From: Kovacikia minuta CCNUW1
GTDB lineage: Bacteria > Cyanobacteriota > Cyanobacteriia > Leptolyngbyales > Leptolyngbyaceae
Direction: 5' to 3'
Length of the DNA: 64,000 nucleotides
NCBI RefSeq assembly: GCF_020091585.1
Contig: NZ_CP083582.1
Span: 5,466,536 to 5,530,535 of the forward strand
This document shows, in pieces, positions 1 through 64,000 of the stretch. Under the pieces are notes generated by a model. It was not told the origin of the DNA and did not search any database. It saw nothing but the letters and a program-made list of their open reading frames with translations. Numbering within the stretch: position 1 is the stretch's first letter; every line of letters starts with the position of its first letter. The position numbers and the translations under genes were made by a program.

Positions 1-3000
1 CTCCAACTATACGCTGGGTCTGCAACAGTTGCAGAGTCCACCCCTGACGCTAAATGGGCAGGATCAATATATGCGCGTACCGCTGAATGATCCGGAAACC
101 GAAGTTACCCATGAACTGTGGTTCAAAACCAGTTCACCCAACTGTGGTCTGTTTACAGTTGGAGCGGGTGGAACGGGGATACCATTTGCGTACGATCGCC
201 AGATTTACCTGAGGGGCGGCAACATTAAAGCGCGGATTCAGAGTGGCTTGAACCTTAAATCGATGGTTGAGGAAGATGAAATCATTACCAGTATTAATCT
301 CAATCTTGCCGACGGTGAATGGCACCATGTCGCCCATGTTTTTGGGACAATCGATGGAGCGAAGGGGCAGAGGCTCTATGTTGATGGAAAAGAAGTCGCC
401 AGGGGCGTAATAGGAACTTCTGACTTCGACCCATCTAGCCTCGACCTAAACGAGGCCATCCTAATCGGCTTCTCCTACCACCCTGCCCTAAATCTAGATT
501 TCAAAAATCGCTATTTCATAGGTCAAATCGACGAAGTGCGGGTCTGGAACCGGGTGCGTACCCTTGCCGAAATTCAAAGCACCATGAGCGATCCGCTGAC
601 GGGCAGCGAAGCGAACTTAATTGGCTACTGGCATTTTGGGGAAGTCACCGGCACCACCGTAAAGGATTACTCCCCCGGCAATCATCCGGCAACTCTATAC
701 GGTGCCCCCCAAATTGGCGGCGCTTACCTCGTCGCGGGTGTCAAGAACCAGTTGATCCAGAGCAGCCAGACCTTCCCCACCAACACCTGGAGCCATCTCG
801 CTGCCGTCTTCCGCCAATCCTGGGGACTCAAGTTTGATGGCACGGGCGGCTATCTCGATTGCGGCAACGATGCCACCCTGGATATTCGCCGCGACCTGAC
901 GATTGAAGTGCTTCTGAAAGTCACCGCCTTGACCAAACCCATGCTGCTCCTGATGAAAGGCACGACTTCCGATCCGGCGGCATACAGCTTAACGATTAAT
1001 ACTGATGGGGTGCTGGAGTTTAACCCTGGTTCGGTGCGATCGACTCAGGGGCTGCAAGCGGGGCGATTCTACAAAATTACCGTGGTGCGCCAGTATCAAT
1101 CCAGCACCAAAAATAACGGCATCGGTGCGGCTGCCTTTGTTTCCACCAAACTGGGCATCGACGAGGCGAAATCCAGTATCATCCGCACGCATCTCAAAGA
1201 CGACGGCTATCTGATCGAGCGTCGCTTCGAGACCGGATACGCCGTTGCCGACAAAGTCAATTCACCCGGCATAAGAGATATCAGTGCCTTAAAGACGAAA
1301 CTGACTATCCCCGATGCCGACTGGAACGCTAAAGAGCCAGAATACTTTCAACATATCCGCACGGTTTTAACTAGCCCGGTTATTCAAGTGGAAACTACGG
1401 CGGGTGTTTCCTTCTACATTAACCAACAGCCCGCTGGTTCCAGTTCCAGTGGGGGGGATGTGACAGGTAATGATGCCGCCCTCACCATTGGCGGATCGCC
1501 CGTCAATCCAGCCGCGTATTTTAACGGGGTGATGAGCGAAGTGCGGCTGTGGAATGTGGCGTTGGCAAAAGAAGCGATCGCCCTCGACATCAAAGGCGAT
1601 GAAAAAGGGTTAGTCTCCTGGTGGCGCTTTGAAGAAAAACAAGGCAGCACTGCCCTCGATTCCAAGAGCCAGAACCATGCCAAAATCAAAAACACCCTGC
1701 AATGGGTCGCCGAACCCGATGACCCCCAATCGCGCCTTACTCTGTACCACAACGGCGAAGAGATACTTGCCCAATCCATTGCCAGTATTCCCTTCCAAAC
1801 CAGCACCAGCCAGTTCACCCTCGGTGCTCTGACCGAAGGCAGTAACCGCAAAAACTACTTTCAGGGCGAACTGGAAGAAGTGCGGATCTGGAAAATTGTC
1901 CGCACCCAGGAGCAAATCCGGGATAACCTGTTCCGACGGCTGATGGGTGACCAGGAAGACCTCGTCGCCTACTACACCTTCGACCCCGCCCCTGATCCCG
2001 AATCTAAGACAAGCTCCAGCGCAATATCATCTAGCGCAACAGCGACAAATTCCATCCGGATTACCGACCACTCCTTCCAGTCCAATCACCTGGAGGTTCC
2101 ACCGCTCGTTCCGATCGACTACACACTTGCTCTGCGATCGCTAGAGAGTGTTGCAACTCTACCCACAACAGGTCAAGGTTTAGTGATTGTCGCCAAAATT
2201 GGCAGTTCCTACCATATGCGTGCTTTCAATCGAGCTGGAGAACAGATTCTAGATAAAGCCATTGCCCCGGATGCGGAACTGGTGAAACAGATAGACGCGG
2301 CGTTGAAGCAAGCATCCATTGATGCCGCCACACAAACTAGACTTCTGAAACAACTTTCAGCGGTTAATCCCTACATCCTCTCCACCGCGCCGATTAGCGA
2401 CGATACGCCCCAGGTGAGGAGTGCCCTCGCCGGGATTAAAACCGCCTTCAGCGGCACGATCCAGAGCCAACCAGCGGTGCAAGAATACGGCGATATGCAG
2501 TACGACAGCGCTGGCAACCTGATTGGCGTGTTCAAACGCTGCTACAGCTTCATTAAAGATAACCACTGGCACCTGATCACGGGCTTCAAAGTCGGCGACT
2601 TGCTCACCGAATGGGTGGGGCAGGTGCAGTACGCGCCCCAGATGATCGGCTATATCGAAGGCGCACCGCCCGTGCCCAGCGAAAACCTCACCGCCATTGC
2701 CGGGAAACTCTCCGATTATGCCCGTGCCAGTTCGATCGAACTCGTCCAGGCGGAAAGCACTACCTACAACTACACTGCTTCCAAATCGGGCGGTTTTGAT
2801 ATGCAGGTGGACTTCAAAGTGGGCGGCATTAGTGAAACCAGCGCGGAAATGGATGTGCCCTTGTTTGATACGCAACTATTCAAAATGGGATACACCTTTG
2901 GTCTACAGGGCAAATTTGAACATTCCACAGGTTGGCTCTCAGAAGCAGTGACTGGGGTGGGACGCACCAAAACGAACTCCAGTAAACTCTCCCTGCGCGG

Positions 3001-6000
3001 GACGGCGGAAAATCCAGATGCGATCGCCTATCCCACGATCGGCAGACGATTTGTACCCACCAATGTGGGTTTGGCCCTGGTCAAATCAGACACCGCCGAT
3101 GTGTTTGCCCTCCGCCTGAAGCACAACAGCGCCCTGATCTCCTTCCAGATGCGTCCCAACCCCGATATTCCCCCGGATTGGAACCTGATTACCTTCCCAA
3201 TCAACCCCCGCTATATCAAGCAAGGGTCGCTGGATGGCAAAGTCGGCTTTAACCCCGATCGCAACTATCCCAACGCCCTCTCCTACAGTCCAGACAGCAG
3301 CTACTTCAAGCCGATTCAAGCCTACGCCCTGAAGGATCGGATCAATCGCGAAGCCAAGGAAAACCAGACCAACTACGCCCAATTTGATGCGGTTGCTAAA
3401 GGATCTGCTGTACCCACTCCCGGATTGCAGCAGCCCGGTGAACTGCAACAACTGCCACGGCGGGGTGACCTGCAAGACAAACCCGGTTCCCGATTGCCTC
3501 AATTCCAGAAGCGTAATTTGGTCAATACCTACGTCTGGACTGCCGACGGGGGACTGTTTGCCGAAAGCGAAGACACCCTGGATGCCTATCAAGAGAAACT
3601 GAACGGCACCTATGCCTTCAAAAGCTCGGCAGGTGTCTATGGAGAATTCAAACTGGCTCCCGCATGGTTTCCTGGACCCAATTTTAGCGCCAATGCCCTG
3701 TTTGGCGGTCGCCTCAATATGAGCGTCACCAAAGCCCAGGATTCTAAAACCACCTTTAGCCTCAAGGTGGATGTGGATAAGGTGGAGAGCGACATTTTTA
3801 TCCGCAAAGCCAACGGCGACCTGGAGATGGATCTGACCGATCCGCTCAACCCCAAACCCAAACGGCAGCCGGGACGGGTCGATGCCTACCGGTTTATGAG
3901 TTTCTACCTGGAACCCAAAGCTGACTACTTTGATACCTTTTTCAACCAGGTCGTCGATCCGATCTGGATTGAACAGAGCGATGACCCCAACGCCGCCGCC
4001 CTGCGGGAAGCCCGCCAGGAAACCAAAAAGCCCCCCTGCTGGCGGATTCTGCACCGGGTTACCTATGTCAGCCGGATTCTCCCCACCTTTGACGACAACG
4101 CCCCGCCCTCCCTGGAAAAGACCCTGCGAACCCTGGACATCAACAGCAACTATGAACTGATCAAGCAACTGGAACCCTTCGTCAGCAATAAGCTGGGCAG
4201 TTATGCCGAATTTAGTGATGCGATCGACGATGCCGTGACCACCTACTTGCCCGAACTCCAACCCCATTTGCCAGAGATTAAGCAATACATGAGTCTGTAC
4301 TTTGGTATGTTGGATGGCTCATTGCCAACGGGAGGTGATTTGGAGCAACCGCTCCTGGCTGCCCGGGTTGCCAACCAGCCGCCCTTAGTCAGCGCTGGAC
4401 AGGATCAGACCGTGGGCTTAAACGGTTCCTCGATCAAAGTGGAACTGGAAGGTAGTGCGATCAGCGACGATCGCTTCCCCCGCGAAGAATCCATCTTTGT
4501 CACTTGGGAACCAGTCGGCAGTGCAGAGGGGGTGCAACTGATCAACCCCCACGCCGACCCTGCCCTACCCGAAAAACCCACCGCTGTATTTACCCAACGT
4601 GGTAAATACACGCTCCAACTTACCGCCAACGATGGCTCCCTCTCTGCCAGCGACCAGCGCACGATTACCGTCAACACGCCGCCGAAAGTCAATGCAGGGG
4701 GCGATCGCACCCTCAAACCTGCTGCCGCCTCAAACTTGACCACACTAAAACTGGAGGGTGTTCTAGAAGATGATGGTTTGGGCGACCCCAAACAAGGCAC
4801 TATCAAGGTGAAATGGACTCAGGTACCCCCGTCGGGAAGAGAACTGACTGCCGCGGAACAGGTTGTGTTTGCAGATGCAACAGACTATCAAACCCTGGTG
4901 ACATTTAAACAAAGCGGTCATTATTTGTTGCGTTTAACGGTTGATAACGGCAGCTTTTCCGTCAATGATGAGGTGACGATCGCCGTTGGTGCAAGGGTTA
5001 CAGAAGGCTTGCAGCACCTCTACACCTTCAAAGCCGGGCAGGGCAACGAAATTGCCGATGTCTCCGGTGTGGCAGAACCCTTGGATCTGGTGATGCAAGA
5101 CGCTAGCTCGTCTGCCGTTGATTGGGTTGCCAATCAAAGTCTGAAATTGAAGACACCAACGCTGTTAAAGCAGAAGCAGGAGCAAAACCCTGCTACCCGG
5201 TTGATCAACGCCGTAAAAGCCAGTAATGAAATCACCGTGGAAGCCTGGATTGAACCCGCCGCCGCGCAGAACCGCCTCTCCCGGATCGTCACCTTGTCTT
5301 CTGGGTTAGCCGCCCGCAACTTCATTCTGGGGCAAGCGGGCAACCAATACCACTTCGGGCTACGCACCACCCAGACCAACCTGAGCGCCAGCGATCGCCC
5401 CTTGACCGCCGGAACCGTTGTGCCCAATCAGCTCACCCATGTGGTCTGCACTCGCGACACGGCAGGCTTGGTGCGCCTGTATGTAAACGGTGCCGAAGTC
5501 GCCAATCGCCGAGTCGGGGGAGATTTCTCCAATTGGGATAACACTTTCACCTTGATGCTGGGTAACGAATCGGAAATCGATACAGGCAATGGCAGCGGCA
5601 GCAGGAATGGAAATGGGAGTGGCGATCGCGCCTGGGTGGGCACCTATCACCTGCTCGCCATCTACAGCCGCGCCCTCAGTCCCGCTGAAATCCAGCAAAA
5701 CTACCAGTTCACGGCGGACAAAAACCTGCCGCCGATCGTCTCTGCTGGAGCAAACCAGGTGATTAACCAGGCAGCTTCGCCCACACAGGTGAAGGAAACT
5801 GGGGTGAGAGTGCCGTTAGCCGGAAAAGTGACGAACGATCGCCCCTCCCCCAAGCTGTCCCATCGCTGGACAAAAGTCAGTGGTCCGGGGGATGTGCAGT
5901 TTGAGCATGAAACGGACCTGACCACCGCTGCAATCTTCAAACAGAAAGGCATTTACGTTTTACGCCTGACAGTGGATGACGGCGAACTGACGACCAGCAA

Positions 6001-7585
6001 TGAAGTCACCATCACAGTGAACCACCAGCCTGAGGTGGATGCCGGCTCATCACAGCATCTCAATCGTCCCAACACGCTCCAACTAGTCGGAAGGCTGAAT
6101 GATAAAGGATTTGACGATGCGGCTCCAAGAACCCTGACCACAGAATGGTCTAAAGTCAGTGGCCCAGGAACGGTTGGGTTTACTCCTAACAACGCCTTAA
6201 CCACCACGGCTCAGTTCTCCCAATACGGCCCCTATGTGCTGAGACTAACGGCTACAACCAGCGACGCAAATAACAATCAACCCCTCTCCAGCAGCGATGA
6301 TGTCACCATCTATGTGCATGACGTTCCCAACATTCGAGCCACCAGTCCTCAATCTGTGATTACCCTTTCTCGAGAAGGCAAAGCAACGATCGTCCTGGCG
6401 GGTGAAATCATCGGGGGCAATACCGGGTTAGGAGATCCCCAGGGAACCGTCACCACGGAATGGAGTCAGGTCAGCGGTCCAGCAGCGATCGAATTCCAGC
6501 CCAACCAAACCTCATTGCAGCCCACCGCCCAATTTACAGCCAATGGAGAGTACACCCTCCGCTTCACGGTTAACAATGGGCACCTCTCTGCCTACAAAGA
6601 TGTGGCGATTACCGTCAACCGTTCTCCGATCGTGAATGCAGGGGATGATCAAACCATTACATTACCAGCAGGAGCCGAACTGGATGGCACGGTGGGAGAT
6701 GATGGACTGCCCAGCGACCCCGGTAGAGTCACGGTGCAATGGAGCAAAGTAAGCGGTCCCACCTCCGGCGAGGTCAGGTTTACCAACCCCACCGAAGTTT
6801 ACACTCAAGCCATCTTCTCTACTCCAGGCAACTATGTTCTCCGCCTGACCGCCAATGATGGTACAGGCCCCGTGAGTGACGATGTGACTGTTGCCGTGCT
6901 TCTGCCTCTTGCCTTCTACACCTTTAAGGAAAAGGTTGGAACAACCGTAACGGATCTGGCTGAACCCCGCTTGAATCTCACCTTCACCAGTGGTGCCAGA
7001 TTGACTGGCAATGCTCTGATTGTCGAGTCTTCTACCATCATTCAATCTGCGGGTGCAGCAACTAAAATCATCAACAAAGTTAAAGAAAAGAATGAACTTA
7101 CGATCGAAGCATGGGTTAAACCAACCAGAGCGAATCAGGGCAATACCCCCGGTCGAATTGTCACGCTTTCACCCGATATCAATAACCGCAACGTTTCATT
7201 GCAACAAGGGGTTTGGGACGAGCCCAACAACACAACTCAAAACGCATACGGAGTTCTTTTGCGAACAACTCAAACCAATAACAACGGTGGGTCAGCGCTG
7301 AAAGTTTCGAAGATCGCCCCAACGAGGGATCGAGTGCATTTGGTTTACACTCGCGATTCCAGCGGTAACGCCACAATCTATATCAATGGAGAGGCACAAG
7401 CCAGTGGAACCGTAACCGGAGACTTTTCAACCTGGGATAATAATTATCGTCTGGCGTTTGCCAATGAATTGACGGGAGATCGTCCCTGGTTGGGAGAGTA
7501 CTACCTGGTGGCTATCTATGCCCGTGCGCTGACAGAAATTGAGGTCAAGCAAAACTACAACTACATCAGACTAGATGCTCGATGA
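1..7585 (+). CDS. Giant LamG/PKD-repeat surface protein (5' end outside window)
   Basis: The frame is already open at base 2, so the true start and any signal peptide lie to the left of the window; the TTG at 29 is only the first possible start inside it. Counting from there (2,518 residues), LamG/concanavalin A-like modules lie at about 1-235, 265-570 (with an insertion), 575-690, 1660-1895 and 2290-2518, recognised by recurring DGEWHHVAHVF, GQIDEVRVWNR and VEAWI-type strands. PKD-like beta domains start near 1450, 1548, 1900, 1997 and 2197 with a P-x-V-x-A-G signature and end in YxLxLTxxDG. Residues about 700-1450 match nothing I recognise. LamG and PKD modules are known extracellular binding and spacer domains. 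I infer an exported adhesin or sheath protein; no catalytic motif is visible. The stop overlaps a short spurious frame, and no partner gene is evident. Confidence 0.8.
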   Translation, partial: SNYTLGLQQLQSPPLTLNGQDQYMRVPLNDPETEVTHELWFKTSSPNCGLFTVGAGGTGIPFAYDRQIYLRGGNIKARIQSGLNLKSMVEEDEIITSINLNLADGEWHHVAHVFGTIDGAKGQRLYVDGKEVARGVIGTSDFDPSSLDLNEAILIGFSYHPALNLDFKNRYFIGQIDEVRVWNRVRTLAEIQSTMSDPLTGSEANLIGYWHFGEVTGTTVKDYSPGNHPATLYGAPQIGGAYLVAGVKNQLIQSSQTFPTNTWSHLAAVFRQSWGLKFDGTGGYLDCGNDATLDIRRDLTIEVLLKVTALTKPMLLLMKGTTSDPAAYSLTINTDGVLEFNPGSVRSTQGLQAGRFYKITVVRQYQSSTKNNGIGAAAFVSTKLGIDEAKSSIIRTHLKDDGYLIERRFETGYAVADKVNSPGIRDISALKTKLTIPDADWNAKEPEYFQHIRTVLTSPVIQVETTAGVSFYINQQPAGSSSSGGDVTGNDAALTIGGSPVNPAAYFNGVMSEVRLWNVALAKEAIALDIKGDEKGLVSWWRFEEKQGSTALDSKSQNHAKIKNTLQWVAEPDDPQSRLTLYHNGEEILAQSIASIPFQTSTSQFTLGALTEGSNRKNYFQGELEEVRIWKIVRTQEQIRDNLFRRLMGDQEDLVAYYTFDPAPDPESKTSSSAISSSATATNSIRITDHSFQSNHLEVPPLVPIDYTLALRSLESVATLPTTGQGLVIVAKIGSSYHMRAFNRAGEQILDKAIAPDAELVKQIDAALKQASIDAATQTRLLKQLSAVNPYILSTAPISDDTPQVRSALAGIKTAFSGTIQSQPAVQEYGDMQYDSAGNLIGVFKRCYSFIKDNHWHLITGFKVGDLLTEWVGQVQYAPQMIGYIEGAPPVPSENLTAIAGKLSDYARASSIELVQAESTTYNYTASKSGGFDMQVDFKVGGISETSAEMDVPLFDTQLFKMGYTFGLQGKFEHSTGWLSEAVTGVGRTKTNSSKLSLRGTAENPDAIAYPTIGRRFVPTNVGLALVKSDTADVFALRLKHNSALISFQMRPNPDIPPDWNLITFPINPRYIKQGSLDGKVGFNPDRNYPNALSYSPDSSYFKPIQAYALKDRINREAKENQTNYAQFDAVAKGSAVPTPGLQQPGELQQLPRRGDLQDKPGSRLPQFQKRNLVNTYVWTADGGLFAESEDTLDAYQEKLNGTYAFKSSAGVYGEFKLAPAWFPGPNFSANALFGGRLNMSVTKAQDSKTTFSLKVDVDKVESDIFIRKANGDLEMDLTDPLNPKPKRQPGRVDAYRFMSFYLEPKADYFDTFFNQVVDPIWIEQSDDPNAAALREARQETKKPPCWRILHRVTYVSRILPTFDDNAPPSLEKTLRTLDINSNYELIKQLEPFVSNKLGSYAEFSDAIDDAVTTYLPELQPHLPEIKQYMSLYFGMLDGSLPTGGDLEQPLLAARVANQPPLVSAGQDQTVGLNGSSIKVELEGSAISDDRFPREESIFVTWEPVGSAEGVQLINPHADPALPEKPTAVFTQRGKYTLQLTANDGSLSASDQRTITVNTPPKVNAGGDRTLKPAAASNLTTLKLEGVLEDDGLGDPKQGTIKVKWTQVPPSGRELTAAEQVVFADATDYQTLVTFKQSGHYLLRLTVDNGSFSVNDEVTIAVGARVTEGLQHLYTFKAGQGNEIADVSGVAEPLDLVMQDASSSAVDWVANQSLKLKTPTLLKQKQEQNPATRLINAVKASNEITVEAWIEPAAAQNRLSRIVTLSSGLAARNFILGQAGNQYHFGLRTTQTNLSASDRPLTAGTVVPNQLTHVVCTRDTAGLVRLYVNGAEVANRRVGGDFSNWDNTFTLMLGNESEIDTGNGSGSRNGNGSGDRAWVGTYHLLAIYSRALSPAEIQQNYQFTADKNLPPIVSAGANQVINQAASPTQVKETGVRVPLAGKVTNDRPSPKLSHRWTKVSGPGDVQFEHETDLTTAAIFKQKGIYVLRLTVDDGELTTSNEVTITVNHQPEVDAGSSQHLNRPNTLQLVGRLNDKGFDDAAPRTLTTEWSKVSGPGTVGFTPNNALTTTAQFSQYGPYVLRLTATTSDANNNQPLSSSDDVTIYVHDVPNIRATSPQSVITLSREGKATIVLAGEIIGGNTGLGDPQGTVTTEWSQVSGPAAIEFQPNQTSLQPTAQFTANGEYTLRFTVNNGHLSAYKDVAITVNRSPIVNAGDDQTITLPAGAELDGTVGDDGLPSDPGRVTVQWSKVSGPTSGEVRFTNPTEVYTQAIFSTPGNYVLRLTANDGTGPVSDDVTVAVLLPLAFYTFKEKVGTTVTDLAEPRLNLTFTSGARLTGNALIVESSTIIQSAGAATKIINKVKEKNELTIEAWVKPTRANQGNTPGRIVTLSPDINNRNVSLQQGVWDEPNNTTQNAYGVLLRTTQTNNNGGSALKVSKIAPTRDRVHLVYTRDSSGNATIYINGEAQASGTVTGDFSTWDNNYRLAFANELTGDRPWLGEYYLVAIYARALTEIEVKQNYNYIRLDAR

Positions 7586-7735
7586 TGGAGGGACAGCAGG
7601 GGGTAGGGGGTTCAGATTGGGCAAGTCAGCAGCGGATTAAAGCGGATGAAACGGGTAAACAAGCGCTTTCATCGATCGCCCATCCGGTTCATCCGCTAGA
7701 AAATCCGTTGCTCACCGATTTACTCCGACAAGCTG

Positions 7736-7789
7736 CTAGCGCGATCGACGGCGGCGGATACTGTCGATCGTGACTGCCACAATAATGAC
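7736..7789. repeat. 54-bp direct repeat, copy 1 (copy of the permease gene 3' end)
   Basis: This stretch matches 7886-7939 over 54 bp with one difference (A at 7781, G at 7931). The second copy is the genuine last codons of the permease gene on the minus strand. The offset is 150 bp, and a 67-bp element with terminal inverted repeats (7808-7874) lies between the copies. It was produced either as a long target duplication or as a tandem duplication around the element. Confidence 0.85.
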
Positions 7790-7807
7790 CATCGGTACAG
7801 TATTTCG

Positions 7808-7874
7808 AGAAACCGGGTTTCTGGTGAGGATATGCAACGAAACTTGAGCATCTCACAGAAGAAACCCGGTTTCT
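7808..7874. mobile_element. Short palindrome-ended element (MITE-like)
   Basis: The ends AGAAACCGGGTTTCT (7808-7822) and AGAAACCCGGTTTCT (7860-7874) are exact reverse complements, and each is itself nearly palindromic. A 68-bp element with the same ends occurs at 58282-58349 with an unrelated centre. It has no coding capacity. It sits just downstream of the permease stop, so its stem could also act as a transcription terminator for the minus-strand operon. The classification as a mobile element rests on the second copy and the flanking duplication. Confidence 0.6.
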
Positions 7875-7885
7875 GTATCGGCGTT

Positions 7886-8887
7886 CTAGCGCGATCGACG
7901 GCGGCGGATACTGTCGATCGTGACTGCCACGATAATGACTAAACCCTTGACGACCAATTGCCAGAAGTAGGACATATTCAGCAGGGTTAAGCCATTGTTG
8001 AGAACGGCGATAATCAATGCACCAACCAGGGTTCCCAGAATGGTGCCAATGCCGCCTGTGAAACTGGTGCCGCCCAGGATGACCGCGGCGATCGCATCCA
8101 ATTCGTAGCCAGTGCCCAGCATGCCCGTCGCACTATACAGACGGCTAGCACTCATGACTCCCGCAATCCCCGCCAGCAGACCACTCACGCCATAGACAAA
8201 CAGCAATACCCGATCGACTTTGATCCCGGTTAGTCGGGCTGCTCTCTGGTTACCGCCTACGGCATAGATCTGCACTCCCAAAACTGTACGCCTGAGAATA
8301 AACCAACTGACCCCGATCGCCAGCAGGGCAATCACCACCAGCCAGGGAATGGGACCGAGATATTCGTTGCCAATCCAGGCAAAGTTCAGGTTGCGATTCA
8401 GTACTGTCGTACCGTTGGCGACCAGGTAGGCAACCCCACGCCAGGCAGTTAACGCACCCAACGTCACGATAAACGGCGGCAAATCGAGGTAGGCAATTAG
8501 GGCACCGTTGATCAACCCCATCAGTAGCCCCGCCAGGAGTGCGGCGGGAATTGCTGCCCATCCCAGTGCGGGCAATAGCGATACCAGCACCCCAATGACT
8601 GCGGAAACCGCCAGGATGGAACCGACGGAAAGGTCAATTCCTCCAGTCAGGATCACAAATGTCATCCCCGTTGCCAGGACAATGTTGATCGACGATTGCC
8701 GGATGATGTTGACCAGGTTGCCGGGGGTCAGAAAGTTGGGCGTCAGGATGCTAAACAGAATGCAGATAATGACCAGAATCGGCAGAATGCCCGCAACCTG
8801 AAGTAACTCCCTGGCTCCTCTACGCTTGCGGCTCTGTGCTCGATCGCGCAGTTCTCCGCCGGGTTGTCTCAGTTCAGTTTGGCTCAT
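7886..8887 (-). CDS. Sugar ABC transporter permease (RbsC family)
   Basis: This is the inner-membrane pore subunit of a carbohydrate importer, 333 aa, the usual length for the RbsC/BPD_transp_2 family. It shows about eight to ten hydrophobic segments from residue ~30, and the family hallmark [12 protein letters not shown] lies at about residues 80-91. The last 18 codons are duplicated downstream at 7736-7789. Its ATG overlaps the stop of the upstream ATPase gene by 4 bp (8884-8887), so the two are translationally coupled. Gene order (binding protein, ATPase, permease) matches ribose-type operons. The substrate cannot be told from sequence; ribose, xylose or another monosaccharide is possible. 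Confidence 0.93.
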
Positions 8888-10434
8888 GATGCTACTACCT
8901 CCGATGCGCCAGTGGCGTAAGTCATTATGTTTTCTTGAGTAATTTCTCTGCCTGCGTTGCCGCCCAGTTCACCCACGAGTTGACCCTCGCGCATAACCAG
9001 GACGCGATCGCTCATCCCCACAACTTCTGGCAGTTCGCTAGACACCATCAACACCGCAACCCCCTGAGCTGCCAGGTCGCTAATAATCCGATAAATCTCA
9101 CTTTTTGCGCCGATGTCTACCCCACGGGTGGGTTCGTCCAGCAGCAAGACCCTTGGTTTAATGGCCAACCAGCGAGCCAGCAGTAGTTTCTGTTGATTAC
9201 CACCCGACAAATCCAGTGCTCTGATTTCCAGATTGGCAAGCCGAATGTTGAAGTCTTCAACCGCATTGCTGGCAATTTTGCCAACCGATCCCCAGTTAAT
9301 CACCCCCGCCTGGGCATCCTCTTTCAGGATGTTAAGGACGATGTTGTTACGGGAACTCATTTCCAGAAACAATCCCTGTTCTTTGCGGTCTTCGGGAACG
9401 TAGCCAATGCCAGCGGCGATCGCATCTCCAGGGGAATTAATCGTCAACTTTTTGCCATTCAGGAAAACTTCACCACTGGCTTTGGGGTCTGCCCCAAAAA
9501 TCAACCGCGATAGCTCCGTTCGTCCGGCACCAACCAATCCTGCCAGACCCACAATTTCCCCGGCGTGCAGTTCCAGGCTGGTTGGTTGAACTTTATGCCC
9601 ACTGATATTTCTGACTTCCAGTACCACTGGCCCAGGGTTTACCTGGCGCTTGTGCTCATAGAAATCCGTCAGGGGTCTGCCAACCATCATCTGCACCAAC
9701 CTTTCAGGGGAGATGGCGTCCCGATCCAAACTCCCGACATATTCGCCATCCCGCAGCACACTTACCCGGTCTGCCAGGGCGTAGACCTCATCCATTCGGT
9801 GGCTGATGTAGATAATGGCAATCCCATCGTCCCGCAATCGCCGGATCAGCCCAAACAGATGTTCCGTTTCCCGATCGGATAGGGCTGCGGTGGGTTCATC
9901 CATCACCAGGATGAGGCTTCTGTCTTTGAGGGCGCGGGCAATTTCAACCTGTTGCTGTTCCGCGATCGACAGCGTGGCAACAATATCATGGGTGTCAAAG
10001 CTGGCTCCCAGGCTGGTGAGTACCCGTTCTGCCTCCCGAGTCATTGCCTCCCGGTTTAAAAGCTGCCCCCGTCTCAGTTCGCTGCCCATGAACATATTTT
10101 CAGCAACACTCAGATTTGGAGCTACGTTTAATTCCTGGTAAATCAGGGTGATGCCTGCCCGTCGGGCATCTGCCGGGTTCGCAATTCTGGTAGTCTGACC
10201 ATTGATGCGAATCTCCCCCTCGTCAGCAGTGTAAGCTCCCGCCAGAATTTTCATCAAGGTGCTTTTGCCCGCTCCGTTTTCGCCCATCAGGGCGTGAACT
10301 TCTCCTGGGTAAATGGTCAGATCAACATTCCGGAGGGCAGGGACGCCATGAAAACTTTTTTTAATCCCCCGCATTTCCAGCACTGGCGTTGTGCTGGGGG
10401 CAGCGGGAATTGAGGATTGTAGATCGGTTGTCAT
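8884..10434 (-). CDS. Sugar ABC transporter ATP-binding protein (RbsA/MglA type, double ABC)
   Basis: At 516 aa this has two fused ABC domains, as in RbsA, XylG and MglA. The first half carries a canonical Walker A ([14 protein letters not shown]), a divergent signature ([15 protein letters not shown]) and Walker B ending [10 protein letters not shown]. The second half has the altered P-loop [16 protein letters not shown], typical of the second domain in this family, with signature [15 protein letters not shown] and [17 protein letters not shown]. It powers uptake through the adjacent permease. It is followed with a 4-bp overlap by that gene and preceded at 10 bp by the binding-protein gene, so all three form one operon. 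Confidence 0.95.
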
Positions 10435-10444
10435 TCGTAACTCC

Positions 10445-11479
10445 TTACTGTGCGGTCCAACCTTTGTACTGGCTCACGTTGTCGCGGGTAACCAGCTTGA
10501 CTGGAATCAAAATGGTGGATTGTGCTGGTTTTTTGCCGTTCAAAATGTCGTTGCCCACTTCAACCGCCTTGGCTGCCATGGCAAAGGGGTCCTGGGCTGC
10601 GGTGGCAACAAACAGGCTGTCCTGGTCCTGGAGCGCGTCCTTTGCCTCCGGTGCGCCATCCACACCGACAATGAAGAACTCTTTGCGTTTTGCCTGCTGA
10701 GCTGCCAGTTCTGCCCCAATTCCAGTGGGGTCGTTGATGGCAAACACGGCATCAATTTTGGGGAAGGAGGTAAGCAAGTCGCTCATCACGCGCAGACCCC
10801 CATCGCGGCTACCTTCCGCATTCTGGTCGCGGGACAGAACTTTAATTCCCGAATTTTTGGCGAAGACTTCCTCGCAGCCCTTGACCCGATCGAGCACCGC
10901 TGTGACTGGAGGACCATTAATAATCACCACATTGCCCTGCCCCTTGAGGCGATCGACAATGTATTGGCAACCGATTTGCCCCGCTTGCAGATTGTTGGAA
11001 GTAACGGTGGCATCGACCCCTCCTTCCGCCCCTACATCCACTGCTACGACGGTGATTCCTGCTTGCTTTGCTTTCGCAACAGCGGGGGCAATTCCTTTAC
11101 TTTCAGCCGCATTCAACAAAATCAGGCTGGTGTTTGCGCCAATAAAGTTCTCAATCTGGTTGAACTGTTGATTTAAGTCATAGCCGCTGGAAACAACGGT
11201 CGTTCTGGTGTTTGGGTTGCCAATCTTTTTGGCTGCGGCTTCTGCGCCCTTACCAATTTGGACAAAGAATGGATTGCCCAGATCACCCACGGTTACAGCA
11301 ACCGACGCCAATCCAGAATTTGAGCCACCCTGAGCCGTTTTTTGGGATTCTGAGGAGCAGGCGACCAGGCTGCCGCTGACCAACCCTAAAATTCCAACAG
11401 CGATTCCACCCTGGCGGATTCTTTGGTGAAGGCACTGCGCCAATGCTTCACGTTTTGCTAACTTTTTCACATTCACCAA
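10445..11479 (-). CDS. Sugar ABC transporter substrate-binding lipoprotein (RbsB-like)
   Basis: A 344-aa periplasmic-binding protein of the Peripla_BP_4 type. The N-terminus has basic residues, a hydrophobic stretch and a lipobox LVAC at about residues 38-41 followed by Ser-Ser-Glu, so it should be a lipoprotein facing the periplasm. The mature part has the alternating fold of sugar-binding proteins, including [18 protein letters not shown] near the start and the hinge-region [15 protein letters not shown]. It is the first gene of the importer operon and is likely the most strongly expressed. The ligand is unknown. Confidence 0.92.
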
Positions 11480-12383
11480 CCTCCAAGAACCAATTTGAGT
11501 TCAGCGTGGAGGCAACAGAATATAGACCGCAAAAAACTACAAAGTGCCCGATAACGATCGCACCTGCTCAAGTAATATAAATTGCCATAAATCAACACCG
11601 CTCCCCATAAAATTGGTTAGCGATCGCGTAACTCATGTCTTCGACGAATCTGATGCATTAAGGCTACGCCTAACACATGCGCTTAGTTAGGGCTACTTAT
11701 TTACCTAAGTTTAGGAAAGTGTTTTTCTAATGAATAAAGAAAGGGGCAAAACAACCTTCAGCAAGACGCTATGTAAGAACGTTGCTAACAAAGTAGCTAT
11801 AAAAGCGCGAGTTTATATTCTATTGACTCTTTATCAGTTTATCCTGTGGAATGCCAAAAGAGATGTATGTCTTCTGATAGATTACGGAATCAAAAGAACA
11901 CGCCATGACTTCCGGCTCAAAGTTCCATCGGCAGAGTGTTTCAAGGTATTCATTACTTAAAATCTCAGACTGCTTTTAACAAAAAGTAACAGCACTGCCA
12001 ACAGGGAATTTAACAAAAAGTAATGACATCGCAGGTGGTTTTGGATTTTGGTTTTTTCCTGGATAGGTAATGGTAAATCACTCGAAGTTAGAATCTCAAA
12101 TCGAGAATCTATCGTTAGAACGCCAATGCGGAGAATGGAGAAATCGCCGATCGAATGGCACTGAAATCGGCTTACTTTGGATATCTGATTTGGACTTTAG
12201 CCAACTCAAATTCAAATCACCCAAGACCTCGGAGGTTTTTGAAAACTTCCGAGGTCTGAATGATCTTCAGTACCACTGGATTTGCCCATCCAGCTTGGGG
12301 TCAACTCCAACGAGATTACCCCTACGACAAATTAAAGAGATAAATTGGAGTAGATTAATCCGGCGCTTTGCATCCATTCCCCT
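11480..12383. other. Gene-poor stretch with a long hairpin and a 15-bp direct repeat
   Basis: Upstream region of the sugar importer (minus strand) and of the CHAT gene (plus strand). A near-perfect inverted repeat lies at 12224-12257 (AGACCTCGGAGGTTTTT facing GAAAACTTCCGAGGTCT). The 15-mer TTTAACAAAAAGTAA occurs at 11975-11989 and 12009-12023, 34 bp apart, about three helical turns, which could be a pair of operator sites. Two open frames here (11730-11960 and 12070-12540) have no coding character I can recognise. Confidence 0.5.
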
Positions 12384-13121
12384 ATGCCCACTGCAAGTAA
12401 TCCTCCTCAAACGATTCTGTTTCTTGCCGCCAATCCTAGAGATACCGTTCGCCTGCGACTGGATCAGGAGTTACGCGATGTTGCCGAAGGGTTGCAGCGA
12501 TCGCGGCAGCGTGACCAGTTTCGCCTGGAGCAGCGGTTAGCCGTCCGTCCCCGCGACATTCAACGCGCCATGCTGGATGTGGGACCGCAACTGGTTCACT
12601 TTTCTGGACACGGAGCCGGAGCAGAAGGACTGTACTTTGAGGACGAAGGGGACAATGCGAAGCTGGTATCTGGGGACGCACTCGCTGGACTGTTTGCGCT
12701 GTTTGCAGACCAGATTCACTGCGTCTTGCTGAACGGCTGCTACTCAGAGGTGCAGGCACAGGCAATTGCCCACCACGTCGATTACGTGATTGGGATGAAC
12801 CAGAGCATTGGCGATCGGGCGGCGATCGAATTTGCCGTCGGCTTCTACGACGCCCTGGGTGCTGGTCGTTCGATCGACTTCGCCTACCAACTCGGCTGCA
12901 ACGCCATCCACCTGGCAGGCATCCCCGAACACCTCACCCCCGTTCTATTAAAAAAAACTCCCACCCCTATCTCCCCCACCTCCCCCACCTCCCCCCTCTC
13001 CCACTCCCCACCTCCCCCCTCTCCCACTCCCCACCTCCCCCACCTCCCCCCTCTCCCTCTTCATCTCCTACTCCCACAAAGACGAAGAGTGGCGGGAAGA
13101 GTTGGATGTGCATCTTGCTAA
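12384..13121 (+). CDS. CHAT-domain (caspase-like) protein, N-terminal part of a split CHAT-TIR gene
   Basis: Residues 10-195 form a CHAT domain of the caspase-like peptidase clan. It opens with ILFLAANPRDTVRLRLDQEL, then has LVHFSGHGAG holding the catalytic His and CVLLNGCYSE holding the catalytic Cys. CHAT proteases act in bacterial immunity and cell-death systems, for example with TPR or CRISPR partners. After residue ~195 the frame runs into a proline/serine-rich stretch made of C-rich repeats and ends in an unrelated tail (LLLPQRRRVAGRVGCASC). The neighbouring +1 frame encodes a full TIR domain immediately after the same linker, so the original product was very probably CHAT-linker-TIR of about 370 aa. 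An A8 run at 12950-12957 sits at the start of the linker. The ATG at 12384 directly precedes the domain. Confidence 0.85.
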   Translation: MPTASNPPQTILFLAANPRDTVRLRLDQELRDVAEGLQRSRQRDQFRLEQRLAVRPRDIQRAMLDVGPQLVHFSGHGAGAEGLYFEDEGDNAKLVSGDALAGLFALFADQIHCVLLNGCYSEVQAQAIAHHVDYVIGMNQSIGDRAAIEFAVGFYDALGAGRSIDFAYQLGCNAIHLAGIPEHLTPVLLKKTPTPISPTSPTSPLSHSPPPPSPTPHLPHLPPLPLHLLLPQRRRVAGRVGCASC

Positions 13122-13503
13122 TTTGAAACGGCAGGGCAAAATTCGAGCGTGGCACGATCGCGCAATCGAAGCCGGAACAGAATGGGCTGTGGAGATTCAG
13201 CAGCAACTAGAAGCTGCCCAGGTAATTTTGCTACTGATCAGCCCGCGCTTTATGGCATCGGACTATTGCTACGGGCTGGAAATGCAGCAGGCAATGCAGC
13301 GGCATGAAGCGGGCACCGCTCGGGTGATTCCGATTATTTTGAAACCCGTGGACTGGAAAGATACACCCTTCAGTAAGTTGCAGGTGTTACCCAGGGATGC
13401 CCGACCGATTACCCAGTGGCGCGATCGCGACGAAGCGTTTTTGGATGTGGTGCAGGGCATTCGGCGGGCGTTGGAACTGCTTCAGCGTTGGGAAAAAAAG
13501 TAG
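12952..13503 (+). pseudogene. TIR domain, C-terminal part of the split CHAT-TIR gene
   Basis: In the frame +1 to the CHAT part, an open stretch starts after a TAA at 12949-12951, passes through the C-rich linker and enters a TIR domain at 13057 with LFISYSHKDEEW. The domain continues through LLISPRFMASDYCYG and EMQQAM, whose Glu is at the position of the NADase catalytic residue of bacterial TIRs, and ends at ALELLQRWEKK. The only internal start, TTG at 13102, would delete the first beta strand, so independent translation of a working TIR is unlikely. A shift of one base between 12952 and 13057 would rejoin it to the CHAT frame. Bacterial TIR domains typically cleave NAD+ or make signal nucleotides during phage defence. 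Disablement, assembly error and slippage at A8 are all possible. Confidence 0.75.
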
Positions 13504-13989
13504 GCAGGCGGGCAGGTACATTTCCTGCGACTGGAAGGGAATGGGGGGCATTGAAAATGTTCTAGCAAGATGGCGCGGAGCTATTGCAGATTACAGATTA
13601 CGGGGGAGAGAAGTCTGTGATTGCCTTAAGGGTGGCTCCGCTAGCGATTGCGGCAGTGGCTTGACGGGTATCGACTGTAATCAGTGGGCAATCTAGTTCT
13701 AGAGCCAGAGCAATGTAGAGAGAGTCATAAACCGCAAGTTGATTGGTTAGTCCAATTTGCAGCGCACGAGACAATAGAGGATGGACAGCAACAATCTGAA
13801 AGGGCAATTTCAGCAAATCGGTGATGATTTCCACCGCATCGGCTTGGGGTAAGCCATCAAAGCGGACATGTTTCCAGAGGACATTGGTGCATTCCAGAAG
13901 GCAAAACTCTGGTATATAGAGGCGGTCACCCTGAGCTATTAACCCGGCAGCTTTTGTTCCTACATATTTTGGAATTGCGCCATGATTGC

Positions 13990-14069
13990 GTAGGGTGCTG
14001 TTAGCGACAGCGTAACGCACCGAGGCGTGGGTTAGCGGTGCGTTACGGCGATGCCTAACAGCACCCTAC
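13990..14069. mobile_element. 80-bp MITE inserted in vapC
   Basis: The outer ends GTAGGGTGCTGTTAG and CTAACAGCACCCTAC are complementary, and the inner parts GCGTAACGCACC and GGTGCGTTACGGC extend the pairing to about 32 bp on each side. It has no coding capacity. Elements of this kind (GTAGGGTGCTGTTAG...) are widespread in filamentous cyanobacteria. The right half is duplicated in tandem with flanking DNA (see 14023-14200). Confidence 0.8.
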
Positions 14070-14200
14070 AGCTCATGCTAGATCAAATATTGCCAGGTTA
14101 ATAAACCAGCCAGGCGTGGGTTAGCGGTGCGTTACGGCGATGCCTAACAGCACCCTACAGCTCATGCTAGATCAAATATTGCCAGGTTAATAAACCAGCC
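14023..14200. repeat. Two tandem 89-bp copies of MITE right half plus flank
   Basis: 14023-14111 and 14112-14200 appear identical by eye. Each copy contains the right half of the MITE and about 42 bp of adjoining sequence ending in AATAAACCAGCC. It adds a second in-frame barrier inside the vapC gene. Near identity of the copies suggests a recent duplication. Confidence 0.85.
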
Positions 14201-14267
14201 AGTAAATTTGTTACGGCTGCCGTGTAGATATCTGGATCAAGATAATGTCCTAAAACACTGGCGTCCA

Positions 14268-14492
14268 CTACATACCTTGCCGCCATTGCTCACGTTCCTC
14301 AATGATCATTTGGCTAGCTTTAGGGGTTCCTGGCGGCGGTGTCCACCTGTGCTGCTCGATCGCCCGCAGGATTTCCTGAACAGATTGTGAATCATTTGAT
14401 TGAGCCTGCTGCTGGAGCCGTTCATCAACGATGTGTTGAATCAAATCTTTAAGCTCTTCGATCGTCATATCCGTAACTTTTTGAGTTTGCAT
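14268..14492 (-). CDS. VapB-like antitoxin
   Basis: A 74-aa acidic small protein starting MQTQKVTDMTIEELKDLI, followed by a helical, Gln-rich middle and a C-terminus ending EREQWRQGM. The EELKxLI start resembles the antitoxin at 33122. Its stop lies inside the start of the PIN gene (overlap of 19 bp), the usual arrangement of vapBC pairs. The frame is intact although the toxin is broken. The binding partner is inferred from position only. Confidence 0.75.
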   Translation of the reverse strand: MQTQKVTDMTIEELKDLIQHIVDERLQQQAQSNDSQSVQEILRAIEQHRWTPPPGTPKASQMIIEEREQWRQGM

Positions 14493-14652
14493 CTCAGGGG
14501 CTTCTCCGTTGGCTTGAACTCAGGGTATAGCAGGTGGTAGGTGGCAGGTGGTAGGGAATCAAGAATCACTCGCAAAGGGTTTCAGTGCTACAAAATGTCC
14601 TTACCTTTTGTGGCTATGGCTATTATTCTAAATTCTCGATCGCGATCGCAAA

Positions 14653-14925
14653 GACAGGGTTCACATTCATAACGACAGCGATCGCATTCATTAGCACGGG
14701 GTAAGCGATCGTTACGACGGAGATCGCGTTCATAACAACAGCGATCGCGTTCACAACAACAGCGATCGCGATTGTTGTGACGGAGGTAGCTGTCGTTGTA
14801 ACAGAGGTTGCCGTCGTGACGACAGGGTTCGCGATCTCAACGACAAAGGTAACGTTCCTTACGACAGAGGTCGCGATTGTAATGATAGGCTCAACGTTTG
14901 TGATGACAAGAGATAGTTGTCGTTG
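14653..14925. repeat. Thirteen degenerate 21-bp tandem units in perfect phase
   Basis: Units such as GACAGCGATCGCATTCATTAG, with the pattern RAC-R-GNGNTNRCGNT, follow each other every 21 bp from 14653 to 14925 with no insertion or deletion, although the units have diverged strongly. Several contain the HIP1 octamer. Both strands stay open through most of the array as heptad peptides (plus strand TEVAVVV-TEVAVVT; minus strand VNAIAVVMNAISVV). It lies between the antitoxin gene and the conserved gene at 15010. A second 21-bp array with another consensus is at 29184-29414. Confidence 0.85.
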
Positions 14926-15009
14926 TTGCAGCAAAAATTGGTTTCGTTACGCCGGGGTTAGCGATAATATATCTTTAAAGCATCAAAATTCTTGCGTCAG
15001 GATTTTGCG

Positions 15010-15432
15010 ATGGGACGTGGGTGGGTTAAAGATCCACATTCGGGCGGTGTGAAGATTCCGGAAGCTGTGCGGCAACGTATCGAACAGCGGATTAAGACCT
15101 ATGCCAACGCCCATTATGCCGGGAAATTTAATCGAATTGAAGTGCGGTTTCGGGGAGCGCTTTGTTATGTCGATGCCTACTTAGAACCCCCCGAACCAAG
15201 CGCAGGATTGCTCAAAATCACTGGCGAGACACGCGAACAGTATTTTGAGCGTCAGCGGAACTACTCAACCCACTTATGCCGATTGCGCTATTTTGGCAAC
15301 GAGGAATCGTGGAGCCTTGCATTTTATACCTATAGCAACGAACGGTACGAACCCAGTATGTTTCATAACGGCACCTTTTACGGTAAACCCGAAGAAGCCT
15401 TTGATGTTGGAGCCGTTTACCTGGATCACTAG
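15010..15432 (+). CDS. Conserved hypothetical protein
   Basis: A 140-aa protein from ATG 15010 (MGRGWVKDPHSGGVKIPE). I prefer this start to the upstream one at 14992 because the compact domain begins here. The sequence is rich in aromatic and charged residues, has no signal peptide or membrane segment, and contains RIEVRFRGALCYVDAYLEP and a C-terminal TFYGKPEEAFDVGAVYL. I recognise the overall pattern as a conserved cyanobacterial protein of unknown function but cannot name a family. The coding bias resembles neighbours. Function unknown. Confidence 0.7.
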   Translation: MGRGWVKDPHSGGVKIPEAVRQRIEQRIKTYANAHYAGKFNRIEVRFRGALCYVDAYLEPPEPSAGLLKITGETREQYFERQRNYSTHLCRLRYFGNEESWSLAFYTYSNERYEPSMFHNGTFYGKPEEAFDVGAVYLDH

Positions 15433-15624
15433 CGAAAAACTGGAGGATGGGAAAAGGGCAATTCTCCTAATAGCCCCCAAATTACCGTGCTGGCTTCAGA
15501 ACATCCACCAAACTTTATGACTTGGGAAATTAAAAAAGCTAAGATTTTCGCGAATTCTACGGGTGGGGAATTTAGCTCAGTTGAGCCAGTCTTAATGGAG
15601 CAATTTATTTGAGGAGCATCTCCG

Positions 15625-16017
15625 ATGCCACGCCAAAACCGCACCTCTCGCATGTTGGAAAAAGCTGAGATTCGGATTGCCGGATTGAAAGCCATTGATC
15701 CACAGTTGGACTTCGGTGATTCTCACACCATCACCTACTTTTCCGATCTGATTGAGCAACTCCGCACCAAGCTAGATGCCCACAACACTGCGCTGGCAGT
15801 CGTTGATTCCTCCAGAACCGAGATCGAAATGCTGGAAAAAACGGTAGGCGAGTTGGCTGAAAAAATGCTGCTCGGCGTTGCCTTCAAATACGGCAAAGAC
15901 AGCCGCGAATACGAAATGGCAGGCGGCGTCCGCAAGAGCGATCGCATCCGCAAAAGCATCAACAGTCGCATCAAAGCTAATGCAGAAGGCACAGGTGAGA
16001 AATCTTTAACCGCTTAG
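15625..16017 (+). CDS. Conserved hypothetical, mostly helical protein
   Basis: 130 aa, starting at ATG 15625 with a GAGGAG ribosome-binding site about 10 bp upstream. It is predicted helical: two long helices around DLIEQLRTKLDAHNTALAVVD and IEMLEKTVGELAEKMLLGV, and a basic tail (GVRKSDRIRKSINSRIK). No known catalytic motif. It could be a small structural or nucleic-acid-associated protein. It stands alone in the same direction as its neighbours, with C-rich heptamer-type repeats after the stop. Confidence 0.65.
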   Translation: MPRQNRTSRMLEKAEIRIAGLKAIDPQLDFGDSHTITYFSDLIEQLRTKLDAHNTALAVVDSSRTEIEMLEKTVGELAEKMLLGVAFKYGKDSREYEMAGGVRKSDRIRKSINSRIKANAEGTGEKSLTA

Positions 16018-16232
16018 GAAAACTTCTGTCTGCGTCTCCCCCTCTCCCCCTCCCCCCTCCCCGTGTCTCCCCCTCTCCCCTTGCCCTCAATCTTTTGCTG
16101 AGAGATGTTGCTCTAATAGGGCTATTCGATGCATCATTGAGAAAGTGTCAAATGCCTAAAGCTACGAGTATCACTAACTTTCAGGGCTTGAAGGTGCGAA
16201 AGTTCGGATAAGGTGTGTCAAAGGTTCTAATC

Positions 16233-17652
16233 ATGCGAGATGGGAACGGTGGAGCACAACCAATCTCCTTTGAGGTTGCCCTCAGGGTGGCGGACGCAGC
16301 GGTTTTTGCGAAAACCTCCAAACATTTGAAAAATATAGAGGTTACTGTCCTCCGGGGGGCATGGATGGGGCAACGGTACGACCAAATTGCGGAAGAAAAC
16401 GGCTACGCCCCGGAATATATTAAGCATGATGTTGGGCCAAAGTTGTGGCAGAGCCTTTCCCAAAGCCTGGGAGAAAAGGTTAGTAAGACGAACTGGGTGG
16501 CTGTTTTAGCGCAGAAGGCGGAGCAGGAGCCAGGCGTCAGGGGACAGGGGACCGGGGACAGCCAGGAAACCCATCCCCCATCCTCCGTACCTTCAATTAC
16601 AGAGCTAGAAGCCCCGATCGGCTTGGTGCCGTTGGACTCTGTACTGTATGTGGAGCGTCCTCCAATTGAATCTCGTTGCTATGAGGAAATTGGACGCTCC
16701 GGCTCGCTGATTCGCATCAAAGCCCCCAGTCAAATGGGTAAAACTTCCCTGATGGTGAGGATTCTTGCCCATGCCAAACGGGCTGGAACGGAGACAAATG
16801 AGGAGGTTCAGACGGTAGCGCTGAGTTTGCAACAGGCAGATAAGGCGGTTTTTTTCGATCTGGATCGGTTCCTGCGCTGGTTTTGTGCTGCGATCGCCCG
16901 CAAACTGCAACTCTCCTACCGAATTGAAGACTACTGGAGTGAAACCTTTGGCAGCAAAAGCAACTGCACTGCCTTCTTTGAGGATTGCATTCTACCTGAA
17001 GTCAATGGTCCATTGGTGCTGGCGCTGGATCAGGTCGATGAGGTGTTTTTGCACCCAGAAATTCGCCGATGATTTTTTCACCTTGTTGCGCTCCTGGTAC
17101 GAGGAAGCTGCCTACGGGGACAGTGGCAATCCACTCTGGCAAAATTTACGCCTGGTCATTGTTCACTCGACTGAGGTTTACATTCCCCTGGATATCAACA
17201 AATCGCCGTTTAACGTGGGACTTGCGATCGAACTGCACACGTTTACTCCTCCCCAGGTGCATGCCTTATCTCAGCGGTTTGGCTTAAGCCTATCCGACAG
17301 TGATCTTTCTGCTTTGATACATCTGGTTGCCGGACATCCCTACCTGGTTCAGCAAGCGCTTTACCACATGGCGCAGCAAAACCTGACCCTGGAGCAACTG
17401 ATTCAAACCGCTACGACAGATGCAGGCATTTACCGAAATCATTTACATCGGCATTTACGCAATCTTCAGGAGCATCCCCCCCTTGCAACCGCTTACCATC
17501 AGGTCGTTCAGGCATCTGCGCCGATAGAATTAGAACCCCTTCCAGCCTTTAAGTTGCACAGTATGGGGTTAGTGGCACTGCAAGGAAATCAAGTGGTTCC
17601 CAGTTGTGAGTTGTATCGGCGCTATTTTAGTGACCATGCAGCAGCGTTGTGA
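16233..17652 (+). pseudogene. AAA-like STAND ATPase with vMAP-type N-terminal domain, frameshifted
   Basis: The N-terminus (FEVALRVADAAVFAKT, LRGAWMGQRYDQIAEENG, LSQSLGEKVSKTNW) matches the helix-turn-helix-like domain that precedes cyanobacterial vWA-MoxR-associated/STAND ATPases. A linker made of repeat-derived sequence follows, then an AAA-like domain with Walker A APSQMGKTSLM and Walker B LVLALDQVDEVF. Reading stops at 17070, but the +1 frame continues the same protein (DDFFTLLRSWYEEAAYG, then LVAGHPYLVQQALYHM) to 17652. The break lies at about 17055-17070. Full length would be about 475 aa, normal for the family. The start may be ATG 16233 or GTG 16215. Such proteins are thought to act as signal-sensing switches, often in conflict systems. 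Confidence 0.82.
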
Positions 17653-17763
17653 GAATGATGAATGATAAATGACTATTCTGTCGCTGGTTACTAATTATTG
17701 GTCATTAGTTGTTGTTATTGATACCACCCACCACCTACCACCTATCCCCTTCTGCCCTCTGCC

Positions 17764-17847
17764 TTCATCCTTTATCCTTCATCCTTTATCCTTTATCCTT
17801 CATCCTTTATCCTTTATCCTTTATCCTTTATCCTTCATCCTTTATCC
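17764..17847. repeat. STRR-type heptamer repeat, 12 units
   Basis: Twelve consecutive heptamers of TTTATCC or TTCATCC fill the gap before the aminotransferase gene. This is the class of short tandemly repeated repetitive sequence known from filamentous cyanobacteria. The reading frames that cross it are not genes. Confidence 0.9.
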
Positions 17848-17926
17848 TTTCCCCCCTGATCCCTTCTGCCCCTATTCCCTTTAAACTCAGGAATGTCCCT
17901 TACACTTAGGACTCCAGGACAAATCC

Positions 17927-19075
17927 ATGACGATCGCCTCTTCCACCAATGACAGCCAGCGATTGCAGCTTTCACCCCTCACCCTTCCCACCCGTCTCCT
18001 ATTAGGTCCAGGACCTTCCAATGCTCATCCAGCTGTGCTTCAGGCGATGAATACCCCTCCCGTGGGACACCTGGACCCAGCATTTCTGGCATTGATGGAT
18101 GAAATTCAGTCGCTGCTACGGTATGTCTGGCAAACGGAAAATCCCCTCACGATTGCCGTGAGTGGCACTGGAACAGCCGCAATGGAAGCGACGATCGCCA
18201 ATGCCGTGGAACCGGGGGATGGCGTTCTGATCGGTGTCGCCGGGTACTTTGGCAATCGCCTGGTGGACATGGCAGGGCGCTATGGTGCCACTGTGCAAAC
18301 CCTCTATAAACCGTGGGGGCAGGTTTTTTCCCTGGATGAACTGCGGTCTGCAATGGTAACCCACCGTCCCCGGATTCTGGCGCTGGTGCATGCGGAAACT
18401 TCGACGGGTGCCCGTCAACCGCTGGAAGGTGTGGGTGATTTGTGCCGCGAATTTGATTGCTTGCTGCTGGTCGATAGTGTGACTAGTTTGGGCGGGGTGC
18501 CACTATTTCTAGACAAATGGGGCATTGACCTGGCCTATAGCTGTAGCCAGAAGGGGTTAGGCTGCTCTCCTGGTGCGTCTCCATTTACGATGGGACCCCG
18601 TGCCCTGGAGAAATTGCAGAACCGCAAAACCAAAGTTGCCAACTGGTATCTCGATATGAACCTGCTGGGTAAATATTGGGGCAGCGATCGGGTCTACCAT
18701 CACACTGCTCCAATTAACCTCTACTACGCGCTGCGGGAAGCCCTCCGTCTACTTGCCGAAGAAGGCATCGAATATAGCTGGCAACGGCACCAAAAAAATG
18801 CCGAATATCTTTGGGAAAATCTGGAGAACCTCGGACTCTCACTTCATGTGGAGCGTGAGTATCGGCTTCCCACGTTGACAACTGTTCGGATTCCCGATGG
18901 GGTGGATGGCAAAGCGATCGCCCGCAAACTCCTGATTGAATACAACATCGAAGTTGGCGGTGGGCTGGGTGAACTCGCTGGCAAAGTCTGGCGGATTGGA
19001 CTCATGGGTTACAATAGCCGTCCAGAAAGCGTAGATCAGCTTGTGGAAGCGTTACAGCAGGTTTTACCAGGATAG
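17927..19075 (+). CDS. Alanine/serine-glyoxylate aminotransferase family protein
   Basis: A 382-aa PLP-dependent class V aminotransferase. The start has LLLGPGPSNAHPAVL, a hallmark of alanine/serine-glyoxylate transaminases, followed by AVSGTGTAAMEA (cofactor phosphate binding), LLLVDSVTSLGGVPL with the PLP Asp, and CSQKGLGCSPG with the Schiff-base Lys near residue 206. The end carries GLGELAGKVWRIGLMG. It would convert glyoxylate from photorespiration to glycine using alanine or serine. Soluble, usual length, alone on the plus strand. Assignment to the family is firm; the preferred amino donor is not certain. Confidence 0.95.
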   Translation: MTIASSTNDSQRLQLSPLTLPTRLLLGPGPSNAHPAVLQAMNTPPVGHLDPAFLALMDEIQSLLRYVWQTENPLTIAVSGTGTAAMEATIANAVEPGDGVLIGVAGYFGNRLVDMAGRYGATVQTLYKPWGQVFSLDELRSAMVTHRPRILALVHAETSTGARQPLEGVGDLCREFDCLLLVDSVTSLGGVPLFLDKWGIDLAYSCSQKGLGCSPGASPFTMGPRALEKLQNRKTKVANWYLDMNLLGKYWGSDRVYHHTAPINLYYALREALRLLAEEGIEYSWQRHQKNAEYLWENLENLGLSLHVEREYRLPTLTTVRIPDGVDGKAIARKLLIEYNIEVGGGLGELAGKVWRIGLMGYNSRPESVDQLVEALQQVLPG

Positions 19076-19108
19076 AATGAAGGGGCTTGCAATTCCTCTG
19101 GTGCTGGT

Positions 19109-20785
19109 ATGGCTGCGAAACGACAACGTCCTCTCCTGATTGGTGGTATCACTCTGGCGGTGGGAATCGGCATGCTGGAAACCCTGAGCCATACTTTAGG
19201 AGAATGGAGCGTTTACGCCGTGTTCCTGGGGGCAGCGGGGGGGGGTATCTGGTGGCTGCGGCAAAAAACAGAGCCAACAAAAACCGCTTTGCTGCAACTG
19301 CCGCAGGCCATTGATTTGACGGTGGTTAAACGGGCGCTGACAGAAGCCGAAAAGGTCATCACCCAACTGGTGACTGAAGTGGAAGATCCCCAGGAGCCAG
19401 TCTGCGCCCAGGTAAAACCTCAGGTGTCTCTGCTTCAGTCTCAGATCTCCCAGGTGGCAACGGATATGAACCGGGAAGAAATCCGGTTGACCGTTATAGG
19501 CGGAAAGGGCAATGGCAAGACAACCCTGCTCCAGGTGATGCAATCCGAGTGGGCGGTTCGTTCACCTAAACTTCTGAGCTTTAGCGAGGCAGCTAGCGAC
19601 GCGCTGGTAACCCATACTGCCTTATCAATGGAAATGCTCGCCCAGCAACAGACGATCGCAGCGGATCTGGTGTTGTTTTTAGTAACAGGAGATATTACCG
19701 AATCTGAATTTCAAACCGTCAAGCATTTGGCAGCCAGCAAACGAATTCTGTTGCTTCTAAATAAGCAGGATCAGTATCTCCCGGAAGAGCGATCGCTGCT
19801 TCTGAACCAATTGCAGCAGCGGACCCGGGGAATTTTGGCAGCAACGGATGTGGTGGCGGTTTCAGCGGCTCCTAATCCGCTCAAAGTTCGCCAACACCAG
19901 TCTGATGGTTCCTGCAAAGAATGGCTGGAGGAGCAAAAACCGGATATTTCTGCTCTCACCCAGCGGCTAGAACAGATTTTGCAGCAGGAAAGCCAACAAC
20001 TGGTTCTAAACAGTTCCTTTAACCATGCGGCTGCGCTTAGAATCCAGGCTAGGACGGTTCTAAACGATGTGCGTCGAACCCGTGCCATGCCCGTGATTGA
20101 GCAGTTTCAATGGATCGCGGCTGGGACTGCATTTGTCAGTCCCCTACCTTCAATGGATCTGGTCGCCACCGTTGCCATCAATGCCCAAATGATTGTGGAT
20201 TTGGGCACCATCTATCGCCAGAAATTCTCTCTTCAACAAGCGCAAAAATCCGCTACTGCCCTCGGTAGCCTGTTGCTGAAATTGGGGTTGGTGGAACTTT
20301 CCACACGGGCGATCTCCACCCTGCTCAAAAGCAACGCACTTACCTTTGTTGCCGGGGGTTGCATCCAGGGCATCAGTGCGGCTTACCTGACCCGCGTCGT
20401 TGGGTTGAGCCTGATTGAATATTTTCACAGTCAAGACCCCAACCTCACGCTCACTGAAGCCAGTCCCCTGGCGATCGAGCGCTTCAGCCAAATCCTACAG
20501 CGCGTCTTCCAGCAAAACCAACAGGTATCTTTCCTTCAAGCCCTGATAAACCAGGCATTTGACCGTTTCTCCCCCACCCAACCTCAACTGACCGCTGCAA
20601 CTACTTCAGTCTTTACCCCTCCGTCTTCAGTCCTCAGTTCTCAGACCTCAGTTCTCAGTCCTCTCCACACCCTACACCCCACCCCCCACCTCCCCAATCA
20701 AGAAATCGAAATTTTAGAGCAGAATAGAACTGATAGTCGTCTTCCTGTTGCCAACCTTGACTCAACTACCCTCCCCACTCCCTGA
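19109..20785 (+). CDS. Membrane-associated GTPase-like protein with C-terminal DUF697-like domain
   Basis: 558 aa. Residues ~10-50 contain two hydrophobic segments separated by GEW, so the protein is probably anchored in the membrane. A P-loop (IGGKGNGKTTLL) lies near residue 131 and a guanine-specificity-like motif LLNKQDQY near 215, with a degenerate switch region between. The C-terminal third (MPVIEQFQWIAAGTAFVSPLPSMDL) resembles DUF697. The final stretch is Pro/Ser/Thr-rich and derived from repeat sequence. It overlaps by 38 bp with a related GTPase gene, suggesting duplication and shared transcription. Related proteins are found in many cyanobacteria; their role is unknown. Confidence 0.8.
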   Translation: MAAKRQRPLLIGGITLAVGIGMLETLSHTLGEWSVYAVFLGAAGGGIWWLRQKTEPTKTALLQLPQAIDLTVVKRALTEAEKVITQLVTEVEDPQEPVCAQVKPQVSLLQSQISQVATDMNREEIRLTVIGGKGNGKTTLLQVMQSEWAVRSPKLLSFSEAASDALVTHTALSMEMLAQQQTIAADLVLFLVTGDITESEFQTVKHLAASKRILLLLNKQDQYLPEERSLLLNQLQQRTRGILAATDVVAVSAAPNPLKVRQHQSDGSCKEWLEEQKPDISALTQRLEQILQQESQQLVLNSSFNHAAALRIQARTVLNDVRRTRAMPVIEQFQWIAAGTAFVSPLPSMDLVATVAINAQMIVDLGTIYRQKFSLQQAQKSATALGSLLLKLGLVELSTRAISTLLKSNALTFVAGGCIQGISAAYLTRVVGLSLIEYFHSQDPNLTLTEASPLAIERFSQILQRVFQQNQQVSFLQALINQAFDRFSPTQPQLTAATTSVFTPPSSVLSSQTSVLSPLHTLHPTPHLPNQEIEILEQNRTDSRLPVANLDSTTLPTP

Positions 20786-22220
20786 TGCGATCGGGAACCA
20801 ACCGTTGACACTTTCAGGGTCACAAGCGACTCAACTGAATCGTGCCCGCGCCAGTCTGCGTCAGGCATTGAATCGCTATAGTACCTACTTTCGGACGGCA
20901 AAGCATCGATCGCCCAACCCATCCGCTCAGGCTACCCTAAGAACAGAGATGGGGCGGTTAGCCACCACCCTGAATAAACTGGAAAGCCAAATTGTCCGGA
21001 TTGCCGTTTTTGGTTTGGTCAGCCGGGGTAAGTCCGCTGTTTTGAATGCTCTCGTTGGTCAGAAAATGCTGCCTACGGGTCCCTTAAACGGCGTCACCCG
21101 ATCGCCCCAGTCCATTTTCTGGTCGCCCCTCCCCCCCGCTCCCCCGCTCCCCATTCCCCCATCGTCTTCCCCCCCGCTCCAAATCGAACTCATCGATACC
21201 CCTGGGTTGGATGAAATTGATGGGCAGACCCGCGCCCAAATGGCTCAGGAAGTGACCCAGCAGGCAGATTTGATTTTATTTGTCGTTGCGGGAGACATTA
21301 CCCGCACTGAATATCAGGCGCTCTGCAATTTGCGGCAAGCACAAAAACCCCTGTTGTTGGTATTTAACAAGATTGATCTCTACCCTGACCAAACCCGTCA
21401 GGCTATTTTCCAAAACCTGCAACGACTCGCCGCGAAAAGCAAGGGTGGCGAGTCCCTTCAGAACCTCCTGTCCGCAAATGAAATTGTCCTGGTTGCCGCA
21501 GACCCAGCCCCGCTCCAGGTTCGGGTTGAGCAACCCGATGGACGGGTCACCTATGAATGGGAATCCCCACCCGTGCAGATTGCTCCGTTAAAGCAAAAGA
21601 TTCTGCACATCCTTAACCATGAAGGCAGCACCTTGCTGGCACTCAATGCCCTGTTTCAGGCGAGAGATGCCGAAGCAACCTTCGCCAACAAAATTTTGGA
21701 ACTCCGTCAACCAGAAGCAGAAGCTCTGATCTGGAAGTACGCCCGTTACAAAGCGATCGCCATTGCCCTGAACCCGATCGCCGTACTCGACCTACTCGGT
21801 GGAACGATCTCTGACCTGGCAATGATCCGGGCACTCTCAGACCTTTACGAACTTCCCATCACCCGCCACGAAGCCCGTAAACTGTGGAAATCCATTTTAC
21901 TCAGTTCCGGTAGCCTGATGTTAAGCGAATGGGGCAGTGGGATTCTCCTGGGATTGGGTAAAAGCACCGCTGCTGCCAGTGCTGGAATCGACAGTTCTAC
22001 CAGTCTCTCAGCCTACGCTGGAACTGCCGTTTTCCAGGCGGCGATCGCAGGCTACGGCACCTACGCGATCGGTCGCGCGACGCAGATCTACCTGGAGCAG
22101 GGCTGTAGCTGGGGACCCCAGGGACCCAATGTGGTGATTCAAGATATTCTCAACCAGCTAGAACCCAACACCATCATCTACCGATTGCGACAGGAATTAA
22201 GCCAGGAGTTGGGGCTGTAG
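20748..22220 (+). CDS. GTP-binding protein (Era/dynamin-like G domain plus DUF697-like domain)
   Basis: 490 aa from a TTG at 20748; the exact start is uncertain since no in-frame ATG precedes the domain. G1 is FGLVSRGKSAVLNAL near residue 85, G3 is DTPGLDEIDG, and G4 is FNKIDLY. A Pro-rich insert (LPPAPPLPIPPSSSPPL) interrupts the G domain between G1 and G3 and looks like an acquired repeat. The C-terminal half carries ALNPIAVLDLLGGTISDL, a hydrophobic DUF697-like region likely to touch the membrane. It follows the first GTPase in one operon. The pair may act on membranes, but that is inference. Confidence 0.85.
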   Translation: MPTLTQLPSPLPDAIGNQPLTLSGSQATQLNRARASLRQALNRYSTYFRTAKHRSPNPSAQATLRTEMGRLATTLNKLESQIVRIAVFGLVSRGKSAVLNALVGQKMLPTGPLNGVTRSPQSIFWSPLPPAPPLPIPPSSSPPLQIELIDTPGLDEIDGQTRAQMAQEVTQQADLILFVVAGDITRTEYQALCNLRQAQKPLLLVFNKIDLYPDQTRQAIFQNLQRLAAKSKGGESLQNLLSANEIVLVAADPAPLQVRVEQPDGRVTYEWESPPVQIAPLKQKILHILNHEGSTLLALNALFQARDAEATFANKILELRQPEAEALIWKYARYKAIAIALNPIAVLDLLGGTISDLAMIRALSDLYELPITRHEARKLWKSILLSSGSLMLSEWGSGILLGLGKSTAAASAGIDSSTSLSAYAGTAVFQAAIAGYGTYAIGRATQIYLEQGCSWGPQGPNVVIQDILNQLEPNTIIYRLRQELSQELGL

Positions 22221-22284
22221 AGGTAAAGAATAAAGGATAAAAGATAAAGAATTTACTCTTTTAACCTTTATCCTTCAGCCTTTC

Positions 22285-22773
22285 TTACTGTCCCCTAATT
22301 GCTCTCCAAATCAAGCCCACCACGAGTGTGGCGATCGCAGCGACCGCAGCCACAAATAGCAGTAGCGCAATGACCAGGAAAGCGAGAAATAGGCGATCGG
22401 CAGCCCGTTGGGGGCGGGGATTTTTAAGATGGGCTTCTAACAACGCGACATTGCGGCTATTCGCCTTCCAGGTGACATCAAAAAAATCACCTAAAAAGGG
22501 CACAACACCAACAACCGCATCCGTAAACAAATTCGTTAACATCTGCATCAAGGTTTTTCTGGGCAGCCCAAATCGAGCGGACTCCAGCACGATATAGGCA
22601 GAAGCCACTGCACCCGCAATATCTCCACCACCCGGAATTAGCCCCAACAAAGGATCAAGCCCAATTCGATAGGATGTTCCGGGAATGGGAATTGCATTGT
22701 CCAGCACTCGACTCAGAAGACGAACCCGTTGGAGCGCCGAACTTTTAGAGTGAACTTGAGAATTAGCGGGCAT
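22285..22773 (-). CDS. DUF4112 domain-containing membrane protein
   Basis: 162 aa from ATG 22773; a GTG 18 bp upstream is possible. The core LSRVLDNAIPIPGTSYRIGL, then DPLLGLIPGGGDIAGAVASA and VGVVPFLGDFFDVTWKAN, is the DUF4112 signature. A C-terminal hydrophobic segment (FLAFLVIALLLFVAAVAAI) predicts membrane anchoring. The function of the family is unknown. It is convergent with the GTPase gene, 64 bp away. Confidence 0.93.
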   Translation of the reverse strand: MPANSQVHSKSSALQRVRLLSRVLDNAIPIPGTSYRIGLDPLLGLIPGGGDIAGAVASAYIVLESARFGLPRKTLMQMLTNLFTDAVVGVVPFLGDFFDVTWKANSRNVALLEAHLKNPRPQRAADRLFLAFLVIALLLFVAAVAAIATLVVGLIWRAIRGQ

Positions 22774-23209
22774 TTCACGTGATTCTTCCACTACCTACTT
22801 CCACAATTGCAACGACCCATCTAGTTAATCAAAGCTTGCCTAAACAATTTAGTCATGCCTAATTGGTCAGACTTTTTTCCAACCTGTTGCTAATTACCGA
22901 TTAACAACCTCTTCCCAGGCACTTCTGGAGAATTCGCTAATTAATCCACAGCATTCCTCAATCCTTTTGTAAGGAAATCATCAATCCTGGCTTTTTGAGA
23001 TCCCCACTCCTGGTTGATCAAGATATGGTTTGATAGCCCTTCACAAGGGTTAGGGATTCGCTGAGAAATAACATCCCGCTTTCATCCACCCATCCACTCC
23101 CTTCAACCTGGGACTTTATTTGTCCGCTCATCCCCCAGGACAGGTAAAAATTCATCCGTTTTCCCTCTACCCCCTGTCACCTACCCCCTACCCCCTAACT
23201 CCCCTCTCC
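22774..23209. other. Intergenic stretch, no gene seen
   Basis: It separates the divergent DUF4112 and glycoside hydrolase genes. AT-rich with no clear hairpin; the last 70 bp are a Pro/Leu-coding C-rich repeat (CCCCTACCCCCTA type) just before the hydrolase ATG. Promoters for both genes must lie here, but I cannot point to a reliable motif. Confidence 0.5.
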
Positions 23210-25969
23210 ATGTATCGTTTTGCTGCTGCTTTCTTCCTCACCCTGGTGCTTTTGATTGCCTGTCAATCTTCCCGGTCAAGCCCACCCTTCCTAAGTGAGG
23301 AACCAGAGCAGGCTAACGTTTCTCTCACTTCACGAACAGTTAAATCCTCTGCCCCCTTTGTCTGGTGGGAAGCGGAAAAGCCCACAGCAACGAATTTTCC
23401 AGCATCGGACCAGAATCCCTTTGCGCCTGCTAACCCCACGGAGGCATCGGCACTATCGGGCGATCGCTGGATCGGTGTAGATGGTAGCCGCACCGTGCCG
23501 CTGTTTCTGGAATATCAGGTGAATGTTCCCCAGTCAGGCAATTATTTTTTTTACAGCCGCAAATTCTGGTATCACGGTCCCTTCCGCTGGCGCTGGGATG
23601 ACCAACCCTGGCAGACAGTGGGAAAGCGCCCCCACCTGATGGATAGAACTGTTTTGCGCCAGTTTGTGGAAGCAAATTGGACCAGTCTGGGTCAGGTAGA
23701 GCTTGGTGCAGGTACCCACAAGCTTCGACTTGAGCTAACTCAAAAAGATGGAGCAGCGGCATTTGACTGTTTTGTGCTGACCCAAACCCTGTTCCAACCC
23801 CGTGGCAAATTGCAACCCAACCAGCGGTATGTCGCCAACCTGCCTGGTTGGTTCATTTTTGATCCTGAGGTAGACCAATTTCAGGAAACTCCCCTGGATT
23901 TACGGTTTCTGAATGAATCTTTTGCGGGAGAAAATGGATTGATTCAGGTCAAGGGGGAGGAATTTGTCCATCAAAAAAATGGGCGTCCTGTTCGATTCTG
24001 GGCGGTAAATACCTACCTGCCGTCTATCGAGATGGACAAATCCCTGATGGCGTACATGGCACGATCGCTCGCCAAACGAGGGGTGAACATGGTTCGTCTG
24101 CACGGCAAAATCTGGTCTGATGATTTCCGCAAAGTTGACCCGGCAGATGTCGATAAGCTCTTTGCCTTTGTTGCCGCGCTCAAACAGGAGGGGATTTACA
24201 CCAGCCTGTCCATCTATTTCCCCATGTGGCTGCAACTTGAGCAGACCAGCGGCATTCCTGGATATACGGGACAGAAACCATTTTCGCTGCTGTTTTTTAA
24301 TCGGGATTTTCAGCAAATCTACTATGGCTGGTGGCGATCGCTCCTGACCCAGATCAATCCCTATACCGGACAAAGCTTGAGCCAGGACCCGGCGATCGCT
24401 TCGGTAGAAATTGTCAACGAAGATTCCAACCTCTTCTGGACGTTTGATCCCTACAAAACGATTCCGAGTGCCCAGATGGAGATTTTGGAAAAACAATTTG
24501 GCACCTGGTTAACGACCAAATATGGCGCTCTGGATAAAGCTTTGGCTGCCTGGTCCAATACAGGTGGCTACAAACCCGATCCCGCCCGTGGCGATCAACC
24601 AGAAGCAGGTCGGGTTGGTTTAATTCCCCTTTCTCAGGTCATTTCTCAACGGGATTCTTTGCGTGCTCAAGATACCGCCACCTTTTTGACTGAAAACCAA
24701 AAACAATTATTCCTGGACGCCATCCGCTTTTTCCGCCAGGAACTTGGCTATCGTGGGCTAATCTCTGCCTCCAACTGGATTACAGCCGACACTCGCCTTC
24801 TGGGACCCTTGGACAAATACAGCAACACTGTGGCGGATTACATGGATCGGCATGGCTATTTTAGTGGTCCCCATGAGGGAAAGCGAGCAGCATTTGCGGT
24901 TGACCAGGGCGATCTTTACCAGAATCGTTCCGCCCTCCTGTTTAGCTCCACCAATGAAAAGCAGCCTAACGATTTCAACCTGCCCATCATGGATCTGCGG
25001 TATAACGGGCTGCCATCAACCATTACAGAAATTAATTGGACCCCACCCAATCGGTTTCGGGCAGACTTTCCCCTGCTCACAGCGGCCTATGGGCTGCTTC
25101 AGGGTACGGATGGGTTCTTCTTCTTTTCTACAGACTATGCCTGGAGTGCCGCGATCGATAAGTTTGCGATCGCTTCTCCTGCCGTCATGGGGCAGTTTCC
25201 CGCTACCGCCCTGATCTACCGCAAAGGATTGTTACAGGCAGGCAAAAGCGTTGCAGACGTTTCCCTCAAGCTCAAGGATTTGCAAGCATTGCGGGGTGCC
25301 CCCGTTACCGCTCCCCAAAATTTGGACGAATTTCGGGCAAAAGACATTCCCCCCGGTCAGGAATTGACCAGCGATCGCCTCGAAACCATCGATCCCCTTG
25401 CTTTCCTGGTGGGCAAAGTGAATATCCATTTTTCGGAAGATACAACCTCTTCCAAAGTTGTGGAGCTTTCTAGCTTTATCGATCGCAAGGCAAAAACCGT
25501 TCGCAGCTCAACCGGAGAACTGTTCTGGAATTACGATAAAGGATTCGTCACCGCTAACGCTCCGCGGGTTCAGGGCATCAGCGGTTTCCTGCAACAAGCC
25601 GGAACGCTGGAACTAACCGAAGTCAAGTTAAACTCAAACCTGGACTACGGAACGATTCTTCTCGTTGCCCTGGACGATCGCCCGATCGCCCAATCCCGCC
25701 GGATGCTGCTTCAGGTGATGTCAGAGGAACAAAACTTTGGTTGGCGCAGTTCTGGTAAGCCCCGTAAAACCATCCAAAGCATTGGTAATCCTCCGATCGT
25801 CGTTCGCACGCTTTCCGGTCAGGTTTCCCTCAAACGTTCCGACGCCGCCAACTTAAAAGTCCAAGCCTTAGACATCAATGGCTATCCCACCCATTCCCGC
25901 GTGGGAAATGCCGCCCAGATCAACCTCCTCCCCGACACCTTCTACTATCTGATTGAAAAAACCTCCTAA
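23210..25969 (+). CDS. Lipoprotein glycoside hydrolase (clan GH-A type) with N-terminal carbohydrate-binding-like domain
   Basis: I place the start at ATG 23210 because it gives a proper lipoprotein signal (MYRFAAAFFLTLVLLIAC, lipobox LIAC). The frame extends 30 codons upstream only through repeat sequence. The product has 919 aa. Residues ~50-210 form a beta-rich, possibly carbohydrate-binding domain (WWEAEKP to FDCFVLTQ). A TIM-barrel follows with FWAVNTYLPS, MVRLHG, the acid/base motif SVEIVNEDS and, later, the likely nucleophile in TITEINWTPPN. It should act on polysaccharide outside the inner membrane. The substrate and exact GH family cannot be assigned by eye. Confidence 0.8.
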   Translation: MYRFAAAFFLTLVLLIACQSSRSSPPFLSEEPEQANVSLTSRTVKSSAPFVWWEAEKPTATNFPASDQNPFAPANPTEASALSGDRWIGVDGSRTVPLFLEYQVNVPQSGNYFFYSRKFWYHGPFRWRWDDQPWQTVGKRPHLMDRTVLRQFVEANWTSLGQVELGAGTHKLRLELTQKDGAAAFDCFVLTQTLFQPRGKLQPNQRYVANLPGWFIFDPEVDQFQETPLDLRFLNESFAGENGLIQVKGEEFVHQKNGRPVRFWAVNTYLPSIEMDKSLMAYMARSLAKRGVNMVRLHGKIWSDDFRKVDPADVDKLFAFVAALKQEGIYTSLSIYFPMWLQLEQTSGIPGYTGQKPFSLLFFNRDFQQIYYGWWRSLLTQINPYTGQSLSQDPAIASVEIVNEDSNLFWTFDPYKTIPSAQMEILEKQFGTWLTTKYGALDKALAAWSNTGGYKPDPARGDQPEAGRVGLIPLSQVISQRDSLRAQDTATFLTENQKQLFLDAIRFFRQELGYRGLISASNWITADTRLLGPLDKYSNTVADYMDRHGYFSGPHEGKRAAFAVDQGDLYQNRSALLFSSTNEKQPNDFNLPIMDLRYNGLPSTITEINWTPPNRFRADFPLLTAAYGLLQGTDGFFFFSTDYAWSAAIDKFAIASPAVMGQFPATALIYRKGLLQAGKSVADVSLKLKDLQALRGAPVTAPQNLDEFRAKDIPPGQELTSDRLETIDPLAFLVGKVNIHFSEDTTSSKVVELSSFIDRKAKTVRSSTGELFWNYDKGFVTANAPRVQGISGFLQQAGTLELTEVKLNSNLDYGTILLVALDDRPIAQSRRMLLQVMSEEQNFGWRSSGKPRKTIQSIGNPPIVVRTLSGQVSLKRSDAANLKVQALDINGYPTHSRVGNAAQINLLPDTFYYLIEKTS

Positions 25970-26126
25970 CCCCCCTCTCTTTTTATCCTTCATCCCTCAT
26001 CCCTCATCCTTTCCCCACCTTCCCCTCCCCCAAAAATCTCCGATTAACCTCCTGTAACCGACATAACGACCTGACAGATCGGTAATATGGTACGAAGATT
26101 GCCTGGAACATTCATCAACGTATCCT

Positions 26127-27239
26127 ATGCCCCCTTCCGACAACCCGCTCGATTTTGAAAAAGCAGTCTCAACCTTCTTCGAGCAAGTTGGTTGGCAGAC
26201 AAAACCTGCTCCTTCAGGCACCAGGGATTACAACTTTGAGTTGAAGCAAGGGGAGGAATGCGTTGCCGTCCAACTCAGAAACCATAAGGCAAAAGTGCAT
26301 GTGGGCTACCTGGAAAAGTTTCTTGACTTTCTTGAAAAACCAGATGGGGCACGGTTTACCAAAGGATTTCTGATTTCAACCTCTGGCTTTAGTCCCTCTG
26401 TTTTTACCTACATGCGAACGGAGGAAGTCATCGACGTTTCCCTTGGTACCTTCAAAAACAACCAGGTTATCTGGGAAATGGAAGAACCCGCGCCGATTCC
26501 CAGGGAACAGGTTACCTATATTGGGGTATTTACCTGTAAGGGAGGAGTTGGCAAAACCACCATTAGCGCTCACCTGGCAGGGGCTTTTGCCCTGAATGGC
26601 TACGATGTGATTCTGATCGATCTCGATCGCCAGAGTAACCTGAGGAAGCTTCTGGGAGATGGCGTTTACCTGCCGGGTCCCAAAGGAAGCCTGGGAGCCA
26701 CCATTACCGTACTGAACCATGCTGAGTGGCAGGAGGAAGATTACCCCGATGTCAAAGTGGTGATTTGCGACTGCAACCCCGAATATGATGCCAACCCAGA
26801 GGAGTTCATTAAGAAATTTAATTACTGCCTGATTCCGACGACATTGAATCCCCTCGGCATCAACAAGAATGCGGATGTGATTCAAAGAACCTTCAAAGCG
26901 ATTCGTCGAACCAATACGCAGGCAGAATTATTTGTATTGATCAACAACTATCACGGCGAAGAAGACAAACGGAATGAGGTGTTGAATAATATCCTCAAAG
27001 ACGACTTCAAACCGCTGATTGCGGATGATCCCCAGTGCCACTACATTGATCCAGAAGATGTGGCCATTCGATTCAGTAAACAACTCCTGTACTGGGGCTA
27101 CCACCTGGTAGAGAACTCCAAACCCCAACTGGCATTCCGAGAGATCGCCGGACGATCGTTTCCCAAGGCGGATTTCCTGAAACTACTCGACTATCTGGAA
27201 GAACACACGACGATCGAGACCGCAAAAGACCAGGACTAA
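26127..27239 (+). CDS. Mrr-like restriction endonuclease domain fused to ParA-type ATPase
   Basis: 370 aa. Residues ~8-120 follow the Mrr_cat layout: FEKAVSTFFEQVGWQTKP, an Asp near GTRDYNFEL, VAVQLRNHKAKVHVGYLEKF and KGFLISTSGFS. The usual Q-x-K of the PD-(D/E)xK core reads Q-L-R here, so nuclease activity is doubtful. From residue ~130 a ParA/MinD ATPase starts: YIGVFTCKGGVGKTTISAHL (deviant Walker A with both Lys), ILIDLDRQSNL and VVICDCNPEYDAN. It stands alone on the plus strand. It may use the dead or modified nuclease fold for DNA binding and the ATPase for positioning; this is inference. Confidence 0.85.
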   Translation: MPPSDNPLDFEKAVSTFFEQVGWQTKPAPSGTRDYNFELKQGEECVAVQLRNHKAKVHVGYLEKFLDFLEKPDGARFTKGFLISTSGFSPSVFTYMRTEEVIDVSLGTFKNNQVIWEMEEPAPIPREQVTYIGVFTCKGGVGKTTISAHLAGAFALNGYDVILIDLDRQSNLRKLLGDGVYLPGPKGSLGATITVLNHAEWQEEDYPDVKVVICDCNPEYDANPEEFIKKFNYCLIPTTLNPLGINKNADVIQRTFKAIRRTNTQAELFVLINNYHGEEDKRNEVLNNILKDDFKPLIADDPQCHYIDPEDVAIRFSKQLLYWGYHLVENSKPQLAFREIAGRSFPKADFLKLLDYLEEHTTIETAKDQD

Positions 27240-27322
27240 ATCTGCCGATGCGCCTCCTTAACTCAGATTATTTTAGATTGAAGATTTTATTCCAAATTAA
27301 ACTGAGAATAGGGCAGGTGCCT

Positions 27323-27388
27323 GTAGGGGCGGGTTTAGCCAGTAAACTATCAATTGGAAGCAAAAATCTCAACAAAACCCGCCCCTAC
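27323..27388. mobile_element. 66-bp MITE-like element
   Basis: The ends GTAGGGGCGGGTTT (27323-27336) and AAACCCGCCCCTAC (27375-27388) are perfectly complementary around a 38-bp centre. Sequences with such GTAGGGGCGGGTTT ends are common in cyanobacterial genomes. It lies between the convergent ParA-fusion and binding-lipoprotein genes and may also serve as terminator. Confidence 0.7.
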
Positions 27389-27487
27389 GATTGTTCGCAT
27401 TTGCCTAAAAGTTCATTTAAATTGGTATTAGATTCCAGATTGTAGGTCGTGTTTGCTGTTTCAGCACCACCTACCACCTACCACCTA

Positions 27488-29125
27488 CTATCCCCGTTTT
27501 TGCAGTGTCCAGAATGGAACTTTTTGCGTCACCTCCAAACTGGCACCCTGCAACTCCTTCTGGGCAAACAAATAATCCTTTCCCTGCCACAGGGGAATGT
27601 AAGGAACATCCTGAGCCAGGATTTGTTGCAGTTCCAGAAACAACTTCTTGCGACTGGCGGGGTTTTGTTCTTGACGGCTCTGGTCAATCAGTTGATTGGC
27701 CCGATCGCTGTAGTAAAACGACCCCCAAGCCTGACTAGAACCCTCTTCACAGCCTGTTTTAGGGGAACCCTTACTGCATCGCATAAACGGTTCAATATAG
27801 TTGTCGGGGTCAAAGAAATCGGGTGTCCAATCGAGCAGAAACATCGGATAAGTACCCTGATCAAGATACTTGTAAGCGGTCGAGGACTCCACGCTTTTCA
27901 GGTCAACTTGCATCAGTCCGTTCAGTTTTTTGCGGGCGATCGCCTTGAGTGTGACGGCTGCCAACTGATCATTAATCACATTTGAGCGATACCAGAACTC
28001 AATTCTGAGCGGATTCGACTCGGAATATCCGGCTTTGGTCAGCAAACTCGCCGCCTTCGCTGCATTACTATCTCCGTACTGTTGTTGAAAGACAGGTTGC
28101 TGGACATCCAGATTCCTTGGAATCAGGCTATAGAGTGGCTCTACCTGTCCCTGGTAAACCCGATCGTTGATCAGGGGACGATCTAGAATGGCTGCGATCG
28201 CCTGCCGCACTTCCAACTTATCTAGCGGTGGAGACTTCACATTTAGCGTCACGACATCAATCCCGCTCCCCGATTTGCTGATAATCTGCCAGCCCGCCCG
28301 ATTTTGTTCCTGCTGGAGGCTCGTCACCTGTTCCGTTGCCAACCCCTTATAGGCAAGATCGACAACTCCGGCTCGAAATGTGTTGTACAAATTTGCGGCA
28401 CTGGAAAAGATTTGAATATCAATGCCCTGATTGGCAGGCTTTCTGCCCCAATATCGGTCAAACGCGTCTAACTGAATCTGATCCGTCCCAAATCTGACCA
28501 GTTTGTAGGGGCCGGTACCGACAAATTCCTGGGGTTTAAACGCGCCTTCCTTAATTTCATAGGCTTGGGGCGAAACAGCACAGGTTCCCGAAAACGCTAA
28601 CAGCGCCGGAAAGGCAGCAAATGGTTTTTTAATTTTGATCGTCAATTCATACTCACCCGTTGGCTGGATTGAATCCACCAAGTCAGACAGTAGAAACGAG
28701 GGAGAACCGCCATTTTGAATGAAGCGATTGAGCGAAAACGCCATTGCCTTGGCATTAAAGGGGGTGCCATCGTGAAATACCACACCCCGCCGCAAGGGAA
28801 TGGTGTAGGTCAAGCCATTGGAACTTACCTGCGGCAGGGCAGTTGCCAATTGGGGCGCTAAATCATTGCTACCTAATTGATAGGTATAGAGCCGATCGCC
28901 CAGGTTATACAGCAATGTGCCTGTAAATGTTGCGTAGGCATCCGCCGGATCAAGGGTGCTGATGGTGGAAGTTGTCCCCACAACAATCCGACCCCGATCG
29001 CTCGACACTCCACTCGATTCCAAACCGGAGCGGTTGCAACTGACTGCCAGAAAACAACACAGCAGAAACAGGGAAACAAATTGGAGCAGCGATCGTCCAC
29101 GATGACCAGGCATAAAGCGACTCAT
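27488..29125 (-). CDS. Peptide/nickel-type ABC transporter substrate-binding lipoprotein (SBP_bac_5)
   Basis: 545 aa. The signal peptide (SLLQFVSLFLLCCFLAVSC) ends in a lipobox with Cys near residue 30, giving a periplasmic lipoprotein. The mature part is a typical SBP_bac_5: GTTSTISTLDPADAY, LATALPQVSSNGLTYTIPLR, GVVFHDGTPFNAKAMAFSL and a late DYLFAQKEL. It binds oligopeptides, dipeptides or nickel-like ligands for an ABC importer; no permease or ATPase gene is adjacent, so partners must lie elsewhere. The start is ATG 29125. Confidence 0.93.
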   Translation of the reverse strand: MSRFMPGHRGRSLLQFVSLFLLCCFLAVSCNRSGLESSGVSSDRGRIVVGTTSTISTLDPADAYATFTGTLLYNLGDRLYTYQLGSNDLAPQLATALPQVSSNGLTYTIPLRRGVVFHDGTPFNAKAMAFSLNRFIQNGGSPSFLLSDLVDSIQPTGEYELTIKIKKPFAAFPALLAFSGTCAVSPQAYEIKEGAFKPQEFVGTGPYKLVRFGTDQIQLDAFDRYWGRKPANQGIDIQIFSSAANLYNTFRAGVVDLAYKGLATEQVTSLQQEQNRAGWQIISKSGSGIDVVTLNVKSPPLDKLEVRQAIAAILDRPLINDRVYQGQVEPLYSLIPRNLDVQQPVFQQQYGDSNAAKAASLLTKAGYSESNPLRIEFWYRSNVINDQLAAVTLKAIARKKLNGLMQVDLKSVESSTAYKYLDQGTYPMFLLDWTPDFFDPDNYIEPFMRCSKGSPKTGCEEGSSQAWGSFYYSDRANQLIDQSRQEQNPASRKKLFLELQQILAQDVPYIPLWQGKDYLFAQKELQGASLEVTQKVPFWTLQKRG

Positions 29126-29183
29126 CCCGCAAAATCATAGATTGCTAGTCTATCCCAAACAAATGCCTTTATGTTTTGAGTGA

Positions 29184-29414
29184 AAAAATTGCAGCTTGAA
29201 CCCCGATCGTCCTCATATGAACTGCGATCGTTCTCGCTTAAACCCCGATCGTCCTCATTTCAAACAGGAACATTCCACGTTTAAACAACAATTGTCCTGT
29301 TTCAAGTGAGAGCCTTCTCGTTTCAAACAACAATCTTCCCGTTTCAAGTGAGAATAGTGCTGTTTGAAAGAGAAATGATCTCGTCTTAAGTTGAAGCTTT
29401 CCTGTTTTGAACCC
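29184..29414. repeat. Eleven degenerate 21-bp tandem units in perfect phase
   Basis: Units such as GATCGTCCTCATTTCAAACAG and CAATCTTCCCGTTTCAAGTGA repeat every 21 bp from 29184 to 29414 with no gaps. The minus strand is open as heptads (LETGRLLFETRRLSLETG). It fills the space between the binding lipoprotein gene and the NACHT operon. The consensus differs from the array at 14653-14925, but the period, degeneracy and strict phasing are the same. Confidence 0.85.
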
Positions 29415-29530
29415 TACCACCGACCACCTGCCACCTACCACCTACAGTTTTCTTTGCAAATAGTGAAAATTTGCGAAGTTCACCCGATCGCTGGTGTAGA
29501 AAGGAACCAGAGTCTACCAGGAATGTTCCA

Positions 29531-30007
29531 ATGGAACCTGTAAGTACCCTGGCAGCAGGGGCGATCGTCCAGCTTGCCTTCAACGAATTCATCAAATCCA
29601 GTGCCGGAGAAGCGGCGAAAAAATTGACGGGGGAGGCACTGACCAAAGCGAATGAACTCCGTAAAGCAATCTGGGCAAAGTTTAAGGGCAGCGATCGGGC
29701 TGAAACCGCATTGGCTGAGGTCGAAAAAGAGGGCACTCCGGAAGCTCTGGACAGGGTAACAAAACTCCTGGATGCCGAAATGTCCTTTGAACCGGAATTT
29801 GCCACCCAGATCCGCCAGCTTGCCCAACAGATCCAGAATCTGACCGATAGCAGTCAAAAAATGGCAAGTAATATCAAGTTGGAAGGAGATTTAAAGGCTC
29901 AAAGCATGACTCAACGAGCAACATCAGGAGATATTCGAGAGCAGGAAATGCTGACAAATGTAGAGGCAAAGAATATTGAGCTAGGCAACTTGACGCAGGA
30001 AAGCTGA
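29531..30007 (+). CDS. Small helical partner protein of the NACHT gene
   Basis: 158 aa from ATG 29531 (MEPVSTLAAGAIVQLAFNEF). The frame is open 20 codons upstream, but those residues lie in front of the conserved-looking start. The first 60 residues are Ala-rich and helical, and could insert into or lie on a membrane; the rest is a Gln/Glu-rich coiled-coil-like segment (QIRQLAQQIQNLTDSSQKM) ending in short beta-type repeats (VEAKNIELGNLTQ). The stop is 4 bp from the NACHT start, so both are co-transcribed. Small proteins of this sort precede cyanobacterial NACHT genes and may act as sensor or effector-associated modules; that role is inferred. Confidence 0.75.
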   Translation: MEPVSTLAAGAIVQLAFNEFIKSSAGEAAKKLTGEALTKANELRKAIWAKFKGSDRAETALAEVEKEGTPEALDRVTKLLDAEMSFEPEFATQIRQLAQQIQNLTDSSQKMASNIKLEGDLKAQSMTQRATSGDIREQEMLTNVEAKNIELGNLTQES

Positions 30008-30011
30008 CAAT

Positions 30012-32408
30012 ATGGCTGAAGATGACAAGCGCCAGCGAACCTTTCAGGAAATTCTCAAGAACGTTCGTGTTGGAGGGAATTTGACGGTTGGTAACATCAC
30101 TCAGATCAATGAGCGAGAAAAACCTGAGCGCCCTCGTAACGAGCAAAGTTTTCTGGAATGGGTTAAGCAAGAACAGGTTGGCAAATCGCTGGAAGTTTTG
30201 CACACCGAAAGACCGATCGCCCTCCGAAAACAGTTGCAACCTGAGCAGGTTAGCCCGTTATCCAAAACCTTCAGTAAAACGTTTGGTAAGTCCGTATCTC
30301 CATTGTCTGAAAGCGCGACCATTCTGGAGATTTTCGATCGAACCGATATTGTCGGGAAACTTCTGATTCTCGGTGAACCGGGTTCTGGAAAAACTATCAC
30401 TTTGCTAGAACTGGCACAGGGCTTAGTCCAACGTGCCGAAGCAGATACCAACTTCCCAATTCCCGTTCTGTTTAACCTGTCATTCTGGAAAGATGCTCGT
30501 CAGTCTATTACAGAATGGGTAGTCGAGCAACTTCAATCCTATGGGGTATCAAAAAAGCTGAGTAAAGAGTGGGTTGATAATTGTCAGTTGTTGCCCCTGT
30601 TCGATGGATTGGATGAAGTGAAACCTGAATTGCAAACCTCTTGTGTGCAAGCAATTAACCAATGGCTGCAAAAGGAGTATCGCCTACGGCTAGTCGTCTG
30701 CTGTCGTAGAGAAGAGTATGAGAAAGTCACCCGGGGGCAGTGGCAGGATGATACTGAGTCGGAAGAGGAAACATCCAAATCAACAGAAGAAACTCGCCTT
30801 CACTTAAATAGCGCAACTCTGGTGCAAGCACTGACAGATGACCAAATTCAAGAATATTTGGCAGCAGTTAATCAATCAGAACTTTGGCAAACTCTGGAGC
30901 AAGATGCAGATCTATTGGAATGGGTTAGAACACCTTTGTTCCTATCAGTTTTAGGATTCATTGCGTCCCATCAAAAGTTATCTATCCAACATTGGCAAAC
31001 CTTGCCTTCTACCGAAACACGCCTTCAGTACTTATTTGATGCCTACTGGGAAGCCGTGATGGAGCGGGAATTAGTTAGTCCACAGATGCGATCGCAGGGA
31101 ATAAAAAGCCAGTCCTATGAAAAGCACGTACCTCCAGATAGGAAGCAAACACGACACTGGCTAGTGTTCCTAGCACAACGATTGCAGCGAGAATCTCAAA
31201 CCGAATTCTTGATTGAAAAAATCCAATTTCATTGGGTATCTGCTTCTATGAGGATGAATGTAAAACTCATTCAGCTTTCTTTCCAATTTTTCATTATCTT
31301 GCCAGCAATTTTTTGGGCTTATATGAGAAGAGATTCTCCCCAAAACTATTCGATATCTCCTCTAGAAATAACACTGATGGTGCTAGCGATAATCTCAATG
31401 CTGATTTCCGTTCCTTTTGCCGAAATATTTGATTTCACAAAAGATATATTCCTCACCCGTAAACTTTACTGGTCATGGAGAAAGGCAATTCTCAATTTCA
31501 TAAAACCTCTTATTTATGGATCTACATTTGGAGTATCAATCGGTTTGATGGCAGGATTAACTAGTCAATTAAAGCTAGGAGAAACAAGCGGAGTAATTCT
31601 AGGATTCAGCGTGGGCTGTTTAGCTACAAAGATTTTCTTTTCTAGATTTTTTGAGGGTTTTACTGATCTTTATAGATTCATCTTATTTAATTTACTGGAA
31701 GCAGGTTTCTTGAGTATCAAAGAAAATCTGAGCATTCGCTTGAGCCTTTCTGTAACAGCTTTAAGTTGGATTGAGAAGTATATCAAGCTTGCATTGCAGC
31801 CTATTATCTGCCTTTTCGGTTATATTCCTATTATTAGTTCTGGTTTTATCCTTGCTATAGCTGGCTTCTGGGGAACCACACAAAACACTGGCTTCGTTGA
31901 TAATCTAAAAGAGGGAGTAATCAATGGGATTCTATTGGGTTTAACTACTGGATTTCTTTGTCTATGCACAACGGGATGGGAAGAAGTAAAAGAGATAGAA
32001 CCTGGTTTTCCGGGCAAAGGTGTCAAAACATCATTACAACACTTCGTTATAGTATCTACAACGTTTCTATTAGTCTTTGCTTTCGTAACAGTGATTTTTT
32101 GCTTTTTCCAACCTTTTCTCCTCAAGCAGCAATCAAATGGAACATACTATGTTTTCTCGGTAGGTATAGGGTTACTCTTTGGTTTAATGATTAGCTGGCA
32201 AGAAGCTCCTATAAAAAATGCAACAATCTTTATAAGGCACGCTATTTTACGTTTTATTCTTTGGTTGGATGGCTCCATTCCCTGGAACTATGCCCGCTTT
32301 CTCGACTACTGCACAGAACGCCTCCTGCTCCAGCGCATCGGTGGGCGGTATCGGTTTATTCACAAGTTGTTGCAAGACCATTTTGCGGAGATGGGGCGTG
32401 GGGAGTAG
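30012..32408 (+). CDS. NACHT-domain STAND NTPase with C-terminal membrane region
   Basis: 798 aa. The N-terminus has a short beta motif (VRVGGNLTVGNITQIN) like that at the end of the partner protein. The NACHT ATPase occupies ~110-330: Walker A LGEPGSGKTITLLEL, Walker B LLPLFDGLDEV, then LVVCCRREEYE and VRTPLFLSVLGFIA (winged helix). Residues ~410-760 contain many hydrophobic segments, so the C-terminal half is membrane-embedded. The last ~40 residues (RFLDYCTERLLLQRIGG, RFIHKLLQDHFAEMG) are repeated as displaced fragments four times downstream. Bacterial NACHT proteins act in phage defence; a membrane effector half suggests depolarisation, by inference. Confidence 0.92.
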   Translation: MAEDDKRQRTFQEILKNVRVGGNLTVGNITQINEREKPERPRNEQSFLEWVKQEQVGKSLEVLHTERPIALRKQLQPEQVSPLSKTFSKTFGKSVSPLSESATILEIFDRTDIVGKLLILGEPGSGKTITLLELAQGLVQRAEADTNFPIPVLFNLSFWKDARQSITEWVVEQLQSYGVSKKLSKEWVDNCQLLPLFDGLDEVKPELQTSCVQAINQWLQKEYRLRLVVCCRREEYEKVTRGQWQDDTESEEETSKSTEETRLHLNSATLVQALTDDQIQEYLAAVNQSELWQTLEQDADLLEWVRTPLFLSVLGFIASHQKLSIQHWQTLPSTETRLQYLFDAYWEAVMERELVSPQMRSQGIKSQSYEKHVPPDRKQTRHWLVFLAQRLQRESQTEFLIEKIQFHWVSASMRMNVKLIQLSFQFFIILPAIFWAYMRRDSPQNYSISPLEITLMVLAIISMLISVPFAEIFDFTKDIFLTRKLYWSWRKAILNFIKPLIYGSTFGVSIGLMAGLTSQLKLGETSGVILGFSVGCLATKIFFSRFFEGFTDLYRFILFNLLEAGFLSIKENLSIRLSLSVTALSWIEKYIKLALQPIICLFGYIPIISSGFILAIAGFWGTTQNTGFVDNLKEGVINGILLGLTTGFLCLCTTGWEEVKEIEPGFPGKGVKTSLQHFVIVSTTFLLVFAFVTVIFCFFQPFLLKQQSNGTYYVFSVGIGLLFGLMISWQEAPIKNATIFIRHAILRFILWLDGSIPWNYARFLDYCTERLLLQRIGGRYRFIHKLLQDHFAEMGRGE

Positions 32409-32438
32409 GGAGTAGGGAGTGGGGTGTAAGGTAGAGAT

Positions 32439-32633
32439 ATGACGAAGAATAAGGAATATCGTAAGCAGTTGCAAGGACAGTACCGGGCACTGGAAGAACA
32501 TTTGGAGAAAATTGCTGGAGAATCTAGCAAGCCGCCAGAACAGCAGCGACAAGGATTAATTGCTAAGTGGGAGAAGACCGTTGCTGTTTGCCGCCAACAA
32601 ATTGCCAAACTTGAACGGAGGTTGAGTCAATGA
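32439..32633 (+). CDS. Small charged protein, cassette 1 first gene
   Basis: 64 aa, rich in Lys, Gln and Glu and predicted as a two-helix hairpin (YRKQLQGQYRALEEHLEKIA, then CRQQIAKLERRLSQ). Its ATG follows a purine-rich site. Its stop overlaps the next start (ATGA at 32630-32633), a typical sign of a coupled pair. I do not recognise the family; an antitoxin-like role is suggested only by size, pairing and the company of toxin-antitoxin cassettes. Confidence 0.6.
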   Translation: MTKNKEYRKQLQGQYRALEEHLEKIAGESSKPPEQQRQGLIAKWEKTVAVCRQQIAKLERRLSQ

Positions 32634-32875
32634 CGATCACTTACGATAAATCGCTGGAGTTGCTTAAGGTTCATTTATCTGAATATCGTCCTCAGCTAGA
32701 AAGGGCGATCGCAGCCATCAAAGTGCTTGAAACCACTGATTTGAATTCAGAGGAATTCAGTCAGGCACTCGCTGATTTACATGTTGCTGCAACAGTTTTA
32801 GAACCCTATTCGGAGGGAATGGTGGAGGCGATTGATCAATTTACTGAAGACCGACCCGATGAAGATGAAGGCTGA
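32630..32875 (+). CDS. Small acidic protein, cassette 1 second gene
   Basis: 81 aa, helical, with a strongly acidic end (EDRPDEDEG). It begins with ATG inside the stop of the preceding gene. It has no known motif and no membrane segment. With the gene before it, it makes a two-gene unit bounded by the NACHT stop and a displaced copy of the NACHT 3' end (32886-33002). Function unknown. Confidence 0.6.
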   Translation: MTITYDKSLELLKVHLSEYRPQLERAIAAIKVLETTDLNSEEFSQALADLHVAATVLEPYSEGMVEAIDQFTEDRPDEDEG

Positions 32876-32885
32876 AGATCCTTCA

Positions 32886-33002
32886 AACGATGTCCGTTTT
32901 CTCGACTACTGCACAGAACCTCTCCTGCTCCAGCGCATCGGTGGGCGCGATCGGTTTATCCACAAGTTGTTACAGGATCATTTTGCCGAGATGGGGGAGT
33001 AG
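32886..33002 (+). repeat. Displaced NACHT 3'-end copy B
   Basis: Similar to 32286-32408 of the NACHT gene, about 90 percent identical over ~105 bp by hand count. Read in the same frame it gives RFLDYCTEPLLLQRIGG and RFIHKLLQDHFAEMGE followed by TAG. Similarity begins sharply at an AAC triplet; upstream sequence is unrelated. A GGGAGTAGGGAGTGGGG-type tail follows, as after the NACHT stop. Confidence 0.9.
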
Positions 33003-33121
33003 GGAGTGGGGAGTAGGGAGTGGGAAGAGGAGTGTGGGGTGTGAAGAAAACGATGGAGTGCGAACGTTAAAAATCGTCAGGCTAAACTAATATATAGTCC
33101 CAGAGCGCCGGGAGGGTTGCG

Positions 33122-33337
33122 ATGCAAGTGAAGGATTTGACTACTGAAGAACTCAAGACTTTGATTCGAGAAACCGTTTTGGAAACCTTAGAAGAATTTC
33201 TTGATGATCCCGACGAAGGGAAAGAAATTCGACCGGAAATCAAGCAACAATTAATTGAGTCATTACAACGAACCCGCTCAGGAGAACGCGGCATTCCAGC
33301 AGAAGACGTTGCTAGAAAACTAGGGTTGACCTGGTAA
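33122..33337 (+). CDS. RelB/ParD-like antitoxin
   Basis: 71 aa, starting MQVKDLTTEELKTLIRETV and continuing with an acidic helix (LEEFLDDPDEGKEIRPEIK) and a C-terminus ending PAEDVARKLGLTW. This is a common cyanobacterial antitoxin layout and its EELKxLI start resembles the antitoxin at 14268. Its stop overlaps the toxin ATG by 1 bp. The frame is intact. Partnership with the RelE-like gene is inferred from position and family. Confidence 0.82.
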   Translation: MQVKDLTTEELKTLIRETVLETLEEFLDDPDEGKEIRPEIKQQLIESLQRTRSGERGIPAEDVARKLGLTW

Positions 33338-33596
33338 TGGCTTATCTCGTTGAGTTCAAAGCGGAAGCACTTTCTGGATTAGAACGACTAAGCCAAAAGA
33401 ACCAGGCACGAGTTCTTCGCAAAATCCGCTGGCTTGCTGATAACTTTGAGCAACTGACTCCACAAGCTCTCACAGGTGATTTAAGTGGTTTGTTCAAACT
33501 GAGATTGGCGATTATCGAGCGCTCTATTCATTCAATGATGAAACTGAGATGCTCACGATTCATCGCATTGGACATCGCAGTGAAATTTATCTGTGA
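33337..33596 (+). pseudogene. RelE/ParE-type toxin with a one-base frameshift
   Basis: The first ~55 codons are a good RelE/ParE start (FKAEALSGLERLSQKNQARV, LTGDLSGLFKLR). The typical C-terminus GDYRALYSFNDETEMLTIHR followed by IGHRSEIYL is present at 33507-33596 but in another frame; one base is missing near 33501-33506. As it stands, translation continues out of frame to 33654 and loses the RNase-fold end. The intact product would have had about 87 residues. RelE-type toxins cut mRNA at the ribosome; this copy should be inactive unless the base is a sequencing error. Confidence 0.85.
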
Positions 33597-33654
33597 GCTT
33601 ACGGAAATGATCGTTTCGACTGCGGCACTTTACATAGTGTGCGCGAAAACGTAG

Positions 33655-33744
33655 CGTCTCCTGCGACCGCGCATCGGTGGGCGGTATCGGTTTATGCACA
33701 AGTTATTGCAGGATCATTTTGCGGAGATGGGGCGTGGGGAGTAG
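33655..33744 (+). repeat. Displaced NACHT 3'-end copy C
   Basis: Matches the NACHT end from CTCCTGC to the stop (about 92 percent over ~90 bp by hand count), reading RIGGRYRFMHKLLQDHFAEM then GRGE and TAG. The first ~30 bp seen in the other copies are missing. It follows the RelBE-like cassette directly and carries the same GGGAGTAGGGAGTGGGG-type tail. Confidence 0.88.
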
Positions 33745-33785
33745 GGAGTGGGGAGTAGAAAGAACTACAAAAATACGATCGCACC

Positions 33786-34010
33786 TCATCCAACAATTTG
33801 GGTCTGAGAGATTGGAGTTGCGATCGCTTTAATTTGGGACTCGGAAACTTCAACGGTATCTTGGGGAACGAGTCCTTCCAGACTGTAGCCATCTTCCTGA
33901 CCTTCAGGCATCGGATAATATTCAACGATGACTCCGACACTACCTTTTTTCAGCTTCAACTCAGGAACATCTTCACATAAGGCAACTTGAGTAAACAGTT
34001 GAAATTTCAT
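33786..34010 (-). CDS. DUF4926 domain-containing small protein
   Basis: 74 aa: FQLFTQVALCEDVPELKLKK, then GSVGVIVEYYPMPEGQ and GYSLEGLV match the DUF4926 pattern, a small beta-barrel found next to DUF6883-type genes and suspected to belong to toxin-antitoxin-like pairs. It lies 12 bp downstream of the gene at 34023 on the minus strand, in a cassette flanked by NACHT-end copies C and D. It is opposite in direction to the other cassettes. Confidence 0.85.
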   Translation of the reverse strand: MKFQLFTQVALCEDVPELKLKKGSVGVIVEYYPMPEGQEDGYSLEGLVPQDTVEVSESQIKAIATPISQTQIVG

Positions 34011-34022
34011 GGATTCTACCTC

Positions 34023-34343
34023 TTATGCTGGAAACAACGTGACAAAGCGTGCAATCCCATCAGCAACAATCCAGATCGTCTTCACTCGAATTGCATTTCC
34101 GTTTGGACCTGATAAATTTCCGGTAATCGCATATTTTTGACCGTATCGAGTCACTCCGGTTGAAATCGCTTCTAGTGGAAGTATTTGCTCTCTCAAATCC
34201 CGTTCAAGCTGTTGCCAGTTTTCCAGAGTGTAGCCAGCCAGAGCCAAAAACTGCGATTTATCATCCTTTAGCAGCGGAACCAGTAAATACTTTGTCAATT
34301 TAGCTTCTGCGATAACTGCACCGCGATCAAGATTTGCCATCAA
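34023..34343 (-). CDS. DUF6883 domain-containing protein
   Basis: 106 aa (or 105 from the second ATG). The pattern AVIAEAKLTKYLLVPLLKDD, SQFLALAGYTLENWQQLERD and GNAIRVKTIWIVADGIARFV is that of DUF6883, usually paired with DUF4926 in cyanobacteria. The fold is a small RNase- or barstar-like candidate, unproven. It is the first gene of the minus-strand pair and appears intact. Confidence 0.85.
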   Translation of the reverse strand: MMANLDRGAVIAEAKLTKYLLVPLLKDDKSQFLALAGYTLENWQQLERDLREQILPLEAISTGVTRYGQKYAITGNLSGPNGNAIRVKTIWIVADGIARFVTLFPA

Positions 34344-34388
34344 AGCTTGGAGTTTATATCAAGCATAACAGCACAGGCAGTTACACTG

Positions 34389-34511
34389 AACGATGCCCGC
34401 TTTCTCGACTCCTGCACAGAACGCTTCCTGCGATCGCGCATTGGTGAGCGCGATCGGTTTATTCACGAGTTGTTGCCAGATTATTTTGCGGGGATGGGGA
34501 GTGGGGAGTAG
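34389..34511 (+). repeat. Displaced NACHT 3'-end copy D
   Basis: About 86 percent identical to the NACHT end by hand count. It begins at the same AAC boundary and reads RFLDSCTERFLRSRIGERD and RFIHELLPDYFAGMG to TAG at 34509. The G-rich heptamer-type tail follows. It lies between the DUF4926/DUF6883 pair and the next toxin-antitoxin cassette. Confidence 0.88.
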
Positions 34512-34564
34512 GGAGTGGGAAAAATGAAAGATAATGGGATTGAAGAGCGGAAGTCAGTCTAGGA

Positions 34565-34873
34565 GTGGCAATGAACCAGGTAACTATAACCCCCCAAGTC
34601 TTGACACTCGAAGAAGTCGCAGCTTATTTGAGATTGCCAACTGAGACTGTTTTGCGTCAAGCAATTCAGGGGAAACTTCCGGGGCGCAAAATTGAAGATA
34701 CCTGGCGGTTTCTGCAAACAGCGATCAATGACTGGCTGCGATCGCAAGACAATCGAACCATCCTCCTTCAACAAGCAGGAACCTTTTCTGACGATGAATC
34801 TTTGGCAGAATTAAGGGCATCCATTTATCAGGCACGGGGACGGGCAGAATCTGCTCAAGGCTCAGACACCTGA
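34565..34873 (+). CDS. Helix-turn-helix (excisionase-type) antitoxin
   Basis: 102 aa. Residues ~12-60 form an excisionase-like winged helix (LTLEEVAAYLRLPTETVLRQ, GKLPGRKIEDTWRFLQTAI), as in the DNA-binding antitoxins of cyanobacterial PIN pairs. The C-terminal part is acidic and helical. The TGA overlaps the toxin ATG. It is intact and would autoregulate the cassette if functional. Confidence 0.85.
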   Translation: MAMNQVTITPQVLTLEEVAAYLRLPTETVLRQAIQGKLPGRKIEDTWRFLQTAINDWLRSQDNRTILLQQAGTFSDDESLAELRASIYQARGRAESAQGSDT

Positions 34874-35292
34874 TGCACTTACTCGACACTGACACGCTTA
34901 CCTATTTACACGCAGGACACCCCAAAGTCATTGAACAACTGAGAAATGTAGAAGATCCTGATGGGGGAACAACGATCATCACAAAAATTGAAATGTTGCG
35001 TGGTCGCATGGATTATGTGTTGAAGGCAGAGACGGGCGAAGCTTGACTAAGGGCGCAAGAGCTTTTAGATCGCACCGATGAATTGCTTGCCCAAATTCTC
35101 ATTCTCCCTTTGAGCTTGAAAGCAGCAGAACAATTCGATGTTTTGAGATCGGCTCGTAGTCTTCGCAAGATTGGACGAGCAGATCTATTAATTGCGAGTA
35201 TCGCTCTGGCAAATCAAGCGGTTTTGATAACCCGTAATACTCGACACTTTAAGCAGATTCCTAACCTTCGAGTGGTGAACTGGGTAGACTAA
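34873..35292 (+). pseudogene. PIN-domain toxin (VapC type) with an in-frame TGA
   Basis: ATG 34873 starts MHLLDTDTLTYLHAG with the first PIN Asp; TKIEMLRGR supplies the conserved Glu. A TGA at 35044-35046 ends translation after 57 codons. The same frame then continues the domain: LDRTDELLAQILILPLS, IGRADLLIASIALANQAVLI with the distal Asp, and NTRHFKQIPNLRVVNW to 35292. A single base change explains the loss. The intact product would have had 139 aa, usual for the family. Stop readthrough is unlikely but not excluded. Confidence 0.9.
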
Positions 35293-35301
35293 ATGTCCTG
35301 T

Positions 35302-35430
35302 AACGCTGCCCGCTTTCTCAATTACTGCACCGATCTCCTCCTGCATCCGCGCATTGGGGCGCATCAGCTGATGCACAAGTTATGGCAGAATTTACTTGCG
35401 AGAATAACGGGAGAGTTGGGAGTGGAATAA
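35302..35430 (+). repeat. Displaced NACHT 3'-end copy E (most diverged)
   Basis: It begins again at AAC and reads ARFLNYCTDLLLHPRIGAH, then MHKLWQNLLARITG, in one open frame to TAA at 35428. Identity to the NACHT end is much lower than in copies B-D, around 70 percent by eye. It is the most distal copy, 2.9 kb from the NACHT stop. Confidence 0.75.
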
Positions 35431-35982
35431 CTATGGATTGACAGCCCCCGCAGCCTTAATAACTGTGCGTAGATCAAGACCACGATCGGGGGCAATCTGT
35501 TTCAATTCTTCGGGCGTAATACTGATTGGACTCTTTGCCCGAATTGCTTTCATCCACTCCGTATCATCCACATAATGTCGGTAGAATTTTCCATCCCGAT
35601 GCTTGATCACTAAAGCGGCTGATTCACCCACAGGAAGATAGCTCTGAACACTTCCATCGCAGGGCAAATCAGCCACAACCGGATACCTCTTCTTGGTATC
35701 TGTATATCGTCTCAGGTTAACGGTTGCAACTTTTGTCGTTTTCCGACCCTGAGAGTAAACAACGGACCACAGATTTTGAAGTGCCGGACAGCCCAAAACA
35801 TAGGATTCTCGAATGCCCTGCCCCTCAACCACCGCAATGGTCGGATAGCCGTTTGCCCGAATGTAGCTAACGGAATACGCTCTAGATTGGGCTTGAGCCG
35901 ATTGAGTTTGACTGTTCCAGAGGAGTGGAGAACACAAACTCATCAGCAAACCAATAATGCTACTCCGACGAAATCTGCTCAT
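35431..35982 (-). CDS. Exported hypothetical protein
   Basis: 183 aa from ATG 35982, preceded at 8 bp by AGGAG; a TTG start 24 bp upstream is less likely. The N-terminus (FRRSSIIGLLMSLCSPLLW to QAQS) is a clear signal peptide, with cleavage near AQA. The mature part has AYSVSYIRANGYPTIAVVEG and two Cys (GCPAL, LPCDGS) that could form a disulfide in the periplasm. It ends with a basic-acidic helix region. Function unknown. It lies 45 bp downstream of gyrA on the same strand. Confidence 0.72.
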   Translation of the reverse strand: MSRFRRSSIIGLLMSLCSPLLWNSQTQSAQAQSRAYSVSYIRANGYPTIAVVEGQGIRESYVLGCPALQNLWSVVYSQGRKTTKVATVNLRRYTDTKKRYPVVADLPCDGSVQSYLPVGESAALVIKHRDGKFYRHYVDDTEWMKAIRAKSPISITPEELKQIAPDRGLDLRTVIKAAGAVNP

Positions 35983-36026
35983 AACAGATACTCCTCTCGC
36001 TTGCAAGGATATGTACTGCGATCCTA

Positions 36027-38612
36027 CTACGATTCTTCGTTGGATTCAGTCTCCAGGGCAGCTGCTTCCTCACCGGAAGTGGGCACCAGTGCAACCGCAG
36101 CGATCGCATCATCTTCAGCCAATCGCTGCACCCGTACCCCTGTTGCAGTACGAGATTGGGATGAAATGGCATTCACTGACTGCCGGATAATGATGCCCCG
36201 GTTCGTGATGATCATCAGTTCATCGTCATCATTAACGATATGCAAAGCTGCCATGCGATCGCCAGGTTTACGGAACTTAGTCGCCACAATCCCCATCCCC
36301 GCTCGGTTTTGTAGCCGGAATTGGGACACAGGCACACGCTTACCAAAACCACCTGTGGTCACCACCAGCACCCAGGGACCCAGGCTGGTGGTCATTACTT
36401 CTGCGGCTTCCTCATCGCTTTCGCTGGCAGACTCCAATTCCTGCGCCAGATCCGCGACAATTTGGCTAGGTAAAATCGCCATCCCAATCAGACTGTCGTT
36501 TTTGCGTAACGACATTGCTCGCACACCCCGTGTAGCCCGTCCCAGGGGACGCAGTTGCTCATGGTTTGCCCGAAAGTGAATCGCTTTGCCCAGACTGGAG
36601 CCAATCAGAATGGTATCTTGCTCACGGGCACGGCGAACCCACCGCAGTTGGTCACCCTCCTCTAAAGAAATGGCGATCAATCCATTCGTTCGAATGTTGC
36701 TAAAGGCAGCCAGGGCAGTTTTTTTGATGTAGCCACCCGTTGTCAGCATCACCAGATACTCATCCTCCGTAAACTCAGTCACGGGAATGACGGAGGTAAT
36801 TTTTTCGTCTCGGGGAATGGGCAACATTTGAACGATCGGGGTACCACGTGAGGTTCGCGATCCCGTCGGGATTTGGTAGGCGTTGAGGCAGTAGACAACC
36901 CCGCGATCGCTGAAGAACAATACACTGTCATGGTCGTGACAGGTAAGGAAATGTTCTACCCCGTCGTCCTCCTTCATCCGGGTGCCCGCTTTGCCTTTAG
37001 TCGCCCGGCTTTGAGACTCAAACGTATTCACCGGCATCCGTTTGACATAGCCATGTTCCGTCAGCAGAATTACTGCCCGTTCATTGGCGATCAAATCAAC
37101 ATCAAAAATTTCTTCTTCAGACTGTTCAATCACCGTGCGACGCGGGGTCGCATGGGATTCCTTCAGGGTTGTGACTTCCTCAATGATGATGTCGAGAATG
37201 CGCTCTCGTCGCTCCAGAATATCCCGCAAATCAGTAATTTGAATTTGAAGATCCTCATGCTCCTGATGGATCTTTTCCGCCTCCAGCGCTGTTAGGCGGC
37301 GCAATTGCATTTGCAGAATCGCGTCCGATTGGGCTTCCGACAAACTATAGGTATCAATCAATTCCTGCTTCGCGGTGGGGGCATCTGCCGCATGGCGAAT
37401 CAGATGAATAATGGCATCCAGGTTATCCAGGGCAATCAACAAACCCTGAAGCAAGTGATCCCGTTCTTCTGCCTTCCGCAAACGGTAGCGGGTGCGACGG
37501 GTAATGGCTTCAATCCGGAACTCCAGGAAGACATTGAGGAATTGCTTCAACGTCAGAAGTTGCGGTTCACTGTTGACCAACGCCAGCATATTGGCACCAA
37601 AGTTTGCCTGAAGTGGCGTCTGCTTGTAGAGATTGTTTAAAACAACCCGTGGATAAGCATCGCGTTTCAGTTCAATCACAATCCGCATGCCATCGCGATC
37701 GCTTTCATCGCGGATATCGGAAATGCCATCAATCTTTTTATCATTGACCAGTTCAGCAATTTTTTCGATCAGAGCTGCCTTATTCGTCTGGTAAGGCAGC
37801 TCTGTCACAATGATTGCTTCCCGATCCGGTCGCCCCCGATGCTCGATCGTTTCGATACTGGCAACCCCACGCATAATGATGGAACCCCGTCCAGTCGTGT
37901 AGGCTTCCCGAATACCACGCCTGCCGAGAATTTGTGCCCCGGTCGGAAAGTCTGGACCAGGAATATACTGCATCAGTTCCAGGTCAGTAATTTCCGGATT
38001 GCGAATCAGCGCGATCACGCCATCGATTAACTCTCCCAGATTATGGGGGGGGATATTGGTCGCCATCCCAACCGCGATCCCCGACGAACCATTCAAAAGC
38101 AATTGGGGAACACGGGCAGGCAAAACCAGGGGTTCCTGCTGCGAGCCGTCGAAGTTGTCCGTAAAATCAACCGTTTCTGATTCGATGTCTTGCAATAAGC
38201 CATCAGTGGTGATTGGACGTAAGCGACATTCCGTATACCGCATGGCAGCGGGAGGGTCGTTGTCCACCGAACCAAAGTTGCCGTGCCCATCGATTAGGGG
38301 CGATCGCATCGAAAAGTCCTGCGCCATCCGCACCAGAGCGTCATACACCGCTGTATCGCCGTGGGGGTGATATTTACCGAGGACTTCCCCGACAACACGG
38401 GCGCATTTACGGAAAGGGCGATCGGGGCTTAACCCCAGTTCGTGCATAGCATAGAGAATACGGCGATGCACAGGCTTCAACCCATCCCTGGCATCGGGCA
38501 ACGCCCGTCCTACAATAACGCTCATTGCGTATTCCAGGTAGGACCGCTGCATCTCGTTCCGTAAATCCGTAGGGACGATCCGATCCTGGGGCGGCTCCTG
38601 GGAAAAGGTCAT
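36027..38612 (-). CDS. gyrA: DNA gyrase subunit A
   Basis: 861 aa. Gyrase A cuts and rejoins DNA during negative supercoiling, with GyrB as partner. The breakage-reunion domain is complete: [18 protein letters not shown] near residue 40, [17 protein letters not shown], and [10 protein letters not shown] with the active-site Tyr. The C-terminal half contains the beta-propeller repeats ([30 protein letters not shown]). The GyrA box is in a variant form ([10 protein letters not shown]) that I accept as normal for cyanobacteria. The extreme C-terminus is acidic ([10 protein letters not shown]). Standard length; gyrB is not in the window. Confidence 0.97.
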
Positions 38613-39562
38613 ATTGCAAAAAACTCCGAAAACGCGAGCTAACAGCAGCCTTCAAATTGGTTCTGGCGAAAGCCCTCATCGGCGACCAGATTGCGTCTAA
38701 AAAGACACCAATTCAGCCCATTAATTGTACCACAGAAAGACATATAGGTGGGTCTTGGAAGCGGCGATTGCCGTGGCAACCTCTCCAAGAAACAACCTCA
38801 CCACAGAAAGAATTTTCTTGTTGTCAACCGAGAGCGCATCAGTTCACGCGTAAGCACCATCAAGGCAGAGGTCATCTATAATATTGAAAACGTTTTTTTT
38901 ACCCAAAATGGCTGTAGAAGCTAAGGCTTAGACAGAGAAGAGTAATTCGTATACCCCCTTCAAATAAAGTTTGGAAAATCTCGAATTCATGCTTTTTGTT
39001 TGATTTATTTTGAAAATATAAAATTATCTAAAGGTATTCCTTCTGCTTTCAATAAATTGTTTGTTGAATATTTTATTTCAATCCGAATGCTCAATTTTAG
39101 AATTCTTAAAGAATTAAAGTGTGACAGGCTAAAATCAGCTATGAATGGGGATCGATTGTCTAGTGGCTAACAGCCAGTAATCAGCTCTTTACTAACCGAT
39201 AATTGCTGATAACGAACGCAGAAATGCTTCTCAAAAGTCAAATAGAGTTGCTGTAGATTGTATGAGAAGTAACGATTCTCCCATTTAAGCCGTCTAGGTA
39301 TTTTCCCTACCTATTCCCTCCAATTTATTCTTTTGTAAAACTTCTGGCTATTCCTGAAACGGTTTAGCTTAACCTCAACTTATCCTGGTTGTCTGTTCCC
39401 AAAAGAGAGGAATTACGAATAAAATTTAAACAATTTTTCTAAATTTCTTAAGTATATGCACGGTCTTTCCATAAAAGGCGAAATTTTGATTGTCAGAAAA
39501 TACTGCTGACACATTTATTTCCAACAGTCATCTTTGAAATATCTGCATATATGGAGATCAAG
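38613..39562. other. 950-bp AT-rich gap upstream of gyrA and of the CHAP gene
   Basis: No convincing gene of either strand. Near gyrA there is an extended -10-like site (TACAAT, minus strand 38729-38724) about 110 bp upstream of the ATG. The box ACCACAGAAAGA occurs twice (about 38729 and 38806) on either side of a segment (38752-38790) able to fold as CTTGGA...TCCAAG around CGGC-GATT-GCCG. The part from 38890 to 39540 is strongly AT-rich, unlike its surroundings, and shows no repeat I can define. Confidence 0.4.
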
Positions 39563-40549
39563 ATGATGTTAAGTAGTATGTTAAATAATCTTTTGCAGAT
39601 TAACAAAGAACTATCCCTTTCCTCTTCTTTTCAAACAATAAGAGATTTCGTTGGTAGTTCTAATTTGAACGACGATTACCGCTTCAGCCTAATCGGTCGG
39701 AGTAGCATCTCTCTCTCGCTTCAGGATTTGCATGCGAATGGCGATTTACAACTCATTCAAGATCGCAACAATAATTCTCGAATTGATGCTGGGGAAGTGA
39801 TTGCAACTTCAACCCAAAGCGGAAAACGTAGAGAGTTTATCCATTCAATTTTGGATTCTGGTACTTACTACATTCGCGTTTATGCAGTTAGCCAGTGTCA
39901 AAACACAACCTACGGTTTAAGCTTCAAAATGGCAGAAACGGAACAACCTGGCACAGATGTGAGTGATGGTGGTAAAGAAAATATTGTTCCTCCTGTTGTT
40001 GTTCCTCCTGTTGTTGTTCCTCCTGTTGTTGTTCCTCCTGTTGTTGTTCCTCCTGTTGTTGTTCCTCCACCCATTTCTGGCAAAACCGGTCCTGAGGATC
40101 TTTTTGCACTTTCTTCAAGTCAGCAGCAGATCCGATTGGGCGTTAATTTACAAGCTACAAGCTATCAGGCAAGCGGTAATAGCTTTGTTCGGGCAAATAA
40201 CGATTCTACTTTTTGGTGTACCGAATATGCTTATGGAAGAGCGATAGAAAAGGGTTTGTTTAGTGATGGGCAGGGAATTGGAGGAACTATTTGGGGAAAT
40301 GCGGATTCCTGGGATGACCACATTGGTTTAAGCAATGTGAAATCTCAAGCTAGAGCGAATAGCTTTATCATTTGGGATTCTAATCAAGCAGGGGCAAGTA
40401 GTTTTGGGCATGTTGGTTTCGTTGAGGAAGTTTACTCCGACGGTTCCTTCCTGATTTCAGAAGCAAACTGGAATGGGTTAGATTTTAATCTACGCTTAAT
40501 CAATCCGGGATCTGTAGCGTACAATCAAGCGAAGTTCATTTATCTCTAA
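39563..40549 (+). CDS. PPC-domain protein with Pro-Val repeats and C-terminal CHAP amidase/peptidase domain
   Basis: 328 aa from ATG 39563, which has GGAG 6 bp upstream (the ATG at 39551 has none). Residues ~25-125 form a bacterial pre-peptidase C-terminal (PPC) domain (DYRFSLIGRSSISLSL, LDSGTYYIRVYAV). A linker of five PPVVV units follows. The last ~130 residues are a CHAP domain with the catalytic Cys in STFWCTEYAYGRA, the His in SSFGHVGFVEEV and a polar residue in ISEANWN. CHAP enzymes hydrolyse peptidoglycan peptides. No classical signal peptide, so export by another route is implied. It faces another PPC protein on the opposite strand. Confidence 0.85.
   Translation: MMLSSMLNNLLQINKELSLSSSFQTIRDFVGSSNLNDDYRFSLIGRSSISLSLQDLHANGDLQLIQDRNNNSRIDAGEVIATSTQSGKRREFIHSILDSGTYYIRVYAVSQCQNTTYGLSFKMAETEQPGTDVSDGGKENIVPPVVVPPVVVPPVVVPPVVVPPVVVPPPISGKTGPEDLFALSSSQQQIRLGVNLQATSYQASGNSFVRANNDSTFWCTEYAYGRAIEKGLFSDGQGIGGTIWGNADSWDDHIGLSNVKSQARANSFIIWDSNQAGASSFGHVGFVEEVYSDGSFLISEANWNGLDFNLRLINPGSVAYNQAKFIYL
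39989..40063. repeat. Five 15-bp units coding PPVVV
   Basis: CCTCCTGTTGTTGTT is repeated five times exactly and encodes the linker of the CHAP protein. Exact identity points to recent expansion or slippage; copy number is likely variable between strains. Confidence 0.95.
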
Positions 40550-40605
40550 ACAAATTAGCCCGCAGCTGTACAGCAACCCTGAATCATTTGTGATAATAAG
40601 GTGCT

Positions 40606-40642
40606 TTTTGAGAAGGGTTTTCCCTGGAAACCTTTCTCAAAA
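40606..40642. terminator. Hairpin terminator downstream of the CHAP gene
   Basis: TTTTGAGAA and TTCTCAAAA pair around GGGTTT/AAACC with a short loop, 57 bp after the CHAP stop. It is A/T-flanked on both sides, so it can work in both directions between the convergent genes. Confidence 0.6.
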
Positions 40643-40827
40643 CCTAAATTAGGAGCGTCATAGATAGCTTCAACCTTGTGCAAGGTACCAACATCAATGA
40701 AAACAAACCATAAACTCCTGAATTCTTATGCCCAAGGGTTTATGGTTTAGTAATTCTTAAAAGATAAAATCAGGGAATCTGAGAGCGAAGGATATAAGCC
40801 TCAGATTATACAGCGATCCTATTTGGA

Positions 40828-40864
40828 TTGTGAGAAAGGATTCCGATGGAATCCTTTCTCACAA
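40828..40864. terminator. Perfect 17-bp stem hairpin between convergent genes
   Basis: TTGTGAGAAAGGATTCC (40828-40844) pairs perfectly with GGAATCCTTTCTCACAA (40848-40864) around a 3-nt loop. It lies 32 bp beyond the stop of the minus-strand FG-GAP protein and is a likely terminator for it. The sequence around it (ACAGCGATCC) resembles that before the first hairpin (ACAGCAACCC), so the two may derive from one element. Confidence 0.65.
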
Positions 40865-40896
40865 AGCCTCTCCATCTCACAACTGATTTAGGACTG

Positions 40897-43389
40897 TTAT
40901 AGAACCTGATTATTGGGAGCATTTATGATGTCGATATAGTCATAGTCAATGTATTGACCAATGACTCGACCATAATTGGAGTTGTTTTCAATTCCACCTG
41001 AACTTTCAAGAACCCCTCCTAAAACGTTCAGTTCCATAACAACGTAATAGCGCCCATTTCCTCTCCAACCATCCCAACTGACATCGGGAAGGACGAGCGG
41101 TGTGACTGAGAACGTAGAGCCAGTAACGGTGTTATTGCTGTTGAAGTCGCGGAAACTATTGGCAGCGATCGTTTGAACTGAGAGAACACCTGCAAAAGGA
41201 GCGTCGCTACCGTCATAAATATCATCATTCGAGAAGTAAAACCGTACAAAGAATTTAGCGTTTGAATCGGTACTTGTGGCAACGTTACCAATATTTTTGA
41301 TTGTGCCCGATAGCTGGATTGATTGACTAGGGGCGGCAGAAGTTTGAGAGATATTGAGTCCACCTCCTATAACATCAGGTCTGATCGTATCTTTAATCCC
41401 CAGCGCTGTTACAACCGTATTGTTGACTTCAATTGATTCAGCAACCTGATTGTCTGAATCAATTAGCATGCCGATATAGTAGGTTTGGTCTCCTCCCCAG
41501 AAGGAAGCGTCTTGAGCAGGAACAGCAACGTTAATGGAGCTGGAGTAGGTCTGACCAACTGCCAGGTTATTAATTGCAACGATCGCGTCACCCAAGACGT
41601 TGCTATTGTTATCGACCTGAGACAACAGGAGGTCATTGGTACTTGAAATAACGTTATCTCGTGATAGATAGAAATTCACTTTGAACTGGCTTGGAGTGAA
41701 GGTCGCACTATTGTTTTTCACCTGATAGTTAATTTGAATGGATGGTACGTATGAACTGGTACCAGTTTTAAGGCTAATGCTTGGAGTTGTAGTTCCAGGC
41801 AAATTCGCCCCTCCTATTCGCTTGATGTTGAACGTTGAGTCGGGTAGAAGATCAATGGGTTGTCCCACCGCTGCACCCAGGCTCAATCGGTAGGGTGTTG
41901 TTAGGGTTTCGGAATTAGGTGTAAAGATGCGCAGGAAGTAGGTGCCTGCGGCTAAGTTCTGGTTTTGGAATTGTTCGTCAGCAGTTCCTAAGTTGAGTGA
42001 GTCGTACTTCACATCACTGGCATCGTATAAGCCATTGTTGTTGGTATCCCAAATCAACCAAACGTCCGCATTGGCTGTTAAACCCGTGAGGGTCATGTTT
42101 AAGGTGCTGGCTGCTTGCAGTTTGAATTTGTAGTAATCGTTGCGATCGGCTGAGCCACCGATTTGGTCTCCGTAGTCACCTGTGGCGTTGAGTGTCCCAA
42201 TATCAAATGCTGTACCCAGGGAATTGCCTGCCAGATCGACATTTGCCGGGGTCATGGCTGCGGTCGCAATTTTCCAGTTTGCATCGCTAACATTGGTAAT
42301 GAAGGAGGCTGTCACGTAGGATACTCCATTCATTTGCCAGACAACGCTGGCATTTGTCCCGCCAGATTCTTTTCGCCAGATCAGGTCGAGCTTGCCATCA
42401 TTTGTTAGGTCTGCCGCTCCAGCTAGGGACCAACTGGTGGCAAGTGTTGGTAATGAAACACTGTAAGAAAGGCTTGAGCCATTCATCACCCAGAGGGCGT
42501 TTTGACCCGTGGAATAGTTACGCCATAGCAGGTCTACCTTACCGTCCTGGTTAAAATCTCCAACTGCATCAATTCGATAGTTGGCATTCGTGAAATCTTG
42601 CAGAGAAACTGCGGTTCTATAGGTCAGACCATTCATCAACCAGATTAAGTTCTGCCCTGTCGCATTATTCCGCCATACGATATCCGTTTTGCCGTCTCCG
42701 TCAAAATCTGTTGCCCCGACAATTTTGAAATTAGTGTTGGTGACTGAGGTAAAGGATGTTGCCGATCGATAGGTCGTGCCATCCATCAGCCAGATGGCAT
42801 TTTGTCCAGTCGCATAATTCCGCCAGATATAGTCCGGAGCCGTGTCACCATCCATATCTCCTGTTGCTTCAAGCTTCCAGTTAGAGTCACGGACTGAAGT
42901 GGTGGCTGCTGAGGTTCCAATACTGGTGCCATTCATCAACCAGATTGCGTTCTGACCTGTGGAATAATTTCGCCAGAGAAGGTCAGTTCGGGAGGTGGAG
43001 AGGGTACTGACACTCAGCGTATACTGATCGACGACGGTGCTGCCATTAGAAGTGTAGACACGGATATAGTAGTCGCCAGCTTCTAGGGGAGAGCCTGAGA
43101 TAATTGATTCTGCCAGGGCACTTCCATTTGAGGAGCCTTGCATGGAGTTGCCGTCATTGTCGAGCAACTCTAGATCGGCATTGCCGGTCAGGCCGTTGAG
43201 TGTGAGGATGAGGCTACTACGTTGAGTCAGCTGCAAGTGAAAGTAGTCGTTAGTATCGTTAGTATCGAGTGAGTAACCAGGATCACCTCCGGTTGTAGCT
43301 TTGGAGAAAACCTGGGTAGTAAAACCAGAGGTAATCAGCCTCTGGGTTGCTGCTGCACTATTGTCAAATATGCCACTCTTGTCAGCCAT
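40897..43389 (-). CDS. Exoprotein with PPC domains, FG-GAP-like repeats and CARDB-like domains
   Basis: 830 aa. Residues ~20-135 and ~390-510 are PPC domains (NDYFHLQLTQRSSLILTLNG and RNDYYKFKLQAASTLNMTLT). Between them five repeats of about 48 residues read DLLWRNYSTGQNAIWLMNG with Ca-binding-type DxDGDG loops (ATDFDGDGKTDIVW), like FG-GAP/VCBS propeller blades. The last third (~520-830) has two CARDB-like, adhesion-type beta domains. There is no N-terminal signal peptide, so type I or other leaderless secretion is likely. It is probably a secreted or sheath-bound adhesin. The start at 43389 gives MADKSGIFDNSAA. Confidence 0.85.
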   Translation of the reverse strand: MADKSGIFDNSAAATQRLITSGFTTQVFSKATTGGDPGYSLDTNDTNDYFHLQLTQRSSLILTLNGLTGNADLELLDNDGNSMQGSSNGSALAESIISGSPLEAGDYYIRVYTSNGSTVVDQYTLSVSTLSTSRTDLLWRNYSTGQNAIWLMNGTSIGTSAATTSVRDSNWKLEATGDMDGDTAPDYIWRNYATGQNAIWLMDGTTYRSATSFTSVTNTNFKIVGATDFDGDGKTDIVWRNNATGQNLIWLMNGLTYRTAVSLQDFTNANYRIDAVGDFNQDGKVDLLWRNYSTGQNALWVMNGSSLSYSVSLPTLATSWSLAGAADLTNDGKLDLIWRKESGGTNASVVWQMNGVSYVTASFITNVSDANWKIATAAMTPANVDLAGNSLGTAFDIGTLNATGDYGDQIGGSADRNDYYKFKLQAASTLNMTLTGLTANADVWLIWDTNNNGLYDASDVKYDSLNLGTADEQFQNQNLAAGTYFLRIFTPNSETLTTPYRLSLGAAVGQPIDLLPDSTFNIKRIGGANLPGTTTPSISLKTGTSSYVPSIQINYQVKNNSATFTPSQFKVNFYLSRDNVISSTNDLLLSQVDNNSNVLGDAIVAINNLAVGQTYSSSINVAVPAQDASFWGGDQTYYIGMLIDSDNQVAESIEVNNTVVTALGIKDTIRPDVIGGGLNISQTSAAPSQSIQLSGTIKNIGNVATSTDSNAKFFVRFYFSNDDIYDGSDAPFAGVLSVQTIAANSFRDFNSNNTVTGSTFSVTPLVLPDVSWDGWRGNGRYYVVMELNVLGGVLESSGGIENNSNYGRVIGQYIDYDYIDIINAPNNQVL

Positions 43390-43627
43390 TGCTTATTCCT
43401 CCGCGAACTCCTGCTTATACTTCCCTGAATTAATTAGCTGGAAACAGAGGAATAGAAGCTTTATATAAACTTCTTAGTCAGGTTAATTTTCGTTAGGAAC
43501 TCAGTATTTTTACGCAATCAATCAGCTTTTAAGATTTGGCTTCGATTTGACAGTAAATTCGGTAAATACGGATGAATTTCTCCTTAAAAGATTTTTCTGC
43601 TTAAACTTTGTAAATGAAGAAGTAGCT

Positions 43628-44230
43628 ATGTCGCACTCACCTCAGTGGTCGCTTTCCTGCCATAATCTTTTTCCAACACCATTATTTGTTTTTAGTTTAG
43701 AGAACCATGAAGGGCTTAATCTTCAACTTTTGGAGCTGATTGGTCAGCTAAAGCGTTCGGACCCCGGTTATACCGCTTCTAATGTATTGGGTTGGCACAG
43801 TAGGGGTAATCTGTTTGAGCTGAAGGAAATGCAGCCCTTTAAGGAGCTTGTGGATCGGGCGATCGCAGAGGTTGCCCAGGTAACGGGTTATTCAGGTGTC
43901 AAAATTACCCCAGCTAATTGTTGGGCGAACGTAAATCCAAAGTACGCCAGTAATAAAATTCATGACCATGCAAACTGTCTTTTTAGTGGGGTTTACTATG
44001 TGAAAACCCCACCGAAATGCGGTGAGCTAATGTTTTACGATCCTCGAAGTGCAAGGACTTTTTATAAACCCCTCGTTAGCGATTTCACAGCCTATACCGC
44101 TGATGCAATTTCCCATGTGGCAGAAGCAGGGTTATTACTTATCTTTCCCAGTTGGTTAAAGCACGGGGTGGAGCCAAATTTAAGTGACGAAGAAAGGGTA
44201 AGCATTAGTTTTAACTACATTTTTGGCTGA
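43628..44230 (+). CDS. 2OG-Fe(II) oxygenase family protein (TIGR02466-like)
   Basis: 200 aa from ATG 43628 (MSHSPQWSLSCHNLFPTPLF); the frame is open 27 codons upstream without a domain. The middle reads WANVNPKYASNKIHDHANC then LFSGVYYVKTPPKCGEL, with the metal ligands in IHDH. The end reads PSWLKHGVEPNLSDEERVSI with the distal His and the Arg that binds 2-oxoglutarate. The length and order match TIGR02466. The substrate is unknown. An IS256 element begins 21 bp after its stop, without damaging it. Confidence 0.85.
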   Translation: MSHSPQWSLSCHNLFPTPLFVFSLENHEGLNLQLLELIGQLKRSDPGYTASNVLGWHSRGNLFELKEMQPFKELVDRAIAEVAQVTGYSGVKITPANCWANVNPKYASNKIHDHANCLFSGVYYVKTPPKCGELMFYDPRSARTFYKPLVSDFTAYTADAISHVAEAGLLLIFPSWLKHGVEPNLSDEERVSISFNYIFG

Positions 44231-44251
44231 ACAGTTGGTTAACCACAGATT

Positions 44252-45629
44252 GTTAGTGTCACGAATTTTTCGCCACGGTTTTACGGTCATGTTTGGCATG
44301 ATCACGCTCAATCACGAGGAAAAAGACAGTGAGGCAACTCGTTTCATGCGGGAATGCCCCAATTTCATCTGACTTGGTGCGAAATTCTCGAAATAGCCGC
44401 TCCAAATGATTAGTGGTGCGAATATGCCGATGCAGGTTTGGTGCAAATTGATAGAAAGTCAGGGTCAACTCTAGATCGCGTTGAAAGACTTGGATGGCTT
44501 TGGGTTCTTGTGTTTCCCATTTGGTGATGAATTGCTCTAACCGTTGCCTTGCCTGCTCCAAAGTCTCTGCATTGTAGATTTGATAAGCCTCAGAGGCAAT
44601 TTCAAATCGACGCTGCCGTTTGGCATCTTCCCGCTTCAGGGGTTGTTCCTGCTCATCGGTTTTCGGCAAATCCTCATAACTCAAATAGCGCTCAATCCCT
44701 CGGATTTTGTGCGTGATACAGCGTTGCTGTTGGGCCTGGGGCAAGGTCTTTTTCAACGCCTTGGGCAATCCCAAACTGCCATCACTGACCACTAATTTCA
44801 CCGCATCGGCTTGCAGTCCTCGGGCGATTAAATGCTCAAACAAGGCCTCCCACTCTGCTTCTCCTTCGTCGGAGGCAATCTCATAATGCAGGATTTCATA
44901 AGACCCATCCTCCCAGACGGCTAGAACTGCCAAAATTACCCGTTCTTCGGCCTGCCGACTTTGTCGCAGATGTCCTGCCCGGTCTAGCTTAAACGCTTCT
45001 CGGGTATATTGAATCTCTACCCACACCCCATCGACGATTAATATCGCAGGGGTTTTGCCAATCGGGGCTAAGCGACGAGTGTCTAAGTGTTGCTGAATCT
45101 GGAGGGTGACTTGGTTCACAGCACTGCGGGAAAGCACATGTCCTATGAGAAAATATAGCGCCTCTTGCAAATCTCTCAACGACAGTCCCATCACATACAA
45201 ACAACACAACCAGTTGAGCAGGTTGCCTAAGCCCCGTTGGTAACGTTGGAGAATCTGCCACTCTCGTTCTGGGTTGCGTTCTCGTAATTTCGGAACTCGC
45301 AAATCCTTCACCTGGCCATACTGGGTATCGAGTCTCCGTTGAAAATACCCGGAACGTCGAGGTCGATCGTCTCCCATTTTGGCTAGTTCTGCCTTGAGTT
45401 CCTCTTTCAGTGCGCTCTCCAAGGTGATTTTGACGGCACTGATGACGGCCTCTCTGAGGGCCTGTTCTAACGCCTCATCCAGTTCAGGTTGAAAACTGAC
45501 GGCTTTGACTCGATGGATTTGTTGTTCTCGTTGGGCTATGGTCATGGGAAGCTCCCCTCTCGATGGAGTTCCTCTACTGTCACTGAATCTTTTTTCTCTG
45601 TCTAATGGCGAAAAATTCGTGACACTAAC
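44252..45629 (-). mobile_element. Complete IS256-family insertion sequence (1,378 bp)
   Basis: Imperfectly bounded only by single-base ambiguity: the left end GTTAGTGTCACGAATTTTTC (44252) and the right end GAAAAATTCGTGACACTAAC (45629) are exact reverse complements, extending to 24 bp. The host heptamer ACAGATT is duplicated at 44245-44251 and 45630-45636 (8 bp, CACAGATT, if one terminal G is counted out). It carries one transposase gene. Intact ends and an uninterrupted gene imply a recent insertion. Confidence 0.93.
44259..45545 (-). CDS. IS256-family transposase (mutator type)
   Basis: 428 aa, standard for IS256/Transposase_mut. It catalyses DDE-type cut and joining of the element. Recognisable parts are GDDRPRRSGYFQRRLDTQYG, VPKLRERNPEREWQILQRYQ, LIVDGVWVEIQYTREAFKL (first Asp), KLVVSDGSLGLPKALKKTLP (second Asp), CITHKIRGIERYL and RTTNHLERLFREFRTKSDEI with the Glu. 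The ATG is at 45545 and the stop is only 7 bp from the left end of the element. Confidence 0.96.
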   Translation of the reverse strand: MTIAQREQQIHRVKAVSFQPELDEALEQALREAVISAVKITLESALKEELKAELAKMGDDRPRRSGYFQRRLDTQYGQVKDLRVPKLRERNPEREWQILQRYQRGLGNLLNWLCCLYVMGLSLRDLQEALYFLIGHVLSRSAVNQVTLQIQQHLDTRRLAPIGKTPAILIVDGVWVEIQYTREAFKLDRAGHLRQSRQAEERVILAVLAVWEDGSYEILHYEIASDEGEAEWEALFEHLIARGLQADAVKLVVSDGSLGLPKALKKTLPQAQQQRCITHKIRGIERYLSYEDLPKTDEQEQPLKREDAKRQRRFEIASEAYQIYNAETLEQARQRLEQFITKWETQEPKAIQVFQRDLELTLTFYQFAPNLHRHIRTTNHLERLFREFRTKSDEIGAFPHETSCLTVFFLVIERDHAKHDRKTVAKNS

Positions 45630-45668
45630 ACAGATTCAATCCACAGCTTGATGCTGTTGCATAGCAAA

Positions 45669-45697
45669 ATAGAGACGTTTCGCTGGAACGTCTCTAT
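45669..45697. repeat. Palindromic REP-like hairpin
   Basis: ATAGAGACGTT and AACGTCTCTAT form an 11-bp perfect stem around TCGCTGG. It is a common palindrome type in cyanobacteria. It is followed directly by four 14-bp repeats. Confidence 0.7.
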
Positions 45698-45746
45698 TTG
45701 CTGATCTCTATTTGCTGATCTCTATTTGCTGATCTCTATTTGCTGA
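45691..45746. repeat. Four 14-bp tandem units
   Basis: TCTCTATTTGCTGA is repeated exactly four times; the first unit shares its start with the right arm of the preceding hairpin, suggesting slippage from that point. Confidence 0.9.
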
Positions 45747-45802
45747 GCTGCAATAAATACCTTTAGCCAAATGGCACTGAAACAAGCAAAAATTGGGTGC
45801 TT

Positions 45803-45835
45803 AGATCTCCGGGTTCTTTAAGAATCCGGAGATCT
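45803..45835 (-). terminator. Likely terminator of the FKBP gene
   Basis: AGATCTCCGG and CCGGAGATCT pair perfectly with an inner GTTCTT/AAGAA extension, 30 bp beyond the FKBP stop on the minus strand. There is no long T-run, so the strength is unknown. Confidence 0.55.
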
Positions 45836-45864
45836 TAAATCCATTAAGTCAGTGCTATTCACCT

Positions 45865-46428
45865 TTAGCTAACCTTGAGTAATTCTACATCAAATAGCAA
45901 TGTGGAATTGGGGGGAATTGGACCGATACCCCGCGCACCGTAGCCTAAATCTGGAGGGATAATGAGTTCACGGCGACCACCCACTTTCATGGTGCTAACG
46001 CCTTCATCCCATCCTTTGATGACTTGCCCAACCCCAATTTTGAATTCAAAGGGTTGGTTGCGATCGCGGGAACTGTCAAACTTGGTGCCATCTTCTAACG
46101 TACCCGTGTAGTGAACGGTAACTTTTTGTCCGGTTTGGGGAGAGGCTCCAGTCCCTTCGACCAGATCGGTGTACTTCAAACCGGAAGGGGTTGTAGTCAC
46201 AGCTTTCTCTCCTGTGTTGGTTTGGGCTAGGGGGGGCGCAGCTTCTGCTACAAGGGTTTGGGCGGGGGAAGTGCCCTGGGTTGGGACAACCGTTTCGATG
46301 GCGGGGTCTGCATTGCTCTTTTGCAATTCACCAGCAATGGCTTCATTTTGGTTCCCGCTTATTTGGGACACGATGAGCAGCAGGAAACAAACAAAGATGA
46401 CTCCTAAGCTGATTAGAATTTCTTTCAC
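45865..46428 (-). CDS. FKBP-type peptidyl-prolyl cis-trans isomerase
   Basis: 187 aa if GTG 46428 is the start; I choose it because AGGAGG lies 6 bp upstream and the hydrophobic anchor begins at once ([20 protein letters not shown]). An ATG is not available; the frame extends to 46485 without support. After a Thr/Pro/Ala-rich linker, the FKBP domain covers the last ~105 residues: [59 protein letters not shown] and [14 protein letters not shown]. It speeds proline isomerisation, probably in the periplasm or thylakoid lumen, held by the N-terminal helix. Confidence 0.94.
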
Positions 46429-46516
46429 AGAATCCTCCTGACATTCAGCGGTTGAGATGAGGTGGTAGGTGGCAGGGTGTTCCAATTACCACAAAGTCCA
46501 TTGTACAGGGAATCAC

Positions 46517-47290
46517 CTACTTCCTCCCTTCGCTCTCCAGTAAAGACTGTGCCAGGGCGACATTAAAATAGGTCGTTGTTCCAGATGAACCGACAATGAT
46601 TTGAAAGGGTAACTCGGGTTCACCTAAATGGTTTAGAACGAGGGCCGCACCGGAGAAATTATCATTTTGGGTATAACCATTGCAGGTAATGACGGTTTTG
46701 ATTCCTGCTTGAGTTGCGGACTTTAAACCCTGATAGGAGTCTTCGATCGCCAGACATTCTTCTGGTCGTAAATTAAGTGCCTGCAATGCGTATTCATAAA
46801 TATCAGGGGCAGGCTTTTTGTTTGGCACCATGTCTCCGGCGGCGATTACCTCAAACCAGGTGGGACTGTCGGGCGCAAGGTTTGTCTCTAGCAATGCCGT
46901 TACGTTATCGGGGGCGCTGGTTGTGGCGATCGCCAGTTTGATTCCCTGATTGCGAGCTTCCTCAATTAATCGTTTCACCCCTGGACGTAAGGGAATTTTT
47001 CCCGTCGCTACCAGCTGCCGATAGTGATGAGTTTTTGCCTGATGTAGTCTAGCAACCCAATTAGGAAAATCGCGGGGTGGGGCAAAATTTGGACAGTATT
47101 GGTCGATGTATGCTTTGATTCGTTCCTTCCCCCCGGCGATCGCCAGCAACTTCTGATACTGTTCCACCGACCAATCCCAGTCTAATTCTGCCTCAGCAAA
47201 TGCCCGATTAAAGGCCACACGGTGTCCATCCCGTTCGGTATCCGCCAGTGTTCCATCAACGTCAAAGATCAGGGCTTGGAGTTTGGACAT
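46517..47290 (-). CDS. HAD-family hydrolase (CbbY-like phosphatase)
   Basis: 257 aa from ATG 47290. The four HAD motifs are visible: FDVDGTLADTERDGHR (nucleophile and acid Asp), AIATTSAPDNVTALLE, Lys in VPNKKPAPDIYEYAL and CLAIEDSYQGLKSA. The helical cap between motifs I and II is of the CbbY/beta-phosphoglucomutase type. Cyanobacterial CbbY proteins are sugar-phosphate phosphatases, probably acting on xylulose-1,5-bisphosphate or similar; this is inferred. It lies 40 bp downstream of the AI-2E-type gene. Confidence 0.9.
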   Translation of the reverse strand: MSKLQALIFDVDGTLADTERDGHRVAFNRAFAEAELDWDWSVEQYQKLLAIAGGKERIKAYIDQYCPNFAPPRDFPNWVARLHQAKTHHYRQLVATGKIPLRPGVKRLIEEARNQGIKLAIATTSAPDNVTALLETNLAPDSPTWFEVIAAGDMVPNKKPAPDIYEYALQALNLRPEECLAIEDSYQGLKSATQAGIKTVITCNGYTQNDNFSGAALVLNHLGEPELPFQIIVGSSGTTTYFNVALAQSLLESEGRK

Positions 47291-47339
47291 AAGGGGCAAT
47301 TGTGAATTATGAATTATGAATTGGGTGGGGGGTATGAGT

Positions 47340-48551
47340 TCAGGTTCCCCTATCCTCTGTTCCCTGTTCCCTGTTTCCTAATCCCTCCCGGTCTGCCTCG
47401 CTGCCTCGCTCCAACTTTTCCTGGTCTTTTTGTCTTTTTGAATCCGTAACGGTGGATGAGGTATGGATAATTTCGGCTTCGGACACAGCGATTTCTGCGG
47501 CAAGCTCCCTACCGTCACCTGAATTTCCCCAGTGATCCATCACATCCTCAATTAACACTCTGCGTATCCAGATCTGGCAGACAACCATCAAAGGGATTGC
47601 CAGTAACAGTCCCAGAAAACCAAATAAGGTGGCAAAAAAGACCTGTCCCAGAAGGGTCAAAGCTGGTAGTAGAGAAACCTGTTGCGCCATCACGTAGGGC
47701 GTTAACAAATTACTTTCCAACTGCTGGATCAGAATATAAAGACCAAGAACCAGCAGCGCTTTGAGAATGGGAGTATGCGGGTCCAGGAGGGAAATGAGCA
47801 TGGGTGGAACCACGCTAAATGTGGGACCAAGGTTAGGGATAAAGTTGAGCAACCCCGAAAGAACCCCCTGCGCCAGTGCTGCTGGAACCCCAATGGCAAC
47901 CAATCCGATCCAGCTAAAGACGGCAACCACACCCATGCTAATTAGAGCACCAATAATCCACCGTCCCAGGGCAATCTCACACTCCAGGAGGATTGCATCA
48001 ACTCGACGGCGATAGAAAGAAGGGAACACTCGGATAAAACCCTGGCGATAGGCAAGTGGGTTGACCAGTAGCATTAGTCCCCAGACAACCACCAGCAGAA
48101 AATTTAGGATACTGCCCAGAGAAGTGGAGAAGAATGCCACTGAACTACTTAACACTCGGTTTACAAAAGGTTGAGCCTGCTGAATTAAATTATCAACACT
48201 GGGTAGGTAGGGGCTGAACTGTCTGGGCATCTGGTTGAGCCATTGCTCAATCTGGTTATTCAACTGGTTGATTCCCTTTGGCACCAGCACAAATAGTTCC
48301 TGAAATTGCTGGGTAAATGGGGGCACAATCAGCCAGACAAAGATGACGATCGCCAGCAGCATAAAAAGCACCGACAGCAGCACCGCGCCCGATCGCCGCA
48401 GGCCTTTTTTCTGAAACCACTGCGCCAACAGATTAAGACTATTTGCCAGTACAACCGCGGCAAAAACGAGCAACAAAATCTGCCGGATTTCCCAGAGGAT
48501 ATACAGCGAGGCTGCCAATGCTAAAAAACCAATCCACTTTCCCAAACTCAT
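47340..48551 (-). CDS. AI-2E family transporter (PerM-like membrane protein)
   Basis: 403 aa with about eight membrane spans and the family's central motif GLLNFIPNLGPTFSVVPPML, followed by LIQQLESNLLTPYVMAQQVS. Members export small signals or act in Na+/H+ exchange; the substrate is unknown. The last ~45 residues (KRQKDQEKLERGSEADREG and onward) are hydrophilic and encoded by the common repeat-type sequence, so the C-terminus may have been extended by repeat DNA. Start at ATG 48551. Confidence 0.92.
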   Translation of the reverse strand: MSLGKWIGFLALAASLYILWEIRQILLLVFAAVVLANSLNLLAQWFQKKGLRRSGAVLLSVLFMLLAIVIFVWLIVPPFTQQFQELFVLVPKGINQLNNQIEQWLNQMPRQFSPYLPSVDNLIQQAQPFVNRVLSSSVAFFSTSLGSILNFLLVVVWGLMLLVNPLAYRQGFIRVFPSFYRRRVDAILLECEIALGRWIIGALISMGVVAVFSWIGLVAIGVPAALAQGVLSGLLNFIPNLGPTFSVVPPMLISLLDPHTPILKALLVLGLYILIQQLESNLLTPYVMAQQVSLLPALTLLGQVFFATLFGFLGLLLAIPLMVVCQIWIRRVLIEDVMDHWGNSGDGRELAAEIAVSEAEIIHTSSTVTDSKRQKDQEKLERGSEADREGLGNREQGTEDRGT

Positions 48552-48694
48552 CCGTTCACCTCTTAGTTAGGTGGTAGGTGGCAGGTGGTGGGTAACAGGT
48601 GGCAGGTGATAGGTAGTAGGTGGTAGGGATTAAACCCCCTCACCCCTTACCTTATCACCCCCTCATTCCCTTACCCCTTACCCTCCACTTCCCC

Positions 48695-48886
48695 TCACTT
48701 CTCACTCCTCACCTTTTTCCGCTGCCAGCGCCAGCTAAGCAGGGTTGCCATGAATAAACTGGGCAACCAAACTGCGATCAGTGCATTGGTTGACGAAGCC
48801 GTAATCGATAAATATGGACCTCCATATTTGATCGCGATCGCTACGGCCGTCGACAGGACCATCACTTTGAAAATAAACCAAACCAT
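48695..48886 (-). CDS. Small membrane protein with two spans
   Basis: 63 aa from ATG 48886 (MVWFIFKVMVLSTAVAIAIK); an upstream ATG at 48904 is possible. It has two hydrophobic helices (residues ~3-20 and ~36-55) and a basic end (WRWQRKKVRSEK). It looks like a conserved cyanobacterial small protein but I cannot name it. It is divergent from the kinase gene at 49047. Confidence 0.65.
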   Translation of the reverse strand: MVWFIFKVMVLSTAVAIAIKYGGPYLSITASSTNALIAVWLPSLFMATLLSWRWQRKKVRSEK

Positions 48887-49046
48887 TGTTTCGTTGTCTT
48901 TCAAACAAAGAAGAACCTAAGCTTGCCTATTGTAGTTTGTACAGGAAATTCGGGGAACTCTACGGCTTGAATACTCAAATCCTTGTGGCTATTTTGCCCC
49001 TCTTTTATGCAGATTATGCTGCCTTGATGTAGATATAGGAGTTGTC

Positions 49047-50408
49047 ATGGTGGAATCACTTAGAAGTTTCTTAGATCCATACGGTTTTATTCCCCACGGG
49101 CACTGCTATCTGTGGAAGCCGGAACTGGTCTGGTTGCATCTAGTTTCCGATGGGGCGATCGCCCTTGCCTACTTCTCCATCCCTTTAACCCTGCTGTACT
49201 TCATTTCCAGGCGCAAAGACATTCCCTTTAACTGGATTTTCTGCATGTTTGGGGCATTTATTCTTGCCTGTGGTACTGGGCACCTAATGGATATCTGGAC
49301 TCTGTGGCACCCAAACTACTGGACTGCTGGATTAATTAAAGCCTGTACGGCAGTTATTTCAGTTATTACTGCGATGGAGTTGATTCCCTTAGTCCCCCAG
49401 GCGCTGGCGTTGCCGAAGCCTGCCGAGTTAGAAGCAGCCAACCGGGAATTGGAAGCAGCCATGCGGCAACTGCAACAAACCCAAATTCAACTCATTCAAA
49501 CAGAAAAAATGTCGGGTCTGGGGCAGTTGGTTGCCAGTATTGCCCACGAAATCAACAACCCAATCAATTTTATCCACGGCAACTTGACCCATACCAAAGA
49601 GTACACTCAGGATCTATTGAAATTGCTGCAACTCTATCAGCAATCCTATCCCCACCCGACTCCGGCGATTCAAGCAGAAATTGCAGCCAGGGATCTGGAC
49701 TTTCTAAAAGAGGATTTGCCGAAAATGTTGGCTTCAATGCGAATTGGAACCGAGCGGATTCGTCAGTTGGTTTCGTCGTTGCGGAACTTTTCCCGGGTTG
49801 ATGAAGCCGAGAAAAAACCGGTCAATATTCATGAGGGCATCGACAGTACCCTGTTGATTTTGCATAATCGCCTTAAACCCCGATTGGATCGATCGGGTAT
49901 TCAGGTAGAAAAAACCTATGGTCAAATTCCTCTGGTAGAGTGTTTCGCTGGGCAACTCAACCAGGTGTTTATGAATGTTCTCAGTAACGCGATCGATGCC
50001 CTGGAATTAAGTCCAAAGTTTGCCCTCGCATCTGATGCAAAAACCAGTTCCCTTAACCTGGCACAAACTCAGAACTTTCCCAGCATTCGGATTCAGACGG
50101 AGGTGGTTGAGCAAAACTGGGTTCTGATCCAAATTTCAGATAATGGAATGGGGATGACCGAACAGGTGAGGGAAAGTGTTTTTGAGCCATTTTTTACCAC
50201 GAAACCGGTGGGCAAAGGAACGGGGCTAGGGTTATCAATTAGTCAGCAAATTGTAGTTAAAAAACATGGGGGGCAGATTACCTGTCTTTCGGTACTTGAG
50301 GAGGGAACTACGTTTCAGATCAAAATTCCGATTCATCAATCGGAAGAAATTCGGACGGTAAAAGCAAAACCCGTTTTTCACACCTCTAATCAGTTAAACC
50401 TGACCTAA
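49047..50408 (+). CDS. Ethylene-receptor-like sensor histidine kinase
   Basis: 453 aa. Three membrane helices (about residues 30-105) carry the ethylene-binding signature FGAFILACGTGHL; Cys75 and His79 fit the Cu(I) ligands of plant ETR1 and Synechocystis Etr1, and WLHLVSDGAIALAYFSIPL has the conserved Asp. A short coiled coil follows (no GAF domain), then HisKA with SIAHEINNP (His167) and a HATPase_c domain (QVFMNVLSNAIDAL, ISDNGMGM, GTGLGLSIS). It should sense ethylene or a related ligand and phosphorylate a response regulator, none of which is adjacent. ATG 49047 has AGGAG upstream. Confidence 0.93.
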   Translation: MVESLRSFLDPYGFIPHGHCYLWKPELVWLHLVSDGAIALAYFSIPLTLLYFISRRKDIPFNWIFCMFGAFILACGTGHLMDIWTLWHPNYWTAGLIKACTAVISVITAMELIPLVPQALALPKPAELEAANRELEAAMRQLQQTQIQLIQTEKMSGLGQLVASIAHEINNPINFIHGNLTHTKEYTQDLLKLLQLYQQSYPHPTPAIQAEIAARDLDFLKEDLPKMLASMRIGTERIRQLVSSLRNFSRVDEAEKKPVNIHEGIDSTLLILHNRLKPRLDRSGIQVEKTYGQIPLVECFAGQLNQVFMNVLSNAIDALELSPKFALASDAKTSSLNLAQTQNFPSIRIQTEVVEQNWVLIQISDNGMGMTEQVRESVFEPFFTTKPVGKGTGLGLSISQQIVVKKHGGQITCLSVLEEGTTFQIKIPIHQSEEIRTVKAKPVFHTSNQLNLT

Positions 50409-50542
50409 AAGACGGACGAGAAAGAGTACAAATATACCATTCGGCAAGGGGTGAATACCGAATCTGGGCGATCGCTGGGGATTTTTTACAATACCTTTAG
50501 ACGCAAGCTGTAAGTTGAGAGAATTAAGCTACATAGCCTCAT

Positions 50543-50570
50543 CTATTAGCTGACAGCTATCAGCTAATAG
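50543..50570. repeat. 11-bp stem palindrome upstream of ftsH
   Basis: CTATTAGCTGA pairs perfectly with TCAGCTAATAG around CAGCTA, 28 bp before the ftsH ATG. The motif AGCTGATAGCTGACAGC recurs in this genome (for example near 53980 and 63480). It could act as a 5'-UTR stem, but a simple repeat is as likely. Confidence 0.6.
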
Positions 50571-50598
50571 CGAACAGCTACCAAAAGGAGTCCTCCGC

Positions 50599-52546
50599 AT
50601 GCCTGTTGAAACCAATAAAGGACCCTCCCTCAAAGCGCCAAAACCGCGGCAGTTTGGGGGCGGGCTATTAATCCTAATCACGTTGCTCCTGGTGCTGAAC
50701 TTCGTGATTCCCAGTTTTGGTCCCCGTCCTCCCCAGATTGCCTATAGTGACTTTGTTACCCAGGTACAGGCAGGCAAAGTAGACCGGGCACTGGTCAGTA
50801 ATGACCGAATCGAGTTTACGATGAAACCCGACCCCGAATACCCCGGCTGCTGATCCGAAACGTCCGCAAATTTACACCACGACGCCAGTAGCGATCGACC
50901 TGGATTTACCCAAAATTCTGCGAGATAACGGGGTTGAATTTGGTGCACCTCCCCCCAACAACAGTGGTTGGATCGGAACACTTCTCAGTTGGGTTGTGCC
51001 ACCGCTCATCTTTTTTGGAATTTGGGGGTGGTTGCTTAACCGTCAGGGCGGCGGCGGTCCCGCAGCGTTGACTGTGGGCAAAAGCAAAGCCCGGATTTAC
51101 TCTGAAGGCAGCACAGGGGTCAAGTTTGCTGATGTTGCTGGGGTAGATGAGGCAAAGGCAGAACTGCAAGAAATTGTGGATTTTCTCAAAAATGCCGACA
51201 AGTACACCCGTCTAGGAGCAAAGATCCCCAAAGGTGTACTGGTTGTTGGTCCCCCAGGAACGGGGAAAACGTTGCTGGCAAAGGCAGTCGCCGGAGAAGC
51301 CAGCGTTCCCTTTTTCAGCATCTCTGGCTCTGAGTTTATTGAACTCTTTGTCGGGGTGGGGGCTTCTCGTGTGCGGGATCTGTTTGATCAGGCAAAGCAG
51401 CAAGCTCCTTGTATTGTCTTCATTGACGAGTTAGACGCGTTGGGTAAATCGCGGGGCAACAATGCCATGTTTGGTGGGAACGACGAGCGTGAGCAAACCC
51501 TGAACCAATTGTTGACGGAAATGGATGGGTTTGATGCGAACACTGGGGTGATTATCATTGCTGCCACCAACCGTCCTGAAGTGCTTGACCCGGCATTGCG
51601 TCGTCCCGGTCGGTTCGATCGCCAGGTGGTGGTCGATCGCCCCGACAAAATTGGGCGGGAAGCCATTCTTAAGGTGCATGCTCGCAATGTAAAACTGGCG
51701 GATGATGTCAACCTGGGCACGATCGCCATTCGCACACCTGGATTCGCTGGAGCCGATCTGGCAAATCTGGTGAATGAAGCAGCCCTGCTGGCAGCTCGCA
51801 ACAATCGTCAGGCAGTCCTGATGGCAGATTTCAATGAAGCGATCGAACGGGTGATTGCTGGGCTGGAGAAAAAATCCCGTGTCCTGAATGAACAGGAGAA
51901 AAAGCGGGTAGCGTATCACGAAGTCGGACACGCGATCGTCGGTGCCCTGATGCCCGGTGCCGGGAAGGTGGAAAAGATTTCCATTGTGCCGCGTGGGGTG
52001 GGTGCCCTGGGTTATACGTTGCAATTACCAGAGGAAGATCGCTTCCTGATGGGTGAAGACGAAATTCGGGGACGGATTGCCACTTTACTGGGTGGTCGAT
52101 CTTCTGAAGAATTAATCTTCAACAATATTGTGTCCACGGGAGCCAGCGATGATATCCAGAAAGCAACCGACCTGGCGGAACGGATGGTTACCCTTTACGG
52201 CATGAGTGACTATCTTGGCCCCGTTGCCTTTGAGAAACCCCAGGGACAATTCCTGGAAGGCTACAGTTCTCCTCGTCGGGCGGTGAGTCCCAAGGTAACG
52301 GAAGAAATCGACCAGGAGGTGAAGGACACGGTTGAGCGTGCGCACCATATTGCCCTGGCAATTCTGGACAAAAACCGGGATTTGTTAGAAGAAACGGCAA
52401 AGGAACTTCTGAACAAGGAAGTTTTGGAAGGCGACTCCCTTCGGCAACGGCTTAGTCAAGCAGTTGCCCCCGCCGAGATGGATAACTGGCTTCTAACGGG
52501 CAAATTACCCGAAGGAACCGCCCTGTACCAAACCACTTTAGCCTAG
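50599..52546 (+). pseudogene. ftsH: ATP-dependent zinc metalloprotease FtsH, apparent one-base frameshift
   Basis: The ATG at 50599 has AAGGAG 8 bp upstream. The first part (membrane span FGGGLLILITLLLVLNFVIP, then the external domain) ends at a TGA at 50851. The +1 frame continues with [20 protein letters not shown], a second span ([16 protein letters not shown]), the AAA domain ([29 protein letters not shown], second region of homology RRPGRFDRQ) and the zinc site HEVGH, to 52546. One extra C in GACCCC near 50830 would explain the break. Joined length is about 648 aa, normal for FtsH. It degrades membrane and soluble proteins, including photosystem subunits. Since at least one ftsH is essential, a sequencing error or a redundant paralogue must be considered. 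Confidence 0.9.
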
Positions 52547-52570
52547 TTAGGGTCACCGCCTGGAATTCTG

Positions 52571-52599
52571 GTAGAGAGACCTCACTCAGGTCTCTCTAC
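52571..52599 (+). terminator. 12-bp stem hairpin after ftsH
   Basis: GTAGAGAGACCT and AGGTCTCTCTAC form a perfect stem with loop CACTC, 25 bp beyond the ftsH stop. No T-run follows, so it may be a REP-type palindrome that stabilises the transcript. Confidence 0.55.
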
Positions 52600-52639
52600 T
52601 TGCGAACTAAGTACAAATGAACTATCTTTTATGGAGAAG

Positions 52640-52675
52640 CGATCGCTCTTAGGCTAATGGGGGCGATCGTTTTTT
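52640..52675 (+). terminator. Intrinsic terminator downstream of ftsH
   Basis: CGATCGCTC pairs with GGGCGATCG (8 of 9) across a 12-nt loop and is followed by six T residues at 52670-52675, the usual form of a factor-independent terminator on the plus strand. Confidence 0.7.
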
Positions 52676-52732
52676 CTGAGGTAGGGTTTACACCTTTTTC
52701 CCTGACACTAAATACCTAACCCCTGATGAGGG

Positions 52733-53450
52733 TCACTTAAACAGTGGAATAATCCAGGCAGCAACAATGCTAAGTAGAATAGCCATTTCAAGCACCACCA
52801 GAATACGTGGGGATTGAAACCAGGCTGCCCAGGAGCCTTTCTGAAGGCTAGTCCACCATTGAGAGAGATGAGACGACCAAAGCCTGGGACTATCTCTATC
52901 GCGAAACTGCCAATTCAGCATAGATAGCAACAACGGTGCTCCCCCAACTTTTGCATTCCATCAGCAGATGAAGGGCGATCGCCGCTACCATGATGACCCA
53001 ACCAATCAGATGAGCATAGTACCAGGCATGGTTTAATTCCCCTTTTGGCAACCAAGTTTCATCCATCATCTTGCCGCTAAAGAGTGCAAAGGTTAAGGCA
53101 AGGAGAGCAACTGTGTTGGTGAGGCGGTTCAACGTGTACCACCAACTGGGTGTCCCAAGTTGTGTCAGCGTTGTGAACGAGTCAGGCTGAACGAGCCGTT
53201 TCTGCCCTCGATGGAAGGCGTAGATCACGAATGCAGGAAAGATCAGTAACGTCCACAAACCAAACGTTCCATGCACTCCTTCAATATCTTTATAAGGCGG
53301 CAGTGGAATTCTCCCCCAGCGACCATCATAGGTGTCGTAAGTCCAGAAAGCGGTCAAAATTGCAGCCATTAAAAACAGCCCCGTGAGTCCGTGCAGAATA
53401 CGAAGGAGAAGCGGTTGGTAGGGTTGGGTCAATTTCATGTTGGTAATCAA
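52733..53450 (-). pseudogene. Cytochrome b561/b6-like membrane protein, frameshifted near the C-terminus
   Basis: The N-terminal 170 residues (LLRILHGLTGLFLMAAILTA, DIEGVHGTFGLWTLLIFPAF, HAWYYAHLIGWVIMVAAIAL, HLLM) give four membrane helices with paired His residues that should bind two haems, as in cytochrome b/b6-domain proteins. After LLMEC the frame leaves the family; the other frame continues KVGGAPLLLSMLNWQFRDRD and ends in a last helix (ILVVLEMAILLSIVAAWIIP) at 52733. One extra A in a four-A run (52949-52952, minus strand) explains it. Joined product about 235 aa, from ATG 53450 or 53438. It would carry electrons in the membrane; no partner gene is nearby. Confidence 0.82.
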
Positions 53451-53958
53451 CAGCCAATATGCTTGTAAGACCTATCTAAACAAACAATAGTTGAATGATT
53501 ATAGAGGGATTTTTGAGACTATCTTCTAACATAATGGCTAAAAAAAATTAGATTCAAATTATGAAATAAAGATGAATTAAAAATGAGGAAAAAGTGAAAT
53601 AAAATTCCTTGTAAGCCTTGTGTCTCAATATATCCAGCAGTTTCTAACTAGCAAGTTTTACTGTAGCGTAGAAAGGTCTTGAAGGGAAGTAGCAGCTGGT
53701 TCTCAATTAACCAGTCACCCAAATTAACATACGGGCAATTGTCTGGCTTGGGTAGCAAGACTTGATCTCTGCTTAGTTGATTTTCTAAGCTAATACCCAT
53801 TTAATGTGAGGCGATATAGAAAAGGGACTCCAAAATGAAGTTGTAAGACGAAACCGATATCACTCCTAATCATTCGAAGGTGAGATAGAGCGAGATCAGG
53901 TAGGGGGATGGGCAAAAAAATAGTAAGCGTTTGGTTCGACATCTGAATTTATGCAAAG
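53451..53958. other. 508-bp gap, nothing recognised
   Basis: AT-rich upstream part (53500-53640), then ordinary sequence. I found no open frame with coding character, no strong hairpin and no tandem repeat. It separates the cytochrome gene start from the FHA gene end. Confidence 0.5.
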
Positions 53959-54315
53959 CTAAACAACCAGGGGAAAGCTGATCGCTGACAGTTGAGAGCT
54001 AACAGCCTCTTGTGCCAAATAATGGACTCTAAGTTGAGGACCAGAAGGGGCCAGACGAATAATGGCATCCTGTTTCAGCAACGCATGGGTAATTGGCTTG
54101 TCATCCAAATAGGTGCTATTGCAACTCAAGTTCACAATCTTCCATTGATTGCCGTCCCCCCATAACATGGCGTGGTATTCAGAAATCGCACTGCTGTTAA
54201 GGACAATTTGGTTGTCAGATGCTCGCCCAACTCGAACAACAGATTCAGATTCAAAAATCCAGGTTTGCTGTAAGCCACAGGCATTGGGAGACAGCAGTTC
54301 AAGTGCGATCGCCAT
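53959..54315 (-). CDS. FHA-domain protein
   Basis: 118 aa, a single forkhead-associated domain: SVVRVGRASDNQIVL with the phosphopeptide-binding Gly-Arg, SSAISEYHAMLW with Ser and His, and NSTYLDD with the conserved Asn. It should bind phosphothreonine peptides. The last ~15 residues (SSQLSAISFP) are encoded by the AGCTGATxGCTGACAG-type repeat, so the natural end was probably before that. It stands alone; a kinase partner is not evident. Confidence 0.87.
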   Translation of the reverse strand: MAIALELLSPNACGLQQTWIFESESVVRVGRASDNQIVLNSSAISEYHAMLWGDGNQWKIVNLSCNSTYLDDKPITHALLKQDAIIRLAPSGPQLRVHYLAQEAVSSQLSAISFPLVV

Positions 54316-54354
54316 ATCCGTTCAGTCTGAAAACAATGAGGGGGAGTGGAGAGT

Positions 54355-54389
54355 GGGGAATGGGGAATGGGGAGTGGGGAGTGGGGAGT
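54355..54389. repeat. STRR heptamers GGGGAAT/GGGGAGT
   Basis: Five consecutive heptamers (two GGGGAAT, three GGGGAGT) within a longer G-rich stretch (54339-54395). The same type follows each NACHT-end copy and occurs before 59840. Confidence 0.85.
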
Positions 54390-54504
54390 GAGGGAAGAGT
54401 TTTGAGTTCTGAGTTAGAACTGAGAACTGAGGATTGAAGGCTGCGAGCTGCTGGAACACTGTCTCTGTGTCTTTTTCTGCCACCTGCCACCCACCACCTG
54501 CCAC

Positions 54505-54657
54505 CTAATTCTCAACCGGGAACCATTTACAAACCAATCTGCCTTCTACTTTGAACCAGGAAGCTGCTAAACCTCGGCGGCGGGCAGTAGACGGTGATTG
54601 ATATTGATAGGGTGAGTTAACTTTGGTTTCAACTTTTGGGGTCGTTGTGTCGTTCAT
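54505..54657 (-). CDS. Small conserved-looking protein (50 aa)
   Basis: The minus strand reads MNDTTTPKVETKVNSPYQYQ, then STARRRGLAASWFKVEGR and LVCKWFPVEN, stop at 54505. The basic RRRGLAASW block followed by G-[RK]-LVC-x-W fits a pattern I associate with small cyanobacterial proteins that have no known function. It lies divergent from the large response regulator at 54781. No signal peptide. Its size makes it easy to miss; the assignment rests on pattern only. Confidence 0.6.
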   Translation of the reverse strand: MNDTTTPKVETKVNSPYQYQSPSTARRRGLAASWFKVEGRLVCKWFPVEN

Positions 54658-54780
54658 GATTCAACTCCATTGGATTCTTGAAAAGAAGGGTTTTTGGGGC
54701 AGTCGGTTCATTTCTTTGCCCGATGCTTTTAAGATTAAGAAGCGATCGAGAAGAACTAGAGAACCAGGGGTGATGGAGCT

Positions 54781-57201
54781 GTGAAAATTTTGCTCATCGA
54801 AGATGACGAGGTTTTGACAGACGTTCTGCTGAAATCGCTAGCAAGCCAGAACTACGTCGTGGATGCCGCTAGGGATGGGCAGAGTGGCTGGGAGTATGCA
54901 GAAAGTGCCGAGTACGATCTGATTTTGATAGACGTTGGGTTGCCCAAGCTAGATGGAATCACATTATGCCAACGGCTGCGATCGCAGGGCTGCACTACTC
55001 CCATCCTGCTCATGACTGCGAAAGATGCACCCCATGAACGCATTCGAGGGCTAGATGCGGGTGCAGATGACTACCTCACCAAACCGCTTGACCTGGCAGA
55101 ACTTCAGGCGAGGGTGCGGGCACTTCTGCGACGTGGCACTGTTCCCAATTTGCCTGTTCTCCAGATCGGCGATCTGCTGTTGAATCCTTCCAGTTGTCAG
55201 GTCACTTACGCCAATCAGCCTCTTACCCTCACTCCCAAGGAATATTCCTTGCTAGAGTTATTTTTGAGAAATCCTTCACGGGTGTTCAGCCGGGGGCAAA
55301 TCCTGCAACATCTCTGGACTTTTGACGATCCCCCTCTGGAAGAAAGTGTCAAAGCCCACGTTAAAGGATTGCGGCAAAAGCTAAAAGCAGCCGGAGCAGT
55401 GGACTGGATTGAGAATGTTTATGGGATTGGCTATCGGTTGAAGGAGGGCGTTGGGAGTCAGGAGTCAGGAGGCGGGAGTCAGGAGTCAGAATCAACTCAA
55501 AACTTAAAACTTAAAGCTCAAAACTCTTCCTCCACGCCTCACACCCTACACCCCACACCCCATACCCCTACAGTCGAAACCCAATTTGACCAGGCAATGG
55601 GAGGGCTTTGGGAGCGTTATAGCGGTTTGATGGCTCAGCGGTTGGCAGTGCTTCAGGAGGCAACCACTGCAATTCAAGCGGGAGAACTCTCCCAGGAATT
55701 ACGGCAGCGGGCAAGTCAAGCAGCTCACAAATTAGCGGGAGTGTTGGGCATGTTTGAAAGGGAGGCGGGAACGGTTCTGGCACGGGAAATTGAGCACATT
55801 CTGCTGGGCGAGGAACCGTTATCACCGACTCAGGCAAGTAAGGTTGTCTCCCAGATAGAGGAGCTAAACAATGTGATGGCTCTGGGTGAACCGCTGGCAA
55901 TTACCGAGACTGCCCCTGGGTCGGAAACTTCCCCATTGCTGCTGATCGACTCGGACTCAAGTTTGGGGCAGGCGTTGCAAGTGTTCGGTCAAGCGGTGGG
56001 GATGGGCTGGAAACAGGTGAAGACGCTGGAAGCGGCACAGGGCTGGCTGCGATCGCACACCCCAGCCTGTGTGGTTTTGGGGATCGATGGGATTGGACAT
56101 TGGGAAACGGGACTATCCCTGGTATCGGAGCTGAATGCACGCACCCCCTCTGTACCTGTGCTAGTTCTGGCTGCGGCAAATGGGTTGCTCGATCGGGTTA
56201 CGGTTGCACGGGCAGGCGGACAGGGATTTCTGGTCAAACCTGCGACAGCGGCACAGGTATGGGAAGCCACAGCCCAACTGTTACAACGACATCGATCCCA
56301 GTCGGTCAGGGTGTTGCTGGTGGATGATGATCCGGTATTTGTGGCGGCGTTGCGATCGCTCCTGGAACCCTGGGGTATCCGCACAACCGGACTCAACGAT
56401 CCCCTGCGATTCTGGGATGTTTTGCAGTCCACCGCTCCCGATTTGCTGATTTTAGATGTGGAAATGCCTGCGGTCAGTGGAATCGAGCTTTGTCAGGCTG
56501 TCCGTATAGACCCGACCTGGCAGGGATTACCCATTTTATTTTTGACGGCGCACAAAGATTCCCAAACGGTTCAACAGGTGTTTGCAGCCGGAGCAGACGA
56601 TTTCATTATTAAACCTATTGTTGGACCAGAATTGCTGACTCGGATTAGCAATCGTCTGGAACGTAACCGACTCCTGCAAACCTTTTCTAGCAGAGATCCG
56701 CTCACGGGTGTGGCAAATCAGCCGCAATCGAACCAGGAGCTAGAACGACTCTTACAATTTTCAGCAGAAAATCGGCAACCCTTCTGTCTAATTATTCTGC
56801 GGGCGATAGAACTTCATGCAATTAATGTTCAATACAGCCATACCGTAGGAAATCAGGTTCTCCAACGGTGGGGGCAAATTCTTCAGGCAGCATTTCGAGG
56901 CGGGGAATCTGTCGGTTATTGGGGGAATGGTGAATTTGTGCTCGGAATTCCCGAACTAAGAAAAAAGGACATGGGCGATCGCCTTTCTGATGTCCTTAAA
57001 ACTCTGCGTCAACAGGTATTTGCAGCATCAGACGGTCAACGCTTCCAGGCAACCTGCCAGGTTGGTATTGCAGAATACACGATGGATGGAACGACCATCC
57101 ACAGCCTCTATCAGGCTGCAAATTCAACTCAAAATGATAGGTCAGCCCCACATAATGAAACCTCATACCCCCCATACTCCTCTCCAAAGATAGGTGTATA
57201 G
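54781..57201 (+). CDS. Multi-domain response regulator (REC-wHTH-Hpt-REC-REC-degenerate GGDEF)
   Basis: 806 aa from GTG 54781. In order: REC1 with phospho-acceptor Asp51 (LILIDVGLPKLDG); OmpR-type winged helix (~130-225, LTPKEYSLLELFLRN and VKAHVKGLRQKL); repeat-derived linker; Hpt with AAHKLAGVLGMFE; REC2 lacking a clear acceptor Asp (CVVLGIDGIG); REC3 with LLILDVEMPAVSG; and a GGDEF-like domain whose signature reads GNGEF, so cyclase activity is doubtful. This is a phosphorelay hub in one chain with DNA-binding output. The C-terminal tail again is repeat-like. No histidine kinase is adjacent. Confidence 0.92.
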   Translation: MKILLIEDDEVLTDVLLKSLASQNYVVDAARDGQSGWEYAESAEYDLILIDVGLPKLDGITLCQRLRSQGCTTPILLMTAKDAPHERIRGLDAGADDYLTKPLDLAELQARVRALLRRGTVPNLPVLQIGDLLLNPSSCQVTYANQPLTLTPKEYSLLELFLRNPSRVFSRGQILQHLWTFDDPPLEESVKAHVKGLRQKLKAAGAVDWIENVYGIGYRLKEGVGSQESGGGSQESESTQNLKLKAQNSSSTPHTLHPTPHTPTVETQFDQAMGGLWERYSGLMAQRLAVLQEATTAIQAGELSQELRQRASQAAHKLAGVLGMFEREAGTVLAREIEHILLGEEPLSPTQASKVVSQIEELNNVMALGEPLAITETAPGSETSPLLLIDSDSSLGQALQVFGQAVGMGWKQVKTLEAAQGWLRSHTPACVVLGIDGIGHWETGLSLVSELNARTPSVPVLVLAAANGLLDRVTVARAGGQGFLVKPATAAQVWEATAQLLQRHRSQSVRVLLVDDDPVFVAALRSLLEPWGIRTTGLNDPLRFWDVLQSTAPDLLILDVEMPAVSGIELCQAVRIDPTWQGLPILFLTAHKDSQTVQQVFAAGADDFIIKPIVGPELLTRISNRLERNRLLQTFSSRDPLTGVANQPQSNQELERLLQFSAENRQPFCLIILRAIELHAINVQYSHTVGNQVLQRWGQILQAAFRGGESVGYWGNGEFVLGIPELRKKDMGDRLSDVLKTLRQQVFAASDGQRFQATCQVGIAEYTMDGTTIHSLYQAANSTQNDRSAPHNETSYPPYSSPKIGV

Positions 57202-57348
57202 TTCAACAAACTGTTATTAAATTTTTTGCATCAGTAAGTTTTCGCACAGTAAAGATCAGTTTTCTACCTCAAGCTTATTCTGGCAAGTAAGCCATTTGTT
57301 TGTTCTATTCATCTGAAAACCCTAGCCCCAATTAGGAAGGACTAGACC

Positions 57349-57594
57349 ATGATTAGCATTGGAGATTTCGTCTGCCACCAAACGACAGGTCAGGCTGGTC
57401 AGGTAGTTGCCTATGGACACCAGATAAAGGATGGAATTTATCTCCCTACCCTCACCGTCCGGTTAACAAAGGGTAAGCGAGTGAGCGATAACAACTTTAT
57501 CGAAGATGTTTCCTCCGCATGGGCTTTAACCGATGAGACGGGAATTGCTGAGTTGAGTTTAGACCATTCAGGAGCGGTAGCCGCTACAGCCTAA
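57349..57594 (+). CDS. Conserved small protein of unknown function
   Basis: 81 aa: ISIGDFVCHQTTGQAGQVVA and LPTLTVRLTKGKRVSDNNFI suggest a small beta-barrel. GAAGGA lies 10 bp before the ATG. It is convergent with, and overlaps by 27 bp, the response regulator at 57568, which supports a real but weakly constrained C-terminus. Function unknown. Confidence 0.68.
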   Translation: MISIGDFVCHQTTGQAGQVVAYGHQIKDGIYLPTLTVRLTKGKRVSDNNFIEDVSSAWALTDETGIAELSLDHSGAVAATA

Positions 57595-58212
57595 TTTTGT
57601 GGCGAAGATGGCTGCCTGGGTGCGATCGCGCAGGTTTAACCGACTCAAGATGCTATTGACGTGGTTTTTGACCGTTCGCTCACTAATATAGAGCGTTTGG
57701 GCAATTTCTCGATTACTTTGTCCTGCCGCAATCAAGGACAGCACTTCCTGTTCCCTTAAAGTTAATTCAGCAATTTCTGGAGGTGGCTCGATCGGAGGGG
57801 GAGCAGTTGTCATCGTTTTTTCAAATAGCCCTGGTCCCATATAGGTGCTGCCCTTGTAGACGGCACGAATCGCATCTGCCAATTCGTCCGAGGAGGTATC
57901 TTTGAGCAAGTATCCCCTTGCTCCATAGCGCATTGCCTGGGTGACATACTGGTCATCGTCAAAAGTTGTTAATACTAGAATCTGAATTTTAGGTGCTTGC
58001 TGGTTGAGTTGACGGGTTGCTGCAACTCCATCCATGATCGGCATGCGCACATCCATCAAAACGACATCAGGTTGCAACAGGAGCGCCTGTTCCACAGCAA
58101 CCTGACCATTTTCCGCCTCGCCCACAATTTCCAGGTCGGGCTTTGCTTGCAGCAAGCCACCCAGCCCTTCCCGAATAATGCTTTGGTCATCTACCAGCAA
58201 GACTCGAATCAT
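57568..58212 (-). CDS. NarL/LuxR-family response regulator
   Basis: 214 aa. REC domain with LLVDDQSIIREGLGGLL, phospho-acceptor Asp in VVLMDVRMPIMDG, and Lys in YLLKDTSSDEL; C-terminal LuxR-type helix-turn-helix (LTLREQEVLSLIAAGQSNRE, SERTVKNHVNSILSRL). It regulates transcription after phosphorylation by the kinase encoded 183 bp upstream on the same strand. The gap holds a MITE-like element (58282-58349). Confidence 0.96.
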   Translation of the reverse strand: MIRVLLVDDQSIIREGLGGLLQAKPDLEIVGEAENGQVAVEQALLLQPDVVLMDVRMPIMDGVAATRQLNQQAPKIQILVLTTFDDDQYVTQAMRYGARGYLLKDTSSDELADAIRAVYKGSTYMGPGLFEKTMTTAPPPIEPPPEIAELTLREQEVLSLIAAGQSNREIAQTLYISERTVKNHVNSILSRLNLRDRTQAAIFATKLGCSGYRS

Positions 58213-58281
58213 CCGTTTTTCCTATTTACCCAACTCAAAACTTTTAACTTTCAATTCACTAGGACTTACGCACAGTTTGAA

Positions 58282-58349
58282 AGAAACCGGATTTCTAGAC
58301 AGAATCTAAACGGTTAAATGACGGATTTTTGTTCAGAAACCCGGTTTCT
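58282..58349. mobile_element. Palindrome-ended element, second copy
   Basis: The ends AGAAACCGGATTTCT (58282-58296) and AGAAACCCGGTTTCT (58335-58349) match the ends of the element at 7808-7874 (67 bp); the centre differs. It lies between kinase and regulator genes and may form a stem in their shared transcript. Confidence 0.65.
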
Positions 58350-58395
58350 GCGTACAAAACTCTTAATTCATAATTCATAATTCATAACTCATAAT

Positions 58396-59753
58396 TTATC
58401 CCTTCCTCCCACTCAGTGGAATTTTGACTTCAATCTGACATCCTTTTCCTACTTGGCTATTCAGACAAAGGGTTCCGCCCAGCACTTCTGCCCGTTCGCG
58501 CATTCCCTGGAGTCCAAATCCGGTTGTGTTAACCTCTGGGTCAAACCCTCGCCCGTTATCCTCAATTCGTAAGCAAATTTCCAATTTACGCTCGGTTAAC
58601 TGAAGCTGCATTTGAGTGGCATCGCTGTGTTTAGAAGAATTGGTCAGGGCTTCCTGGGTGATGCGGTAGAGGGCAGTTGTGACTTCTTCACGGGGCGAGG
58701 AAACCAGGGTGATCTGGGTTTTGATTTGAATGCCAGTTGTTTTTTCAAATTCTTGGAGTAGTTGGGTGAGGGCGATCGCCAAGGATTGCTCGCGTAGAGT
58801 ACGGCTTCTGAGCGCCCCCACCGACTGGCGTACACTTTGCAATGCTTCTTTGCCGAGCCGTCTGGCAGATTGGAGATAATGATCTGCCTGTTCTGTATTC
58901 TTCAGCAACAGGGTAGAAACGTTTTCGAGCTGGATGCTTTGAGCGGTAAGCAAATGTCCCAGAGAGTCATGAATTTCGCGGGCGATCCGGTTTCGCTCCT
59001 GCAAAATTGCCTGGTCTTCGATCGCCAGGGCATACTGACGCAGATGGGCATTTGCCAGCACTAGCTCCTGGTGGCTCTGACGTTCTGCTAACAGTGATCC
59101 CACCAGCAATAGAACAAATACCAGAACTAACCCAAACAGCAGGGCTGCATTTAGTACCAGACTTGTCACTAAATGTTGTGAGAAGGCACTGGAGGTCTGG
59201 TTGATAGGAGGAAGCCGATCCAGCGGCACCCTGATTCGGCGAAACCGCTGAACAGCCGATATCAGCATCAACAGAAACGAACCGTAAGCAAAGAGGGCCA
59301 CCAGTATTCGTCCGCGCCAAGGAAATACCAGACAGGCACGGATGACGACTACCAGCAGCAGGGGCAGCATCAAGGGTAAAAAGAAAAAATCCTCCTTTTG
59401 CTGACTCAGCAAAACAGCCAGCCAACTCAGCCCAAACCCCAAACTGGTAAAAAACATCTGAAACAGCCAGGAAGAACCAATGGGTAACCGCAATCCAAGC
59501 AGCCCCAGTGCCCCAATGCTTAACAACGCAATGAAGGGAGCCTGAATCTGTTGGTCAGGCGGTAAGGGAGGGGCTGGCGGTGAGGGGACGGGGTGGGAAA
59601 TAGCGGCGGTGGAGCGTCAAACGGGGGGTGGGGGGGTGGAGGATGCATCGGAGGATGGGGTGAAAACACCATCAGGACTGCAATTCCCAGCAAAATCCAT
59701 TCCAGGTAGAGCAATAGCCGAAATGGATGGCTCTTCCAGGAAAACCGTCGCAT
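58396..59753 (-). pseudogene. DesK/NarX-type sensor histidine kinase, frameshift in Pro-rich linker
   Basis: The ATG at 59753 starts MRRFSWKSHPFRLLLYLEWI with the first membrane helix and a Pro-rich segment. Between 59527 and 59617 the frame changes by one base; the second frame then continues QIQAPFIALLSIGALGLLGL, four further helices (to ~residue 195), the HisKA_3 motif REIHDSLGHLLTAQSIQLEN and the HATPase end (DNGRGFDP, GFGLQGMRERAEVLGG) to 58396. The downstream part alone could start at 59526. The frame change falls in a C/G-run. It pairs with the NarL-type regulator; the stimulus is unknown. Confidence 0.85.
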
Positions 59754-60272
59754 CAGTGCGGAAGTCAGATTTAGCAGAGGTTTAATTTTCAGGGCTTTAC
59801 TGGAAGGGGGAGTGGGGAAGGAGGAGTGGGGAGTGGGACAAATCTGCAATTACCAATTACCGATCGCCCCTCACCGATCTCCTACAGTTATTCCTGTCAA
59901 TTTCAATTTATTCAATATAAGCCACCCTAGCCAGGGGTTACAGGATCAAAAGGTTGGCAGCGGAGATGAGGATCTAGTCCTTTGGTACCAGGTCAAGTCA
60001 GTTCCTCAGTGCAGCAACTTTGGGAGCTTTAATTCAGGCATTTGGGCAAACGGTTTCCTAGGATGAAATTGAACCGGCGTACTTGTCATTCGAATGGGCA
60101 CAAGAATAATTGGAACGGGCCTGGTAATTGGGAATCACTAATCAGTAATGGGACCGATCCAATTACCTTTTACCCCTTGCCAGCCTCAGCCCTGGTTTTT
60201 TCTTTAGTTCCAGATTTCTTGCTGTAAACAATGACCAGCGACGACTCTAATTATGCACTTGACAGGAGATTA
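59754..60272. other. 519-bp gap with G-rich repeat, no clear gene
   Basis: 59808-59838 is G-rich heptamer-like sequence. The rest shows no convincing gene; the frame at 60063-60227 lacks coding character. The promoter of the Spy-like gene should lie here. Confidence 0.45.
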
Positions 60273-60794
60273 ATGATGGTTCGATGTCAGTTTTTGATGC
60301 TGGCAGTGCTTGCTCTGCTTCTACCGATCGCCGATGCACTTTCGTTAACTGGGGACCAATCTGCGATCGCCCTCACCCATCCCCATCCCACTTCCAAATC
60401 GCTCATGGCTCAGGGTTCTCCTGAAGAGTTGCCACCAGAGGAACCGGATGGGGCACCCGAACCTCCCTGGATAAAGGATATTAACCTCACAACCGAGCAA
60501 AAGAATCGGATTCAGGCAATTCATGAAAAGACTCAGAATGCGGCAAAGAATTTGCATCAGCAACTGCGGCAAGCTCTAGAACAGGAGCGATCGTTGATGG
60601 CAGGGAATGCAACTGCCGAGCAAATTCAGCAACAACACCAACAGGTTCAACGCCTATTCCAGCAGCTTGACGACCAACGCTTTGAAGCAATGCTGTCAAT
60701 TCGGGAGATCCTGACGCCTGACCAACGTGCCCAGGTTGCAACCTTGATGAAACAGCATCGCGGTCCTTCCCCCCACCGTCCACCCCAACCATGA
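60273..60794 (+). CDS. Spy/CpxP-like periplasmic protein (LTxxQ motifs)
   Basis: 173 aa from ATG 60273, preceded by AGGAG; the ATG at 60231 would place a charged tail before the signal peptide (CQFLMLAVLALLLPIADALS). The mature protein has an acidic Pro-rich start, then DINLTTEQKNRIQAIHEKT and REILTPDQRAQVATLM, the two LTxxQ boxes of Spy/CpxP-type chaperones or metal sensors, around a Gln-rich helical core. It probably binds unfolded proteins or metal in the periplasm. Convergent with sat, 15 bp away. Confidence 0.82.
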   Translation: MMVRCQFLMLAVLALLLPIADALSLTGDQSAIALTHPHPTSKSLMAQGSPEELPPEEPDGAPEPPWIKDINLTTEQKNRIQAIHEKTQNAAKNLHQQLRQALEQERSLMAGNATAEQIQQQHQQVQRLFQQLDDQRFEAMLSIREILTPDQRAQVATLMKQHRGPSPHRPPQP

Positions 60795-60809
60795 AATACA
60801 GATACCAGC

Positions 60810-61994
60810 CTAAATTTCGTAGGTAATTTCCTGAATTCGCATGGCTCTTGCCAATTCAGCCGCAACCTCTGGGCGGGAGAACTCCGGCGGGGGCAACTCA
60901 CCCCGACGCAGCATCTCCCGCACCTTGGTGCCGGAGAGGTGAACCCGTTCTTCGCGAGTACTGGGGCTGGTTTTCGTTGTTGCCATCTGTTTGGTACGGA
61001 GACAATAGAAGGCATGTTCAAATTTTAAGGGGGTGATGCCCAATTCATCGGGATCAAACTCATCAAAAATATGCTGGGCATCATAAGTACCGTAGTAGTC
61101 GCCCACCCCAGCATGGTCGCGCCCCACAATGAAGTGGGTACAGCCATAATTTTTCCGTAAGAGGGCGTGGAAAATGGCTTCCCTCGGTCCTGCGTAGCGC
61201 ATGGCTGCGGGGTTAATTGCCAGGATGACCCGTTCCTTGGGGAAGTAATGCTCCAGCATAATTTCGTAGCAATTCATCCGCACATCCGCCGGAATGTCGT
61301 CTTCCTTAGTGGCACCCACCAGGGGATGCAGGAATAGCCCATCCACAATCTCCAGTGCACATTTGATGATGTACTCATGGGCACGGTGAATGGGGTTACG
61401 GGTCTGGAAGCCAACGATCGTCTTCCACCCCTTGTCTCGAAACAGGGCGCGGGACTCGGCTGGATCAATTTGATAGGTTGGGAAGCGCTTGTTGGGTTCC
61501 CGCTGGAGCAACCAGACTGGCCCAGCCAGGTTCACTGTTCCCTGCTTGTACACCACCGCCACCCCCGGATGTTTTTCCTCATTGGTGCGATAAACCATGA
61601 GTGCTTCATGGCGTTTGTCGTAGTGATACTTCTGGGTCAACTGCAAAACCCCGACAAACCGCCCCAAGGGATCATCCAGGCGCAGGAGTGAGCCTTCCTT
61701 TAAGGGAGCGGCAACCTCTTCGGTGACCGACAGGGTAATCGGAATCGACCAGGGCAAGCCATTGACTAGATGCATTTCATTGACGACGCGATCGTAATCC
61801 GATTGCTCCATAAAGCCGGTTAGCGGACTGAACCCGCCGATCGCAATCAACTCCAGATCTGAGACAGCCCGTTCATCCAGTTGCACTCTGGGCAAAAAAT
61901 CGGCTTTATCGAGGAATTCTGCCCGCTGATCCGGTGTGGCGATGCGGTTGATCAGGGTGCCGCCGTGGGGTGCGATGCTGTCTGGGTGAGTCAT
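60810..61994 (-). CDS. sat: Sulfate adenylyltransferase (ATP sulfurylase)
   Basis: 394 aa, usual length. It makes adenosine 5'-phosphosulfate from ATP and sulfate in assimilation. Signature motifs: [28 protein letters not shown] (ATP-binding QTRNPxHRAH), [17 protein letters not shown] and [20 protein letters not shown]. Start at ATG 61994. It stands alone on the minus strand; reductive steps of the pathway are not in the window. Confidence 0.97.
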
Positions 61995-62294
61995 TGGGAT
62001 TGGAGGTTGGAGATTGCAGAGTGCAGATGTATGGATTTAATCCACAGAATTAATCCTACTAGGGTCTGAGGTCTTTTCAACGGTAAGCTGCATCAGAACA
62101 GCATAGAGTCAGGTGCCAGGTGTCAGATAGAGTCACGGCAACTGCAATCACTTCTGAAGCTGTCTGAGACAGAACTTCTGGTCTAAATTCCAGAACAGAT
62201 GACGGCTTGAATTATCCCAATCATGTGACAATTAAGTTTAATCAGGGGAATACTGTAAATCTGAAAACACTTCATCAAGATTCAACAGTCAACC
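61995..62294. other. Divergent promoter region of sat and the gene at 62295
   Basis: 300 bp with no gene. TCTGG and CCAGA face each other near 62180-62197 (TCTGGTCTAAATTCCAGA), an imperfect palindrome that could be an operator; I cannot assign a regulator. Confidence 0.4.
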
Positions 62295-63470
62295 ATGACC
62301 CCTAGCATTGCTTATCTGGCGCAAGGCAAGCTTTACCTCAAACTGAGGGAGGCTCCTATTCGGGAGATTGAGAGTCAGTTTGGGCAAACGGTGCAGGAGC
62401 GCACCCTGAAAATGCAGCGCAGCAAAGCCTGGAAAAATCGGGGCATTATGGAAATGATGATGCCTCCAGCAGCATTGAAGCAGATGGAGCAACAACCGGA
62501 GGCAACGGTGAATGTGGCGATCGCTAGCCTTTGCCCCAGTGAAGACGGTCGGCTTTTGTACGCTCTGGAAACGGACGATATGGGGGGCATTTTTGCCTTC
62601 GATCCGGGTGGAGATCGGGAAGATCGCTTATTTCACAATGCAGAATTCCGGGTTAGCCATCTCAACTTTGATCCAAGACATAAGCTAATTGCCTGCACCA
62701 CCACCTATCGCACCGGAATTTCTAATATCGCCACGATGGCGATCGACGGTGCCCGCCCCAGGGACATAACCGAAGGAGATTCGATCGATCTGGCACCCCG
62801 CTGGATTCCGGGTAAGGGCAAGGCGCTGGTATTCCAGTCGGCGGGAATTGGGCGCAACCGGGAGGGGTATGTCTGCGATCGTGCCCCCTTCCTGATCGAA
62901 AAGCTGGACTTTGACAAGCAGGACGTGTTGACTCTGGCATCCGACCCCAAATCAGATCTACTCGGCCCCCAGGTTGGAGTTGATGGCTTGCTCTATTACA
63001 TCCGGCGTCCCTACCGCTCGAACCGCAAACCGTTCAGCTTCTGGCACCTGCTGAAAGATATTCTGCTGATTCCCTTTCGGTTGCTATACGCCATCTTCCA
63101 GTGGCTCAATTTTTTCTCCCAGATGTATACTGGCAAGCCCTTAACGGCAGCCGGAACGAAGCAAACCGTCGATCCAAAACAGATGAAGGTCTGGGGAGAC
63201 TGGCTCACCCCAGAGAACATGAAAGATCGTCGCTTTGGCGAACCGGATGCGCCTTCCTTAGTGCCCCGCTCCTGGGAACTAGTGCGGCAGGCAGACCAGG
63301 GAATCCCAGAGGTTCTGGCAGAAGGTGTGTTGTCCTACGATTTGCGATCGGACGGGACGATCGTCTACACCAACGGCAGCGCCATCTACGCGATTTACCC
63401 CGATGGCAACCGGGAACGGCTCCTGGTCGGCAATTTAATTGAATCAGTCACCGTGATCGACAATGCTTAA
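62295..63470 (+). CDS. Conserved hypothetical protein with beta-propeller-like repeats
   Basis: 391 aa. Short beta-blade motifs recur (AIASLCPSEDGRLLYALETD, VSHLNFDPRHKLIACTTTYR, DLAPRWIPGKGKALVFQSAG, LSYDLRSDGTIVYTNGSAIY), which look like TolB/WD-type blades. A hydrophobic stretch (ILLIPFRLLYAIFQWLNFF, about 255-273) interrupts them and may contact a membrane. No signal peptide. The start ATG 62295 is well placed. I recognise it as a conserved bacterial/cyanobacterial protein of unknown function. Confidence 0.75.
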   Translation: MTPSIAYLAQGKLYLKLREAPIREIESQFGQTVQERTLKMQRSKAWKNRGIMEMMMPPAALKQMEQQPEATVNVAIASLCPSEDGRLLYALETDDMGGIFAFDPGGDREDRLFHNAEFRVSHLNFDPRHKLIACTTTYRTGISNIATMAIDGARPRDITEGDSIDLAPRWIPGKGKALVFQSAGIGRNREGYVCDRAPFLIEKLDFDKQDVLTLASDPKSDLLGPQVGVDGLLYYIRRPYRSNRKPFSFWHLLKDILLIPFRLLYAIFQWLNFFSQMYTGKPLTAAGTKQTVDPKQMKVWGDWLTPENMKDRRFGEPDAPSLVPRSWELVRQADQGIPEVLAEGVLSYDLRSDGTIVYTNGSAIYAIYPDGNRERLLVGNLIESVTVIDNA

Positions 63471-63504
63471 CAAACTCATAGCTAACAGCCAGTAGCGAAT
63501 AGCT

Positions 63505-63801
63505 TCAATCCGCCACATACCGCCAGCCTTCTGGCTCATACTCCCGTTGAATCCGAATCATCCAGGTACCCTGGGGAATGGCGATCGGCTGATGCTCCTC
63601 GTGGGTCAGGGTTGCTTGCTCAGAAAAAACGCGCAGGTAAAGGGTGCCATCCTTTTCAGACAATTCTGCCTGACCCTCACTGATGCGGTGGCGATGTCCG
63701 GTTACTTCACCCTCCGCCAGCGTCAAATGGGGCAGTTTTTTCCCTACCTCGCCATCCGAAGCAGGCAGCAAAATCACATCTCCCTGGCGCATTGGTTGCA
63801 T
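63505..63801 (-). CDS. Small beta-rich hypothetical protein
   Basis: 98 aa from ATG 63801, which has GGAG about 9 bp upstream; longer starts at 63831 and 63846 lack one. The pattern RQGDVILLPASDGE, EGEVTGHRHRI and HEEHQPIAIPQGTWMIRIQR then EYEPEGWRYVAD suggests a cupin-like or double-psi barrel with several conserved His. I have seen this pattern in bacterial proteins of unknown role. It lies just downstream of a PIN toxin fragment on the same strand, perhaps by chance. Confidence 0.7.
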   Translation of the reverse strand: MQPMRQGDVILLPASDGEVGKKLPHLTLAEGEVTGHRHRISEGQAELSEKDGTLYLRVFSEQATLTHEEHQPIAIPQGTWMIRIQREYEPEGWRYVAD

Positions 63802-63863
63802 CGGTTTTTCTCCAAAATTTGCTGGTCCCATTCTGGCATAACGCAAAAAGTAGTCTTGTTCAC

Positions 63864-64000
63864 CTACCAGATCACCTTTACCGGGTAACTTCCAAAAATT
63901 GAGTCTTTGCTCAATAAAGTAGCGTCCTCAATGATTGCTTGAGCAACTAACAATCGATCAAATGGGTCTTTATGATGCGGTAGTATGCTCTCCAGGGCTA
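63864..64000 (-). CDS. PIN-domain toxin, C-terminal end (start outside window)
   Basis: The minus strand enters at 64000 and reads ALESILPHHKDPFDRLLVAQ, then AIIEDATLLSKDSIFGSYPV and KVIW, stop at 63864. The block HHKDPFDRLLVAQA contains the distal acidic residue of the PIN fold, and the ending SYPVKVIW is typical of this subgroup of VapC-like toxins. Only about 45 residues are visible, with no defect in them. Its antitoxin, if any, lies to the right of the window. Confidence 0.85.
   Translation of the reverse strand, partial: ALESILPHHKDPFDRLLVAQAIIEDATLLSKDSIFGSYPVKVIW

Follow-up and report, generated by a model that had tools for sequence, protein, structure and literature searches.

The NTP-dependent conflict systems that Kaur et al. 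(PMC7159879, PMC8195603) describe in multicellular bacteria share with the gene family considered here a CHAT or caspase-type peptidase, a TIR domain, STAND or AAA NTPases, and C-terminal domains that can be swapped. The occurrence of CHAT and TIR in one protein has already been published for the target of Thiohalocapsa DGR 2 (PMC10907252), and the family described below has the same arrangement. In addition, a TIR product activates a caspase-like protease in type IV Thoeris (PMC12847820). We analyzed a stretch of 64,000 nucleotides from Kovacikia minuta CCNUW1 (contig NZ_CP083582.1), referred to as the window, in which a CHAT domain is followed by a TIR domain in a different reading frame. 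We put the probability at roughly three in four that this gene is normally a one-frame CHAT-TIR effector of STAND-NTPase conflict systems and that it is split here by a plain indel in the linker. The features on which the argument draws are as follows.

12384..12950, + strand: CHAT (caspase-like peptidase) domain with His76 and Cys119 (PF12770, 8tl0 alignment, PADLOC 'chat' model)
12950..13053, + strand: linker consisting of an A8 run (Leu-Lys-Lys codons) and a C-rich tandem array; site of the frame change
13054..13503, + strand: TIR domain and stop codon, in the +1 frame relative to CHAT (PF13676, PADLOC ThsB model)
16215..17652, + strand: AAA_35 (AAA-like NTPase) gene, frame-split near 17050 (PF14516 in two frames)

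The two halves of the gene were initially described in a sequence-only reading as a CHAT domain with its His and Cys and a complete +1-frame TIR domain, each with its key residues kept, joined by a C-rich repeat linker that starts with an A8 run; each part of this description was confirmed. The CHAT ORF begins with the ATG at 12384 and, as written, runs to 13121 (TAA at 13119). Its residues 13-167 match PF12770 (Pfam, E=8e-9), the PADLOC 'chat' model matches it with E=5e-25, and the solved CHAT protein 8tl0 aligns to it over 170 residues (E=4.7e-18) with His and Cys in register. These catalytic residues, which are expected of the family, are His76 within HFSGHG (nt 12609) and Cys119 within LNGCYS (nt 12738). 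The TIR domain (LFISYSHKDEEW...) occupies 13054-13500, in the +1 frame, and matches both PF13676 (Pfam, E=2.5e-19) and the PADLOC ThsB model PDLC00420, a broad model (E=2e-57), and the conserved TIR Glu, likewise expected of the family, is present at nt 13279. In the TIR frame, no ATG, GTG, or TTG was found ahead of the first TIR strand, the earliest being TTG 13102 and GTG 13108, both of which are within the domain. A separate complete TIR product is therefore not expected, and independent translation of the TIR was rejected. Translated as written, the sequence yields a CHAT protein of 245 aa that ends in a junk tail.

The nearest upstream stop codon in the TIR frame is TAA 12949-12951, so the change of frame must fall within about 12950-13054. 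Counted from 12951, the linker is 103 nt long, which is not divisible by three, and the two domains are consequently not in one reading frame. It begins with the A8 run at 12950-12957 and then consists mostly of a tandem array at 12970-13057, with units of approximately 9 and 23 nt and also of approximately 32 nt; all three frames are open across this array, and 12950-13054 holds six C5 or C6 runs. C-rich arrays of this type are dispersed by the dozens over the genome, many of them outside long ORFs, and the array is thus not special to the CHAT-TIR gene. Such an array is prone both to assembly indels and to real indels. Two other repeats were noted in the window, an intergenic 21-nt repeat array rich in CGATCG at 14637-14934 and a perfect 15-nt tandem repeat of 5.7 copies at 39984-40068. 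The window also carries a very long + strand ORF (2526 aa, 5-7582) with laminin-G-like and PKD domains.

The search for relatives of the window gene covered 42 genomes from its order and 390 from its class, together with a collection of one genome per species and with plasmid records. Fifteen CHAT-TIR relatives were found, 13 at genome loci and 2 on Acaryochloris plasmids, with identities to the window gene of 67-80% in CHAT and 55-71% in TIR. In all 15 the TIR is in frame with CHAT, with linkers of 75-111 nt that are every one divisible by three, and the two plasmid copies are each annotated as one CDS. A second CHAT lineage contributes four further CHAT-TIR proteins, which are likewise in frame. 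Set against the 15 relatives, the linker in the window is the sole exception to the multiple-of-three rule, which makes the window gene a frame-split copy of the family and not an intact member. The search for in-frame CHAT-TIR orthologues that the sequence-only reading had proposed was thus successful, so that for the family as a whole this is an ordinary fusion. Its idea that both modules would occupy one polypeptide is upheld by these orthologues and by the architecture already in print (PMC10907252). Taken together, these comparisons of sequences indicate that the frame split is not a family trait, whereas CHAT-TIR is an established architecture that is common in cyanobacteria.

The relatives bear directly on the proposal, made in the same reading, that transcriptional slippage at the A8 run could give two products, one CHAT-only and one CHAT-TIR. 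We considered ribosomal frameshifting at the run together with this proposal. The run sits exactly where the TIR frame opens, and A8 or T8 runs are rare, with only 4 in the 64-kb window. However, the A run corresponds to conserved Leu-Lys-Lys codons. In relatives, which are in frame without slippage, these codons give a run of A6 or A7 or one that is interrupted, so A8 needs no special role, and the offset is seen in no relative. A slippery run kept in relatives that need it, as expected of a slippage gene, was not found; because the length of the run varies and the relatives are in frame, A8 was rejected as a conserved slippery signal. We therefore regard slippage as highly improbable.

A second alternative places the switch in the array itself, where slipped-strand changes in the copy number of units whose lengths are not multiples of three would alternate CHAT-only and CHAT-TIR forms within a population. 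The array units of approximately 9, 23, and 32 nt, the C5/C6 runs in the linker, and the three frames open across the array would all suit such a mechanism, and CHAT-only and CHAT-TIR orthologues both occur beside the same gene. Conversely, the linkers of the relatives are nonrepetitive, lack a C-rich array, and are all in frame, similar arrays are scattered over the genome with many outside long ORFs, and the genus is represented by one genome. Other CHAT genes (L086-L094) have repeat-like linkers that keep the frame in every case with a following domain, and L096 is apparently a case of domain loss and not of frameshift; repeat-linker phase variation in these other CHAT genes was therefore rejected. 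Phase variation in the window gene is improbable on this evidence, and the specific form in which the array acts as a length switch, with a culture mixing CHAT-alone and CHAT-TIR cells, is marginally more improbable still. If it were true, such a switch would allow the cost of an NAD-consuming defense effector to be tuned.

We also considered whether the domains had ever shared a frame in this lineage. According to this third alternative, a CHAT gene was joined at the C-rich repeat to the TIR of a TIR-NTPase gene, and the two were never in one frame in the window lineage. The TIRs most similar to that of the window gene (74-78%) belong mostly to long TIR-NTPase proteins, one of which is a paralogue encoded in the same genome (L104, 76%), and in a TIR tree the window TIR falls outside the CHAT-TIR groups and near some TIR-NTPase TIRs, with weak support. 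In addition, the DNA resembles that of the CHAT relative L031 as far as the A run, and that of L104 from the TIR onward. However, approximately unbiased (AU) tests rejected none of the placements tried, including those with the CHAT-TIR groups (p 0.13-0.43), and because the linkers of the relatives all differ from one another, similarity is expected to break off there. Moreover, CHAT-TIR genes with the same boundaries are widespread. A recombination junction is unlikely on balance, although less so than either form of switching.

The preferred reading, a plain indel in the linker of a normally one-frame gene, was examined further through the condition of the two halves. At otherwise invariant columns, the window gene departs at 3/84 in CHAT and 3/44 in TIR, which is within the range of the in-frame relatives. 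Synonymous sites (pS) are near saturation while pN is 0.12-0.25, and GC3 is 0.63 for the TIR in its own frame and 0.62 for CHAT. Both halves look constrained, and the offset is therefore either recent or artefactual. Of the earlier suggestion that the separation is "recent or conditional," the first part fits these intact, constrained domains; the second gained no evidence.

Single frame-splits are common in this assembly. They were found in 4 of about 105 ABC_tran domains, in 2 of about 25 CHAT genes, and in the AAA_35 gene of the window, which amounts to approximately one split for every 10 kb of sampled domain sequence. The genes concerned look otherwise intact, and most of these other splits lie away from long homopolymers; gyrA, within the window, is intact. 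Fragmentation of genes by indels is known in long-read assemblies (PMC12007338). The split can thus be explained by an assembly indel or a recent mutation, of which an assembly indel is somewhat more likely than a recent real one. By this reading, a net indel inside the linker (12950-13054) would put the TIR out of frame, arising either as an uncorrected assembly error or through a mutation, real and recent, of an unstable array, and a decoding trick would be unnecessary for explaining the split. The main lesson of the frame split is that, where genes are broken in this assembly, reads are needed before the breaks are interpreted.

The surroundings of the relatives suggest how the intact form may work. 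Of the 12 relatives with enough sequence, 10 have an NTPase gene, in some cases recognized by sequence likeness or annotation only, that starts 18-232 nt beyond the end of CHAT-TIR in the same orientation; the gene table is incomplete for the two exceptions, L115 and L114. These downstream genes are of several types: NB-ARC with TPR, nSTAND1 with WD40, AAA_16, and iSTAND with a weak EAD9 match followed by AAA. This adjacency suggests, from gene order, a unit made up of a sensor ATPase and a CHAT-TIR effector. One kind of iSTAND gene follows both the CHAT-only orthologues L033, L034, and L036 and the CHAT-TIR genes L031 and L032. This shared neighborhood suggests that the CHAT protease is the constant part and that the TIR may be an optional appendage, serving as an effector or signal maker, with a STAND-type sensor in control, which agrees with the systems of Kaur et al. 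(PMC7159879, PMC8195603). Across the comparative set, the CHAT module, often beside a STAND or AAA NTPase, has had C-terminal domains gained, lost, and swapped, and CHAT-only and CHAT-TIR genes beside the same neighbor provide a natural test of what the TIR contributes.

No STAND or AAA NTPase gene adjoins CHAT-TIR in the window. The nearest is the AAA_35 gene at 16215, which lies 2.7 kb downstream with opposite-strand genes between, and is a possible candidate for the partner of the window CHAT-TIR. It is itself split, with PF14516 profile positions 3-146 and 139-330 matched in two different frames, and six homologues read through the break without a change of frame. Two further genes of the window were noted. 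A PIN-domain (VapC-like) toxin-type gene at 13598-14290 on the - strand seems broken: its PIN match begins at profile position 20, and upstream of a tandem duplication of 89 nt (14013-14190) there is a plausible N-terminal start, although the 39-aa N-terminal piece gave no Pfam match on its own. A NACHT-domain protein of approximately 800 aa, a STAND-type NTPase, is encoded at 29997-32405 on the + strand (PF05729, E=5.8e-8).

In the intact form, CHAT and TIR would normally be encoded in one frame with a flexible linker between them. The neighboring STAND or AAA NTPase would sense an invader and assemble, and the CHAT cysteine protease, thereby activated, may cleave a target or itself. The TIR would then consume NAD+ or make an NAD-derived signal, and the predicted outcome is a stop in growth or cell death before the invader spreads.

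Compared with the systems of Kaur et al. and the Thiohalocapsa DGR 2 target, the window copy differs in being frame-split and in having no NTPase gene directly downstream. Proteases of the SAVED-CHAT type (8tl0) align with the window CHAT, with His and Cys in register, but they carry a fused SAVED domain, whereas the window ORF begins at CHAT and has no SAVED domain. With Thoeris the window gene shares a TIR of the ThsB type, as judged by the broad PADLOC model PDLC00420, and in type IV a TIR and a caspase-like protease act together. Unlike in Thoeris, CHAT and TIR are in one gene in the relatives of the window gene, and a separate effector of the ThsA type was not recognized among the window neighbors searched; type IV Thoeris may serve as a working analogy, and membership is not claimed. 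The EACC1-caspase two-gene system (PMC7159879) resembles the family in that its caspase-like domain stays constant while the C-terminal partners take many alternative forms; its 5' gene, a one-helix membrane component, was recognized neither beside the window gene nor beside the relatives with listed neighbors. In sum, the window holds a known kind of defense gene, which the sequence-only reading had spotted correctly while reading too much into its frame split.
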